The notes under the pieces were generated by a model. That model had not been told where the DNA came from. It made no database searches and worked only from the letters and a program-made list of their open reading frames with translations. 38,566 bases of DNA from Clostridia bacterium. Its GTDB lineage: Bacteria; Bacillota; Clostridia; Oscillospirales; CAG-272. Position 1 is the first letter of the stretch. Each line of letters starts with the position of its first letter. The stretch lies in NCBI GenBank assembly GCA_017518975.1, contig JAFWTH010000051.1:1-38566 (forward strand), given 5' to 3'. The translations under genes were made by a program, and so were the position numbers. This document shows positions 1 through 38,566 of this stretch, one piece after another.

Positions 1-163
1 AAAAATCATCTCCGGCAAAACTCTTCGACCCGGAGCGGATGATTATACGAGCAGATTTTCGCGCCGAGGACGCCGCCTTATAGACATAAGGCAAGGACGA
101 GAAACGAAAATATGCCGTATAGGCGCCGCTCCGGGCGGGTTAGGGTAACCCCTGTTACCCTAA
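1..163. repeat. Right-hand part of a structured dispersed element (window edge)
   Basis: Bases 1-73 are identical to 38494-38566. Joining the window end to its start gives an element of about 279 bases bounded by perfect 15-base inverted repeats, TTAGGGTAACAGGGG at 38378-38392 and CCCCTGTTACCCTAA at 149-163. Internal hairpins are visible: AATCATC/GATGATT (4-10 with 38-44), GCCTTAT/ATAAGGC (about 80-97), and TTAGGGTAAC/GTTACCCTAA (140-149 with 154-163). There is no open frame of note. This is most simply a non-coding MITE-like repeat at which assembly stopped; a circular molecule with one copy is the alternative. Confidence 0.7.
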
Positions 164-164
164 G

Positions 165-929
165 TTACCGTTTCTTGTACAGGAGCAGCTCGGGGTTTTT
201 GCCGCCCTCTTCGTAGGTGCAGATCAGAATGAAATCCATGCACGCGAGGACGCCGAAGCAGAACCCGTCGGCGATATCGCTCTCGAGCTGATTCCCGAGA
301 TACGTCGTCCCGTCGTTCAGGAATTTCGCTTTTGTTCCGTTCGGGAGAGGGTATTCGAGATTGACGTACGAGCCGACGAGAGCGTTCAGCTTTTCGAGCT
401 TCGGCATGCCCTCGATTCCGAGGGAGTTGATCTCGTCGATCAGCTGCTTTTTGAACTCCTCGAACTGTCCGTCGTCGCTGAGCTCTTCGTATCTCTTCCA
501 GTAGTCGAGAGTCGGAAGCACCTGCTTCATATACTCGCGCGCCTGTTCCTAGGTGAAGTTTTCGCTCGTCATGTGACCGACGCAGACGTTTATCAGATCG
601 TCCATGTCGTGATAGGTGTACGTGCCGTCGGCGTAGCACCACTTGCAGTAGTCCTCGTTGAGCGAGCCGTCCTTCTCGCGGCTGATGAGCGCGTCCTCGA
701 GCGGCATTCCGCAGCACTGGCAGACGAGACGGCGCGGCGCGCCGAGGAGCGTGTTGATAGACACGTCGAAGAGTTTCGACAAAAGCTTCAGAGTTTCGGT
801 GTTCGGGACCGTTTCTCCGTTCTCCCAGCGGGACACCGCCTGACGGGTAACGAAGACCTTTTCGGCGAGTTCGTCCTGAGAAAGACCGCTTTTAGTCCGC
901 AGATCGAGTATCACGTCTTTCGTTTCCAT
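165..929 (-). pseudogene. XRE regulator with zinc-ribbon and C-terminal domain, interrupted by an in-frame TAG
   Basis: Read from 929 downward, the first 126 residues contain an XRE helix-turn-helix (about residues 5-62, with the typical TRQAVSRWENG recognition helix) and a zinc ribbon with Cys70, Cys73, Cys95 and Cys98 (the CQCCGMP type, Pfam Zn_ribbon_2-like). A TAG at 549-551 then stops the frame, but the same frame continues without another stop for 126 more codons to the TAA at 165-167. The continuation EQAREYMKQVLPTL is what normally follows the zinc ribbon in this family, so one 253-residue protein has been split by a single nonsense change. The start is well supported by GGAGGT just upstream. 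It may be a real pseudogene, a strain polymorphism or a sequence error. TAG is used as a normal stop by two other genes here, so recoding is unlikely. Confidence 0.8.
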
Positions 930-955
930 AAGGTCACCTCCGTTTTGTTTTCTTC

Positions 956-984
956 ATTATACCGCCGCGGCGAGCAGGGCGCAA
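956..984 (-). promoter_or_regulatory. Promoter of the HTH/zinc-ribbon gene
   Basis: On the minus strand TTGCGC (979-984) is followed after 17 bases by a perfect TATAAT (956-961), about 25 bases upstream of the start codon and its GGAGGT site. Confidence 0.6.
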
Positions 985-1003
985 GCAACGCACTGTTGCC
1001 CCC

Positions 1004-1861
1004 TTATTTTCTGCGGGGAAGCAGGAAAAGCATCGACGTGCGATCTTTGTATTCTTTATAGTCGGGACGGCGCTCGGCGTTGTGCTTTTCCATCATCGGT
1101 ATCGAGACGATGAGGAAAAGAACGATGATCGTGACGAACCCCGCGCCGAGATACCACCTGTCGGGACAGAGCGCCGCGTAATAGACGAACAGCCCGGTCC
1201 AAAAGCTCATTTCGCCGAGATAGTTCGGGTGGCGGGAGTATTTCCAGACCGAAACGTCACACGTTCTCCGCTCGCCTTTATGTTCTCTCAGAAAACCGTG
1301 GATCGCTCTGTCCGATACAAACTCGAGCGCCACCGCCGCGATCATGATCGCAAGACCGATCAGGGAGAGCGGCGAGAGGGCGGTCTCGCGGATCGCGAGA
1401 AGTCCGTTCACGAGGCCGAGATAAACGACGATCGTCGGTACGAAATGAAGGCCGAAGAAGCTGACCAGGAGAAACAGGGGAGTCGGGAGTTTTTCCCGAT
1501 ACTGCGCATACCGCCAGTCCTCGTTGCCTATGCCTTTGTACGTAACGTACCAGTTTACGGTAAGACGGACCGCCCACAGCGTTACCGCTCCGAGGATGAT
1601 GAACGAATTCACGTTCAGGCAATTGTATTTGATCATCGCCAGCAGCAGGAGGACGGGCGGCTCGACGCTCCAGTACGGGTCGTAGACCGACACGTCCCTG
1701 AGGGCGCACGATGCGATGAATACCGCGAGCGTCGCGACGGCGGTGAATACCGCGGAGGCGATCAGGATATCGTCGATCGCGGAGAAAGGCACCGCCGCGA
1801 TCCCGAAAGCGGCGAGGTAGATCGCCGCGTTGAAGAGAAGTCCTTTTCGTTTTTCGTTCAT
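1004..1861 (-). CDS. DUF1295 / steroid 5-alpha-reductase-like membrane protein
   Basis: A 285-residue integral membrane protein with about seven hydrophobic segments. The C-terminal third carries WKYSRHPNYLGE followed by an aromatic membrane segment and then EKHNAERRPDYKEYKDRTS, the signature of the DUF1295 / isoprenylcysteine methyltransferase / steroid reductase fold. Members bind NADPH or S-adenosylmethionine at the membrane. The substrate cannot be told from sequence; a lipid is plausible because the gene lies only 20 bases after the stop of a PlsC-like acyltransferase and probably shares its transcript. The start has an AAGGG ribosome site. Length is normal for the family. The family call is firm and the exact reaction unknown. 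Confidence 0.85.
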   Translation of the reverse strand: MNEKRKGLLFNAAIYLAAFGIAAVPFSAIDDILIASAVFTAVATLAVFIASCALRDVSVYDPYWSVEPPVLLLLAMIKYNCLNVNSFIILGAVTLWAVRLTVNWYVTYKGIGNEDWRYAQYREKLPTPLFLLVSFFGLHFVPTIVVYLGLVNGLLAIRETALSPLSLIGLAIMIAAVALEFVSDRAIHGFLREHKGERRTCDVSVWKYSRHPNYLGEMSFWTGLFVYYAALCPDRWYLGAGFVTIIVLFLIVSIPMMEKHNAERRPDYKEYKDRTSMLFLLPRRK

Positions 1862-1881
1862 AGAGCGTCCCTTTTCCTTTT

Positions 1882-3210
1882 TTATTTGGCGTCAACACCG
1901 AGTTCACGCCCCTCGTACATCCAGTCGTTCCACGGGAAATTCTTCCAGGTGTTGAAATGCAGGCGGTGCATTTCTTCGGTTATGAGGAGCATTTTTCCGA
2001 CCGATCGGCGGTCGGGAGTGAATTCGTAAAACTCCGAGTCGACGTAGAACGAGAACTTAGCCGTGCTCGTCATTACGACGAGAGAATAATAAGTCGCGTA
2101 GCTAAGATCGAAGTTCCACTCCTCGCCGAGTTTCGTTCCTCTGAAATGGATACCGGAGTGATCGAAGGTAAGCTCGCCTTCGCCGCACTCCTCGCTCGTC
2201 TTCATCTTGTTCAGGTATTTGTTGGGAGGCAGATATCCGATCCTCACGTGTTCCGAGAACGAATAGTCCGGGTCTTTCCTTATTTCGTCGATGATATTCA
2301 CCCGTTCGAGTTCGACCCATTTCGACGGCGTTTCGGGCAGGACGCATTCGGCGTCGAACGGCTCGAACTCATAGTAGTCGTTCATCCTCGCGCCGTTGCC
2401 GCATGACGCGCACTTTATCACGTCGCCGGACGCGGTCATCGACAGATCGCTCCCGCAGCGCGGGCATCTGTAGCAGATCTCGTCGAGGTGCTCGCAGCTC
2501 CTTCCGTGCATATCCCATTTTATCCGGTTTTTTATGCCCCACTCGTAGTCGTCGTGGCGGAAGACCTCGTTGAGTTTTTCCTCGATATCCTCCCCGCTCA
2601 TTGTCTCAAGTTGTTCGGGGGTGAAAAGCTTGTAAAGACGGGCTTCCGTTCTCCCTTTTCTCTCTTCGAGGAAGTGCTTCGTGCTCGTCAGGTACTGGCC
2701 GCGCATCTCGAGAAAGTAAACGGGGACCTTGTAGTGCTTCAGAAACTTGCCGGAACCGGGGACGACCGGCTGGTTCGTCCCGTAGATCGAACTCATACCC
2801 TCGGGACTCATCGCCACCGCGCCTCCCTGCGAGATGATCGAGCTTATCGCCTTGATCCCGCCGCGGTCGAGCGTGAACACCTTTTTCGGGAGGATCCGGT
2901 TGAGGCGGAAAACGGTGTGAAGATGACCTCTGAAAAACTCGCTGTATCCCGCGACCATATTGTATCTTCTCGGATACGCGGCTTTCATCGTAAAAAGGTG
3001 ATCGAGGCGCGACAGATGGTTCCATACGATGAAGCACGCGCCCTTTTCTTCGTTGATATCGTCGATAACTTCAATATGCGGATTGTATTTAGGGAGCAGA
3101 ACGGTCGACCCGATCAGATTGTAAAGCCCGGTAACAAACCTTCCGGGCGTTTTGTATTTCCTGTTTTTCAGTTTTTCCTGCAGAGTCGGTCTTGCTTTTT
3201 TATCGTTCAT
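1882..3210 (-). CDS. PlsC-like 1-acyl-glycerol-phosphate acyltransferase with C-terminal zinc ribbon
   Basis: A 442-residue protein. The N-terminal half has the acyltransferase HX4D motif (NHLSRLD, His65 and Asp70) and the later PEG motif (residues 136-138), so it should transfer an acyl chain from a thioester donor to a lipid or lipid-like acceptor at the membrane. Residues 249-270 form a zinc ribbon, CxxC-x14-CxxC, which ordinary PlsC lacks; the roughly 170 residues after it are unassigned. First gene of a probable two-gene lipid operon with the DUF1295 protein. The start is only moderately certain, because AGGAG lies very close to the ATG and a second weak site, CGGAG, lies further up. Confidence 0.8.
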   Translation of the reverse strand: MNDKKARPTLQEKLKNRKYKTPGRFVTGLYNLIGSTVLLPKYNPHIEVIDDINEEKGACFIVWNHLSRLDHLFTMKAAYPRRYNMVAGYSEFFRGHLHTVFRLNRILPKKVFTLDRGGIKAISSIISQGGAVAMSPEGMSSIYGTNQPVVPGSGKFLKHYKVPVYFLEMRGQYLTSTKHFLEERKGRTEARLYKLFTPEQLETMSGEDIEEKLNEVFRHDDYEWGIKNRIKWDMHGRSCEHLDEICYRCPRCGSDLSMTASGDVIKCASCGNGARMNDYYEFEPFDAECVLPETPSKWVELERVNIIDEIRKDPDYSFSEHVRIGYLPPNKYLNKMKTSEECGEGELTFDHSGIHFRGTKLGEEWNFDLSYATYYSLVVMTSTAKFSFYVDSEFYEFTPDRRSVGKMLLITEEMHRLHFNTWKNFPWNDWMYEGRELGVDAK

Positions 3211-3240
3211 TCTCCTGAGGCTCCGGTCGATTTTTCTTCT

Positions 3241-3269
3241 ATTTTACTATAGCGTGGAATGGAAATCAA
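3241..3269 (-). promoter_or_regulatory. Promoter of the acyltransferase operon
   Basis: On the minus strand TTGATT (3264-3269), a 17-base spacer and TAAAAT (3241-3246) lie about 30 bases upstream of the acyltransferase start. It is back to back with the promoter of the first SLH/beta-helix gene. Confidence 0.5.
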
Positions 3270-3280
3270 CAACTATTTCC

Positions 3281-3309
3281 TTGCTTTTTAAAACTCCGTT
3301 TGATATAAT
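3281..3309 (+). promoter_or_regulatory. Promoter of SLH/beta-helix gene 1
   Basis: TTGCTT (3281-3286), a 17-base spacer and a perfect TATAAT (3304-3309), 33 bases before the ATG at 3343. An inverted pair GGAAAT/ATTTCC (3261-3266 and 3275-3280) lies just upstream, between the two divergent promoters, and could be an operator. Confidence 0.65.
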
Positions 3310-3342
3310 TGAACCGAAAAAAGACCGGAAAGGGATATCGTT

Positions 3343-6078
3343 ATGAAAAAACTGTTTTCGATCATCACAGCGCTCATTATGGCGGTCTCCGCTTTTGCCG
3401 CGGCGATCCCCGCTGCGGCAGTAAGGGTTGAGTTTTCCGACGTCGCGGAATCGAGGTGGAGTTATCGTTCCATCGTGTATGCCGTTGAACACGGATATAT
3501 GCAGGGCGTCGGAGACGGAAAATTCGATCCCGCCGGTCGCCTTACCAGAGGAATGGTCGCGACGGTTCTGTGGCGCAGAGAAGGATCTCCGAAGCCGACC
3601 GCTCCAAGCGGCTTTTCGGACGTACCCGCCGGCGCGTGGTACGCCGACGCCGTGGCGTGGGCGAAGGAGACGGGAGTCGTGAACGGAATGACGGCGACGA
3701 CCTTCTCTCCGAACGGATATATCACCCGCGAGCAGCTCGCGGCAATGCTTTTCCGGTTTTCGTCAAGCGCGCCGGTATCCGTGCCCGAGCGCGCGGATCT
3801 GACTCCGTTTGCGGATGATGAAAAGACGTCCGGATGGGCAAAAGAGTCGCTTGAATGGGCGGTCGAAGCGGATCTGATAAACGGGACCGACGGAAATCGT
3901 CTCGCGCCGGAGGGATTTGCCACGCGCGAGCAGTTCGCTGCCATTATGGAGAGATACGACGCTTCCTTCAACCTTGCGTATACGGATCCCGTTATCCGTA
4001 CTCATTTTACGGAGCCGGAATATCCCCTCGTAAAGAACGCGGACGTCTACGTTTCAACGACCGGATCGGATGATAACGACGGAACGTTTGAGCATCCTTT
4101 GGCTACGTGGAACAAAGCGGTCGAAGCGGTGCGCGAACTCAAAAAGACGAAGACCGACGATATCACGGTCGCATTCATGGCGGGAGAATACGGTCCGCTG
4201 TCTCTCAAACTGACGGCGGAAGACTCGGGGGACGAGACGCAGAGGATAACGTACTGCAAGTACGGCGACGGAGACGTCGTTTTCGACAACGGCACGCACG
4301 TAAGGGAAGACGAATTCGTACCGCTGTCCGACGCGGAAAAAGAACTGTTCTCCGCCAAAGCCGCGGACAAGATCAGAAAAGCGGACGTGACGGGAAAACT
4401 CGACGGTTTCTACGTCACCGATCTCGTTCTCTCCGAAAACGGAGAGATGACCGTCGCCCGCTACCCGAACAAGTATTACGACGGTACGGACGCTCTGCTT
4501 CAGGGCGGCCACACGGTGGACGAGAGCCACATCCGCGTTTACAATCAAGTTCTCAGAAACAGAATATTGAAATACAAGTCGAGAGAAGGACTTTACCTTT
4601 ACGGATACATCACGCTCGGATGGTACAAGGACTACATCGAAACCGACGAAAGCTATATCGATCCCGAGACGGGCGATCCCGTATTCCACGTGTCCAACCT
4701 GGACAGGACCAGGGGCAGTAATCTGCGCCTGGGAGAGGGATTCGAGACTGATTTTTATCAGATGGCGATCATCAACATTCCGGAGGAACTCGACGGAGAG
4801 GGAGAATTCATCCTCTCGCGCGACAAAAATACCCTTTACGTTTACGATCCCAAGGGAGATTACGTTTTTCTGAACGAGGGCGATATGATCACGATGGATC
4901 ACGCCGACAATATCTCCTTCGTCGGGCTGACGCTCAAAAACACGCTTTCGATGATAATCGCCGCCGAACATTCGCACGGTATCACGATCGACGGATGCCG
5001 GATCAGCGGGAGCGGAGCTCACGAGGCAGTCTCTTTCAGACACTGCGACGAGGGAAGACGGTACGATATAACCGTCAGGAACTGCGAGTTTTCATTCACG
5101 GCGGCGACGGCGCTTGAAGTCAACGTCGGATACGATCTCGATCAGGTGCGCGACACGAATCTGCTGTTCACGAGTTCCGACGGGGTCCTGATCGATAACA
5201 ACCTCTTCACCCGCACGAGTCTGACGATGGGCAACTGCGGCGCGGTCGCGGTCCACGTTTTCGGGCCTACGGTATCGCACAACGAATTCACACGGTGCTA
5301 CTGGGAGGGCATAGACTTCCGCGGTTCGGTCAATATGACGGCGGAATACAACGTTTTCAACGGAGTCTGCTGGAACGGCGACGATACCGGTATGATCAAC
5401 AACTGGTACAGCATCGACCGGTGCGGCAACGTGGTGAGATACAACCTGTTCATGTCGACGCTCGGAGGGTCGGTCAACGGATGCTTCGCGCTTTATCTCG
5501 ACGACACGACGGGCACGTCCGTCTATTCCAATATCTTCTACGACGTATCCGTGACGGCGATGAACAACGGCGTGTGCAAGTACAACACGTTCTGCGACAA
5601 CATCATCATCAATCCCCGGAGTTCCGAAGGGATCGGGTGTGACTACAGAACGGGCGGAACGGAGGGCGTCGCCGCGAGGATGGAGGAATACGGCGATCCG
5701 TCCTCTCTGCTCACGTACGGCGGACGAAACAGATGGGTGAACGTGTTCGCTCTCTTCGACGAACATCCGGAATACAGGGAGAAAGCCGGAGAACGCTGGG
5801 ACGGATTCTTCAAAATCACGACCGACGTCGAAAAGTGGAACACGCCGGAATACTGCCTGAACAACTCGCTCGTCATTACGGGCAACCGCGAGATCAACGC
5901 GAACGGGACGGAAAGCGAATACAACGAACTTATAAGAAGATATTCGGTGATCGAGGACAACATATATTACGCTTCGACGGAGAATCCTCTGTTCATCAAT
6001 CCCTCGCGCGGAGACTACCGTCTCAAGGACGGAGCCGACGTTCCGGACGTGCATTTTGAAGAGATGGGTCGTTATTGA
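3343..6078 (+). CDS. SLH-anchored right-handed beta-helix protein 1 (GH141-like)
   Basis: A 911-residue exported protein. A Sec signal peptide covers about residues 1-27, three SLH domains about 30-83, 90-142 and 155-208 (wall anchoring through secondary cell-wall polymer), and a long beta-helix region begins near 232 with YVSTTGSDDNDG and runs to the end. GH141-type landmarks are an AEDSG stretch followed by YCKYGDG, ARYPNKY-DGTD, a FVGLTLKN-type turn, an acidic GDDTG (Asp680, Asp681) and LYLDD (Asp720, Asp721) about 40 residues later. GH141 includes fucosidase and xylanase members, so a surface glycosidase on plant glycan is likely but the substrate is open. Oddities: the middle position of the conserved D-G-G is Thr here, and the GRDN motif kept by the five paralogues is lost. 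It has its own promoter and is followed by a MITE-like repeat. Confidence 0.85.
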   Translation: MKKLFSIITALIMAVSAFAAAIPAAAVRVEFSDVAESRWSYRSIVYAVEHGYMQGVGDGKFDPAGRLTRGMVATVLWRREGSPKPTAPSGFSDVPAGAWYADAVAWAKETGVVNGMTATTFSPNGYITREQLAAMLFRFSSSAPVSVPERADLTPFADDEKTSGWAKESLEWAVEADLINGTDGNRLAPEGFATREQFAAIMERYDASFNLAYTDPVIRTHFTEPEYPLVKNADVYVSTTGSDDNDGTFEHPLATWNKAVEAVRELKKTKTDDITVAFMAGEYGPLSLKLTAEDSGDETQRITYCKYGDGDVVFDNGTHVREDEFVPLSDAEKELFSAKAADKIRKADVTGKLDGFYVTDLVLSENGEMTVARYPNKYYDGTDALLQGGHTVDESHIRVYNQVLRNRILKYKSREGLYLYGYITLGWYKDYIETDESYIDPETGDPVFHVSNLDRTRGSNLRLGEGFETDFYQMAIINIPEELDGEGEFILSRDKNTLYVYDPKGDYVFLNEGDMITMDHADNISFVGLTLKNTLSMIIAAEHSHGITIDGCRISGSGAHEAVSFRHCDEGRRYDITVRNCEFSFTAATALEVNVGYDLDQVRDTNLLFTSSDGVLIDNNLFTRTSLTMGNCGAVAVHVFGPTVSHNEFTRCYWEGIDFRGSVNMTAEYNVFNGVCWNGDDTGMINNWYSIDRCGNVVRYNLFMSTLGGSVNGCFALYLDDTTGTSVYSNIFYDVSVTAMNNGVCKYNTFCDNIIINPRSSEGIGCDYRTGGTEGVAARMEEYGDPSSLLTYGGRNRWVNVFALFDEHPEYREKAGERWDGFFKITTDVEKWNTPEYCLNNSLVITGNREINANGTESEYNELIRRYSVIEDNIYYASTENPLFINPSRGDYRLKDGADVPDVHFEEMGRY

Positions 6079-6088
6079 TCGCGATATA

Positions 6089-6220
6089 GCCTTCCCCTTG
6101 AGGGGAAGGTGGGTCCGAAGGACCCGGATGAGGTGAGAAAACAAAAGCCGTGATCACCTCATCAGTCAAATTTTCCGGCTTTGCCGGAAGATTTGACAGC
6201 TTCCCCTCGAGGGGAAGCCT
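6089..6220. repeat. MITE-like palindromic repeat, copy A
   Basis: Two near-palindromes bound the element: CCTTCCCCTTGAGGGGAAGG (6090-6109) and GCTTCCCCTCGAGGGGAAGC (6199-6218). Between them lie a GATGAGGTGA/TCACCTCATC inverted pair and a strong hairpin, GTCAAATTTTCCGGC with GCCGGAAGATTTGAC (about 6164-6196). It is non-coding. It sits 11 bases after the stop of beta-helix gene 1 and before gene 2, the same relative position as copy B at 20511. Repeats of this look are typically dispersed in clostridial genomes. When transcribed it would fold and may insulate or terminate. Confidence 0.8.
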
Positions 6221-6300
6221 AGGCGACACCCGGGAAGAAACCGAATAATCATTTTCCATTTTCAGTTTTCCATTGTCAATTCATCCGGAGGACGTGCAGT

Positions 6301-9015
6301 ATGAAAAAAATCATCTCCTTATTCATTGCGATAGTTATGCTCGCCGCTGCGATCGCCGTCGCTTTGCCTGTATCGGCAAAAAGCGTTTTTTCGGACGTCG
6401 AGGACGGCAGATGGAGCGCGTCGTCGATCTCATACGCCGTGAATAACGGATACATGAACGGCGTCGGGGGCGGAAAGTTTGATCCGACGGGATCTCTCAC
6501 CCGCGCGATGGTCGCGACGGTTCTGTGGCGCAGAGAAGGATCTCCGAAGCCGACCGCTCCGAGCGGCTTTTCGGACGTACCCGCCGGCGCTTGGTACGCC
6601 GACGCCGTGGCGTGGGCGAAGGAGACGGGAGTCGTGAACGGGATGACGGCGACGACCTTCTCTCCGAACGGATATATCACCCGCGAGCAGCTCGCGACGA
6701 TGCTCTTCCGGTTTTCGTCGAGCGCGCCGGTCTCCGTACCGGAGCGCGCGGATCTGACTCCATTTGCGGATGATGAAAAGACGTCCGGATGGGCAAAAGA
6801 GTCGCTTGAATGGGCGGTCGAAGCGGGGCTGATCAACGGTACGGACGGAAACCGTCTTCTGCCGTCGGGCAACGCCACCCGCGAGCAGTTCGCAGCGATA
6901 ATCGAACGTTACGACAACTCGTTCAGACTCACGTACAACGAGCCCGTCGTTCAGTCTCACTACACGGAGAAAGAATACCCGAAGGCCGACGGCGCGGACT
7001 TTTTTGTCAGTCCGTCCGGATCGGATGAAAACGACGGCTCATTTGAGCGTCCCTTTGCGTCTTTTGAAAGATCGGTCGTGGCGGTCAGAGAACTCAAAAA
7101 GACGAAGACGAGCGACATCACCGTCGCTTTCATGGGAGGTACGTACCCGTCCCTTTCCGCCGTTCTGACGGCGGAGGATTCGGGATCGCCCGGGCAGAGG
7201 ATCACGTATTGCGCTTACGGAGACGGAGAACCGGTCTTCAAGGGAGGGGTCACTTTCACGGCGGACGAATTCTCGGATCTCACCGCGGAAGAGGCGGCGC
7301 GCTTCACCGCAAAGGCGGCGCAGAAGATCCGGAAGATCAATCTGGGCGCGATGGTAAATGATATATCACATTTCAGGATGTACGGCGAGGATGGGATCCT
7401 TTACCCCGCGAGATACCCGAATAAATACCCCGACGGGACGGACCAGCTGATCATGGCTGCGACCACCGTGTCTCACGACGAGATGATGATAAACCAAAGG
7501 ATCATGAAAAACAAGCTTGAGGGTTACGCCGACAGAGCGGGCCTCAAAATATACGGCTTTCTAACGTACGGCTGGCATAAGGAGACTCTCTCGGTCGGCG
7601 ATTACGATCCGGAGACCGGGATCTTCAACGTGCCCGACGCGTCCTCTTCGTATTTCGCTCAGCTTTCCGGCGCGCCCGGGCTCCGATACATGGCTGAACA
7701 GGACGGAGGCGTCTATACCAAGGAAGACGTTACGTTTGCGTTCGTGAACATGCCTGAGGATCTCGATTACGACGGAGAGTATATACTCGACGAGAGCACC
7801 GGAACTCTTTACGTATACAACCCGAAGGGGGAATACGTGATCCCTCAGGAGACGACGAATATCAGACTGTTCGACGCGAACTGCATCACTCTCCGCGGAT
7901 TTACCTTCCTCGGGTCTGTGGATGCTCCGGTCAGAGCGACTTCCTCGTGCGGGCTGTATCTTGACGACTGCAGATTCAAAGTGACCGCCGGAAACGAGTT
8001 CGTCGTCGTTGAGAGGGCGGTCAGGGGGACCGACCTCGACTTCCGCCTCACCGGTTGTGAGTTCGAGATGGCGCCGTATATGGCAGTAAGAGTACATCCT
8101 CAGCAGAACGGCGCAGACAGATTCGACTACCCTGTCACCGGGGTCTACGACAACAACCGTTTCTCAAAGATCGGGATCGGGCAGGACGGCGGCGTCGCGC
8201 TGTTCATCAGAGATCACGATTCGGCGCGTATATCGCACAACGAATTCGAGGACTGCGCTCGTTACGCGATCACGTACGGCGGGTGCAACAATCTTATCAT
8301 AGAATACAACGTCTTCAGAAGATGTATGTACAACTCCGACGACGGAGGCGTGATCTATAACGGCAACGACAGGGAAGAATACAACAACGTGGTTCGGTAT
8401 AATCTTTTCCTGCCCACAAGCTGGTACGGTATGTATGTTGACGACGGAGGAGTCGGAGTCGAGGCTTACGGCAACCTCTTTTACGAGGTCGGCTCGTCGA
8501 TGGTCGTCCACGACGGACGGGACAACTCCCTGCACGACAACGTTCTCATAAATTCAGGGGTATCCATTACGTACGGTATGTATCAGGAGTTTTTGAACGA
8601 TCTGAATTCGGGAAGAGCGGATTTCACGAGCGGCGAATCGCGCTGGTTCGGATTCTACCAAAGCTGGCTCGATCTTTTCCGTAAGATCGAGTCGAATGAG
8701 AAATACAGGGAAACGCTCATGAGGGAAAGGCCGGAAGTCTTTGATCTGTCGACGGATCCCTCCGACGCGCTCAGCGTCGATTTCGTGCTTTCCCAGTACA
8801 ACGTTCTGAAGAACAACGTGTCCCTGACGAAGGACACGGAGACCGACGTCTTTGCGCCCAATGCGATCCTGAAGGATCACGTCGTTTCCGAAGGGAACAG
8901 GATATACGGATTGAATGATAATCCGATCTTCGTCAACCCGACGAAGGGAGATTACCGCATAAAGGACGGTGCCGACTTTATGGATATCCATTTTGATATT
9001 ATCGGAAGGTATTGA
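6301..9015 (+). CDS. SLH-anchored right-handed beta-helix protein 2 (GH141-like)
   Basis: 904 residues: signal peptide to about residue 23, SLH domains about 27-80, 87-139 and 152-205, beta-helix from about 232. Candidate active-site acids are in NSDDGGVIY (Asp680, Asp681) and YVDDGG (Asp714, Asp715), and the following HDGRDN is intact. About 330 bases of its SLH region differ from gene 1 at only around 16 positions by eye, while the helix domains are strongly diverged. The ATG has GGAGG nine bases upstream. No clear promoter was found between the MITE and the start, so expression may come from gene 1 read-through or from the AT-rich stretch 6246-6285. Gene 3 follows without a gap. Family confident, substrate unknown. 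Confidence 0.85.
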   Translation: MKKIISLFIAIVMLAAAIAVALPVSAKSVFSDVEDGRWSASSISYAVNNGYMNGVGGGKFDPTGSLTRAMVATVLWRREGSPKPTAPSGFSDVPAGAWYADAVAWAKETGVVNGMTATTFSPNGYITREQLATMLFRFSSSAPVSVPERADLTPFADDEKTSGWAKESLEWAVEAGLINGTDGNRLLPSGNATREQFAAIIERYDNSFRLTYNEPVVQSHYTEKEYPKADGADFFVSPSGSDENDGSFERPFASFERSVVAVRELKKTKTSDITVAFMGGTYPSLSAVLTAEDSGSPGQRITYCAYGDGEPVFKGGVTFTADEFSDLTAEEAARFTAKAAQKIRKINLGAMVNDISHFRMYGEDGILYPARYPNKYPDGTDQLIMAATTVSHDEMMINQRIMKNKLEGYADRAGLKIYGFLTYGWHKETLSVGDYDPETGIFNVPDASSSYFAQLSGAPGLRYMAEQDGGVYTKEDVTFAFVNMPEDLDYDGEYILDESTGTLYVYNPKGEYVIPQETTNIRLFDANCITLRGFTFLGSVDAPVRATSSCGLYLDDCRFKVTAGNEFVVVERAVRGTDLDFRLTGCEFEMAPYMAVRVHPQQNGADRFDYPVTGVYDNNRFSKIGIGQDGGVALFIRDHDSARISHNEFEDCARYAITYGGCNNLIIEYNVFRRCMYNSDDGGVIYNGNDREEYNNVVRYNLFLPTSWYGMYVDDGGVGVEAYGNLFYEVGSSMVVHDGRDNSLHDNVLINSGVSITYGMYQEFLNDLNSGRADFTSGESRWFGFYQSWLDLFRKIESNEKYRETLMRERPEVFDLSTDPSDALSVDFVLSQYNVLKNNVSLTKDTETDVFAPNAILKDHVVSEGNRIYGLNDNPIFVNPTKGDYRIKDGADFMDIHFDIIGRY

Positions 9016-9017
9016 TG

Positions 9018-11777
9018 ATGAAAAAACTGATTTCCTTGCTTTCTGCATTCATACTTCTTTTCGTATCGGTCGTTCCCCTTTTGCCGGCGTCTGCCCTTGC
9101 TCCTTCGTTTTCAGACGTTGCAAAGGACAGATGGAGTTACGATTCGGTTATCTACGCCGTTGAAAACGGATATATGAACGGAGTCGGCGGGGACCGATTC
9201 GATCCCTCAGGGCACCTGACCAGAGGAATGGTCGCGACCGTTCTGTGGCGCAGAGAGGGTTCCCCCGTACCGAGCGCTCCGAGCGGATTTACTGACGTTG
9301 CCGCGGGCGCGTGGTACACTGACGCCGTGGCGTGGGCGAAGGAAACGGGCGTAGTGAACGGAATGACAGCGACGACGTTCTCTCCAAACGGGTATATAAC
9401 CCGCGAGCAGCTTGCGACGATGCTTTTCCGATTTTCGTCAACCGCTCCGGTATCCGTGCCGGAACGCGCGGATCTGACCTCGTTTTCGGATGATGAAAAG
9501 GCTTCTGTATGGGCGGAAGAATCGCTCGGTTGGGCGGTCGAGTCCGGACTTATCAACGGAACGGACGGAAAACGTCTCGCGCCCGGCGAGGGTGCGACGC
9601 GCGAACAGTTCGCAGCGATAATAAAGCGGTACGACGATTCCTTCAAACTGTCGTATAACGCTCCTGTCGTCCGTTCGTACTATACGGAAAAGGAATACCC
9701 GCTCGTCAAAGACGCGGATTTCTACGTCGCGGTTGACGGAGACGATAAGGCGGACGGCTCTTTCGATCGTCCGTTTGCCACATGGGAGCGCGCACGCGAC
9801 GCCGTGCGCTCGCTCGACAGGACGGGCAGAACGGGTATCACGGTCGCTTTCATGGCGGGAGAGTATGCGTCGCCATCGGTCGAACTGTCCGCGGAGGACT
9901 CCGGAACGGCGGAGTGTCCCGTCACTTACTGTAAATACGGCGACGGAGACGTCATCTTCTCGGGCGGGGTGACGCTCGGAGCAGACTCTTTCGAACCGTT
10001 AAGCGAGGAAGAAAAGGGTTTATTCCCGGAGAGGGCTGTACCAAAGATCGGGAAAGCGGATATTTCGGATATTCTCACATGCGGTACGGATGATATCGTT
10101 ATTTTCACCGAGGACGGCATCCTTTCCGAAGCGCGCTTTCCGAACAAATACGAGGACGGCACGGATCAACTCATAACGAACGGTGCGGCGGCGGCGAGCA
10201 GAGATTCGTATCGGCTGACGAGTCGATTGTTGATAAACAGGATAAAGAGCTATCACACCGTCGATGGGATGAAAGTATACGGGTATATCGTCCGCGGATA
10301 TCAGAAGCATACGATCAAGGTCGCGTCTTACGATCCGGATACGAATATCATCCTTCTTGCCAACCCCGAAGCGGGCGACTACTACGGCGGGATTAATCCC
10401 GAAAAGGACGACTGTGAGATGGCATTCCTAAATATTTCCGAGGAACTTGACTCAAAAGGCGAGTACTGGATCGATCCCGAAACAGCAACTCTGTACGTAT
10501 TCGAACCGGAAGGGGATCTCCGTTTTCCGATGTCGGGGACTATGGTAACGATGAGATCCGCTGACTATATCACTTTCCGCGGTCTTACGATGATCAATGC
10601 GCGCGAGCGATTCATCGACGAGTCGATGGGACGCTGTATTACAGTCGACGGATGCGTCTTTTCGTGCGCCGTTGACGCATCCTCGATCGGAGGGGAGACG
10701 ACCGTCGGGGTCAAGGGCCTTTCGTTCGAAGACCATCCGGATGGCGTAAGCAAGGATCTCGTTTTTACCGGAAACACGTTTGAGTTGTTCTACGGCGCTG
10801 CAGTGAAAGTCAACGGAAACTGTGAAGGCGAACACCGTTTTGACAGAACGACGAACGTTCTGTTTGACAACAACCTCGTCCGTCTGACAAACCTCGGATT
10901 CGACTTCAGGTGCGGGATAGATATGCCTTCGTCTTCGTCTCTCAAATTCTCACACAACCGCTTTGAGAAGTGCGCCCGCGGCGCCGTCTCATATTCGCGC
11001 TCGTATGACGTGCTCGTGGAGTATAACGATTTCGATTCCGTGATGCAGAACGCGACGGACGGCGGCATTCTTTACGCCGATTGGGGCGCTGACGCGAGAA
11101 ACGTGGTCGTACGATACAACTGCTTTAACTACGTCGCCCCGACGCAGGTCGGAACGTACGGGTATTATATCGACGACGTCACGTCGGGTGCGGAAGTCTA
11201 TTCGAATATCTTCTGGAACACGGGCAACTGTGCGCTCATGGTCCACGACGGACGCGACAACTGTATACACGATAATATCGTTATCGGAACGTCGGGATCG
11301 TATGACGGCGAGTTCGGTTTTTCCGTGGTGAGCAGCCGCCCCTCAGTTGAGGAATCAGTTACGGCGGGGACGCTCGAAAGAGACAAGACGGACGAATGGG
11401 GCATCCGCCGGACGCTCATAGTTTGGGGCGAGGAAGTCCTCGACAAGTGTGCGCAGTACGTAAATTACAAAAACGCGATCTCGGAACGCTGGCCGCAGAT
11501 CCTCGGTTATCATCTGGACTTTGAAAACAGAGACGACCCGAATTTCGTGTTCAACAACGTAAACGAATTCTCCGGAAACGTCTATTTCAACGAATCGGGC
11601 AACCCCGGAGGGATCTCGGAAGACGAACTGATACTGAAGTACCTGACTGTAACGAACGAGACAGGTTACACTCTCGGAGAGAATCCGATCTTCGTCAACC
11701 CGACGAAGGGGGATTACCGTGTCCGCGACGGCGTCGGTTTCCCGGATATTCATTTTGAGGACGTGGGAAGATACTGA
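9018..11777 (+). CDS. SLH-anchored right-handed beta-helix protein 3 (GH141-like)
   Basis: 919 residues from the ATG at 9018. In-frame TTG at 9012 and ATG at 9015 are alternatives, but GGAAGG at 9004-9009 is best spaced for 9018. The sequence TGATGATG places the start right at the stop of gene 2, so the two are almost surely co-transcribed and translationally coupled. Signal peptide, SLH domains about 33-84, 91-143 and 156-209, then the helix from about 233. Candidate acids are in NATDGGILY (Asp681) and YIDDVTSG (Asp719, Asp720), followed by HDGRDN. Its third SLH is the most diverged in the set (SFSDDEKASVWAEES). No convincing terminator follows, but the next gene has its own promoter. Confidence 0.85.
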   Translation: MKKLISLLSAFILLFVSVVPLLPASALAPSFSDVAKDRWSYDSVIYAVENGYMNGVGGDRFDPSGHLTRGMVATVLWRREGSPVPSAPSGFTDVAAGAWYTDAVAWAKETGVVNGMTATTFSPNGYITREQLATMLFRFSSTAPVSVPERADLTSFSDDEKASVWAEESLGWAVESGLINGTDGKRLAPGEGATREQFAAIIKRYDDSFKLSYNAPVVRSYYTEKEYPLVKDADFYVAVDGDDKADGSFDRPFATWERARDAVRSLDRTGRTGITVAFMAGEYASPSVELSAEDSGTAECPVTYCKYGDGDVIFSGGVTLGADSFEPLSEEEKGLFPERAVPKIGKADISDILTCGTDDIVIFTEDGILSEARFPNKYEDGTDQLITNGAAAASRDSYRLTSRLLINRIKSYHTVDGMKVYGYIVRGYQKHTIKVASYDPDTNIILLANPEAGDYYGGINPEKDDCEMAFLNISEELDSKGEYWIDPETATLYVFEPEGDLRFPMSGTMVTMRSADYITFRGLTMINARERFIDESMGRCITVDGCVFSCAVDASSIGGETTVGVKGLSFEDHPDGVSKDLVFTGNTFELFYGAAVKVNGNCEGEHRFDRTTNVLFDNNLVRLTNLGFDFRCGIDMPSSSSLKFSHNRFEKCARGAVSYSRSYDVLVEYNDFDSVMQNATDGGILYADWGADARNVVVRYNCFNYVAPTQVGTYGYYIDDVTSGAEVYSNIFWNTGNCALMVHDGRDNCIHDNIVIGTSGSYDGEFGFSVVSSRPSVEESVTAGTLERDKTDEWGIRRTLIVWGEEVLDKCAQYVNYKNAISERWPQILGYHLDFENRDDPNFVFNNVNEFSGNVYFNESGNPGGISEDELILKYLTVTNETGYTLGENPIFVNPTKGDYRVRDGVGFPDIHFEDVGRY

Positions 11778-11812
11778 AAAGACGGGTCTGCACGGAAAAT
11801 CGGCTCCGAGTA

Positions 11813-11841
11813 TTGAAAAAAACGTTTGGATGTGCTACAAT
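11813..11841 (+). promoter_or_regulatory. Promoter of the small lipoprotein gene
   Basis: TTGAAA (11813-11818), a 17-base spacer and TACAAT (11836-11841), 40 bases before the ATG at 11882. Confidence 0.6.
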
Positions 11842-11881
11842 CAGTACAGGTTCAATATTTTACAACAAAGGGAGAAAAATC

Positions 11882-12421
11882 ATGAAAAAGTATTTCAGAA
11901 TTTTTGCGATCGTAATGGCTGCGGTCCTCGCTCTTGCCGTTCTCGTTTCCTGCGGCAAGACCCAGACTCCCGCGGGCACCGGCTCCGACGCGGGCAACGA
12001 CGCGCCTGCCGATGAGGTCAAGGGCGCTATGGACGAGCACGGATACTACAAGGTATTCGTTCCCGAAGGGTACACCATCAAGCATGAGGACGTTTTCGGT
12101 GACGAGAGCCCCAAATCCTTCAGCATCAACAGCGACGAAGCTACGTTCAGCTATTTCAATTTCAATATCTTCACCGAAGAGAACGCCAAGGACAGCGTTG
12201 ATATGACGAAGGAGATCAACGAGGGAGCGGAAGACGTCACTCTCGATCTCAACGGAGTGAAGTGGACCGGAGTTGCGTACAATTCTCTCGGATACGACTG
12301 CTTCTCGCTTTACGCCGACTTTGACGGCAACTTCGTCCTTGTCAACGGGGCGGGCAACGCGTATGACGGAGCGCTTGTCAAGGCGGTTCTCGGTTCTCTC
12401 GAGGTCAACGTCACGGAATAA
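11882..12421 (+). CDS. Small secreted lipoprotein of unknown function
   Basis: A 179-residue protein. The ATG at 11882 is preferred over an upstream in-frame ATG at 11813 because AAAGGGAG precedes it and the promoter overlaps the upstream codons. A hydrophobic signal ends in the lipobox LVSC with Cys24, so the mature protein should be lipid-anchored on the outer face of the membrane. A short Gly/Asp/Ala-rich linker is followed by about 130 residues containing VFVPEGYTIK, a DLNGVKW turn and a C-terminal VKAVLGSLEV. I do not recognise the domain; it recalls small adhesion- or stress-type lipoproteins of clostridia with one compact beta-rich domain. It has its own promoter and a strong terminator, so it is monocistronic between the two beta-helix trios. 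Confidence 0.75.
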   Translation: MKKYFRIFAIVMAAVLALAVLVSCGKTQTPAGTGSDAGNDAPADEVKGAMDEHGYYKVFVPEGYTIKHEDVFGDESPKSFSINSDEATFSYFNFNIFTEENAKDSVDMTKEINEGAEDVTLDLNGVKWTGVAYNSLGYDCFSLYADFDGNFVLVNGAGNAYDGALVKAVLGSLEVNVTE

Positions 12422-12440
12422 TAACCGATCAAAAACAGGA

Positions 12441-12469
12441 GCGGAGCCGGGAGACCGGCTTCGCTTTTT
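12441..12469 (+). terminator. Rho-independent terminator of the lipoprotein gene
   Basis: GCGGAGCCGG (12441-12450) pairs with CCGGCTTCGC (12455-12464) with one G-T wobble, followed by TTTTT. Confidence 0.85.
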
Positions 12470-12503
12470 GTAAATTGACGGAGTTTTTTCAATCGATTAC
12501 CAC

Positions 12504-12533
12504 TTGACTTTATTCCGGACAATGAAGTATAAT
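12504..12533 (+). promoter_or_regulatory. Promoter of the SLH-only gene
   Basis: TTGACT (12504-12509), an 18-base spacer and a perfect TATAAT (12528-12533), 37 bases before the ATG at 12571. Confidence 0.6.
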
Positions 12534-12570
12534 CCGGTTAACGGATATTCCGATTTTTAAGGTGATGAAA

Positions 12571-13251
12571 ATGAAAAAAACAGTAAAAATCACGTCGCTC
12601 GTTTTAGCGGCAATCCTTCTGTCGGCCGTTATCGCGATCGCGGCGGGCGCAAAGGATCCGGTGTCTTTTACCGACGTGGGGACTGACCGCTGGAGTTATG
12701 GGGATATCGTTTACGCCGTCGAACACGGCTTTGTGAACGGAGTGGGCGAAGGCAGATTCGCCCCCGGGGAAGCGTGTACGCGCGCGATGGTCGTTACCGT
12801 TTTGTATCGTGCCGCGGGAGAACCGAGAGTTACGTTCAAGCCCGTTTTCACGGACGTAAAAGAGGGAAAATGGTATTCGAGCGCGGTTATCTGGGCTCAC
12901 CTGAAGGGGATCGTGAAGGGAACGACCGCAACGACGTTTGAACCCGACGCGAAGGTGACGAGAGAGCAGCTTTCCGCGTTTTTTTACCGCTACGCTTCCT
13001 TCAAGATGTACCGAATGGAACCCGGAGAGGATCTGTCGAAATTCAAAGACCGGGACACGATCTCGTCATACGCTCTCAATCCGATAAAATGGGCTGTTGA
13101 GATAGGACTCATAAAAGGGATGACGAGCGATACGATCGGACCGCGCGGATTTGCCACACGCGAGCAGTTCGCTGCGATAATGGTCAGATTCGACAAGCAT
13201 AAGTTTGTTGTCGATAGCGGGGTCGAACTCCCCGAAGTACCTATCGGGTGA
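12571..13251 (+). CDS. SLH-only wall protein
   Basis: 226 residues from the ATG at 12571, which AAGGTG precedes at good spacing; in-frame GTG and ATG codons nine and six bases upstream are less likely. A signal peptide to about residue 26 is followed by three SLH domains (about 29-82, 88-140 and 155-208) and a tail of under 20 residues, with no catalytic module. The SLH sequences (FTDVGTDRWSYGDI, TRAMVVTVLYRAAGEP) are clearly less similar to the six beta-helix proteins than those are to each other. It could be a minor S-layer protein, a wall competitor that sets anchor density, or a remnant whose effector domain was lost. Its own promoter and terminator make it an independent unit. Confidence 0.85.
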   Translation: MKKTVKITSLVLAAILLSAVIAIAAGAKDPVSFTDVGTDRWSYGDIVYAVEHGFVNGVGEGRFAPGEACTRAMVVTVLYRAAGEPRVTFKPVFTDVKEGKWYSSAVIWAHLKGIVKGTTATTFEPDAKVTREQLSAFFYRYASFKMYRMEPGEDLSKFKDRDTISSYALNPIKWAVEIGLIKGMTSDTIGPRGFATREQFAAIMVRFDKHKFVVDSGVELPEVPIG

Positions 13252-13263
13252 TATACAACGAAA

Positions 13264-13315
13264 AAAGAGCCGTAGGTTTTTCATCTTTTTGCGGATGAAA
13301 AATCTACGGCTTTTA
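13264..13315. terminator. Bidirectional terminator between convergent genes
   Basis: A 17-base stem, 13269-13285 with 13294-13310 (GCCGTAGG...CTACGGC with one mismatch), A-rich on the left and T-rich on the right. It serves the SLH-only gene and the convergent peptidase operon. Confidence 0.85.
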
Positions 13316-13324
13316 TGCGGAATA

Positions 13325-13783
13325 CTATTCAGCCGTTTTTCTTTTCCTTCTTCTTATCCCGAGTCGATGCGCAGCTTTTCCGGCAAGACGGCGCAGACGG
13401 ACCCAACATGATCGGATCGGATAGATCCCGTTCCAAATCCGGGCATAAAATCTGTAGCCGCGTTCCGTCACGCTGTGCTCTTTCCCTTTTCTGATGAATC
13501 CGGTCAGCACGCCGATAACGTCGTCGTCCGGTACGGTTTCGAGCGAGAAAGTATTGTCTCCGCGGATAATATAATAGTCTTCCTTTACCTTGATAACGCG
13601 ATGCAGAACGTGATCGTCTCCGCGTCGGTACAGCGCAACGTCAAACCGTTTCAAGCGGCAGTCGGGGACACGTATCGTCACAAGATCCCTGTTCTGACGA
13701 AGCATAGGCTCCATACTTACGCCGCGCGTTTTGTAGACGATTATACCGTCGCGGGCGAGAACTTCTTCGATCGTGGCGCTCAT
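13325..13783 (-). CDS. S24/S26 family (SipW-like) signal-peptidase-type protein
   Basis: 152 residues. It contains GVSMEPML with the candidate nucleophile Ser23, then VLHRVI with His61 in place of the bacterial general-base lysine, and IIRGDN with Asp76; this Ser-His-Asp pattern is that of ER/SipW-type S26 peptidases. There is no clear N-terminal membrane anchor; the C-terminus is a basic, aromatic-containing tail ending RRRKRKTAE, which may bind membrane or nucleic acid. The ATG overlaps the TGA of the PqqD-like gene by four bases, so it is the last gene of a coupled three-gene operon. By context it may cleave a leader from a small substrate handled by its partners. Family firm, role inferred. 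Confidence 0.75.
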   Translation of the reverse strand: MSATIEEVLARDGIIVYKTRGVSMEPMLRQNRDLVTIRVPDCRLKRFDVALYRRGDDHVLHRVIKVKEDYYIIRGDNTFSLETVPDDDVIGVLTGFIRKGKEHSVTERGYRFYARIWNGIYPIRSCWVRLRRLAGKAAHRLGIRRRKRKTAE

Positions 13784-14040
13784 TCCGAGATGGCGTTGAT
13801 CGACCTCAGCGTGTCGATTACTTTCGCCACGTCGGCGGAGATCGTTTCGCGCGGTGCGTCGAATTTATCGCACATAGCGTTTACGATCGCCTCTTCGGTC
13901 GTCTCCTCCCTGAGAAGGTCAATGATGAACGCTGCGGTTTTGTTGCTTCGGACGATACCGCGGAACGCCTCGGAGCCAACGGGTACGAGGAACTGTACGT
14001 CGTCGATATCCTGTGAGATAAAATCAGGGTTCAGTTTCAT
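13780..14040 (-). CDS. PqqD-like peptide-binding protein
   Basis: An 86-residue protein of the PqqD family, the fold of the RiPP recognition element that grips leader peptides. The typical course is visible: MKLNPDFISQDIDDVQFLVPVGSEAFRGIVRSN split as a three-strand sheet, then NKTAAFIIDLL, TTEEAIVNAM and a final helix ISADVAKVIDTLRS. It overlaps the kinase gene upstream by 17 bases and the peptidase gene downstream by four, so all three are translated together. No radical SAM, lasso cyclase, lanthionine or transglutaminase-like partner is present in the window, and no obvious precursor peptide lies beside it. PqqD-like genes also occur in clostridial clusters with HPr-kinase-like and S24 genes outside classic RiPP loci. 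Confidence 0.8.
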   Translation of the reverse strand: MKLNPDFISQDIDDVQFLVPVGSEAFRGIVRSNKTAAFIIDLLREETTEEAIVNAMCDKFDAPRETISADVAKVIDTLRSINAISE

Positions 14041-14815
14041 TTTCCGATCTCCTTAACCGTAGTTCTTTTTTTATACTCTTATGCGGACCGAATATTCCCT
14101 CGCAAGCGACTCGCGCCGCCTCCGGATCCATATTACATTTCAGATCGTAAAAAGCCACCGCGCTGAGCAGCTCGTTTTCCAGTTTGAAAATCCGAATCCG
14201 GGTCGCCGGATCCTTTGACGAAAAAGACTGTTCCATCAAAACCGGGAAAGCGTCCGCACGGCTCATCGGCTCTATGCGGTTTTCCGCGTCCCGCTCGAGT
14301 TTTACGATCGCTCTGAGCGGTGCGGAAATATTCCGGCTAAGACGGTGCTTCCCTCCCCACGGCGAGCCGTATACCGTGACGCCGCCGTCAATTCGCAGGA
14401 AGGGTTTGTCGTCGTTGATCATTATTACCCGTTCCCCGAACACCTCACGCCAAAGCCTCGCGTGGGTGCTCTTTCCCGTTCCGCTTTTTGCGGTGAAGAT
14501 AACCGTCTCGCCGTCCATACAAACGGCGGAGCCGTGCATCAGAAGCACGTTTTCCGCGACAAGTTTCTCGGACAGAAGACTGTGTATGGCAAGGTTTTCA
14601 AGGAAAACGTCCTTCAGCGGGGATACTGTATTACTGTCGGTTTCACCAGTCGGCTCAAAGCTCGATCTGATCCTTTCAAGATCCGCGTCGGTGGGCTGAA
14701 CGCATATGCGAGGATCCTCCTCGCATAAATAATCCCGGAAATAATTGCGGTTTTTCTCGAATCGGCACCGGATCAGGACCGGCACGTCGGCCAGCTTAGC
14801 GCGGAGTTCGTACAT
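14024..14815 (-). CDS. HPr-kinase-like protein (HprK C-domain / PadeK type)
   Basis: 263 residues. The core is the HprK-type P-loop: HGSAVCMDGETVIFTA leads into SGTGKSTHA with Lys115, and INDDKPF (Asp135, Asp136) follows as in HprK-fold serine kinases. It lacks the N-terminal HprK domain and ends in a basic tail, so it is probably not the carbon-repression HPr kinase but one of the stand-alone relatives; PadeK-like members phosphorylate the C-terminal serine of lasso precursor peptides. First gene of the operon, with a strong GAGGTGAT ribosome site and a good promoter divergent from beta-helix gene 4. Its phosphorylation target is not evident here. Confidence 0.8.
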   Translation of the reverse strand: MYELRAKLADVPVLIRCRFEKNRNYFRDYLCEEDPRICVQPTDADLERIRSSFEPTGETDSNTVSPLKDVFLENLAIHSLLSEKLVAENVLLMHGSAVCMDGETVIFTAKSGTGKSTHARLWREVFGERVIMINDDKPFLRIDGGVTVYGSPWGGKHRLSRNISAPLRAIVKLERDAENRIEPMSRADAFPVLMEQSFSSKDPATRIRIFKLENELLSAVAFYDLKCNMDPEAARVACEGIFGPHKSIKKELRLRRSENETEP

Positions 14816-14835
14816 ATAATCACCTCAATATAATT

Positions 14836-14864
14836 ATTGTAACCGATACGCCGGATAAATGCAA
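14836..14864 (-). promoter_or_regulatory. Promoter of the kinase/PqqD/peptidase operon
   Basis: On the minus strand TTGCAT (14859-14864), a 17-base spacer and TACAAT (14836-14841), about 20 bases before the kinase start. Confidence 0.65.
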
Positions 14865-14892
14865 TAAGAAAACGCAGTTTTTCAAAAAAGGG

Positions 14893-14902
14893 GAAACGTT
14901 TC
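14893..14902. promoter_or_regulatory. cre-like palindrome between divergent promoters
   Basis: GAAACGTTTC is a perfect 10-base palindrome with the central CG and flanking A/T runs of catabolite-responsive (CcpA/LacI-family) operators. It lies 28 bases upstream of the kinase -35 box and 23 bases upstream of the beta-helix gene 4 -35 box, so one bound regulator could govern both. Only one such site was noticed. Confidence 0.4.
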
Positions 14903-14925
14903 GGTGGTTTTTCTGCTCTTGATTC

Positions 14926-14954
14926 TTGCATTCTTGCCGGTTGTTTGTTAAAAT
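14926..14954 (+). promoter_or_regulatory. Promoter of SLH/beta-helix gene 4
   Basis: TTGCAT (14926-14931), a 17-base spacer and TAAAAT (14949-14954), 30 bases before the ATG at 14985. Confidence 0.6.
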
Positions 14955-14984
14955 GAAACGGGAATTCATTCCGGAGGAACTATA

Positions 14985-17687
14985 ATGAAAAAAGTGTTAT
15001 CTTTTATTATTGCGCTTACAATAGCGGCGGCGTCAGCTTCGGTTGTATTATCTGCAGCTGTGGAGAGGATCGTGTTCTCAGACGTTGCGGAGAACCGCTG
15101 GAGCGCATTGTCGATAAAGTATGCCGTCGATAACGGCTATATGAACGGGGTCGGAAACGGAAAATTCGACCCTGCCGGGCCTTTGACCAGAGGAATGGTC
15201 ACGACTGTTCTGTGGCGAAGAGAGGGATCGCCCGCTCCGGGAACGCCGAGCGGATTCTCCGACGTCCCGGACGGTGCGTGGTACTCCGACGCGGTCGCGT
15301 GGGCGAAGGAGACGGGCGTCGTGAACGGAATGACGGAGACGACCTTCTCGCCTAACGGATATATCACCCGTGAACAGCTCGCGACCATGCTCTTCCGCTT
15401 CTCCTCTTCCGCACCGGTATCAGTCCCGGAACGCGCCGACCTTGACCCGTTCGCGGACGATGAAAAGGTTTCCGATTGGGCGGAAGAACCGCTCGAATGG
15501 GCGGTCGAATCGGGACTTATCAACGGTACGGACGGGAACAGACTCGCCCCGGACGGATACGCGACGCGAGAGCAGTTCGCCGCGATAATCGAGCGCTACG
15601 ACGGATCGTTCAAGCTCAAGTACAGGGATCCCGTTCTCCGCTCTCATTACACGGAGCCGGAATATCCGCTCGTTACGAACGCAGACTTTTACGTTTCGAC
15701 AGCGGGCAACGACAAAAATGACGGTTCCTTCGAGCGTCCGTTCGCAACGTGGGGCAGAGCGGTCGAAGCGGTTCGCTCCCTCGACAAGGCAGGCAGAAAC
15801 GGGATCACCGTCGCGTTCATGGCAGGCCGGTACGGCGCGCTCGACGTCACGCTGACCGCGGAGGACTCCGGCACTCCGGAGTGTCCGATAGTTTACTGCA
15901 AATACGGAGACGGCGACGTCGTCTTCGATAACGGATACAACTTCAGTGCGGACTCGTTCGTTCCGATCGACGAGAGCGAAAAGGCCTGGTTCGCGGGTAA
16001 GGCGGCGGACAAGATCAAAAAGACGGATATGTCTTCGGTCATCGCTCCGGGGACGTACGATCTGTCGTATTACGTTTTCTCGGACACGGGGTTGTGTACC
16101 GTCGCGCGTTATCCGAACAAATACGATGACGGGACGGACAATCTTATGCCCGCTTCCGGTTACGCGACGGACAACAATCACATCAAAATACTGAATTCTA
16201 TATTTATCTCGAGGATAAAGAAATACCATACTCTCGAGGGATTCAAGCTGTACGGATATCTGACGACCGGATGGTTCCAGGATACGCTTTCCGTAGGCGG
16301 ATTCAACGAGGAGACGAACGAGTGCTATATCACCGACCCCGAAAAGGCGAGGATGGGTTCTCTGCGCGCCGGAGAGTTTTACTGGCCCGATCACTTCTCC
16401 GCCGCGCTGATGAACGTGACCGAGGAGCTTGACGCCCGTGGCGAATATTACGTAGACGCCGCGACGTCGATAATGTACGTTTACGATCCCAAGGGCGACT
16501 ATCATATCGGGATCGGCGACAGGATGATCACGATGAACCGGGCGAACAACGTGACGTTCCGCGGTCTCACGTTCCTGAATACCAAGGATTACGTTATACA
16601 CGGAGATTACTGTCACGATATCACGGTCGATCAGTGCTCTTTCAGATGCTGCGGAGGCATGTACGCGATCGTCATCGACAGCCACGATACGGACCGCGAT
16701 TTGAACTTCACGCTCACAAGGAGCGATTTTGACCTCATGATGGACTGCTGTCTGCGTATCAACGGACACAGCACGTCCGAAAGGATCGGCTACGCGACGC
16801 ATATGAACGCGCTGATCGACAACAACTCATTCACGAATTACAATCTCTTCCTCAACGAGGAGAGCGCGATGTATATCTCCCATTGCGACGACGTTACGAT
16901 CTCGCACAACGAGTTCATCAACGGTGGACGTGGCGCGGTCTTCTACGGCGGGAGCCAGAAAGTGACGATGGAGTATAACTACTGCCGTAATCAGATGATC
17001 AACGCGGCGGACGGCGGCGTGTTCTGCACGTGGAACGATTTTTACCACCGCGGGAATATCGTAAGATACAATATAATCGAGGACGTCGCTTACCTCGGGG
17101 TGGGCGGATTCTCGCTCTACCTCGACGACTATTCAGCCGGCACGTCCGTTTACTCCAATCTGTTTTTCAACGGGAGCGAAATGGTCATCCACAACGGCAG
17201 AGACAACGTGATGAGGGACAATATCCTTGTCAACCCGGACGGAAAAATATCCGGTTTCTCCGTGACCGTACAGAATGACGTCTACCGTCCCGAAACGCTC
17301 GGTCAGTTCAGCGCTGACGACCTGAGCGTGGTAAACAACTGGAATAACGTATACGCGCAGTACGACGCGAACCCCGCTCTCAAGGCGAACACCATGGCGA
17401 ACTGGCCGGAGATCTTCGAGCTGACGACGGACCTTGAGAAGTGGGACGACCCGTCCTTCGTTCTCGCCAGAAACGAAACGGTAGTAAACAACAGATTTAT
17501 CAACGTGACCGGACAGATAGCCGTTCCGACTTCGGAATACGTCGTCAAGTATTCGACGATAGAGGGTAACGTCGGCTATACGCTCGGTGAGAACCCGTTC
17601 TTCGTCAATCCGTCCCGCGGGGATTACCGCTTAAAGGACGGCGTCGATTTCCCGGATATTCAGTTTGAAAAAATCGGCAGATACTGA
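14985..17687 (+). CDS. SLH-anchored right-handed beta-helix protein 4 (GH141-like)
   Basis: 900 residues with GGAGG eight bases before the ATG. Signal peptide to about residue 25, SLH domains about 29-82, 89-141 and 154-207, helix from about 233 (YVSTAGNDKNDG). Candidate acids are in NAADGGVF (Asp676) and LYLDDYSAG (Asp714, Asp715); the motif before the last coils reads HNGRDN. Its SLH block is more diverged at the base level from genes 1, 2, 5 and 6 than they are from each other, suggesting it has escaped recent homogenisation. It starts the second trio, has its own promoter and a textbook terminator, and is the only beta-helix gene here that is clearly monocistronic. Confidence 0.85.
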   Translation: MKKVLSFIIALTIAAASASVVLSAAVERIVFSDVAENRWSALSIKYAVDNGYMNGVGNGKFDPAGPLTRGMVTTVLWRREGSPAPGTPSGFSDVPDGAWYSDAVAWAKETGVVNGMTETTFSPNGYITREQLATMLFRFSSSAPVSVPERADLDPFADDEKVSDWAEEPLEWAVESGLINGTDGNRLAPDGYATREQFAAIIERYDGSFKLKYRDPVLRSHYTEPEYPLVTNADFYVSTAGNDKNDGSFERPFATWGRAVEAVRSLDKAGRNGITVAFMAGRYGALDVTLTAEDSGTPECPIVYCKYGDGDVVFDNGYNFSADSFVPIDESEKAWFAGKAADKIKKTDMSSVIAPGTYDLSYYVFSDTGLCTVARYPNKYDDGTDNLMPASGYATDNNHIKILNSIFISRIKKYHTLEGFKLYGYLTTGWFQDTLSVGGFNEETNECYITDPEKARMGSLRAGEFYWPDHFSAALMNVTEELDARGEYYVDAATSIMYVYDPKGDYHIGIGDRMITMNRANNVTFRGLTFLNTKDYVIHGDYCHDITVDQCSFRCCGGMYAIVIDSHDTDRDLNFTLTRSDFDLMMDCCLRINGHSTSERIGYATHMNALIDNNSFTNYNLFLNEESAMYISHCDDVTISHNEFINGGRGAVFYGGSQKVTMEYNYCRNQMINAADGGVFCTWNDFYHRGNIVRYNIIEDVAYLGVGGFSLYLDDYSAGTSVYSNLFFNGSEMVIHNGRDNVMRDNILVNPDGKISGFSVTVQNDVYRPETLGQFSADDLSVVNNWNNVYAQYDANPALKANTMANWPEIFELTTDLEKWDDPSFVLARNETVVNNRFINVTGQIAVPTSEYVVKYSTIEGNVGYTLGENPFFVNPSRGDYRLKDGVDFPDIQFEKIGRY

Positions 17688-17693
17688 TCGCTC

Positions 17694-17719
17694 AAAAGCC
17701 GCCTTCGGGCGGCTTTTGT
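17694..17719 (+). terminator. Terminator of beta-helix gene 4
   Basis: AAAAGCCGCC, loop TTCG, GGCGGCTTTTGTT: a perfect GC stem with a UUCG tetraloop and T run, seven bases after the stop. Confidence 0.9.
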
Positions 17720-17733
17720 TAACAGATGACGTA

Positions 17734-17762
17734 TTGAATTCACTCTGTAAAACTGATACAAT
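17734..17762 (+). promoter_or_regulatory. Promoter of SLH/beta-helix gene 5
   Basis: TTGAAT (17734-17739), a 17-base spacer and TACAAT (17757-17762). The leader contains a weak AGCATT/AATGCT hairpin with a short T run (about 17766-17784) before the ribosome site GAGG. Confidence 0.6.
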
Positions 17763-17798
17763 AGGAGCATTAAAAATGCTTTTTACGAGGTACGGATA

Positions 17799-20501
17799 AT
17801 GAAAAAAGCGGTTTCCGTTTTACTTGCTCTTATAATGCTCGCGGGAACACTCGCCGCCGCGATCCCCGTGTCTTCGGCGAAGGCGGGTTTCTCAGACGTG
17901 GCGGAGGACAGATGGAGTTACGGCTCGATAAACTACGCTGTCGAGAACGGCTATATGCAGGGAGTCGGAGACGGAAAGTTCGATCCGACGGGATCGCTCA
18001 CCCGCGCAATGGTCGCGACGGTTCTTTGGAGAAGAGAGGGTTCGCCCGTTCCGACCGCTCCGAGCGGCTTTTCGGACGTACCCGCGGGCGCGTGGTACGC
18101 CGACGCCGTCGCGTGGGCGAAGGAGACGGGCGTGGTGAACGGAATGACGGCGACGACATTCTCTCCGAACGGGTATATTACCCGTGAACAACTTGCGACG
18201 ATGCTATTTCGGTTTTCGTCATCCGCTCCGGTCTCAGTTCCCGAGCGCGCGGATCTGACTCCGTTTTCTGACGATGAAAAGACGTCCGGATGGGCAAAAG
18301 AATCGCTTGAATGGGCGGTCGAGGCGGGACTGATAAACGGCACGGACGGAAACCGTCTTTTGCCGTCGGGCAACGCCACCCGTGAGCAGTTCGCCGCGAT
18401 AATAAAGCGGTACGACGATTCCTTCAAACTGTCGTATAACACGCCCGTCGTCCGTTCCCACTATACGGAAGGGGAATACCCGCTCGTCAAAGACGCAGAT
18501 TTTTACGTCTCGGTGAACGGATCGGACGACGGTCCGGGAACGCTTGACAGACCGTTCGCCACGTTCAAAAAAGCGGTCGACGCCGCGCGCTCGCTCGACA
18601 GGACGGGTAAAAACGGCATTACCGTCGCGTTCAAGGCGGGTGATTACGGTGCGCTTAACGTTGCGCTGACCGCCGAGGATTCCGGTACGCCGGAGTGCCC
18701 GATAACGTACTGCAAATACGGCGACGGGGACGTGTTTTTCAACAACGGACTTGATCTTGACGCTTCCGCGTTCTCGGATATCGGCGGGGATGATGATGAG
18801 TTTTTCGACCCGAGATACACGGATAAGATCAAAAAATATGACGTCGGTTTTCTGTTTGACGCAGGGCTCACCGCCGATTCATTTCTTCTCTTCGACGACT
18901 CGGGGCTCTGTGATACGGCGAGATATCCGAACAAGTATCAGGACGGGACCGACGCCCTGCTCGAAAACGGCGCGGATACCGTCGACCGATACCATATGAC
19001 AGTAACTCACCCCCTGCTGATTGCCCGGATGGCGAAATATACCCCGAAGATGATCCGCAATATGCAGATATACGGATACATCGTCCGCGGGTACGCCAAG
19101 GACACGGGGTTCGTTACGGGATACGATACGACAACTCACACGCTTACCGTCGACAGAACGAATTCCGACGAATACGAACATCTGAGGGACAACTGGCTCG
19201 GCGCAAAAATGTGTGTCGCGAACGTTTCGCGCGAACTCGATTCGACGGGGGAATACTGGATCGAACCTGAGTCGCGCACGCTGTACGTATTCGCGCCGGA
19301 GGGTAATTACCACATACCCGTATACGGTGATATGATTTCAATGGAGAAGACCGACTTCGTGACGTTCCGCGGACTGACTTTCCGCAATTCGACGGGGCGT
19401 TTCATCTCGGGTCATCTGTGTCACGGAGTGACGGTCGATCTGTGCGACTTCGGCGTCACCTCGTCAAGGGAGGGAGTGTATTTCGACGACTGCGACCTCG
19501 ACCGCCCTCTTGATCTTGAGATCACCAACAACAGATTTTCACTGGCGTTCGGTCAGTCGGTGAAGGTATACGGAAGATGCACCGGCAGATACCGTTACGT
19601 GAAACGCGCAAACGTCGTCTTCGACAACAACTTCGTGACGTCGTCGAACCTTGCGTATGATTTTCTGAACTCCGTTCATATCGAAAGCTGTTCGGGCGTC
19701 AGAGTGACCCACAACGATTTTGTCCATACGTCGCGAGGCGCCGTTTCATTCGATTACTCGTACGACGTACTGATCGAATACAACAATTTCGACTCCGTTA
19801 TGGAAAACTCCGAGGACGGCGGCGCGGTGTACAACTGGGGAAGCGTAGACGGATGGGGTATCCGGGTCTGTCACAACTATTTCGGACCAATGCACTACGA
19901 CGGTACCGGGACCTTCGGTTACTACGTCGACGACAATTCCGGAGGCGCGGACATATACGAAAACCTGTTTTACAACGCCGTCTGCCCGGTTATGTACCAC
20001 CTGGGAAGGGACAACACCGCTCACGACAACGTGTTCGTCAGTACGCACGGCCGCGAGGGCGTCGGTATAAGTATTCCGCACAGAAACACGATCGAGGAGA
20101 TCGGTTACGAAGCCGCGCTTCGTACTTTCCCTACTGACCGTACAAGGGTATGGTGGAGTAACATTTTTGACCTTATCGATACTTATCCCGAGTACCGCGC
20201 GGGGGTTGAAAAGTATTGCCCCGGGATCCTGTCGGTCACGCTTGACGAGAGCATGATCGACTCGCCGGATTTCTTCCTCAATCCCGTCAATTCGATAGTC
20301 GACAACGTCTACGTCAATCCGGAAGGACGCGTGGACACGCTAACGGACAAATACCTCGTTCAGTTTACCGGGATCGGCGGTCTGAGAGGTTTCACTCTTG
20401 ACGAAAACCCGCTGTTCGTCAATCCGACGATCGGCGACTATCGAGTACGCGACGGCGTAGACTTCCCGGACGTTCAATTTGAAAAAATCGGTCGTTATTA
20501 A
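17799..20501 (+). CDS. SLH-anchored right-handed beta-helix protein 5 (GH141-like)
   Basis: 900 residues: signal peptide ending near VSSAKA, SLH domains about 29-82, 89-141 and 154-207, helix from about 233 (YVSVNGSDDGPG). Candidate acids are in NSEDGGAVY (Asp673) and YVDDNSGG (Asp711, Asp712), with HLGRDN after them. The first SLH is nearly base-for-base that of gene 6. The end of the third SLH and the linker (IIKRYDDSFKLSYN) instead match gene 3 closely, a mosaic pattern. It has its own promoter. It is followed by MITE-like copy B, so the arrangement gene-MITE-gene of genes 1 and 2 recurs here with gene 6. Confidence 0.85.
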   Translation: MKKAVSVLLALIMLAGTLAAAIPVSSAKAGFSDVAEDRWSYGSINYAVENGYMQGVGDGKFDPTGSLTRAMVATVLWRREGSPVPTAPSGFSDVPAGAWYADAVAWAKETGVVNGMTATTFSPNGYITREQLATMLFRFSSSAPVSVPERADLTPFSDDEKTSGWAKESLEWAVEAGLINGTDGNRLLPSGNATREQFAAIIKRYDDSFKLSYNTPVVRSHYTEGEYPLVKDADFYVSVNGSDDGPGTLDRPFATFKKAVDAARSLDRTGKNGITVAFKAGDYGALNVALTAEDSGTPECPITYCKYGDGDVFFNNGLDLDASAFSDIGGDDDEFFDPRYTDKIKKYDVGFLFDAGLTADSFLLFDDSGLCDTARYPNKYQDGTDALLENGADTVDRYHMTVTHPLLIARMAKYTPKMIRNMQIYGYIVRGYAKDTGFVTGYDTTTHTLTVDRTNSDEYEHLRDNWLGAKMCVANVSRELDSTGEYWIEPESRTLYVFAPEGNYHIPVYGDMISMEKTDFVTFRGLTFRNSTGRFISGHLCHGVTVDLCDFGVTSSREGVYFDDCDLDRPLDLEITNNRFSLAFGQSVKVYGRCTGRYRYVKRANVVFDNNFVTSSNLAYDFLNSVHIESCSGVRVTHNDFVHTSRGAVSFDYSYDVLIEYNNFDSVMENSEDGGAVYNWGSVDGWGIRVCHNYFGPMHYDGTGTFGYYVDDNSGGADIYENLFYNAVCPVMYHLGRDNTAHDNVFVSTHGREGVGISIPHRNTIEEIGYEAALRTFPTDRTRVWWSNIFDLIDTYPEYRAGVEKYCPGILSVTLDESMIDSPDFFLNPVNSIVDNVYVNPEGRVDTLTDKYLVQFTGIGGLRGFTLDENPLFVNPTIGDYRVRDGVDFPDVQFEKIGRY

Positions 20502-20510
20502 TTGTGATAT

Positions 20511-20724
20511 AGCCTTCCCCTTGAGGGTAGCGAAGCGCGGGGCGCGGTAGTGAATGACAATCCGGGGGATTGTCAGAGCCGCGTCCTGACCGTCCCCCGC
20601 AGGGAAGACAAGGTGGGTCCGACGGACTCGGATGAGGTGAGAAAACGAAGTCCGGATCACCTCATCAGTCAGTTCTTCTTGCAGTTCAAGAAGAACTGAC
20701 AGCTTCCCCTCGAGGGGAAGCCTT
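20511..20724. repeat. MITE-like palindromic repeat, copy B, with nested insertion
   Basis: It has the same outer parts as the copy at 6089: GATATAGCCTTCCCCTTGAGGG at the left (from 20506), the GATGAGGTGAGAAAAC and ATCACCTCATCAGTCA segments, and GCTTCCCCTCGAGGGGAAGCC at the right. About 80 bases (roughly 20528-20608) interrupt the left palindrome; the insert is GC-rich and holds the hairpin TGACAATCC/GGATTGTCA. The inner hairpin differs in sequence (AGTTCTTCTTG with CAAGAAGAACT) but keeps its pairing, showing that structure is conserved. Confidence 0.8.
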
Positions 20725-20754
20725 GGCGGCAGCCTTAACGGAAGGAGTTAAAGA

Positions 20755-23523
20755 GTGAAAAACGTTCTATCAATACTGATCACACTCGCTATGCTCGCCT
20801 GTGCGTTTTCCGTGATCCCCGTGAGCGCCGGGAAGATCGAGTTCTCAGACGTCACCGACGATAGGTGGAGTTACGGCTCGATAAACTACGCCGTCGAGAA
20901 CGGCTATATGCAGGGAGTCGGAGGCGGAAAGTTCGATCCGACGGGATCGCTCACCCGTGCGATGGTCGCGACGGTTTTGTGGCGCAGAGAAGGATCTCCG
21001 AAGCCGACCGCTCCGAGCGGCTTTTCGGACGTACCCGCCGGCGCGTGGTATGCCGACGCCGTGGCGTGGGCGAAGGAGACGGGAGTCGTGAACGGGATGA
21101 CGGCGACGACCTTCTCCCCGAACGGATATATCACCCGCGAGCAGCTCGCGGCGATGCTCTTCCGGTTTTCGTCGACCGCGCCTGTGTCCGTACCGGAACG
21201 CGCGGATCTGACTCCGTTTTCTGACGATGAAAAGACGTCCGGATGGGCAAAAGAGTCGCTTGAATGGGCGGTCGAAGCTGGGCTGATAAACGGCACGGAC
21301 GGAAACCGTCTTTTGCCGTCGGGCAACGCCACACGGGAACAGTTCGCCTCGATAATCGAAAGATATGACAGCACTTTCAATCTTTCGTACAACCGGCCTG
21401 TTCTCCGCTCTCACTATACGGAAAAAGATTATCCTCTTGTAACGGATGCGGATTTCTACGTATCTCCGGCGGGGTCGGACGAGAACGACGGATCGTTCGC
21501 CCGTCCGTTCAGAACGTGGGAGAAGGCGCGTGACGCGGTGCGCTCGCTCGACAGGACGGGCAGAACGGGTATCACGGTCGCTTTCATGGCGGGGAATTAC
21601 GGTCCGCTTTCCATCGAATTCGGCGAAGAGGATTCCGGTACGCCGGGGTGTCCCGTTACTTACTGTAAGTACGGCGACGGGCCCGTCGTCTTTGACAACG
21701 GCGCGACGTTGAGCGCGGACGATTTCGAGCCGATCGGCGAAGAAGAAAGGGCGGCGTTCAACGACCGGTACGCGGACAATATCAGAAAAGTCGACCTGAA
21801 TAAATTTTTCAGCGAGATCCCGGACTATTCCGAGTTTATGCTGTTCAGCGAACAGACCGTCATGACCGCGGCGAGGTTTCCTAACAGATACGCCGACGGG
21901 TCGGACAATCTCTTGACGTCGGGCGAGACGAACGACCAACGGTCTCTCCGTATTACCGCGGGAGTTCTCGCGCGCCGTATCGCGACGTACTCCGACGAGG
22001 CGATCGCCGAAATGCGCGTTTACGGATATATCGTCAGCGGGTACAGAAAAGACACGTTCCGCGCCGAATCGTTCGACAGGGAGAACGAGATACTTTACAT
22101 CAAGGACTGGAACACGCACCAGTACGGTCCGATGCGTTCCGGATGGCGCGGAGCCGACGGTGAAGGCATCAAAATGTGCGTCACGAATGTTGCGCGCGAA
22201 CTCGACTTCGCCGACGAATACTGGATCGACCGTGAAACCGGCACGCTTTACGTTTACGACCCGAGGGGAGAATACCGTATTCCGATGGGATACGGCGAGA
22301 AGAAGATCAGAGGATCGGGGCACGACGTCGTTACCGGGTACGATCAAACGCCCGAATACCTGATGATCGATCTCGAAAACACGGGATATATTACGTTCCG
22401 CGGATTCAGTTTTGAAAATGCCGCAGACGGGATCATGTTCGGTTACAGGACTTCGGGGATAAAGATCGACGAATGCTTGTTCTCATGCTCGACGGGCCCG
22501 AATCAGACGCTTTTCCTGTTTTCCTTTGATAATGCTCCGCTCGCCCTGACCGTGACCGACAGCGAATTCGATCTCTCTGCGGGATCCGCGGTCTGGATCG
22601 AGGACGTTGCAGACGGTCCCGAAAGATATACGAACAGGAGCGACGCGCTCATCGACAACTGCCTGTTCTCGCGCGCGAACCTCACGTATGACGTCGAGGG
22701 CGCGGTCGATATGTACAAGTGTTCGGGAGGAACGGTATCCCACTGCCGTTTTGAGAATTGCAGCAGATGCGGAGTCATGTATCAGGGCTCGTTCGATATT
22801 CTGATCGAGTACAACGACTTCGACAGCGTGATGACGAATTCCGAGGACGGCGGCGTTACGCGCACTTGGGGCAATATGGACGGGAACTGCGTTATCCGTT
22901 ACAATTACTATAACAGTATTACCGAGTCACAGGGAGTCGGCAGACTCGCGCAGTATTCAGATGACGGCGACTGCGGGACGGAGATATATTCAAACCTTCT
23001 GTACTACGGCGGGGATATTGTATTCGCCGGAGCGGGGCGCGACAACGTGTTCCGCGACAACGCCGTTGTGGGAAGCGGCAAAGTGTCCGTCCAGTCGATG
23101 ACGGCGGCCATCAAGGAGGCGGGCGACGAAGCGCGTTCTTCATGGCCGATCTACATCCACCTCGCGAGGTGGGACAAGATCCTCGGGTATATCGCGACCG
23201 TCGACGGATACGCTGAAGAACTCGAAGCCCGCCGTCCGGGCGCGACGTCGCTCACTTTCGACTTCAACGATCCGTGGGTTCTCGATTTCGTGTTCGCTCC
23301 GGTCACTGCGATAACGGGCAACGTATATTTCAACGAGACCGGCGAGACGGACGGGCGTTTCAATCTGCTTGACGACGCACGAGATTACTGCACGCTCGAC
23401 GGCAACGTCGGGTACACGTTCGGGGAGAATCCGATCTTCGTCAATCCCACGGTCGGCGACTACCGCGTCCGCGCGGATTCAGGTTTCACAGACTTTCATT
23501 TTGAACTGATCGGAAGATACTGA
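20755..23523 (+). CDS. SLH-anchored right-handed beta-helix protein 6 (GH141-like)
   Basis: 922 residues, the longest of the six. It starts with GTG at 20755; AAGGAG seven bases upstream and the correct signal peptide (KNVLSILITLAMLACAF) support this. SLH domains about 27-80, 87-139 and 152-205; helix from about 231. Candidate acids are in NSEDGGVTR (Asp698) and QYSDDGDCG (Asp736, Asp737), then AGAGRDN. An extra loop of about 25 residues near 511-535 (IRGSGHDVVTGYDQ) explains the extra length. No promoter was found between the MITE and the start, as for gene 2. It ends at a strong terminator. Confidence 0.85.
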   Translation: MKNVLSILITLAMLACAFSVIPVSAGKIEFSDVTDDRWSYGSINYAVENGYMQGVGGGKFDPTGSLTRAMVATVLWRREGSPKPTAPSGFSDVPAGAWYADAVAWAKETGVVNGMTATTFSPNGYITREQLAAMLFRFSSTAPVSVPERADLTPFSDDEKTSGWAKESLEWAVEAGLINGTDGNRLLPSGNATREQFASIIERYDSTFNLSYNRPVLRSHYTEKDYPLVTDADFYVSPAGSDENDGSFARPFRTWEKARDAVRSLDRTGRTGITVAFMAGNYGPLSIEFGEEDSGTPGCPVTYCKYGDGPVVFDNGATLSADDFEPIGEEERAAFNDRYADNIRKVDLNKFFSEIPDYSEFMLFSEQTVMTAARFPNRYADGSDNLLTSGETNDQRSLRITAGVLARRIATYSDEAIAEMRVYGYIVSGYRKDTFRAESFDRENEILYIKDWNTHQYGPMRSGWRGADGEGIKMCVTNVARELDFADEYWIDRETGTLYVYDPRGEYRIPMGYGEKKIRGSGHDVVTGYDQTPEYLMIDLENTGYITFRGFSFENAADGIMFGYRTSGIKIDECLFSCSTGPNQTLFLFSFDNAPLALTVTDSEFDLSAGSAVWIEDVADGPERYTNRSDALIDNCLFSRANLTYDVEGAVDMYKCSGGTVSHCRFENCSRCGVMYQGSFDILIEYNDFDSVMTNSEDGGVTRTWGNMDGNCVIRYNYYNSITESQGVGRLAQYSDDGDCGTEIYSNLLYYGGDIVFAGAGRDNVFRDNAVVGSGKVSVQSMTAAIKEAGDEARSSWPIYIHLARWDKILGYIATVDGYAEELEARRPGATSLTFDFNDPWVLDFVFAPVTAITGNVYFNETGETDGRFNLLDDARDYCTLDGNVGYTFGENPIFVNPTVGDYRVRADSGFTDFHFELIGRY

Positions 23524-23536
23524 CGTAAAAAAGAAC

Positions 23537-23566
23537 CGCCGGGGCTTGAGCCCCGGCGATCCTTTT
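23537..23566. terminator. Terminator between beta-helix gene 6 and the convergent regulator
   Basis: CGCCGGGGC (23537-23545), loop TTGA, GCCCCGGCG (23550-23558), then ATCCTTTTT. The A-rich left flank suggests it works in both directions; its T run abuts the end of the minus-strand gene. Confidence 0.85.
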
Positions 23567-24630
23567 TACTTCCTGTACTTTTCGTGTACCGCCCGATATT
23601 TTTCGTTTTTGACCAGTTCGGCGTTACGCAGATTATCCCAGGAGAGAGAACAGTCGATGATACGGTCAAGCATTTTTCTGCCGCCGTGATCCTTGAAGAC
23701 CGCGTCAAAGAGCGGAACGTCATTCTCGGCAAGCTTCGACAGTTTCGCAAAGGCGGCGAAATACTTATCGGTTATCCTGATGATATCCTCGTCTTTACCG
23801 CCGCGGAATTCGCGCGCGATTAGGTCATTTTTGAGCCGCCCGAAAAGGCTTTGCGCCTGAACGACGAGATACGCCACGTTCGTCTCGCACCCGAGCCGGA
23901 ACAACCCGTCGCCTATCGCCTCGAGCGTCCCGACCATCTCATCATAAGGTATTTCCGTGTTGTAAAAGTACGATTTGACGACTTTGTCCGCGCCGAAATC
24001 GACGAGTTCGTACATATTTCGAGCCGCCCAGTAGACGAATTCCGGTCTGTCTTTTTTGAAAAGCTGCTCGTGCAACTGTCCGGCGGTGTTCCACCAGCTT
24101 CCGCATTTTTCGTCGTGTATTTTCAGCGCCTCTTCCGTCTTTCCCTCCGCATGAAGCAGGATCGCTTTCATTTTCCACGCGCCGAGGCGCAGCCGACCGT
24201 CGGTACATCCGCCGATTATTTTGTCGCATATCGCCTCGAGCTCGCCTTTGTGCTCAAGCGCCGCGTCAAGATCCGGTTCTGCGTCTTCGATTCCCAAAGT
24301 CCACATATAGCAGTACATTATCCTGTAGTCGTTCGGGTACTCCCGGTACGCTTTCTTTATGATGTCCCGATCCCAAGTCCTTCGGTATTCTTCGACGATC
24401 TTTTCGATATTCTCGTTGACTTTTTCCCTGTCGTACCCCACGAGCTCGTCGAGCGAGACGTCAAAGTAAAACGCGAGCGGCTGCAGAAGCGTAATGTCAG
24501 GGAACGAGTCGCCTCTCTCCCATTTGCTGACTGCGGCGCAGGTGACGTTCATCGCCTCCGCAAGCTGTTCCTGCGTGACGTTTTTCTCCGTACGCAGCCG
24601 TTTGATATTAGTACCTATCGTGATCTTCAT
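23566..24630 (-). CDS. XRE-family regulator with long helical C-terminal domain
   Basis: 354 residues from the ATG at 24630, chosen over an in-frame ATG at 24684 because GGGAGG precedes it and the longer N-terminus runs through the promoter. An XRE helix-turn-helix covers about residues 4-65 (VTQEQLAEAMNVTCAAVSKWERG). The remaining 285 residues are mostly amphipathic helices with TPR-like spacing (KAYREYPNDYRIMYCYMWTL, EGKTEEALKIHDE), as in clostridial regulators that sense a peptide or ligand through a helical repeat domain. The target is unknown. It converges on the beta-helix array and could be a local regulator, but nothing in the sequence proves this. Confidence 0.8.
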   Translation of the reverse strand: MKITIGTNIKRLRTEKNVTQEQLAEAMNVTCAAVSKWERGDSFPDITLLQPLAFYFDVSLDELVGYDREKVNENIEKIVEEYRRTWDRDIIKKAYREYPNDYRIMYCYMWTLGIEDAEPDLDAALEHKGELEAICDKIIGGCTDGRLRLGAWKMKAILLHAEGKTEEALKIHDEKCGSWWNTAGQLHEQLFKKDRPEFVYWAARNMYELVDFGADKVVKSYFYNTEIPYDEMVGTLEAIGDGLFRLGCETNVAYLVVQAQSLFGRLKNDLIAREFRGGKDEDIIRITDKYFAAFAKLSKLAENDVPLFDAVFKDHGGRKMLDRIIDCSLSWDNLRNAELVKNEKYRAVHEKYRK

Positions 24631-25003
24631 GATAAGTCCTCCCGTATTCTGAAGCGTGAAACCGACGTCCGTTTCCGTTATCATTATAACACTTTGACGC
24701 CTTTTGAACAGATACCGTTCGGAAAGACGGTATAAACCGCAGGTTGATTTTTTGTATCGCAGCTATATTCAGCGGCGGAAAAAAGCGCGCCCCGTCAACG
24801 CGGAGCGCGCCTTTTCTTTTCTATGAACGGTCACTGCGGTCCGGCAGAGTCCGTTTCTTCGCCCTGGTGCGAATATCGATAACGGACTTGAAACCACACA
24901 GTAAACAAACAAGTTACTCAACAAAATAGGGGAAAACCTTGATTATCTGAGCTGTTTAACTATAATAAAAGACGAAAATATTGTACATAAGGAGGGATAT
25001 GCA
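24631..25003. other. Intergenic stretch between two divergent regulators
   Basis: No credible gene. It holds a TATAAT on the minus strand (24683-24688) for the helical-domain regulator, an orphan bidirectional hairpin terminator, GCGCGC/GCGCGC at 24785-24810 with A6 to the left and TTTTCTTTT to the right, an AGTCCGTT/AACGGACT pair (about 24848-24888), the 13-base ATAACGGACTTGA (24879-24891) and the promoter of the next regulator. Base composition falls from GC-rich to AT-rich near 24890, probably the edge of imported DNA. Confidence 0.6.
24939..24966 (+). promoter_or_regulatory. Promoter of the AT-rich HTH gene
   Basis: TTGATT (24939-24944), a 16-base spacer and a perfect TATAAT (24961-24966), 37 bases before the GTG start with its AAGGAGGG site. 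Confidence 0.6.
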
Positions 25004-25672
25004 GTGAATAATATCGGAGAAACAATCAAGAAGCACAGACTTGAAAATCATCTTACTCAAGAAGACCTAGGGAAAACTATGTTTGTTTCAAAGCAAGCTG
25101 TATCAAAATGGGAAAACGGCAAGACGCTTCCAGATATCATTACAATAAAGAAGTTGGCGGAACTTTTATCAATTCCTCACGAAGAAATATTAGGAGAATC
25201 TATACAACAGACAAAACAATACAAAAAATGGATCAGAATCCTTATTCCGATTGTTCTTATCAGTATAATTGCGATGCTCTTTTTTGCATTTGATGGAGTT
25301 GGTTTTATTCAAAGGAGAACGCAAAGCGGTACTGCTATAGTATTATTGCGCGAAAATGGTGTTGTTGTTAAAGCAGAAGATTATGAGATTATCGGGCTGG
25401 TCAAACTAAAGCCGGGACAAAATGGGTATTCGTTTGATATTGATTACGGAGAAGTAAAGGGATCAATAATAACGTCAAATGGCAAGGAGATAGAATTCGG
25501 ATTTGTGAATACAAATAATTGGCATAATGTTCAAATAAGCATCAATATCAATAATGATTCCGCGTCTCAGTCGGTTATTTATAAAACAGACAACGATATA
25601 ATAGAGGTAATCGAAACAAACAACATATTCGACGAAGTTAATAAAACATCTGTTTTTCAAGGCGGAGTATAA
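25004..25672 (+). CDS. Membrane-anchored XRE regulator with extracellular domain, AT-rich
   Basis: 222 residues starting at GTG 25004 with an excellent AAGGAGGG site. An XRE helix-turn-helix lies at about residues 5-62 (LTQEDLGKTMFVSKQAVSKWENG), a membrane segment at about 76-95 (IRILIPIVLISIIAMLFFAF), and about 125 residues follow outside the membrane with a beta-rich, Asn/Ile-rich make-up. The layout suggests a one-component sensor whose outer domain detects a wall or external signal. Base and codon use (many AAA, ATA, AAT) are unlike every neighbour, which marks it as recent transfer. Inverted 13-mers flank it. The outer domain is not recognised. Confidence 0.8.
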   Translation: MNNIGETIKKHRLENHLTQEDLGKTMFVSKQAVSKWENGKTLPDIITIKKLAELLSIPHEEILGESIQQTKQYKKWIRILIPIVLISIIAMLFFAFDGVGFIQRRTQSGTAIVLLRENGVVVKAEDYEIIGLVKLKPGQNGYSFDIDYGEVKGSIITSNGKEIEFGFVNTNNWHNVQISININNDSASQSVIYKTDNDIIEVIETNNIFDEVNKTSVFQGGV

Positions 25673-25733
25673 AAACTCCTAAATGGCGCACTTACTCACC
25701 ACCGCAGGCGGTGAAAATGTGCTGAAAAAGAAA

Positions 25734-25773
25734 ATCGAGTATTCACAACTCAAGTCCGTTATGAATACTCGAT
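25734..25773 (-). terminator. Terminator overlapping the end of the small membrane protein gene
   Basis: GAATACTCGAT (25763-25773) pairs with ATCGAGTATTC (25734-25744), a perfect 11-base stem. On the minus strand it is followed by TTTTCTTTTTC. The first arm lies inside the last codons of the gene that ends at 25759. Confidence 0.75.
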
Positions 25774-26220
25774 ATGCTTTTCACGCTGAAGGAACTTCAG
25801 GGCGAGCAGTCCGGTGATTGCTTGAAGCGCCCCGAACACGAAGAAGGCCGTCGACATGAAGTTCAGCGGGAATATATAGAACTGGATGCAGATCCAGAGC
25901 ATCAGGGTGATCCCGAAGACCGTGCCGAGGGTCATGCCGATCTTCTTTTTTGCGAGAAGCAGTATCGCGGCCGTCAGATTCGTGACGCCGTTCACGATCA
26001 GCAGGGCGATCCCCGAGAAGAGGAAATCGCGGAACAGCACGTCGGAGAACGGCAGGGCCTTGAAAAACGGGAGCATCCCGTCCATGCCGAGGACCTTGCC
26101 GCTCGGGTCGATGATCATCGACAGACCGCCCGCAACGGCGCCGATCCCGATGAAGAGCGTCCAGAAGATCAGGATCGCCCTGAATACTTTATAAGCCGAG
26201 GTTTTCTTATGTTGCTCCAT
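25759..26220 (-). CDS. Small membrane protein with four predicted spans
   Basis: 153 residues with four hydrophobic segments (about 13-38, 64-90, 93-117 and 120-146), short loops, and charged termini (MEQHKKTSAYK and QREKHIEYS). No motif or family is recognised with confidence; it resembles generic clostridial four-span proteins of unknown role. There is no clear ribosome site before the ATG, so the start is uncertain. The phosphatase gene lies 67 bases upstream on the same strand and may share its transcript. The last codons double as a terminator arm. Confidence 0.6.
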   Translation of the reverse strand: MEQHKKTSAYKVFRAILIFWTLFIGIGAVAGGLSMIIDPSGKVLGMDGMLPFFKALPFSDVLFRDFLFSGIALLIVNGVTNLTAAILLLAKKKIGMTLGTVFGITLMLWICIQFYIFPLNFMSTAFFVFGALQAITGLLALKFLQREKHIEYS

Positions 26221-26287
26221 TTCAACGCGACGTTCAGCGTACCCGGTGACAGTCGTTTATTTCGTGACAATCCATTTTTCCGGTCTT

Positions 26288-27328
26288 TCAGCCCTCCAGC
26301 AGAAACTCTTTCAGTTCCGCCAGCTTGTCCGCGTCGACGCCGTAGTTCGTCAGGTGAAGCATAACGAGTTCGGACAGCGAACGCTCGCCGTACGTCTCAC
26401 GCAGAAAGTCGAAATAACCCTCGGCGCCCTCGCACTCGTTCCAGTTCCGGTGGGCGTAAAGGGCGGTGAAATTGTAATCGATGATAATATTCTCGTCGCT
26501 CATTCCGACGATCCCGCCGATCACGACGGAGATAAAGCCCGTTCTGTCCGCGCCCGAGTAACAGTGGAAATAGACCGGATAGGACGCGGGGTCGAAAAGC
26601 ACGTCGAATATCTGATGAAGCTGACCCATTCCCCGGTCGTTCAGCGTTCCGCCCCACGAACTGTCGTGAGAGACCTGAACGTACCGTACGCCCGGGCCCG
26701 CGGGACTTTCGGTCCTCTTACCCTCTTCTTCCTCACGCAGGTCGATCTCCGTTTTTATCCCGAGCCGTTCGACAAACGTTCTTTTCCCGCTGTCGGTGAG
26801 CCCCGCGCGTTCGTCTTCGTCCCGTTCGAGGAATCTGCCGCGGTAAAGGAGCCCCTGCTTCATCCGTCTTCCCTCGGTGTTGAATCTGCCGCCGAGGTCG
26901 CGGAAATTCGGTACGCCGTCGACGCGGAGCGGGCGGATCGGATCGGGGGCTGTCGAAAAAGATCGGACCTCGGAATATTCTCCGTTCTGTCTCACGCGCC
27001 AGAAGTACGTTTTGCCCGTGAGAAAATTTGAGGCGGAGGAAAACAGATCGCGGTCTGTCGCACACTGGCGGGTCTCGGAGATATCGACCGTCGATTCGGA
27101 GGAAAAGTCGTCCGCTTCGGAGATCTCGAGATAAGTCGGGTAGTCCGCATCGTTCGATCGCCATCTGAACACGCATACCGCGGGAGCCGACGCGTCCACG
27201 CCGTACACTTCGTCGTATTTGCCGAAGCGGGTGAAGGTCCCTTCCCGGGTCTGCCTGATGAGCTTGGTCTGCGTATCGGTCAGCACGGAGAATTCCGCGC
27301 CGTTTTCAGGAGAGATAAGACGGATCAT
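26288..27328 (-). CDS. Tyrosine/dual-specificity phosphatase with N-terminal Fn3-like domain
   Basis: 346 residues with no signal peptide. Residues 1-130 look like a fibronectin-III-type beta sandwich (PTYLEISEADDF, GKTYFWRVRQNGEYSEVRSFST). The rest is a Y_phosphatase3-type domain opening with VPNFRDLGG and RGRFLERDE and carrying the active-site loop HCYSGADRTG (nucleophile Cys256, Arg262), which hydrolyses phosphotyrosine or related phosphoesters through a cysteinyl phosphate. An AAGGA site precedes the ATG. Such enzymes often have an N-terminal sandwich in clostridia. The substrate is unknown. Confidence 0.85.
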   Translation of the reverse strand: MIRLISPENGAEFSVLTDTQTKLIRQTREGTFTRFGKYDEVYGVDASAPAVCVFRWRSNDADYPTYLEISEADDFSSESTVDISETRQCATDRDLFSSASNFLTGKTYFWRVRQNGEYSEVRSFSTAPDPIRPLRVDGVPNFRDLGGRFNTEGRRMKQGLLYRGRFLERDEDERAGLTDSGKRTFVERLGIKTEIDLREEEEGKRTESPAGPGVRYVQVSHDSSWGGTLNDRGMGQLHQIFDVLFDPASYPVYFHCYSGADRTGFISVVIGGIVGMSDENIIIDYNFTALYAHRNWNECEGAEGYFDFLRETYGERSLSELVMLHLTNYGVDADKLAELKEFLLEG

Positions 27329-27422
27329 TCGTTTTTTTCCTTCTTTTCGTGTTTTTTAAATTATACCATACCGGAACAAAGTAAACAACAATAATCGCTT
27401 TTCGGAGCGCGCATTCGAAATC

Positions 27423-27451
27423 TTGAAAAGCGGTCGGCTTTGTGCTAAAAT
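27423..27451 (+). promoter_or_regulatory. Intact promoter before a broken SLH gene
   Basis: TTGAAA (27423-27428), a 17-base spacer and TAAAAT (27446-27451); a GAGGAG ribosome site follows before the ATG at 27500. Confidence 0.55.
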
Positions 27452-27499
27452 GAAATCGACATAACGCCGCGCCGCGGCGACGATCGAGGAGAAACGACG

Positions 27500-27852
27500 A
27501 TGAAAAAGATCATTTGCGCAATTCTCTCTTTATGTATGCTTGCCGCTTTTCTGCCGCTGACGGCGGGAGCGGGCGACCTCGACCCGGGAAGATACGCTCA
27601 CGACGAGTGGTACGTCGGCGTGACGGAAAAGGCGTTCGAAGCCGACCACGTTATCGGTCCGGGCGGCGACGTTCTGAACTCCCGGTACGAACAGGTCCAC
27701 TACTGGTGTATCATTATGCCCGGCGAGAGGATGCCATTATCTGGGCGGTCGAGAAGAATATAACCAAAGGAACGAGCGCAGATAAATTCTCGCCCGACAG
27801 CACGAGTACACGCGGACAGATCGTGACCTTCCTGTACCGCGACCTCGGATGA
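27500..27852 (+). pseudogene. Frameshifted, truncated SLH protein
   Basis: The first frame gives a good signal peptide (MKKIICAILSLCMLAAFLPLTAGA) and about 60 further residues, then runs off in nonsense to a TAA near 27763. One base away, the frame from about 27730 to the TGA at 27852 reads EDAIIWAVEKNITKG...TSADKFSPDS then TRGQIVTFLYR, an unmistakable SLH domain. The two halves join at about 27715-27735 by a one-base gain or two-base loss. Only one SLH remains, so the gene has also lost sequence. A sequencing error could explain the shift but not the short length. Confidence 0.75.
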
Positions 27853-27867
27853 TTCATGATATAAAAC

Positions 27868-27896
27868 GCCCCGCGCACGAATTCCGTGCGCGGGGC
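27868..27896. terminator. Bidirectional terminator
   Basis: GCCCCGCGCAC (27868-27878) pairs with GTGCGCGGGGC (27886-27896), with AAAA before and AATTTCTTTT after. It separates the broken SLH gene from convergent msrA. Confidence 0.85.
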
Positions 27897-27912
27897 AATT
27901 TCTTTTGCGGTT

Positions 27913-28398
27913 TCACAGCGGCTTTCTGCCAGACGTTTCGAGTTCTTTTTCAAATTCCGACGGATTCTTCAGATAGTAATCCTGGTGGTATTCTTCCGCT
28001 TCATAAAATTCCGAAAACGGCTCGACGGAAACGAAAACGTCTTTCCCGGATCCTTCTCTCAGCTTTGAGATGCGGGCGCGGACGAGTTCTTTTTCTTCAT
28101 CGGAAGTGTAAAAGACCGCAAGCGTATACGAGTGACCTCTGTCGATGAACTGACCGCCTGCGTCGAACGGGTCGACGTTTGAAAAAAAGATATCGAGAAG
28201 CTTTTTATACGGCACTTTCACGGGGTCGTATTCGATCATGACCGTCTCCCGGTGGCCCGTCTTCTGCGCCTTGACGTCTTTATATGACGGGTTTTTCTCT
28301 TTTCCTCCGGAATAGCCGCATACGACGCGGTCGACGCCGTACGCTTTGAATACAGGCGTCATGCACCAGAAGCATCCGCCTGCAAAATACGCCTTCAT
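27913..28398 (-). CDS. msrA: Peptide-methionine (S)-S-oxide reductase MsrA
   Basis: 161 residues, the usual single-domain length. The catalytic GCFWC lies at residues 8-12 with the nucleophile in the first cysteine, followed by GYSGG, GHRETV, FDAGGQFIDRGHSY and EEYHQDYY, all MsrA landmarks. It reduces the S-epimer of methionine sulfoxide in proteins with thioredoxin as electron donor in the cytoplasm. GGGAGGGG precedes the ATG. It appears monocistronic; the 70 bases to the next gene upstream carry no strong terminator, so read-through from the membrane pair is possible. Confidence 0.95.
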   Translation of the reverse strand: MKAYFAGGCFWCMTPVFKAYGVDRVVCGYSGGKEKNPSYKDVKAQKTGHRETVMIEYDPVKVPYKKLLDIFFSNVDPFDAGGQFIDRGHSYTLAVFYTSDEEKELVRARISKLREGSGKDVFVSVEPFSEFYEAEEYHQDYYLKNPSEFEKELETSGRKPL

Positions 28399-28468
28399 TA
28401 CGTAGGCCCCTCCCTGAAACAGTTATCTCGGTTTTCCGGCTGCCGCAGTCCGATACAACGGCTTTAGT

Positions 28469-29017
28469 TTACTTTTGAGGATCGGCTTTCCTCTCCGGAT
28501 TTTCCGCCGCCTCATCGATGGGAACGCTTCTCCCCATTTTCGCCGCGAACAGGTCGGCGACGATCAGAACGACGTGGACGAGGCGGACTGCCAAACCGCA
28601 GACGACCGGGACCGTTCCGAAAAAGATAGGTATACGGAAAATAAAGATAAGCGGTATATCCGATGCGAGAACCAGAAGCATGACGACTCGCAGTACAAGC
28701 CCCGTTTTCTTTGATTTCCGGAGCAGGAGGTCAAAGACGATACCGACTGCCAGCGCAAGACCGAGGAGCAGAAAATGGATCAGAATCTCACTGTGCGTGA
28801 TGCGGTACAGCGCGGATAACCCGAGCGTTTCCCCGCACGGAAGGGCGCTGAGTCCGAAAGAGAAAAGGAATGAGAAAATGTTCTTTCCCTGAAGGACGGC
28901 GCGGTATCCGGAGGACACAAACAAGTATACCGCGGGAAGGATCGAAATCACCTGAAACAAACGGACACTCAGCCAGGCGCCGCTGAAACGGTTTTTTACC
29001 GAGATCCCGAATTTCAT
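28469..29017 (-). CDS. Unknown membrane protein, second of a coupled pair
   Basis: 182 residues with four or five membrane segments (about 17-36, 47-62, 78-98, 107-128 and 133-157) and an acidic/basic C-terminal tail (DEAAENPERKADPQK). The ATG overlaps the TGA of the preceding gene by four bases (ATGA) and GGAGG lies inside the end of that gene, so the two are translated together. No family recognised. The pair may form one membrane complex with the sensor-like partner upstream. Confidence 0.7.
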   Translation of the reverse strand: MKFGISVKNRFSGAWLSVRLFQVISILPAVYLFVSSGYRAVLQGKNIFSFLFSFGLSALPCGETLGLSALYRITHSEILIHFLLLGLALAVGIVFDLLLRKSKKTGLVLRVVMLLVLASDIPLIFIFRIPIFFGTVPVVCGLAVRLVHVVLIVADLFAAKMGRSVPIDEAAENPERKADPQK

Positions 29018-29646
29018 CCCTTCACCTCCTCAAGCGTGCGGTTCAGGTAACGCGTCTCGAACGCTTTTTCCGGGATGTTTTCTCCGCGAACGCTGAAAAG
29101 GACTTCGCCGGTCGAACGGTCGAGATAGGAGATCACGGCCGCGCCGTCTCCCGCGTCCCGCCCCGTAAGCTGATAAAACGGGCAGAGAAGGTTCGTGTCC
29201 GGGGAATTGGATTCCATCATCAGCCCGCTGACGCATACGAGTTCGCCGGACGCGCAGCGCCCGCGAAGGACCGTGTCGTGCGAGAGGACCGTTTTTTTGC
29301 CTGTGGTCAGGTCGACCCTGACGAGATCGCAGAGCATGACTCCGAGATTGGTGTTCCTGTATTCGTTTGCGATCAGCGAGTCGCCGTTGAAAGCAAGACC
29401 CCAGTCGTAGCCGAAATAACCTTCCGTCACCAGTTCGGCTGTGTTTTCAAGTTTTCCGCGGTAGATACCGTTCGGGAGCAGATTGGAATAGCGGACGGCG
29501 TATTCGCTGTCCTCTATCAACAGATAATCGTTCGCTACGTAGCGCGAGGAAAAATCCACCATCTTGACCGAGAAGAAATATCCGATGGCGGAGCCGATGA
29601 TAAGGATAAGCAAAAGGGCGTTCATTCCGAATTTCGGAGTTCTCAT
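29014..29646 (-). CDS. Unknown membrane-anchored extracytoplasmic protein
   Basis: 210 residues: one N-terminal membrane segment (about 8-26, LLLILIIGSAIGYFF) and about 180 residues of beta-rich extracytoplasmic sequence with blade-like repeats (YGYDWGLAFNGDSLIANEY, CASGELVCVSGLMM, VISYLDRSTGEVLFSV), which recalls a partial beta-propeller such as DUF5050/TolB-like domains. AAAGGAG lies about 15 bases before the ATG, longer than ideal. First gene of a coupled pair with its own promoter. No catalytic motif seen. Confidence 0.65.
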   Translation of the reverse strand: MRTPKFGMNALLLILIIGSAIGYFFSVKMVDFSSRYVANDYLLIEDSEYAVRYSNLLPNGIYRGKLENTAELVTEGYFGYDWGLAFNGDSLIANEYRNTNLGVMLCDLVRVDLTTGKKTVLSHDTVLRGRCASGELVCVSGLMMESNSPDTNLLCPFYQLTGRDAGDGAAVISYLDRSTGEVLFSVRGENIPEKAFETRYLNRTLEEVKG

Positions 29647-29693
29647 AAGCGCGCTTCAATCTCCTTTCGGGGTCGTATACGGGATGATATTAT

Positions 29694-29723
29694 ATTATAT
29701 CATACCATAACAGCCCGAAACAA
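29694..29723 (-). promoter_or_regulatory. Promoter of the unknown membrane pair
   Basis: On the minus strand TTGTTT (29718-29723), an 18-base spacer and TATAAT (29694-29699). The neighbouring TATAATATAAT offers two overlapping -10 choices. Confidence 0.55.
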
Positions 29724-29763
29724 GAGCGAATTGACTCAGGATCTTCTTCCCGTGGGACCGGGG

Positions 29764-29792
29764 TTGACAGTTGAACGCCGAATTGATATACT
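29764..29792 (+). promoter_or_regulatory. Promoter of the alpha-galactosidase gene
   Basis: A consensus TTGACA (29764-29769), a 17-base spacer and TATACT (29787-29792), 78 bases before the ATG at 29871. Confidence 0.7.
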
Positions 29793-29870
29793 TTTTCTCG
29801 AAAAAAGCAGAGATCCCATAAACCGCGACGGGGAAAAGGATCCCTGATCTGCCCCGAAAGAGGAAAGAAA

Positions 29871-32033
29871 ATGATCACTTATAACGAACAGATCCGCACT
29901 TTCAAACTCGATACTCCGCGCACCTCCTACGTTATGGGGATCCGCGACGGAGGATTCCTTCTGAATCTTTACTACGGACGCCGTCTGCCGGACGACGATC
30001 TCTGGGCGCTCTCAAATCGTCTTCCCAGCGCGTCGTTCAGCCCCTCCGACCCGGACTATACCGATTTCTCGACGGACGTCGCTCCGATGGAATACCCGAC
30101 TAACGGCCGCGGCGATTTTCGCGTTTCCGCGCTTTCCGTGCGCGGCGCCGACGGGAGCAGTGTGACCGATCTCCGTTACGTCTCGCACCGGATGTTCCGG
30201 GGCAAGCCCGATTTGCCCGGGCTGCCTCATCTGTATGCGGACGACGACTCGGAGTGCGAAACGCTTGAGGTGACGATGCGCGACCCTCTTACCGGGGTGG
30301 AGGCCGTTCTCGTCTACACGGCGTTCGAAGATTGCGACGTGATAGCGAAGCACGTAAGACTCACGAACCGCGGCGGGCGGACCGTGAAACTGGAGCGCGC
30401 GCTGAGTTCCTGCGTCGATCTTCCTTCAATGGATTTCGATCTCATAACGCTTTGGGGCAGACACGCCAAGGAACGGCAGTTCGAGCGCAGACCGATCGCC
30501 CGAGGATTACAGGGCATACGAAGCAAACGCGGTTCCTCCTCTCACAACCACAATCCTTTCGCCGCGCTGGCGCAGACCGGAGCGACGGAGACGACCGGAG
30601 AGGTCTACGGTTTCAATCTCGTTTACAGCGGGAATTTCACGCTGACCGCGGAGGTCGACCATAACGCCTCGACCAGGATCGTTATGGGTATAGATCCCTC
30701 CGATTTCGGATGGCTGCTCGCTCCGGGCGAAACGTTCGTCACGCCGGAAGCCGTCCACGTTTTTTCCGCCGATGGGCTCGGCGGTATGAGCCGCGTCTTC
30801 CACCGCTGCTATGGCGAACACCTGATCCGCGGCAGATGGAAGACGGAAAAGCGTCCGCTTCTGATCAACAGCTGGGAAGCAGCGTACTTCGATTTCGACA
30901 CGGACAAACTGATTTCGTTTGCCGAACGCGCACGGGAACTCGGCATCGAAATGCTCGTGATGGACGACGGCTGGTTCGGAAAACGCGACAACGACAGGAG
31001 CAGTCTCGGGGACTGGTTCGTCAACGAAAAGAAACTCGATCTTTCCCGGCTGATCGACTACGTGCATTCAATGGGATTGAAGTTCGGCATCTGGTACGAG
31101 CCGGAGATGATCTCGCCGGACAGCGACCTTTACCGCGCCCATCCGGACTGGTGCGTTCACGTTGCGGGACGGACGCCTTCCATCGCGCGCCACCAGTACG
31201 TGCTTGACGTTTCGCGTCCCGACGTGCGTGAAAACGTGTACGGACAGATGCGCGAAGTCCTCTGCCGTTATCCGATAGACTACGTCAAATGGGATTTCAA
31301 CCGCAATCTCAGCGAGGCGGGCTCGGCGCTTCTTCCCGCGGAACGGAGCGGCGAGTTTTTCCACCGTTTCGTGCTTGGAACGTACGAGCTGCAGGACCGT
31401 TTGATCCGGGATTTCCCGGCTCTGCTGCTTGAAAACTGCTCGGGAGGCGGAGGACGCTTCGATCCCGGAATGCTTTACTATTCTCCGCAGATATGGGCGA
31501 GCGACAACACCGATCCGATCGAGCGGCTGAACATCCAGTTCGGGACGTCGCTCTGTTATCCCGCGTCCTCGATGGGCGCGCACGTTTCCCCGTGCCGCAG
31601 GACGGGATACCGCACCAAAGGCGACGTCGCGCTCTGGGGCACTTTCGGGTACGAACTCGATCCCAATGACCTCAGCGAAGAGGAGCGGGAAATAATAAAA
31701 GAACAGGTCGCGGAGTATCACGGATATTACGAACTGATCCGCCGCGGAGACCTTTACCGGCTGATCTGTCCGTGGGACAATGATTTCGTCTCCGCCTGGT
31801 CCTTCGTTTCGGAGGACAAAAGGGAAGCGCTCGTGACGCTCGTGCGTATGCGCAGGCAGGAAGAGACGCTCCTTCACCTGAAACTTCAGGGACTCGACCC
31901 CGACGCTTTCTATACCGTAGAGGGGACGGGAGAGCGATATTCGGGCGCTCTCCTGATGTACGCCGGTGTCGAAATGACCGGAGCGGCGTGGGACGACGGC
32001 GACAGCTGCAAGCTGCACCTGATCGCCGAGTGA
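29871..32033 (+). CDS. Alpha-galactosidase, family GH36
   Basis: 720 residues, the normal length of clostridial GH36, without signal peptide, so cytoplasmic. The N-terminal beta-sandwich runs to about 320, followed by a TIM barrel with LLINSWEAAYFDF, MDDGWFG, WYEPEMIS, the nucleophile motif KWDFNR (Asp475) and ENCSGGGGRFDPGM leading to SDNTD (acid/base Asp545), then a C-terminal sheet domain. It removes terminal alpha-1,6-galactose from raffinose-family sugars or galactomannan fragments with retention of configuration. AGAGGAAAG precedes the ATG. It has its own promoter and terminator. No transporter lies beside it, so its substrate uptake is encoded elsewhere. Confidence 0.95.
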   Translation: MITYNEQIRTFKLDTPRTSYVMGIRDGGFLLNLYYGRRLPDDDLWALSNRLPSASFSPSDPDYTDFSTDVAPMEYPTNGRGDFRVSALSVRGADGSSVTDLRYVSHRMFRGKPDLPGLPHLYADDDSECETLEVTMRDPLTGVEAVLVYTAFEDCDVIAKHVRLTNRGGRTVKLERALSSCVDLPSMDFDLITLWGRHAKERQFERRPIARGLQGIRSKRGSSSHNHNPFAALAQTGATETTGEVYGFNLVYSGNFTLTAEVDHNASTRIVMGIDPSDFGWLLAPGETFVTPEAVHVFSADGLGGMSRVFHRCYGEHLIRGRWKTEKRPLLINSWEAAYFDFDTDKLISFAERARELGIEMLVMDDGWFGKRDNDRSSLGDWFVNEKKLDLSRLIDYVHSMGLKFGIWYEPEMISPDSDLYRAHPDWCVHVAGRTPSIARHQYVLDVSRPDVRENVYGQMREVLCRYPIDYVKWDFNRNLSEAGSALLPAERSGEFFHRFVLGTYELQDRLIRDFPALLLENCSGGGGRFDPGMLYYSPQIWASDNTDPIERLNIQFGTSLCYPASSMGAHVSPCRRTGYRTKGDVALWGTFGYELDPNDLSEEEREIIKEQVAEYHGYYELIRRGDLYRLICPWDNDFVSAWSFVSEDKREALVTLVRMRRQEETLLHLKLQGLDPDAFYTVEGTGERYSGALLMYAGVEMTGAAWDDGDSCKLHLIAE

Positions 32034-32047
32034 ACCGGCAGACATAT

Positions 32048-32092
32048 AAAAGGCCCGCCTTTTTGTCAGGGACAAAAGGGCGGGCCTTTCCA
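32048..32092. terminator. Bidirectional terminator between GH36 and the convergent SLH operon
   Basis: AGGCCCGCCTTTTTGTC (32051-32067) pairs with GACAAAAGGGCGGGCCT (32071-32087) with one mismatch, and a TTTC run follows. Confidence 0.85.
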
Positions 32093-32111
32093 TGAAAAGT
32101 CCGGTCGGAAT

Positions 32112-33767
32112 TTATCTTCCGTCGGTCAGAGTACCGTTAAGATAGCGAAGGAACAGCACGTAGAACGAGAGCATCGCGCCCTGGCCGTAACTCATGTTTT
32201 CGTCGTATTTGTCGCTGTATGATCCGAAGCCTCCGGATCCTCCCGAGGAGCCCCGGACCTCGCCGTCGTACACGTCGGTGAGACCCGCCTTCGCGATCGC
32301 TTTGATCGTTTTGTCGTCCACGGAGGAAGCTAGTCCGACTTCTTTCGCTTTCATAACGCCCCACATGATCTTTCCCGTGGCTGACGTGTCGGACGGAGCT
32401 TCCGGATCGGACAGAGTCCAGCCGAACTTAAAGTCGGGTTTCAGCCGTTCCATGGTGTGAGCGATGAAATCCTCGCACGCGGCGTTGACTTCCTCGTCGT
32501 GACAGTAGCGCATAACGCTTCCTATGGCGAGCATCAGATAGCCGGTACCTCTGCCCCAGCCCATTTCACCCTGGAACGCTCCGCTTCCCGAATAGCCGTG
32601 ATATGCGTAATACAGTCTCGGCATCACGCCCATTCTGAGATAGTTCGATACCTGAAGGGCGGCGATTCGCCTGACCTCCTCGTCTCCGAATACGGAAGAG
32701 TAGCGGGCCAGGAACGGCGTTACCATTCCCGTTCCGTCCACGTAAATATCATCGTCTTCGTTTTTGTCGTATTTGATCTCTCCGTATTTGTCGGTGGGCC
32801 TTTCGAGTTCCGCGCGGAGGCACTCGCGGGCAAGCTCCGCGTATTTTTCGTCTCCGGTCCGTTCGTACATATCGATCACTACGTATCCGGCGAGACCGGC
32901 GTCGGTGGAGAGGATACCCCCGCGTGCGGGGTGGTTCATCCACATATCGATATAGTCCTCGACCACGTCGTATCTGCCGAAATCGTTGAGACCGATAGCG
33001 AGAAGTCCGTTCCCCCAGACGTGCAGATCGTGGATGGAGTAGTTCGGATCCGCGGAGAGTTTTTCCATTTCGGAGCGAAGCATCCCCTCCGAATAGTCGG
33101 CGATCTTTTCAACGAAAGGAAGATAATAGTCATAAAGAGTCGTGAAGTCTGTTTCAACGAACCGCTTGAGTATGGCGGCGACCTGTTCTCTCGTCGCGAA
33201 GCCGCGCGGATCGAGCTTGTCGTCCTTTACGCCTCTTATGAGACCGACGCCCACAGCCCAGCTTACGCTTTCCTCAGCGTAGGAGTGTATCTTATCGCGG
33301 TCGGCAAAGGCCGAGACGGCGCCCCGCTCGTCCACGAGCAGGTTTTTGAAATCGCAAAAGCGGAACAGCATGGACGCAAGCTGCTCTCTCGTGACGTTCC
33401 CGTTCGGGTCGAAGGATGTCTCGGAGACTCCGTTGACGACTCCGGCGGATCTCGCCCACGCAACGGGGTCATAATAGTATTTCCCGGGCAAAACGTCGGT
33501 GAACCCGTCCTTGTGATCGACTTCCGGTTCTCCCTCGATTCGGTAGAGGACCGTGACGACCATCGCGCGCGTCATTGTACCCTCGGGGCTGAATTTACCG
33601 CCTCCGACGCCGTTCATAAGACCGTGTTCATAAGCGAACACTACCGACGCGAAGCTCCACCGGTCAACGCTCACGTCGGAGAACGGAGACGTATCGGCAA
33701 GCGCGTGTACCGTCAGAACGGACGAGAGTGTCAGAACAGCCAGAATGACCGAAATGATCCTTTTCAT
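32112..33767 (-). CDS. SLH-anchored GH105/GH88-like unsaturated glucuronyl/rhamnogalacturonyl hydrolase
   Basis: 551 residues: signal peptide to about residue 24, SLH domains about 28-80, 89-141 and 153-206, then an (alpha/alpha)6-barrel-type domain to the end. Family landmarks are DLHVWGNGLLAIGL, TDAGLAGYVVIDMYERTGDEKY, VDGTGMVTPFLARY with the candidate catalytic Asp344, and GWGRGTGYLMLAIG (near 403-416). GH105/88 enzymes act on the unsaturated uronic acid left by pectate or rhamnogalacturonan lyases and are usually cytoplasmic, so wall anchoring here is unusual. Last gene of a three-gene operon, 15 bases after its neighbour. The family call is by motif, so GH105 versus a related six-hairpin family is not settled. 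Confidence 0.75.
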   Translation of the reverse strand: MKRIISVILAVLTLSSVLTVHALADTSPFSDVSVDRWSFASVVFAYEHGLMNGVGGGKFSPEGTMTRAMVVTVLYRIEGEPEVDHKDGFTDVLPGKYYYDPVAWARSAGVVNGVSETSFDPNGNVTREQLASMLFRFCDFKNLLVDERGAVSAFADRDKIHSYAEESVSWAVGVGLIRGVKDDKLDPRGFATREQVAAILKRFVETDFTTLYDYYLPFVEKIADYSEGMLRSEMEKLSADPNYSIHDLHVWGNGLLAIGLNDFGRYDVVEDYIDMWMNHPARGGILSTDAGLAGYVVIDMYERTGDEKYAELARECLRAELERPTDKYGEIKYDKNEDDDIYVDGTGMVTPFLARYSSVFGDEEVRRIAALQVSNYLRMGVMPRLYYAYHGYSGSGAFQGEMGWGRGTGYLMLAIGSVMRYCHDEEVNAACEDFIAHTMERLKPDFKFGWTLSDPEAPSDTSATGKIMWGVMKAKEVGLASSVDDKTIKAIAKAGLTDVYDGEVRGSSGGSGGFGSYSDKYDENMSYGQGAMLSFYVLFLRYLNGTLTDGR

Positions 33768-33782
33768 AATGTCATTTACTCC

Positions 33783-35681
33783 TTACCCTTCGATTACAAG
33801 ATCGATAGCGGCGCCGGTCGCGTAGATCTGACCGGTGACCGGATCGGTGTACTTGAAGCAAACGAATATCTTATTATCGTTGATACCGTTCGAATAAAAC
33901 TCGTAAACGCTGTCGGTGAGCTCCGTTTCCTGACGGAGGAACGCCTCGATATATTCGACGTTCAACTGGTCTGCGGTGAGCGTTATGGGCGCGTCTTCAT
34001 AATAATCGATAACGTCGGTCGCGTAGGTCAGCTCATCGGAAACGTCGTCCCAGCAGAACGAGGGCGCACCGGTCGGAAGAGCGTTCGTATAAGCAAGGTA
34101 GACCTGCTTCGTTACCGAGAGGAAGAAGTGCGCGGAATACGTTTCCTCACCGCGCGAAAACTTCACGTCGACGAAGCCGCCTATGCCGTCTCCCGATCCG
34201 GCGGGGCCGTAATCCTCTTTGATAGCGTCGAAACCGTTTGTTACTTCGGCGTCGCACCCGAAAGTATCGGAAAGTACCGCGTTCAGATTTTCGAGAGTGA
34301 AGGTCGAACTGGTCCCGAACATGAAATAGACGTGGTTGTGCGAAACGCAGGCCAACTCTTCAAGTTTGTCTTCGATCACGTCTTCAAGAGGGGGCGCGAG
34401 GACCGCTCTGACCCAGATCAGGTCGGCTCTGCCGTCCGGGGCGAGCGTGTCGACGAAGCTGGCGTAGAAGGGCTCGCCCGCCGCGATCTGCGTCATATCC
34501 GCCTCGGTAATAAAGAACGGATACGTCTCCGCGTCGGTGAGGCCGGTCATTTCACGGAAGAACGCCTCGATGGCCGCTTCGGTGAACTCGCCGTCGTATA
34601 CGTAGACTTTTCTCGTCTCCAGGGGATTCGGAGCGTCAAGTTTTCTGCCGGCCGCGACGAATTCGGGATTCCTGTCCTCGGGGCATATCCCCAGAGCTCC
34701 GTTCGGGAAGCCCGCGTCTCCGGAAGGAAGGATCTTGCGGATAGAGAACTTGATGGGGACCGTCACGGACTCTTCAGTCTCGGGATCCGCGAAGGTCACG
34801 TCCAGCTCTCCGATGGGAACGTACTGACCGTCGCCGTAGAGCTGGTACTCTTCCTTGATATCGGTGATAAAGTCGTCGAAGGTGACCGTGCATCTGTCGT
34901 CGAGTCTGGCGATATTCTTCAGAATGTTCGCCATATTTTCCTCGGTGACGGTGGCGCCGGTGTAGCCGAACTGGACGTTGATGTCGCCGTGGGTGATGCA
35001 GAGGTATCTGTCAAGCATGGCGTCGATCTTGTCCTGCAGCGCCGACGCAGGGGCGGATTCGAGATAGCGCATCAGTATCGTGGCGACTTGCGCGCGCGTC
35101 GCGTTATCTTTCGGATTGAGATAGTTTTTGTCTCCGACCTTCACCCCGGCGATGAGACCCTCTGCAGCCGCCCAACTCACGGCGTCCCGGGCGTAACCTG
35201 CCGTTTTTTCGCTGTCGGGGAACTGACCGAGATCTTTTCTCGACGACGTGTTGCGGCCTGTGAATTCCGCAAAGCGGAAGAAGATGGTCGCAATCTGCTC
35301 GCGCGTGATCGGACTGTCGGGCGAGAAAGTCGTTGCCGACGTTCCGTTGACGATCTTGTTTGCGTACGCCCACGTCACCGCGTTTCTGTACCAGTCGGCT
35401 TTCAGATCCTTGAACGGAGCCGTCCCGCGGGGAGCCGGCTCGCCCTCCGAACGGTAAAGCACGGTCACTAGCATGGCACGGCTCATGGGATCGTCCGGTT
35501 TGAAAGCTGTTGCGGTCACGCCGTTCATGAGTTTGTTTTCGTACGCGTACCTTACGGTTTCTGCGTACCACGCGTCTTCCTTCACGTCGGTGAAGGGCGT
35601 CCCTGCCGCGGCTGCCGGTATGACGGTCACACCGACGAGCATAACGGCTGCGAGTATCGCGCTGATGATCCTCTTTTTCAT
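33783..35681 (-). CDS. SLH protein with a tandemly duplicated unknown domain
   Basis: 632 residues from the ATG at 35681, preferred for the GGAGG five bases upstream (an ATG 12 bases earlier is in frame). Signal peptide to about 25, SLH domains about 30-78, 85-137 and 150-210, then two copies of one roughly 205-residue domain (about 214-425 and 426-632). Matching points are LQDKIDAMLDRYLCITHGDINVQFG with LEDVIEDKLEELACVSHNHVYFMFG (shown here in part), TEENMANIL with TLENLNAVL, AIEAFFREMTGLTDA with YIEAFLRQETELTDS, and a final VRAVLA/AAIDLVI strand. The domain is not recognised; it is not an obvious hydrolase and may be a binding or scaffold unit. It sits in an operon between a Gfo-fold protein and the GH105-like protein. 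Confidence 0.75.
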   Translation of the reverse strand: MKKRIISAILAAVMLVGVTVIPAAAAGTPFTDVKEDAWYAETVRYAYENKLMNGVTATAFKPDDPMSRAMLVTVLYRSEGEPAPRGTAPFKDLKADWYRNAVTWAYANKIVNGTSATTFSPDSPITREQIATIFFRFAEFTGRNTSSRKDLGQFPDSEKTAGYARDAVSWAAAEGLIAGVKVGDKNYLNPKDNATRAQVATILMRYLESAPASALQDKIDAMLDRYLCITHGDINVQFGYTGATVTEENMANILKNIARLDDRCTVTFDDFITDIKEEYQLYGDGQYVPIGELDVTFADPETEESVTVPIKFSIRKILPSGDAGFPNGALGICPEDRNPEFVAAGRKLDAPNPLETRKVYVYDGEFTEAAIEAFFREMTGLTDAETYPFFITEADMTQIAAGEPFYASFVDTLAPDGRADLIWVRAVLAPPLEDVIEDKLEELACVSHNHVYFMFGTSSTFTLENLNAVLSDTFGCDAEVTNGFDAIKEDYGPAGSGDGIGGFVDVKFSRGEETYSAHFFLSVTKQVYLAYTNALPTGAPSFCWDDVSDELTYATDVIDYYEDAPITLTADQLNVEYIEAFLRQETELTDSVYEFYSNGINDNKIFVCFKYTDPVTGQIYATGAAIDLVIEG

Positions 35682-35698
35682 AATTTCCTCCAAAGTTT

Positions 35699-36961
35699 TT
35701 ATTCGGGCTTGAATTCGCCTTTTTCCATTTCCTCCAGAAATTTCCGCCTGATCCTTTCATAGACTTCGGGGGCGATATCCGGCTCTCCTTTCGAGCATGC
35801 CGGTACAAGCATATCACCCGCCGCCTTCGGATCCGTGCAGAGCGTGTCGTTCCGGTAAAGCTCGCGCTGCCTTTTGTCCCGAAGGTCGGGAACGTCCAGC
35901 GGAACGCCGCCCTGAAGGATCGAGCGGTATGCAAACAGTCCGGGCAGAGTCATATCGAGCGCCTCGTAGACGCCGATCACGTCCGCGGTCTCGTCCCCGA
36001 GAACGCGGTCGATGAACTGACCGAAGCAGACGTGCTCCGCTCCGCCGTACGGATCGTAATCGGAGGCGCTGACGTCGCCGGAGAGGTAGAGACTCTCCCT
36101 GACCTCTTTGCCGTCCGGTCCGTCGAGCTCCGCCGAGAAGTGGCCCACGCCGCCGTCTTTCGTTATCGACCGGGCGCTTTCCATCTTTCCCTTTGATCCG
36201 TACATCGCGTACCAGAGCGTTCCTCCGCGGAGATTACCGTTGAGCGCCTTTACGATTGCCCCGTTGTCGAGCGTTATCAGGGAGAGCCCGAACGCGGCGG
36301 TCTTCGCGCCGACGGAGTACCTTCTCTCGTTGTGAGAACTCTCGTATCCGGTAACGGAAACCGGGCGAAGTCCGGTGGCGTGGAGGATCGGACCGAGGGA
36401 GTGAGTGCAGTAGAAGGTGGAATACGCCCTGTTCCTCCAGTGATCGGGATCGCCGAAGGTGAGTCGGTGCCACGCGTCCGAAGAGTCGTGCGCGTATTCG
36501 CAATCGGCAAGCTCCAGCTCACCGAGCTTTCCCGCCCCGTAGTATTCTTTCATCTTGCGGGGCGCAGGCATAAAGCAGTACTGTTCGGCAAGCGCGTAAA
36601 TCTTTCCGCTCCGCTCAACGGCTTCGACAAGCTCCACCGCCTCTTTCATATTCTGGCAGGCAGTGACTTCGCTGTAAACGTGGAGCCCGCGGTTGAGACA
36701 TCTGACCGCGAAAGGCGCGTGTTCGTTTCCGTAATTCGCAAGAACCACGGCGTCCATATCGTGGTTGATAAAGTCGTCGAAATCCGGATAAAACACGATC
36801 CCGCTGTCCGGATGCTTCTCTTTTTCTTTCTCGAGTCCCTCGATCCATTTGTCGCAGATGGCGACGACTTCCATCTTGCTTCCGCAGGAATCCAGGCTGT
36901 ATTCCATCAGTCCTGTTCCGCGCTTGACTCCGAGGACTCCGACTCTGACTTTTCCGTTCAT
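35699..36961 (-). CDS. Gfo/Idh/MocA-fold protein, possibly GH109-like
   Basis: 420 residues from the ATG at 36961 with AAAGGGG upstream; an in-frame ATG at 36985 is less likely. The N-terminal Rossmann fold begins RVGVLGVKRG and binds NAD(P). The usual EKP catalytic lysine motif reads EVT (in VYSEVTACQN), and later STFYCTHSLGP resembles the His-containing motif of NAD-dependent GH109 glycosidases, so it may be a glycosidase or lyase-like enzyme and not a plain sugar dehydrogenase. There is no signal peptide, so it is cytoplasmic. First gene of the operon with two SLH proteins, 17 bases apart, which ties it to processing of the sugar those proteins release. Fold sure, reaction uncertain. Confidence 0.8.
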   Translation of the reverse strand: MNGKVRVGVLGVKRGTGLMEYSLDSCGSKMEVVAICDKWIEGLEKEKEKHPDSGIVFYPDFDDFINHDMDAVVLANYGNEHAPFAVRCLNRGLHVYSEVTACQNMKEAVELVEAVERSGKIYALAEQYCFMPAPRKMKEYYGAGKLGELELADCEYAHDSSDAWHRLTFGDPDHWRNRAYSTFYCTHSLGPILHATGLRPVSVTGYESSHNERRYSVGAKTAAFGLSLITLDNGAIVKALNGNLRGGTLWYAMYGSKGKMESARSITKDGGVGHFSAELDGPDGKEVRESLYLSGDVSASDYDPYGGAEHVCFGQFIDRVLGDETADVIGVYEALDMTLPGLFAYRSILQGGVPLDVPDLRDKRQRELYRNDTLCTDPKAAGDMLVPACSKGEPDIAPEVYERIRRKFLEEMEKGEFKPE

Positions 36962-37032
36962 TGTTCCCCTTTCCGTTCCCGTCATATACCGGTTAGATTT
37001 GATAAAACTGTTCTATCATATTCGGCGCAGCC

Positions 37033-37046
37033 GATTCAGCTGAATC
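37033..37046. promoter_or_regulatory. 14-base palindrome upstream of the Gfo/SLH/GH105 operon
   Basis: GATTCAGCTGAATC is a perfect palindrome 72 bases before the operon start, with weakly symmetric GGCG/CGCC flanks. No other copy was noticed. A TATGAT lies about 20 bases downstream on the minus strand. It fits an operator for a dimeric regulator. Confidence 0.35.
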
Positions 37047-37143
37047 TACGCCTAATAATGATCAGATTTTATTGAATTGGTTTTCGTGAGATCCGAAACG
37101 CGTTTCTTCTTCCGTTTCATTGCGAAAAAAACGATTGAGGATT

Positions 37144-38283
37144 CTATAGATCCGTAACGTCTGCGTCCGGTACGATCAGAACGTCGTACTCCGGATAGAG
37201 GGCGCTTATTTCTCCGTGCAGCGTACCCATGGCTTCATTGCGGTCAATATCGAAGCTGACGACTACGTCGAAACGGATGGTTTTCTTTTCGGTGTCGGCG
37301 TAGAAACCGTGCATTTGCAGCGCCCAGTCGTGCGCCATGACCGTCTTCTGGACCGTGTTGCGCATCCCGGCGGCTTCGTCGTCGGAAGTGTTGTAGGAAT
37401 AAACGCCTATGCCCGTAAGGATGACCCCGGTCTTGTGAAAGACGTCGGTCTGTATCTTTCTTGTGATCCTGTCCACGTCGTCGACGCTCAGGGTGTCCGG
37501 CAGTTCGATATGTACCGAACCGTAGTTCCTGTTCGGACCGTAGTTGAAAAGAGTAACGTCGTAGGCGCCGAGCACTCCGTCCTGCGAGCAGATGATCTCT
37601 TTCAGTTTTTTCGTCGCTTCAGCGTCCTCGCGCTTGCCGATGATATCGTTCAGCGTTTCGATCATCATCTCTATTCCGGCTTTGATGATGAATCCTGCGA
37701 TGATCACGCCGACGTACGCTTCAAGAGAGACGCCCCAGATCAGATAAACGATCGCCGAGGCGAGAACTGATGAGGAAAGGATCGCGTCGAACAGCGCGTC
37801 CAAGCCCGATGCCGCCAGCGCGCCGGAATTGACTTTCTTTCCCTGCTTTTTCACGTAGAGACCGAGCAGAAGCTTTACGACAATGGCGACGGAAATGATA
37901 ATGATAGATACCGTGCTGTAATCCGCAGTTTCGGGATGGATGATCTTCTTGACCGATTCAACGAGCGCCGTGATACCTGCGTACAGTACGAGCGCGGCGA
38001 CGATCATGGAGCTCAGATATTCGATTCTGCCGTATCCGAGCGGATGTTTTTTATCCGGCTGTTTCGCGCCGAGTTTCGCGCCGATGATCGTCACGACCGA
38101 CGATAACGCATCGGAGAGGTTGTTGACCGCGTCGAGGATCACGGCGATCGAGTTTGACACCAACCCGACGAACGCCTTAAAACCTACGAGCAGGATATTT
38201 ACGGCGATTCCGACTATACTCGTTTTTACGATCGCTTTTTCTCTGTTCGCCGCTAGGAGGGCGATATCATTTTGTTCTTTCAT
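37144..38283 (-). CDS. CDF-family cation efflux protein, manganese-type site
   Basis: 379 residues. Six membrane segments occupy about residues 18-215, with KKHPLGYGRIEYLS after the second. The metal site in TM2 reads NNLSD (Asn54, Asp58) and in TM5 DALFD (Asp162, Asp166), an N-D-D-D set typical of manganese-exporting CDF proteins; zinc exporters have His in these places. The cytoplasmic C-terminal region holds the usual CDF dimerisation domain plus an extra 80 residues (ending DADVTDL). It exchanges metal for protons at the cell membrane. The ribosome site is weak and no clear promoter was seen. It ends with TAG. Confidence 0.9.
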   Translation of the reverse strand: MKEQNDIALLAANREKAIVKTSIVGIAVNILLVGFKAFVGLVSNSIAVILDAVNNLSDALSSVVTIIGAKLGAKQPDKKHPLGYGRIEYLSSMIVAALVLYAGITALVESVKKIIHPETADYSTVSIIIISVAIVVKLLLGLYVKKQGKKVNSGALAASGLDALFDAILSSSVLASAIVYLIWGVSLEAYVGVIIAGFIIKAGIEMMIETLNDIIGKREDAEATKKLKEIICSQDGVLGAYDVTLFNYGPNRNYGSVHIELPDTLSVDDVDRITRKIQTDVFHKTGVILTGIGVYSYNTSDDEAAGMRNTVQKTVMAHDWALQMHGFYADTEKKTIRFDVVVSFDIDRNEAMGTLHGEISALYPEYDVLIVPDADVTDL

Positions 38284-38377
38284 ATTGTTTATCCGGGCAG
38301 TTTTTCAACTGCGTTTCTGACTTTTTGCATATTTGTTCAGAGCGGCGTTTTATTCCGTTTTCCAAAGGCCGTGGAGA

Positions 38378-38566
38378 TTAGGGTAACAGGGGCTATCCGA
38401 ACCCGGTTTTGACGGGTTGATTTTCGCCCCTGCTTCGTTATCACCCTCGCAGGTAGGAGTCGCTACCTGCTTCGGGCACTGCCTTGCCGGGACAAAAATC
38501 ATCTCCGGCAAAACTCTTCGACCCGGAGCGGATGATTATACGAGCAGATTTTCGCGCCGAGGACGC
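38378..38566. repeat. Left-hand part of the structured dispersed element (window edge)
   Basis: It begins with TTAGGGTAACAGGGG (38378-38392). Hairpins: AACCCG/CGGGTT (about 38400-38417) and GCAGGTAG/CTACCTGC (38449-38456 with 38463-38470). The last 73 bases (38494-38566) repeat bases 1-73 exactly and in the same orientation. Together with 1-163 it makes the full element of about 279 bases. It lies upstream of the CDF gene and could contain its promoter. Confidence 0.7.

Follow-up and report, generated by a model that had tools for sequence, protein, structure and literature searches.

Introduction

Linear polyphosphorylated peptides (LPP), a class described in May 2026 from Paenibacillus alginolyticus, are encoded by lppAKBSDN (Popov et al., 2026; PMC13381572). 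As presented in the main text of that paper, the parts of the system are a kinase (LppK), a RiPP recognition element (RRE; LppB), a SipW-like peptidase (LppS), a transporter (LppD) and a nucleotidyltransferase (LppN), and the precursor LppA has a YxxP leader, with Y/WxxP found in the published precursors. LppK places several phosphates onto one serine and accepts neither threonine nor tyrosine; binding of the leader by the RRE was shown, and the leader is removed by LppS, a Ser/His/Asp peptidase, together with LppB (PMC13381572). The published precursors were looked for, and located, no further than 5 kb from the cluster, and the biological role of LPP is stated as unknown (PMC13381572). The main text of the paper makes no mention of Clostridia, S-layer, radical SAM or secreted proteins.

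Here, we analyzed a window of 38,566 nucleotides from a Clostridia bacterium (GTDB family CAG-272; contig JAFWTH010000051.1) that holds three genes of this kind, referred to below as the trio. The trio shares an HprK-like kinase, a discrete RRE and a SipW-like Ser-His peptidase with LPP clusters. Lasso peptides of the paeninodin/pseudomycoidin type also have an HprK-like kinase, a PqqD-type B1 protein, a nucleotidyltransferase and a Y/WxxP leader, but neither a macrolactam cyclase nor the Cys leader peptidase B2 was seen among the ORFs scanned beside the trio, which has an S26 peptidase instead.

Results

A predicted kinase, recognition element and leader peptidase

A sequence-only reading of this DNA had described three overlapping genes, coding for an HprK-like kinase with a P-loop, a PqqD-type protein and a SipW-like Ser-His-Asp peptidase, set among SLH/beta-helix genes. 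Our analysis bore out this description, including the gene coordinates (Table 1) and the overlaps between the open reading frames, which are 17 bases for kinase and RRE and 4 bases for RRE and peptidase. The trio kinase is the only one of its type in the genome.

Table 1. Features of the trio and its immediate surroundings in the window.
Feature	Coordinates	Strand	Remarks
HprK/PEPCK-fold kinase (LppK-like)	14024..14815	-	263 aa; P-loop AKSGTGKSTH, MINDDKP
PqqD-type RiPP recognition element, RRE (LppB-like)	13780..14040	-	86 aa
Archaeal/SipW-type (S26) Ser-His leader peptidase (LppS-like), soluble	13325..13783	-	152 aa
Secreted SLH-only protein, 229 aa	12562..13251	+	SLH 2e-31; convergent with trio
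Inverted repeat between convergent peptidase and SLH genes	13265..13314	.	21-nt arms, 8-nt loop
Divergent intergenic region, precursor site in relatives	14816..14984	.	no precursor recognised here

The RRE was clearly matched by Pfam PqqD (PF05402, 3.8e-14); its NCBIfam match to lasso_PqqD (1.4e-8) fell under the cut-off, and a sequence search of the PDB returned the lasso RRE TbiB1 weakly (E 0.03) and did not return LppB. The same search gave no credible match for the kinase or the peptidase. The AlphaFold (AF2) model of the kinase (pLDDT 91) matched PEPCK (4e-7) and HprK (1.5e-6) in Foldseek, its P-loop is intact, and H94, G112, G114, K115, S116, T117, D136, K137 and P138 are invariant across 25 homologues. 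The peptidase matched the sigpep_I_arch profile weakly (2.5e-6), and its AF2 model (pLDDT 91) matched SpsB, a type I signal peptidase, and LexA (4e-4 and 6e-4). Residues S23, H61 and D76 are invariant in 24 homologues and E82 is present in 15; either D76 (of GDN) or E82 may serve as the acid of the triad.

No family profile matched the kinase above its cut-off. Its best NCBIfam match is HprK_rel_A, and this match could be taken to mean that the trio is an HPr-rel-A (TIGR04352) or GAK (TIGR04355, HprK_rel_B) system, described in NCBIfam as a kinase, a PqqD-like chaperone and a nucleotidyltransferase, and that its function has nothing to do with peptides. The HPr-rel-A system does have an HprK-type kinase, accompanied by a PqqD-like partner and a nucleotidyltransferase, but the window kinase reached only 24.4 bits (1.4e-5) against the HprK_rel_A cut-off of 200, and 12.2 bits against the HprK_rel_B cut-off of 200. 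Moreover, the kinase co-occurs with leader peptides (see below), and an S26 peptidase is not known to be a defining part of either system. We regard an HPr-rel-A or GAK system as highly improbable here.

Surroundings of the trio

The trio converges on the SLH-only gene, whose product ends in GVELPEVPIG (tail codons 13228-13251) and is a probable partner of the trio. The inverted repeat between the two convergent genes, with arms 90% complementary and A/T runs outside, is probably a two-way terminator; a consensus terminator scan did not detect it. A run of secreted proteins of about 900 aa surrounds the trio (3343-23523), and the three that were scanned (9012-11777, 14985-17687 and 20755-23523) combine N-terminal SLH repeats with a right-handed beta-helix.

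The sequence-only reading had called the trio an orphan. Within the window this stands: no radical SAM enzyme, transporter or precursor lies beside the trio, NTP transferase and MsbA-like ABC transporter genes are absent there, and the scanned ORFs beside it include no macrolactam cyclase or B2 Cys peptidase. A precursor hidden in the window was considered and rejected, as the ORF list, a six-frame motif scan and a leader profile all yielded none, and the profile found no leader-bearing peptide on the window's contig. An anti-phage defence role was likewise rejected, PADLOC giving no match. For the genome as a whole the label does not hold: leader peptides, a SPASM radical SAM enzyme (contig C54) and two NTP_transf_5 genes are encoded on other contigs. 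One of the NTP_transf_5 genes has AMP-binding enzymes and a pair of ABC transporter genes as neighbours (C89; L204:4646-9170), perhaps a separate pathway.

The trio recurs in relatives

Kinase homologues were found in 89 of 146 sampled family genomes (61%), a recurrence far beyond what chance would give. With a further 30 kinase loci taken from the genome collection, 70 loci were read overall, and in most of them kinase, PqqD and peptidase genes are consecutive on one strand. Fusions also occur: the peptidase of L078 is fused to a nucleotidyltransferase, and one ORF of L055 carries both domains (L036, where kinase and PqqD seem to overlap, was not counted as a fusion). The nearest relative, L031, has the trio between SLH/beta-helix genes, with kinase and peptidase 57-72% identical to those of the window; the flanking array resembles the window's.

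The kinase of L032 shares 53% identity with that of the window, and this locus has the order kinase-precursor-radical SAM-PqqD-S26-ABC-NTP_transf_5, which amounts to the genes of LPP with a radical SAM gene added. G529, from another family, has secreted protein-peptide-kinase-S26-ABC-NTP_transf_5. Both have the NTP transferase and ABC transporter that LPP clusters include and that the window trio lacks, and an NTP_transf_5 gene and an MsbA-like ABC transporter are features that some relatives share with LPP. Because L032 has the LPP gene set, we take the window trio as an LPP-type kinase-RRE-peptidase module; the trio enzymes are of a known kind, the core of kinase, RRE and leader peptidase described for LPP. 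Some relatives lie near capsule-type genes, as do LPP clusters. In L082 and L098, sequence inspection placed capsule-regulator-like genes (Wzz/CpsC, BY-kinase CpsD and PHP phosphatase CpsB) directly after kinase and PqqD, in line with the capsule link reported for LPP.

Most trios have no radical SAM gene nearby: only about ten of the 70 loci have one, recognized by an L032-type profile match or a CxxxCxxC motif. As in ranthipeptide-type radical SAM/SPASM clusters (Clo7bot TIGR04334, PapB), SPASM enzymes stand beside peptides or a tail lipoprotein in some relatives and on C54 of the window's genome; however, the L061 enzyme reached 125 bits where the cut-off is 600, and no enzyme of this type adjoins the window trio.

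These loci bear on whether the trio could be the functionless remnant of a lasso or LPP cluster that has lost its precursor, cyclase and transporter. There is no precursor beside the trio in the window, and no kinase at all was present in three congeners examined, as decay would predict. On the other hand, all three reading frames are uninterrupted and overlap at their junctions, the catalytic residues are intact, L031 retains a similar trio in the same setting, and matching peptides are present both in the window's genome and in that of L031. The sequence-only reading had named two observations that would count against its proposal: broken active sites in close relatives, and homologous trios always accompanied by a known RiPP cyclase and precursor, which would make this a decayed cluster. 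The P-loop, NDDKP and the Ser, His and Asp residues are invariant. As for a cyclase, not every trio has one at its side, judging by radical SAM genes, which were near only about ten of the 70. A decayed cluster is therefore not supported, and we consider it very unlikely.

Leader peptides are the likely substrates

At many loci, an ORF of 28-80 aa just upstream of the kinase carries the motif [YF]xxPxIEVIxFxxxDVITTS. In the window's genome, the leader profile A2 (consensus xKExFExPExEVxxFxxxDVITTS) found four leader-bearing short peptides, located on contigs C5, C73, C79 and C100. Across 91 unique peptides, the Y position is aromatic in 89, the fourth leader position is P in 56 (it is missing from the C5 and C100 peptides), and the conserved Ser is present in 89, the other two being unaligned there; Thr was never seen. 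Searches of Pfam and NCBIfam with the peptides gave nothing credible.

The leader tracks the kinase. Among the 146 family genomes, 54 have the leader, and the kinase is present in 53 of these vs 36 of the remaining 92 (p=2e-14, or p=9e-13 without the genomes that seeded the profile), although both values overstate independence because family genomes are related. The sole leader-positive, kinase-negative genome (G050) has a weak match in a 379-aa frame and is 63% complete. In the phylum sample all three leader-positive genomes carry the kinase, and in both leader-positive genomes from outside the family the peptide is upstream of it. Peptides were also present in nine of ten further kinase-bearing genomes, including the genome of L031 (G544). 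Conversely, 36 of the 89 kinase-positive genomes have no peptide at threshold, which could reflect limited sensitivity of the profile, the draft state of genomes or different substrates.

In some relatives, for example L038, L040, L048 and G529, the precursor is in the cluster or within 5 kb of it, but 86 of 103 peptide matches are unlinked, being more than 10 kb from a listed kinase or on a different contig. This dispersal, seen also in the window's genome with its four precursors elsewhere, differs from LPP, whose published precursors are that close to the cluster; searches confined to one cluster miss most precursors. Like LPP precursors, the family peptides have a Y-x-x-P leader and a conserved Ser after the leader. 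Their leader nonetheless departs from the LPP consensus YxxPxVLxHQxIxFETxxS: HQ and FET are absent, EVIxFxxxDVITTS stands in place of VLxHQxIxFET, and the distance from Y to Ser is about one residue longer. The family further differs from LPP in its short acidic cores, radical SAM partners in some cases, pairing with large secreted proteins and tails shared with SLH proteins and lipoproteins. Relative to what the LPP paper presents in its main text, the leader, the location of precursors in trans, their pairing with secreted proteins and the sharing of tails appear to be new. Separately, two proteins of 156-162 aa at L093:6916-8266 have an N-terminal leader-like motif followed by a core of about 130 aa, with weak profile scores.

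A probable maturation module acting in trans

We think it probable that the trio is an LPP-type maturation module working in trans, the latter because the genome has four leader peptides, along with a SPASM radical SAM enzyme and two NTP_transf_5 genes, on other contigs. The RRE would bind the [YF]xxPxIEVIxF leader of short precursors encoded on other contigs, and the kinase would (poly)phosphorylate the near-invariant Ser that closes the leader motif. The RRE may then present the leader to the S26 peptidase, which would cut near VIT(T)S and free a short acidic core. On peptides with Cys in the core, a separate radical SAM enzyme probably also acts. An ABC transporter might export the product, and an NTP_transf_5 enzyme encoded elsewhere might add a sugar. 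Gene architecture, active-site conservation, the kinase and peptidase folds, co-occurrence, the position of the peptides and tail conservation were observed here. By analogy with LPP, RRE-leader binding, Ser phosphorylation and leader cleavage are predicted for this organism, and we infer the order of steps, the action in trans and a role for the tail. The earlier proposal of a module for leader binding, phosphorylation and cleavage was largely right and matches the LPP system, apart from the orphan label and the signal regions as candidate leaders.

Many peptides adjoin predicted secreted proteins, and some share C-terminal tails with surface proteins

Of 72 peptides, 44 lie within 130 bases downstream of a gene on the same strand that codes for 250 aa or more. 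Among these upstream genes, 36 are predicted to be secreted or are cut by a contig edge, compared to 39 of 518 control genes (p=2e-17). A common C-terminal domain of about 85 aa, with consensus end LVKALYKYYKAARAYF, was present in 21 of 48 upstream proteins, a biased estimate of enrichment because loci were fetched for kinases or peptides; Pfam and NCBIfam gave nothing credible for the domain. It is found on large secreted proteins of L110, L111, L039, L088 and others, and in the loci read it goes together with LPP-like peptides.

The sequence-only reading had offered the SLH and lipoprotein signal regions as candidate leaders. This was not borne out; the resemblance to the peptides lies instead in the C-terminal tails of an SLH protein and a lipoprotein. 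The 2.5-Mb genome has four instances of EVPIG-stop (0 in the reversed control; about 0.5 expected by chance, a rough figure from base counts): in the SLH protein next to the trio, in a C54 lipoprotein and in the C73 and C79 peptides. The longer LPEVPIG-stop is shared by the SLH protein and the lipoprotein only. The lipoprotein (tail YELPEVPIG) comes after the SPASM radical SAM gene (L103:3-869 and 866-1726). In G544, a single operon (L230:7181-9639) encodes a peptide ending in GEVDIG, a radical SAM enzyme and a lipoprotein ending in YELPEVPIG, an order suggesting that contigs C73 and C54 of the window's genome are neighbours. The nine tail residues of the two lipoproteins are identical although five codons differ synonymously, whereas the preceding stretch is 28% identical, indicating selection on the protein tail.

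Other genomes have tails of their own: one has DELPWxP three times at one locus (a peptide and two secreted proteins), and another has NQLPLG-stop twice (a peptide and an SLH-like protein). Over 49 genomes, tail sharing was not significant overall (mean rank 0.495, KS p=0.21), but the own genome ranked first in seven vs about one expected, and we conclude that sharing is strong in some genomes and not universal. Tails of the form [EDN]xLP were borderline enriched near peptides (7 of 112 vs 3 of 174 far from them, p=0.05); for the wider xLP motif near kinases, the signal is no more than suggestive.

Such tails, together with the position of the trio inside the array here and in L031, raise the alternative, in line with the exported-protein option of the sequence-only reading, that the direct targets of the trio are the exported SLH/beta-helix proteins or lipoproteins around it: the adjoining SLH protein has the EVPIG tail, and in other genomes proteins with xLPxxP-type tails are right beside the kinase. 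However, the array proteins have no YxxP leader motif, the RRE-binding motif and the near-invariant Ser belong to the short peptides, and most relatives' trios are not in such an array. The soluble peptidase is, moreover, predicted to be cytosolic, while the array proteins go via Sec. Direct action on these proteins is improbable, and maturation of short peptides in trans is the reading we retain.

A surface role for the matured peptides is suggested because the peptides pair with secreted proteins and the tail is shared. We hypothesize that the tail docks the matured peptide or its partner to a receptor used by SLH proteins and lipoproteins. A broader scheme, which we offer tentatively and consider rather doubtful, is that a central trio matures many peptides, each encoded with its own large secreted protein, and that matured peptide, secreted partner and surface anchor meet outside the cell via a species-specific C-terminal tag that the peptides have in common with SLH proteins and lipoproteins. 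LPP-related modules are common in this Clostridia family, their precursors scattered beside secreted proteins, and the conserved tail that some precursors have in common with surface-anchored proteins points to a testable role at the cell surface. The pairing and the tails together provide a lead on the function of such peptides.

Related strings were also seen away from C-termini. The C79 contig encodes an SLH/BspA-LRR protein (L110:5595-7085) with mature N-terminus GTELPEVPIESPE, which places the ELPEVPI string close to the end opposite to that of the tails, and the protein at L088:7169-7948 has ELPELPLEG at the corresponding place of its mature N-terminus.

Follow-up and report, generated by a model that had tools for sequence, protein, structure and literature searches.

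An apparently undescribed, genus-restricted surface module family on SLH proteins of Clostridia, most likely a repeat-built stalk or adhesion module

What is the C-terminal region of 419 residues that follows the SLH repeats of a 632-residue protein encoded in a window of 38,566 nucleotides (the whole stretch of DNA analyzed), and what might it do at the cell surface? A preliminary description of the locus had recognized two diverged copies of a roughly 205-residue domain of no known family and, from the position of the gene in a carbohydrate-related operon, had suggested glycan binding or scaffolding. A GGAGG ribosome site lies directly 5' of the ATG of the gene (Table 1). Its product belongs to the SLH-anchored surface proteins (PF00395, 106.3 bits versus a cut-off of 20.8, plus a signal sequence judged by eye), and nothing besides the three SLH repeats was detected in it with Pfam. 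The protein is most likely a surface display protein composed of a signal peptide, an SLH anchor, and two double modules, designated A and B. A plus-strand ORF of 1,004 aa (32457-35471), antisense to the SLH genes, was rejected as a real gene and judged a by-product of codon bias, because third-position GC on the minus strand was 0.73 and the plus-strand frame has its high-GC position first.

Table 1. Features of the module protein gene and of its partners in the likely operon (SLH repeat positions were taken from a home-made SLH profile)
Feature	Coordinates	Strand	Remarks
Module protein gene	33783-35681	minus	ATG at 35681, stop at 33783; 632 aa
Signal peptide (~residues 1-25)	35607..35681	minus	Protein begins MKKRIISAILAAVMLVGVTVIPAAAA; judged by eye
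Three SLH repeats (~residues 30-80, 90-139, 154-208)	35058..35594	minus	Pfam PF00395, E 7.4e-31, 3 stretches
Double module A (residues 214-430)	34392..35042	minus	HMM E 4e-73; AlphaFold pLDDT 81.2, pTM 0.76
Module A, h1	34725-35042	minus	Cys 228
Module A, h2	34392-34724	minus	Cys 333
Double module B (residues 431-632)	33786..34391	minus	HMM E 2e-59; AlphaFold pLDDT 77.1, pTM 0.71
Module B, h1	34098-34391	minus	Cys 445
Module B, h2	33786-34097	minus	Cys 543
Downstream gene of likely operon: SLH x3 + GH88/GH105-like hydrolase	32112..33767	minus	15-base gap; Pfam PF07470 E 1.5e-14, SLH E 1.5e-26
Upstream gene of likely operon: Gfo/Idh/MocA oxidoreductase	35699..36985	minus	17-base gap; Pfam PF01408 E 1.5e-7

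Modules A and B were 31% identical over 180 columns (blastp, E = 4e-14), and their local alignment score of 141 was not approached by any of 1,000 shuffles (maximum, 61; 0/1,000 as good), bearing out the duplication of a ~205-residue domain after the SLH set. The limits first given, residues 214 to 425 and 426 to 632, were approximately right and were shifted by about 5 residues by the HMM. The reading of two copies of a single domain stood only as regards the duplication, each copy consisting in turn of two homologous units. When an alignment of 58 near-complete copies was split, the profiles of the first and second halves (h1 and h2) matched each other with an hhalign probability of 90.6 (E = 1.3e-6), and the best E value among 60 column-permuted controls was 0.04 (0/60 as good), that of the reversed control being 0.16. 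These 58 copies remained after 18 partial or weak ones were excluded from 76 module matches in the window, the genome loci, and loci retrieved from sister species. By profile comparison, each ~205-aa module is a fused pair of homologous ~105-aa units, h1 plus h2, and the plain description of one new domain present twice was dropped in favor of four units in two fused pairs. In AlphaFold models built with the window copies and three copies from locus L066, the order H-E-H-E-H-E-E was predicted for both halves of A and the first half of B, where pLDDT was about 84 to 97 over residues 1 to 90; the end of the second half of B was poorly modeled and unreliable.

Cysteines were present at positions 16 and 121 (module numbering), the former within h1 and the latter at the beginning of h2, in 58/58 near-complete copies. 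R164 (100%) and L169 were also invariant, and E160 (98%), H19 (97%), and K104 (95%) were nearly so, with Y67 at 86%; H19 and K104 lie with C16 in h1, and E160 and R164 with C121 in h2. Because the two invariant cysteines are divided between the halves, one disulfide between h1 and h2 probably staples the double module, which is the simplest reading. Among 102 scored units, 60 of the 61 followed by h2 had Cys in both stretches, and the 41 without a recognized h2 had neither Cys (18), both (12), the first alone (7), or the second alone (4); the cysteine rule was not exceptionless. This division was based on a 30-residue window and an h2 profile, with units of low profile coverage or above the E limits excluded, so that strongly diverged pairs were counted as singles; in 7 of the 12 units with both Cys (L030, L075, three in L079, L083, and L088), sequence resembling a diverged h2 was seen next by eye. 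A lysine and a G-x-G loop were retained in many single units too and for that reason look structural.

The assignment to no known family was upheld by searches of Pfam, NCBIfam, PHROGs, PDB sequences, and PDB folds. No convincing module match was found in Pfam with the window protein and 17 module copies, and the one NCBIfam match of the window protein (E = 2.2e-6) fell in the SLH part, far under the cut-off. Matches to NCBIfam SitI3 (E = 0.0037, 1/17 copies), to three PHROGs families (each with 1/17 copies; best E, 0.0019), and to PDB sequences (best E, 0.12 with one protein and 0.85 with a profile) were taken as chance. Foldseek, which had been proposed as a check on each half, was run on the A and B models and returned nothing at E ≤ 1e-3; the best matches, 4hmc (E = 5e-3) and small alarmone synthetases (E = 0.05), were left unused because TM-scores were about 0.2 or less and rmsd exceeded 12. 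With VIA-align, for which a Z score below 8 may by its own guidance reflect merely a common arrangement, neither model reached Z ≥ 5, and the weak rows included InlK (4.1) and unrelated proteins, such as a pre-60S factor (4.7), a tail lysozyme (4.6), and SUMO E1 (4.3). A strong match to a known domain, such as an adhesin, was found in neither the sequence nor the fold searches, the likeness to Rib-type domains (see below) being weak. No description of the module was found in the literature covered (titles and abstract openings, with subscription papers and preprints outside the scope).

A search of the 2.5-Mb genome with the 419-residue C-terminal region returned 20 matches; 19 of these lay on 10 contigs other than that of the window and the remaining one on the window's own contig, so that the module is not restricted to this operon. 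No relative was detected among viral contigs or plasmids, and phage or plasmid cargo was rejected as a reading; no unit was detected in the other proteins of the window (next best E, 0.15). With the module profile, 10/12 genomes of the genus were positive at E 1e-3, as were 7/295 genomes of the family at E 1e-5, every one from the genus, and 1/394 genomes of the order, the window's own. With the unit profile (E 1e-3), 10/295 family genomes were positive, namely, all 10 genus members sampled, against 0/285 from other genera; G002 (55% complete) and G005, among the 12 genus genomes, were covered by the module profile only. The unit profile also matched 1/391 class genomes and 1/368 phylum genomes, in samples that partly overlap, each match being the window's own genome. 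Within the genomes sampled, the module family is restricted to one genus. A named relative carrying the module is the sheep omasum metagenome-assembled genome RGIG5957 (L066), probably the same genome as G007.

Modules were found on differently anchored proteins. Two modules followed N-terminal SLH repeats on contigs C31 and C5, three preceded C-terminal SLH repeats on C133, and one was carried by a lipoprotein-like protein on C58. Three modules lay in a 1,327-aa frame (C28) and two in a 4,174-aa frame (C64) that stays open to the end of its contig; the copies on C129, C79, C132, and C82 were partial, diverged, or frameshifted. Runs comprised 2 to 9 modules, with nine consecutive in one 1,910-aa frame that is cut off by the contig end. 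C-terminal SLH anchors were seen at L025, L070, and L073, and a module protein at L022 had no SLH repeats and a lipobox-like start (signal peptides and lipobox were assigned by eye). Units also occurred after SLH repeats and before a GDSL esterase (twice each at L125 and L130, and at L136), LRR_5 (L126 and L132), or a WbsX-like region (L119), as well as C-terminally in an SLH-CotH protein (L022).

Several further arrangements were observed. At L022 (2257-5810, minus), the lipoprotein-like module gene adjoins the SLH-CotH kinase gene with its single C-terminal unit, and look-alikes of this gene pair were found at L081 and L082, the Pfam scan covering the L022 gene alone. Small proteins were represented by a 186-aa lipoprotein-like protein with one unit (L122, 2869-3426, minus) and by frames of 193 to 194 aa matching the unit in G004 and G011. 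The 4,174-aa frame at L026 (1-12522, minus), which runs to the contig end and has two modules near its start, contains repeats that look leucine-rich by eye and a single SLH match close to its end. At L029 (5581-6968, minus), a module copy spans two overlapping frames, reflecting a frameshift in the gene or the assembly. A single frame at L076 (5725-7887, minus) had Pfam matches to He_PIG, SLH, and, below the cut-off, elongation factor Tu domains 2 and 3, which overlap in order along the protein and represent either an unusual fusion or a chance hit. Stretches resembling dockerin and CBM9 were noted by eye at L024, for which Pfam gave a subthreshold cohesin alone (E = 0.00066). At least 150 SLH repeat matches (150 scored among 385 candidates) were counted in the 2.5-Mb genome (G000), whose surface, judged from this count, is dominated by SLH proteins.

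A tree was built from 162 units (58 h1, 59 h2, and 45 others, with units of too low profile coverage or above the E limits left out); all 59 h2 formed one clade without intruders, and the two nodes splitting h2 off had support values of 0.83 and 0.99. The unit tree thus points most probably to a single origin of the pair, followed by copying of the pair as a whole. Four genomes (G004, G006, G008, and G011) had at most one module match each and two to nine unit matches, which suggests that the single unit may have preceded the fused pair. Tandem copying of the pair is old: in the orthologues from G003 and G007, A and B are preserved as distinct types (A-A identity, 67 to 74%; B-B, 56 to 78%; A-B, 27 to 32% across the window, G003, and G007). 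For both types, dN (0.16 to 0.34) was lower than dS (0.68 to 1.62). A-A identity ranged from 66 to 85% among the window, G003, G007, and G010; in G010, the A orthologue (85%) adjoins a different second copy (30% identical to B), a putative sign of module exchange. In the nine-module protein, many copy pairs were 27 to 47% identical, and five of the nine copies were 67 to 86% identical to one another.

The likely operon is carbohydrate-related, as first described: the gene is flanked by genes for an SLH-GH88/105-like hydrolase and a Gfo/Idh/MocA oxidoreductase, and the three were found together again in two further species. In G003 the order is the same (90, 74, and 84% identity for the oxidoreductase, module region, and hydrolase, respectively), and in G007 the hydrolase is on the other strand (82, 66, and 70%). 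The oxidoreductase showed weak likeness in NCBIfam to sugar/glycoside dehydrogenases, all far under the cut-offs. In the stretches retrieved from G005 (L074) and G010 (L075, where the contig end cuts in), no match to either operon partner was found beside the related gene, and at L066 a three-module gene lies beside nusA/infB-like genes (frames by eye) and not in a glycan operon. The operon is the best argument for a glycan role, and it holds for this module subtype alone. Elsewhere in the window (3343-23523, plus), six SLH proteins of about 900 aa with right-handed beta-helix regions were found (at 3343, 6301, 9012, 14985, 17799, and 20755); they form a paralogous array and are possibly polysaccharide lyases, and one of two tested gave a weak NCBIfam match to pectate lyase (E = 0.0016, far under the cut-off).

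The double modules are read here, with a probability of about one-half, as surface modules that, like those of fibrillar adhesins, form a stalk and make contacts, because no catalytic domain was recognized, the anchors differ, and runs reach nine modules. The SLH repeats would hold the protein to the cell wall, and the two putatively stapled double modules would project beyond the S-layer; such a robust, repeat-built projection could give reach and multivalent contact with fibre, neighbors, or other surface proteins. Against the stalk reading, the conserved polar residues H19, K104, E160, and R164 exceed the needs of a mere spacer. Near-identical repeats are typical of stalks that vary in length, and the frequently strong divergence of copies within one protein speaks against a stalk of that kind.

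The main rival, possible although less probable, is that A and B bind carbohydrate as a pair and capture oligosaccharides that are pectin-like or contain uronate for the SLH-anchored hydrolase of the same operon. It draws on the tight three-gene arrangement retained in G003 and G007, on the SLH beta-helix array with its weak pectate-lyase match, and on the separate maintenance of A and B with dN below dS; set against these are the lack of any match to carbohydrate-binding families in Pfam or NCBIfam, the missing operon partners in the L074 and L075 stretches, the position of the L066 gene, and units on CotH and LRR_5 proteins, which have no evident glycan role. The earlier proposal of glycan binding or scaffolding is partly supported: scaffolding or stalk use accounts for the broader evidence no less well than glycan binding, given the L066 gene and the units beside esterase, CotH, LRR, and WbsX-like domains. 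An unlikely alternative is homotypic assembly, in which units pair between proteins and join the many SLH proteins of the genus in a common coat or scaffold. It would explain why many SLH proteins of one cell, and a lipoprotein whose neighbor gene encodes an SLH-CotH-unit protein (L022, with the look-alikes at L081 and L082), carry the unit, and it accords with the number of SLH matches in the genome and with a weak likeness to the assembly region of the Bacillus anthracis S-layer protein Sap (Z 4.1, rmsd 3.6, 82 aligned), a Z score that is, however, inside the noise range of the tool. Equally speculative is a wider surface-building system of the genus's own, in which a ~105-residue module, fused once, stapled, and spread over SLH proteins and lipoproteins, would hold enzymes, adhesins, and scaffolds together through unit-unit or unit-ligand contacts at a conserved site between the halves, as cohesin-dockerin contacts do in cellulosomes.

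Somewhat less probable still is a far-diverged offshoot of Rib/aRib, the immunoglobulin-like repeats that form stalks in Gram-positive adhesins and whose structures recurred among the best weak VIA-align matches: Rib structure 8yke for B (Z 4.4, rmsd 3.7, 74 aligned), 6s5y and 8yke for h1 of A (both Z 3.8), and SrpA/Hsa structures for h2 of A (Z 3.9 to 4.1). SrpA contains an aRib domain according to excerpts of one source (PMC6936399), and the Hsa structure presumably contains one also. The fold that defines Rib and aRib is an atrophied immunoglobulin-like one; every one of these Z scores is below 5 and within the noise range of the tool, and profile-profile comparison with Rib and aRib gave probabilities of at most 2.1, in a test that is not strong, the Rib and aRib profiles being small. 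The Pfam Rib (PF08428) and aRib (PF18938) models matched neither the window protein, the 17 module copies, nor this genome. The YPDGxxD motif that the same excerpts place in the F-G turn of Rib/aRib (PMC6936399) has little counterpart here: YPDG occurred in 1/58 copies and 1/162 units, and the broader pattern, which includes the final Asp/Asn, in 0/58 and 0/162. The module was not placed in the Rib family because no Z score reached 5, the profile comparison was negative, and YPDG was confined to 1/58 copies. A catalytic or inhibitor domain with a site formed between the halves by the conserved Cys, His, Lys, Glu, and Arg is very improbable. The near-invariance of C16, H19, and K104 in h1 and of C121, E160, and R164 in h2 is what speaks for it; tandem runs and partnerless anchored forms are unusual for enzymes, no enzyme fold or family matched above noise, and the structural appearance of the lysine and G-x-G loop points away from a site.

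The locus thus reveals a real, genus-restricted, and apparently undescribed surface module family, most likely a lineage-specific repeat-built stalk or adhesion module, with glycan binding possible. It is a lineage-restricted protein family present in every genus genome run with the unit profile, in multiple copies and on many surface proteins, and is a tractable case for following the origin of a new surface module, probably from unit to fused pair to tandem pairs. Recognition of the family would name a large set of currently unannotated proteins in ruminant gut Clostridia.

Three known systems invite comparison with the stalk and contact reading. Sap is an SLH-anchored surface protein, and its S-layer assembly domain resembles the module as part of such a protein and through the weak fold match; no sequence relation between the two was found, and the module occurs on many proteins, whereas the Sap domain belongs to one lattice protein. 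Fibrillar adhesin stalks, as outlined in parts of one source (PMC8286594), are likewise built of repeats on anchored surface proteins and combined with other domains, but the module protein has no distal adhesive domain recognized by Pfam, and its copies are mostly strongly diverged. Rib/aRib repeats share several features with the module: both are tandem extracellular modules with a weak fold likeness, and Rib proteins occasionally bear SLH domains, as noted in excerpts of the source (PMC6936399). The module differs in its unit of ~105 aa (the Rib and aRib Pfam models have 76 and 71 positions) and in its fused, probably stapled pairs without the YPDGxxD turn or a sequence match. The module, although not placed in the Rib family, may work like a Rib repeat.
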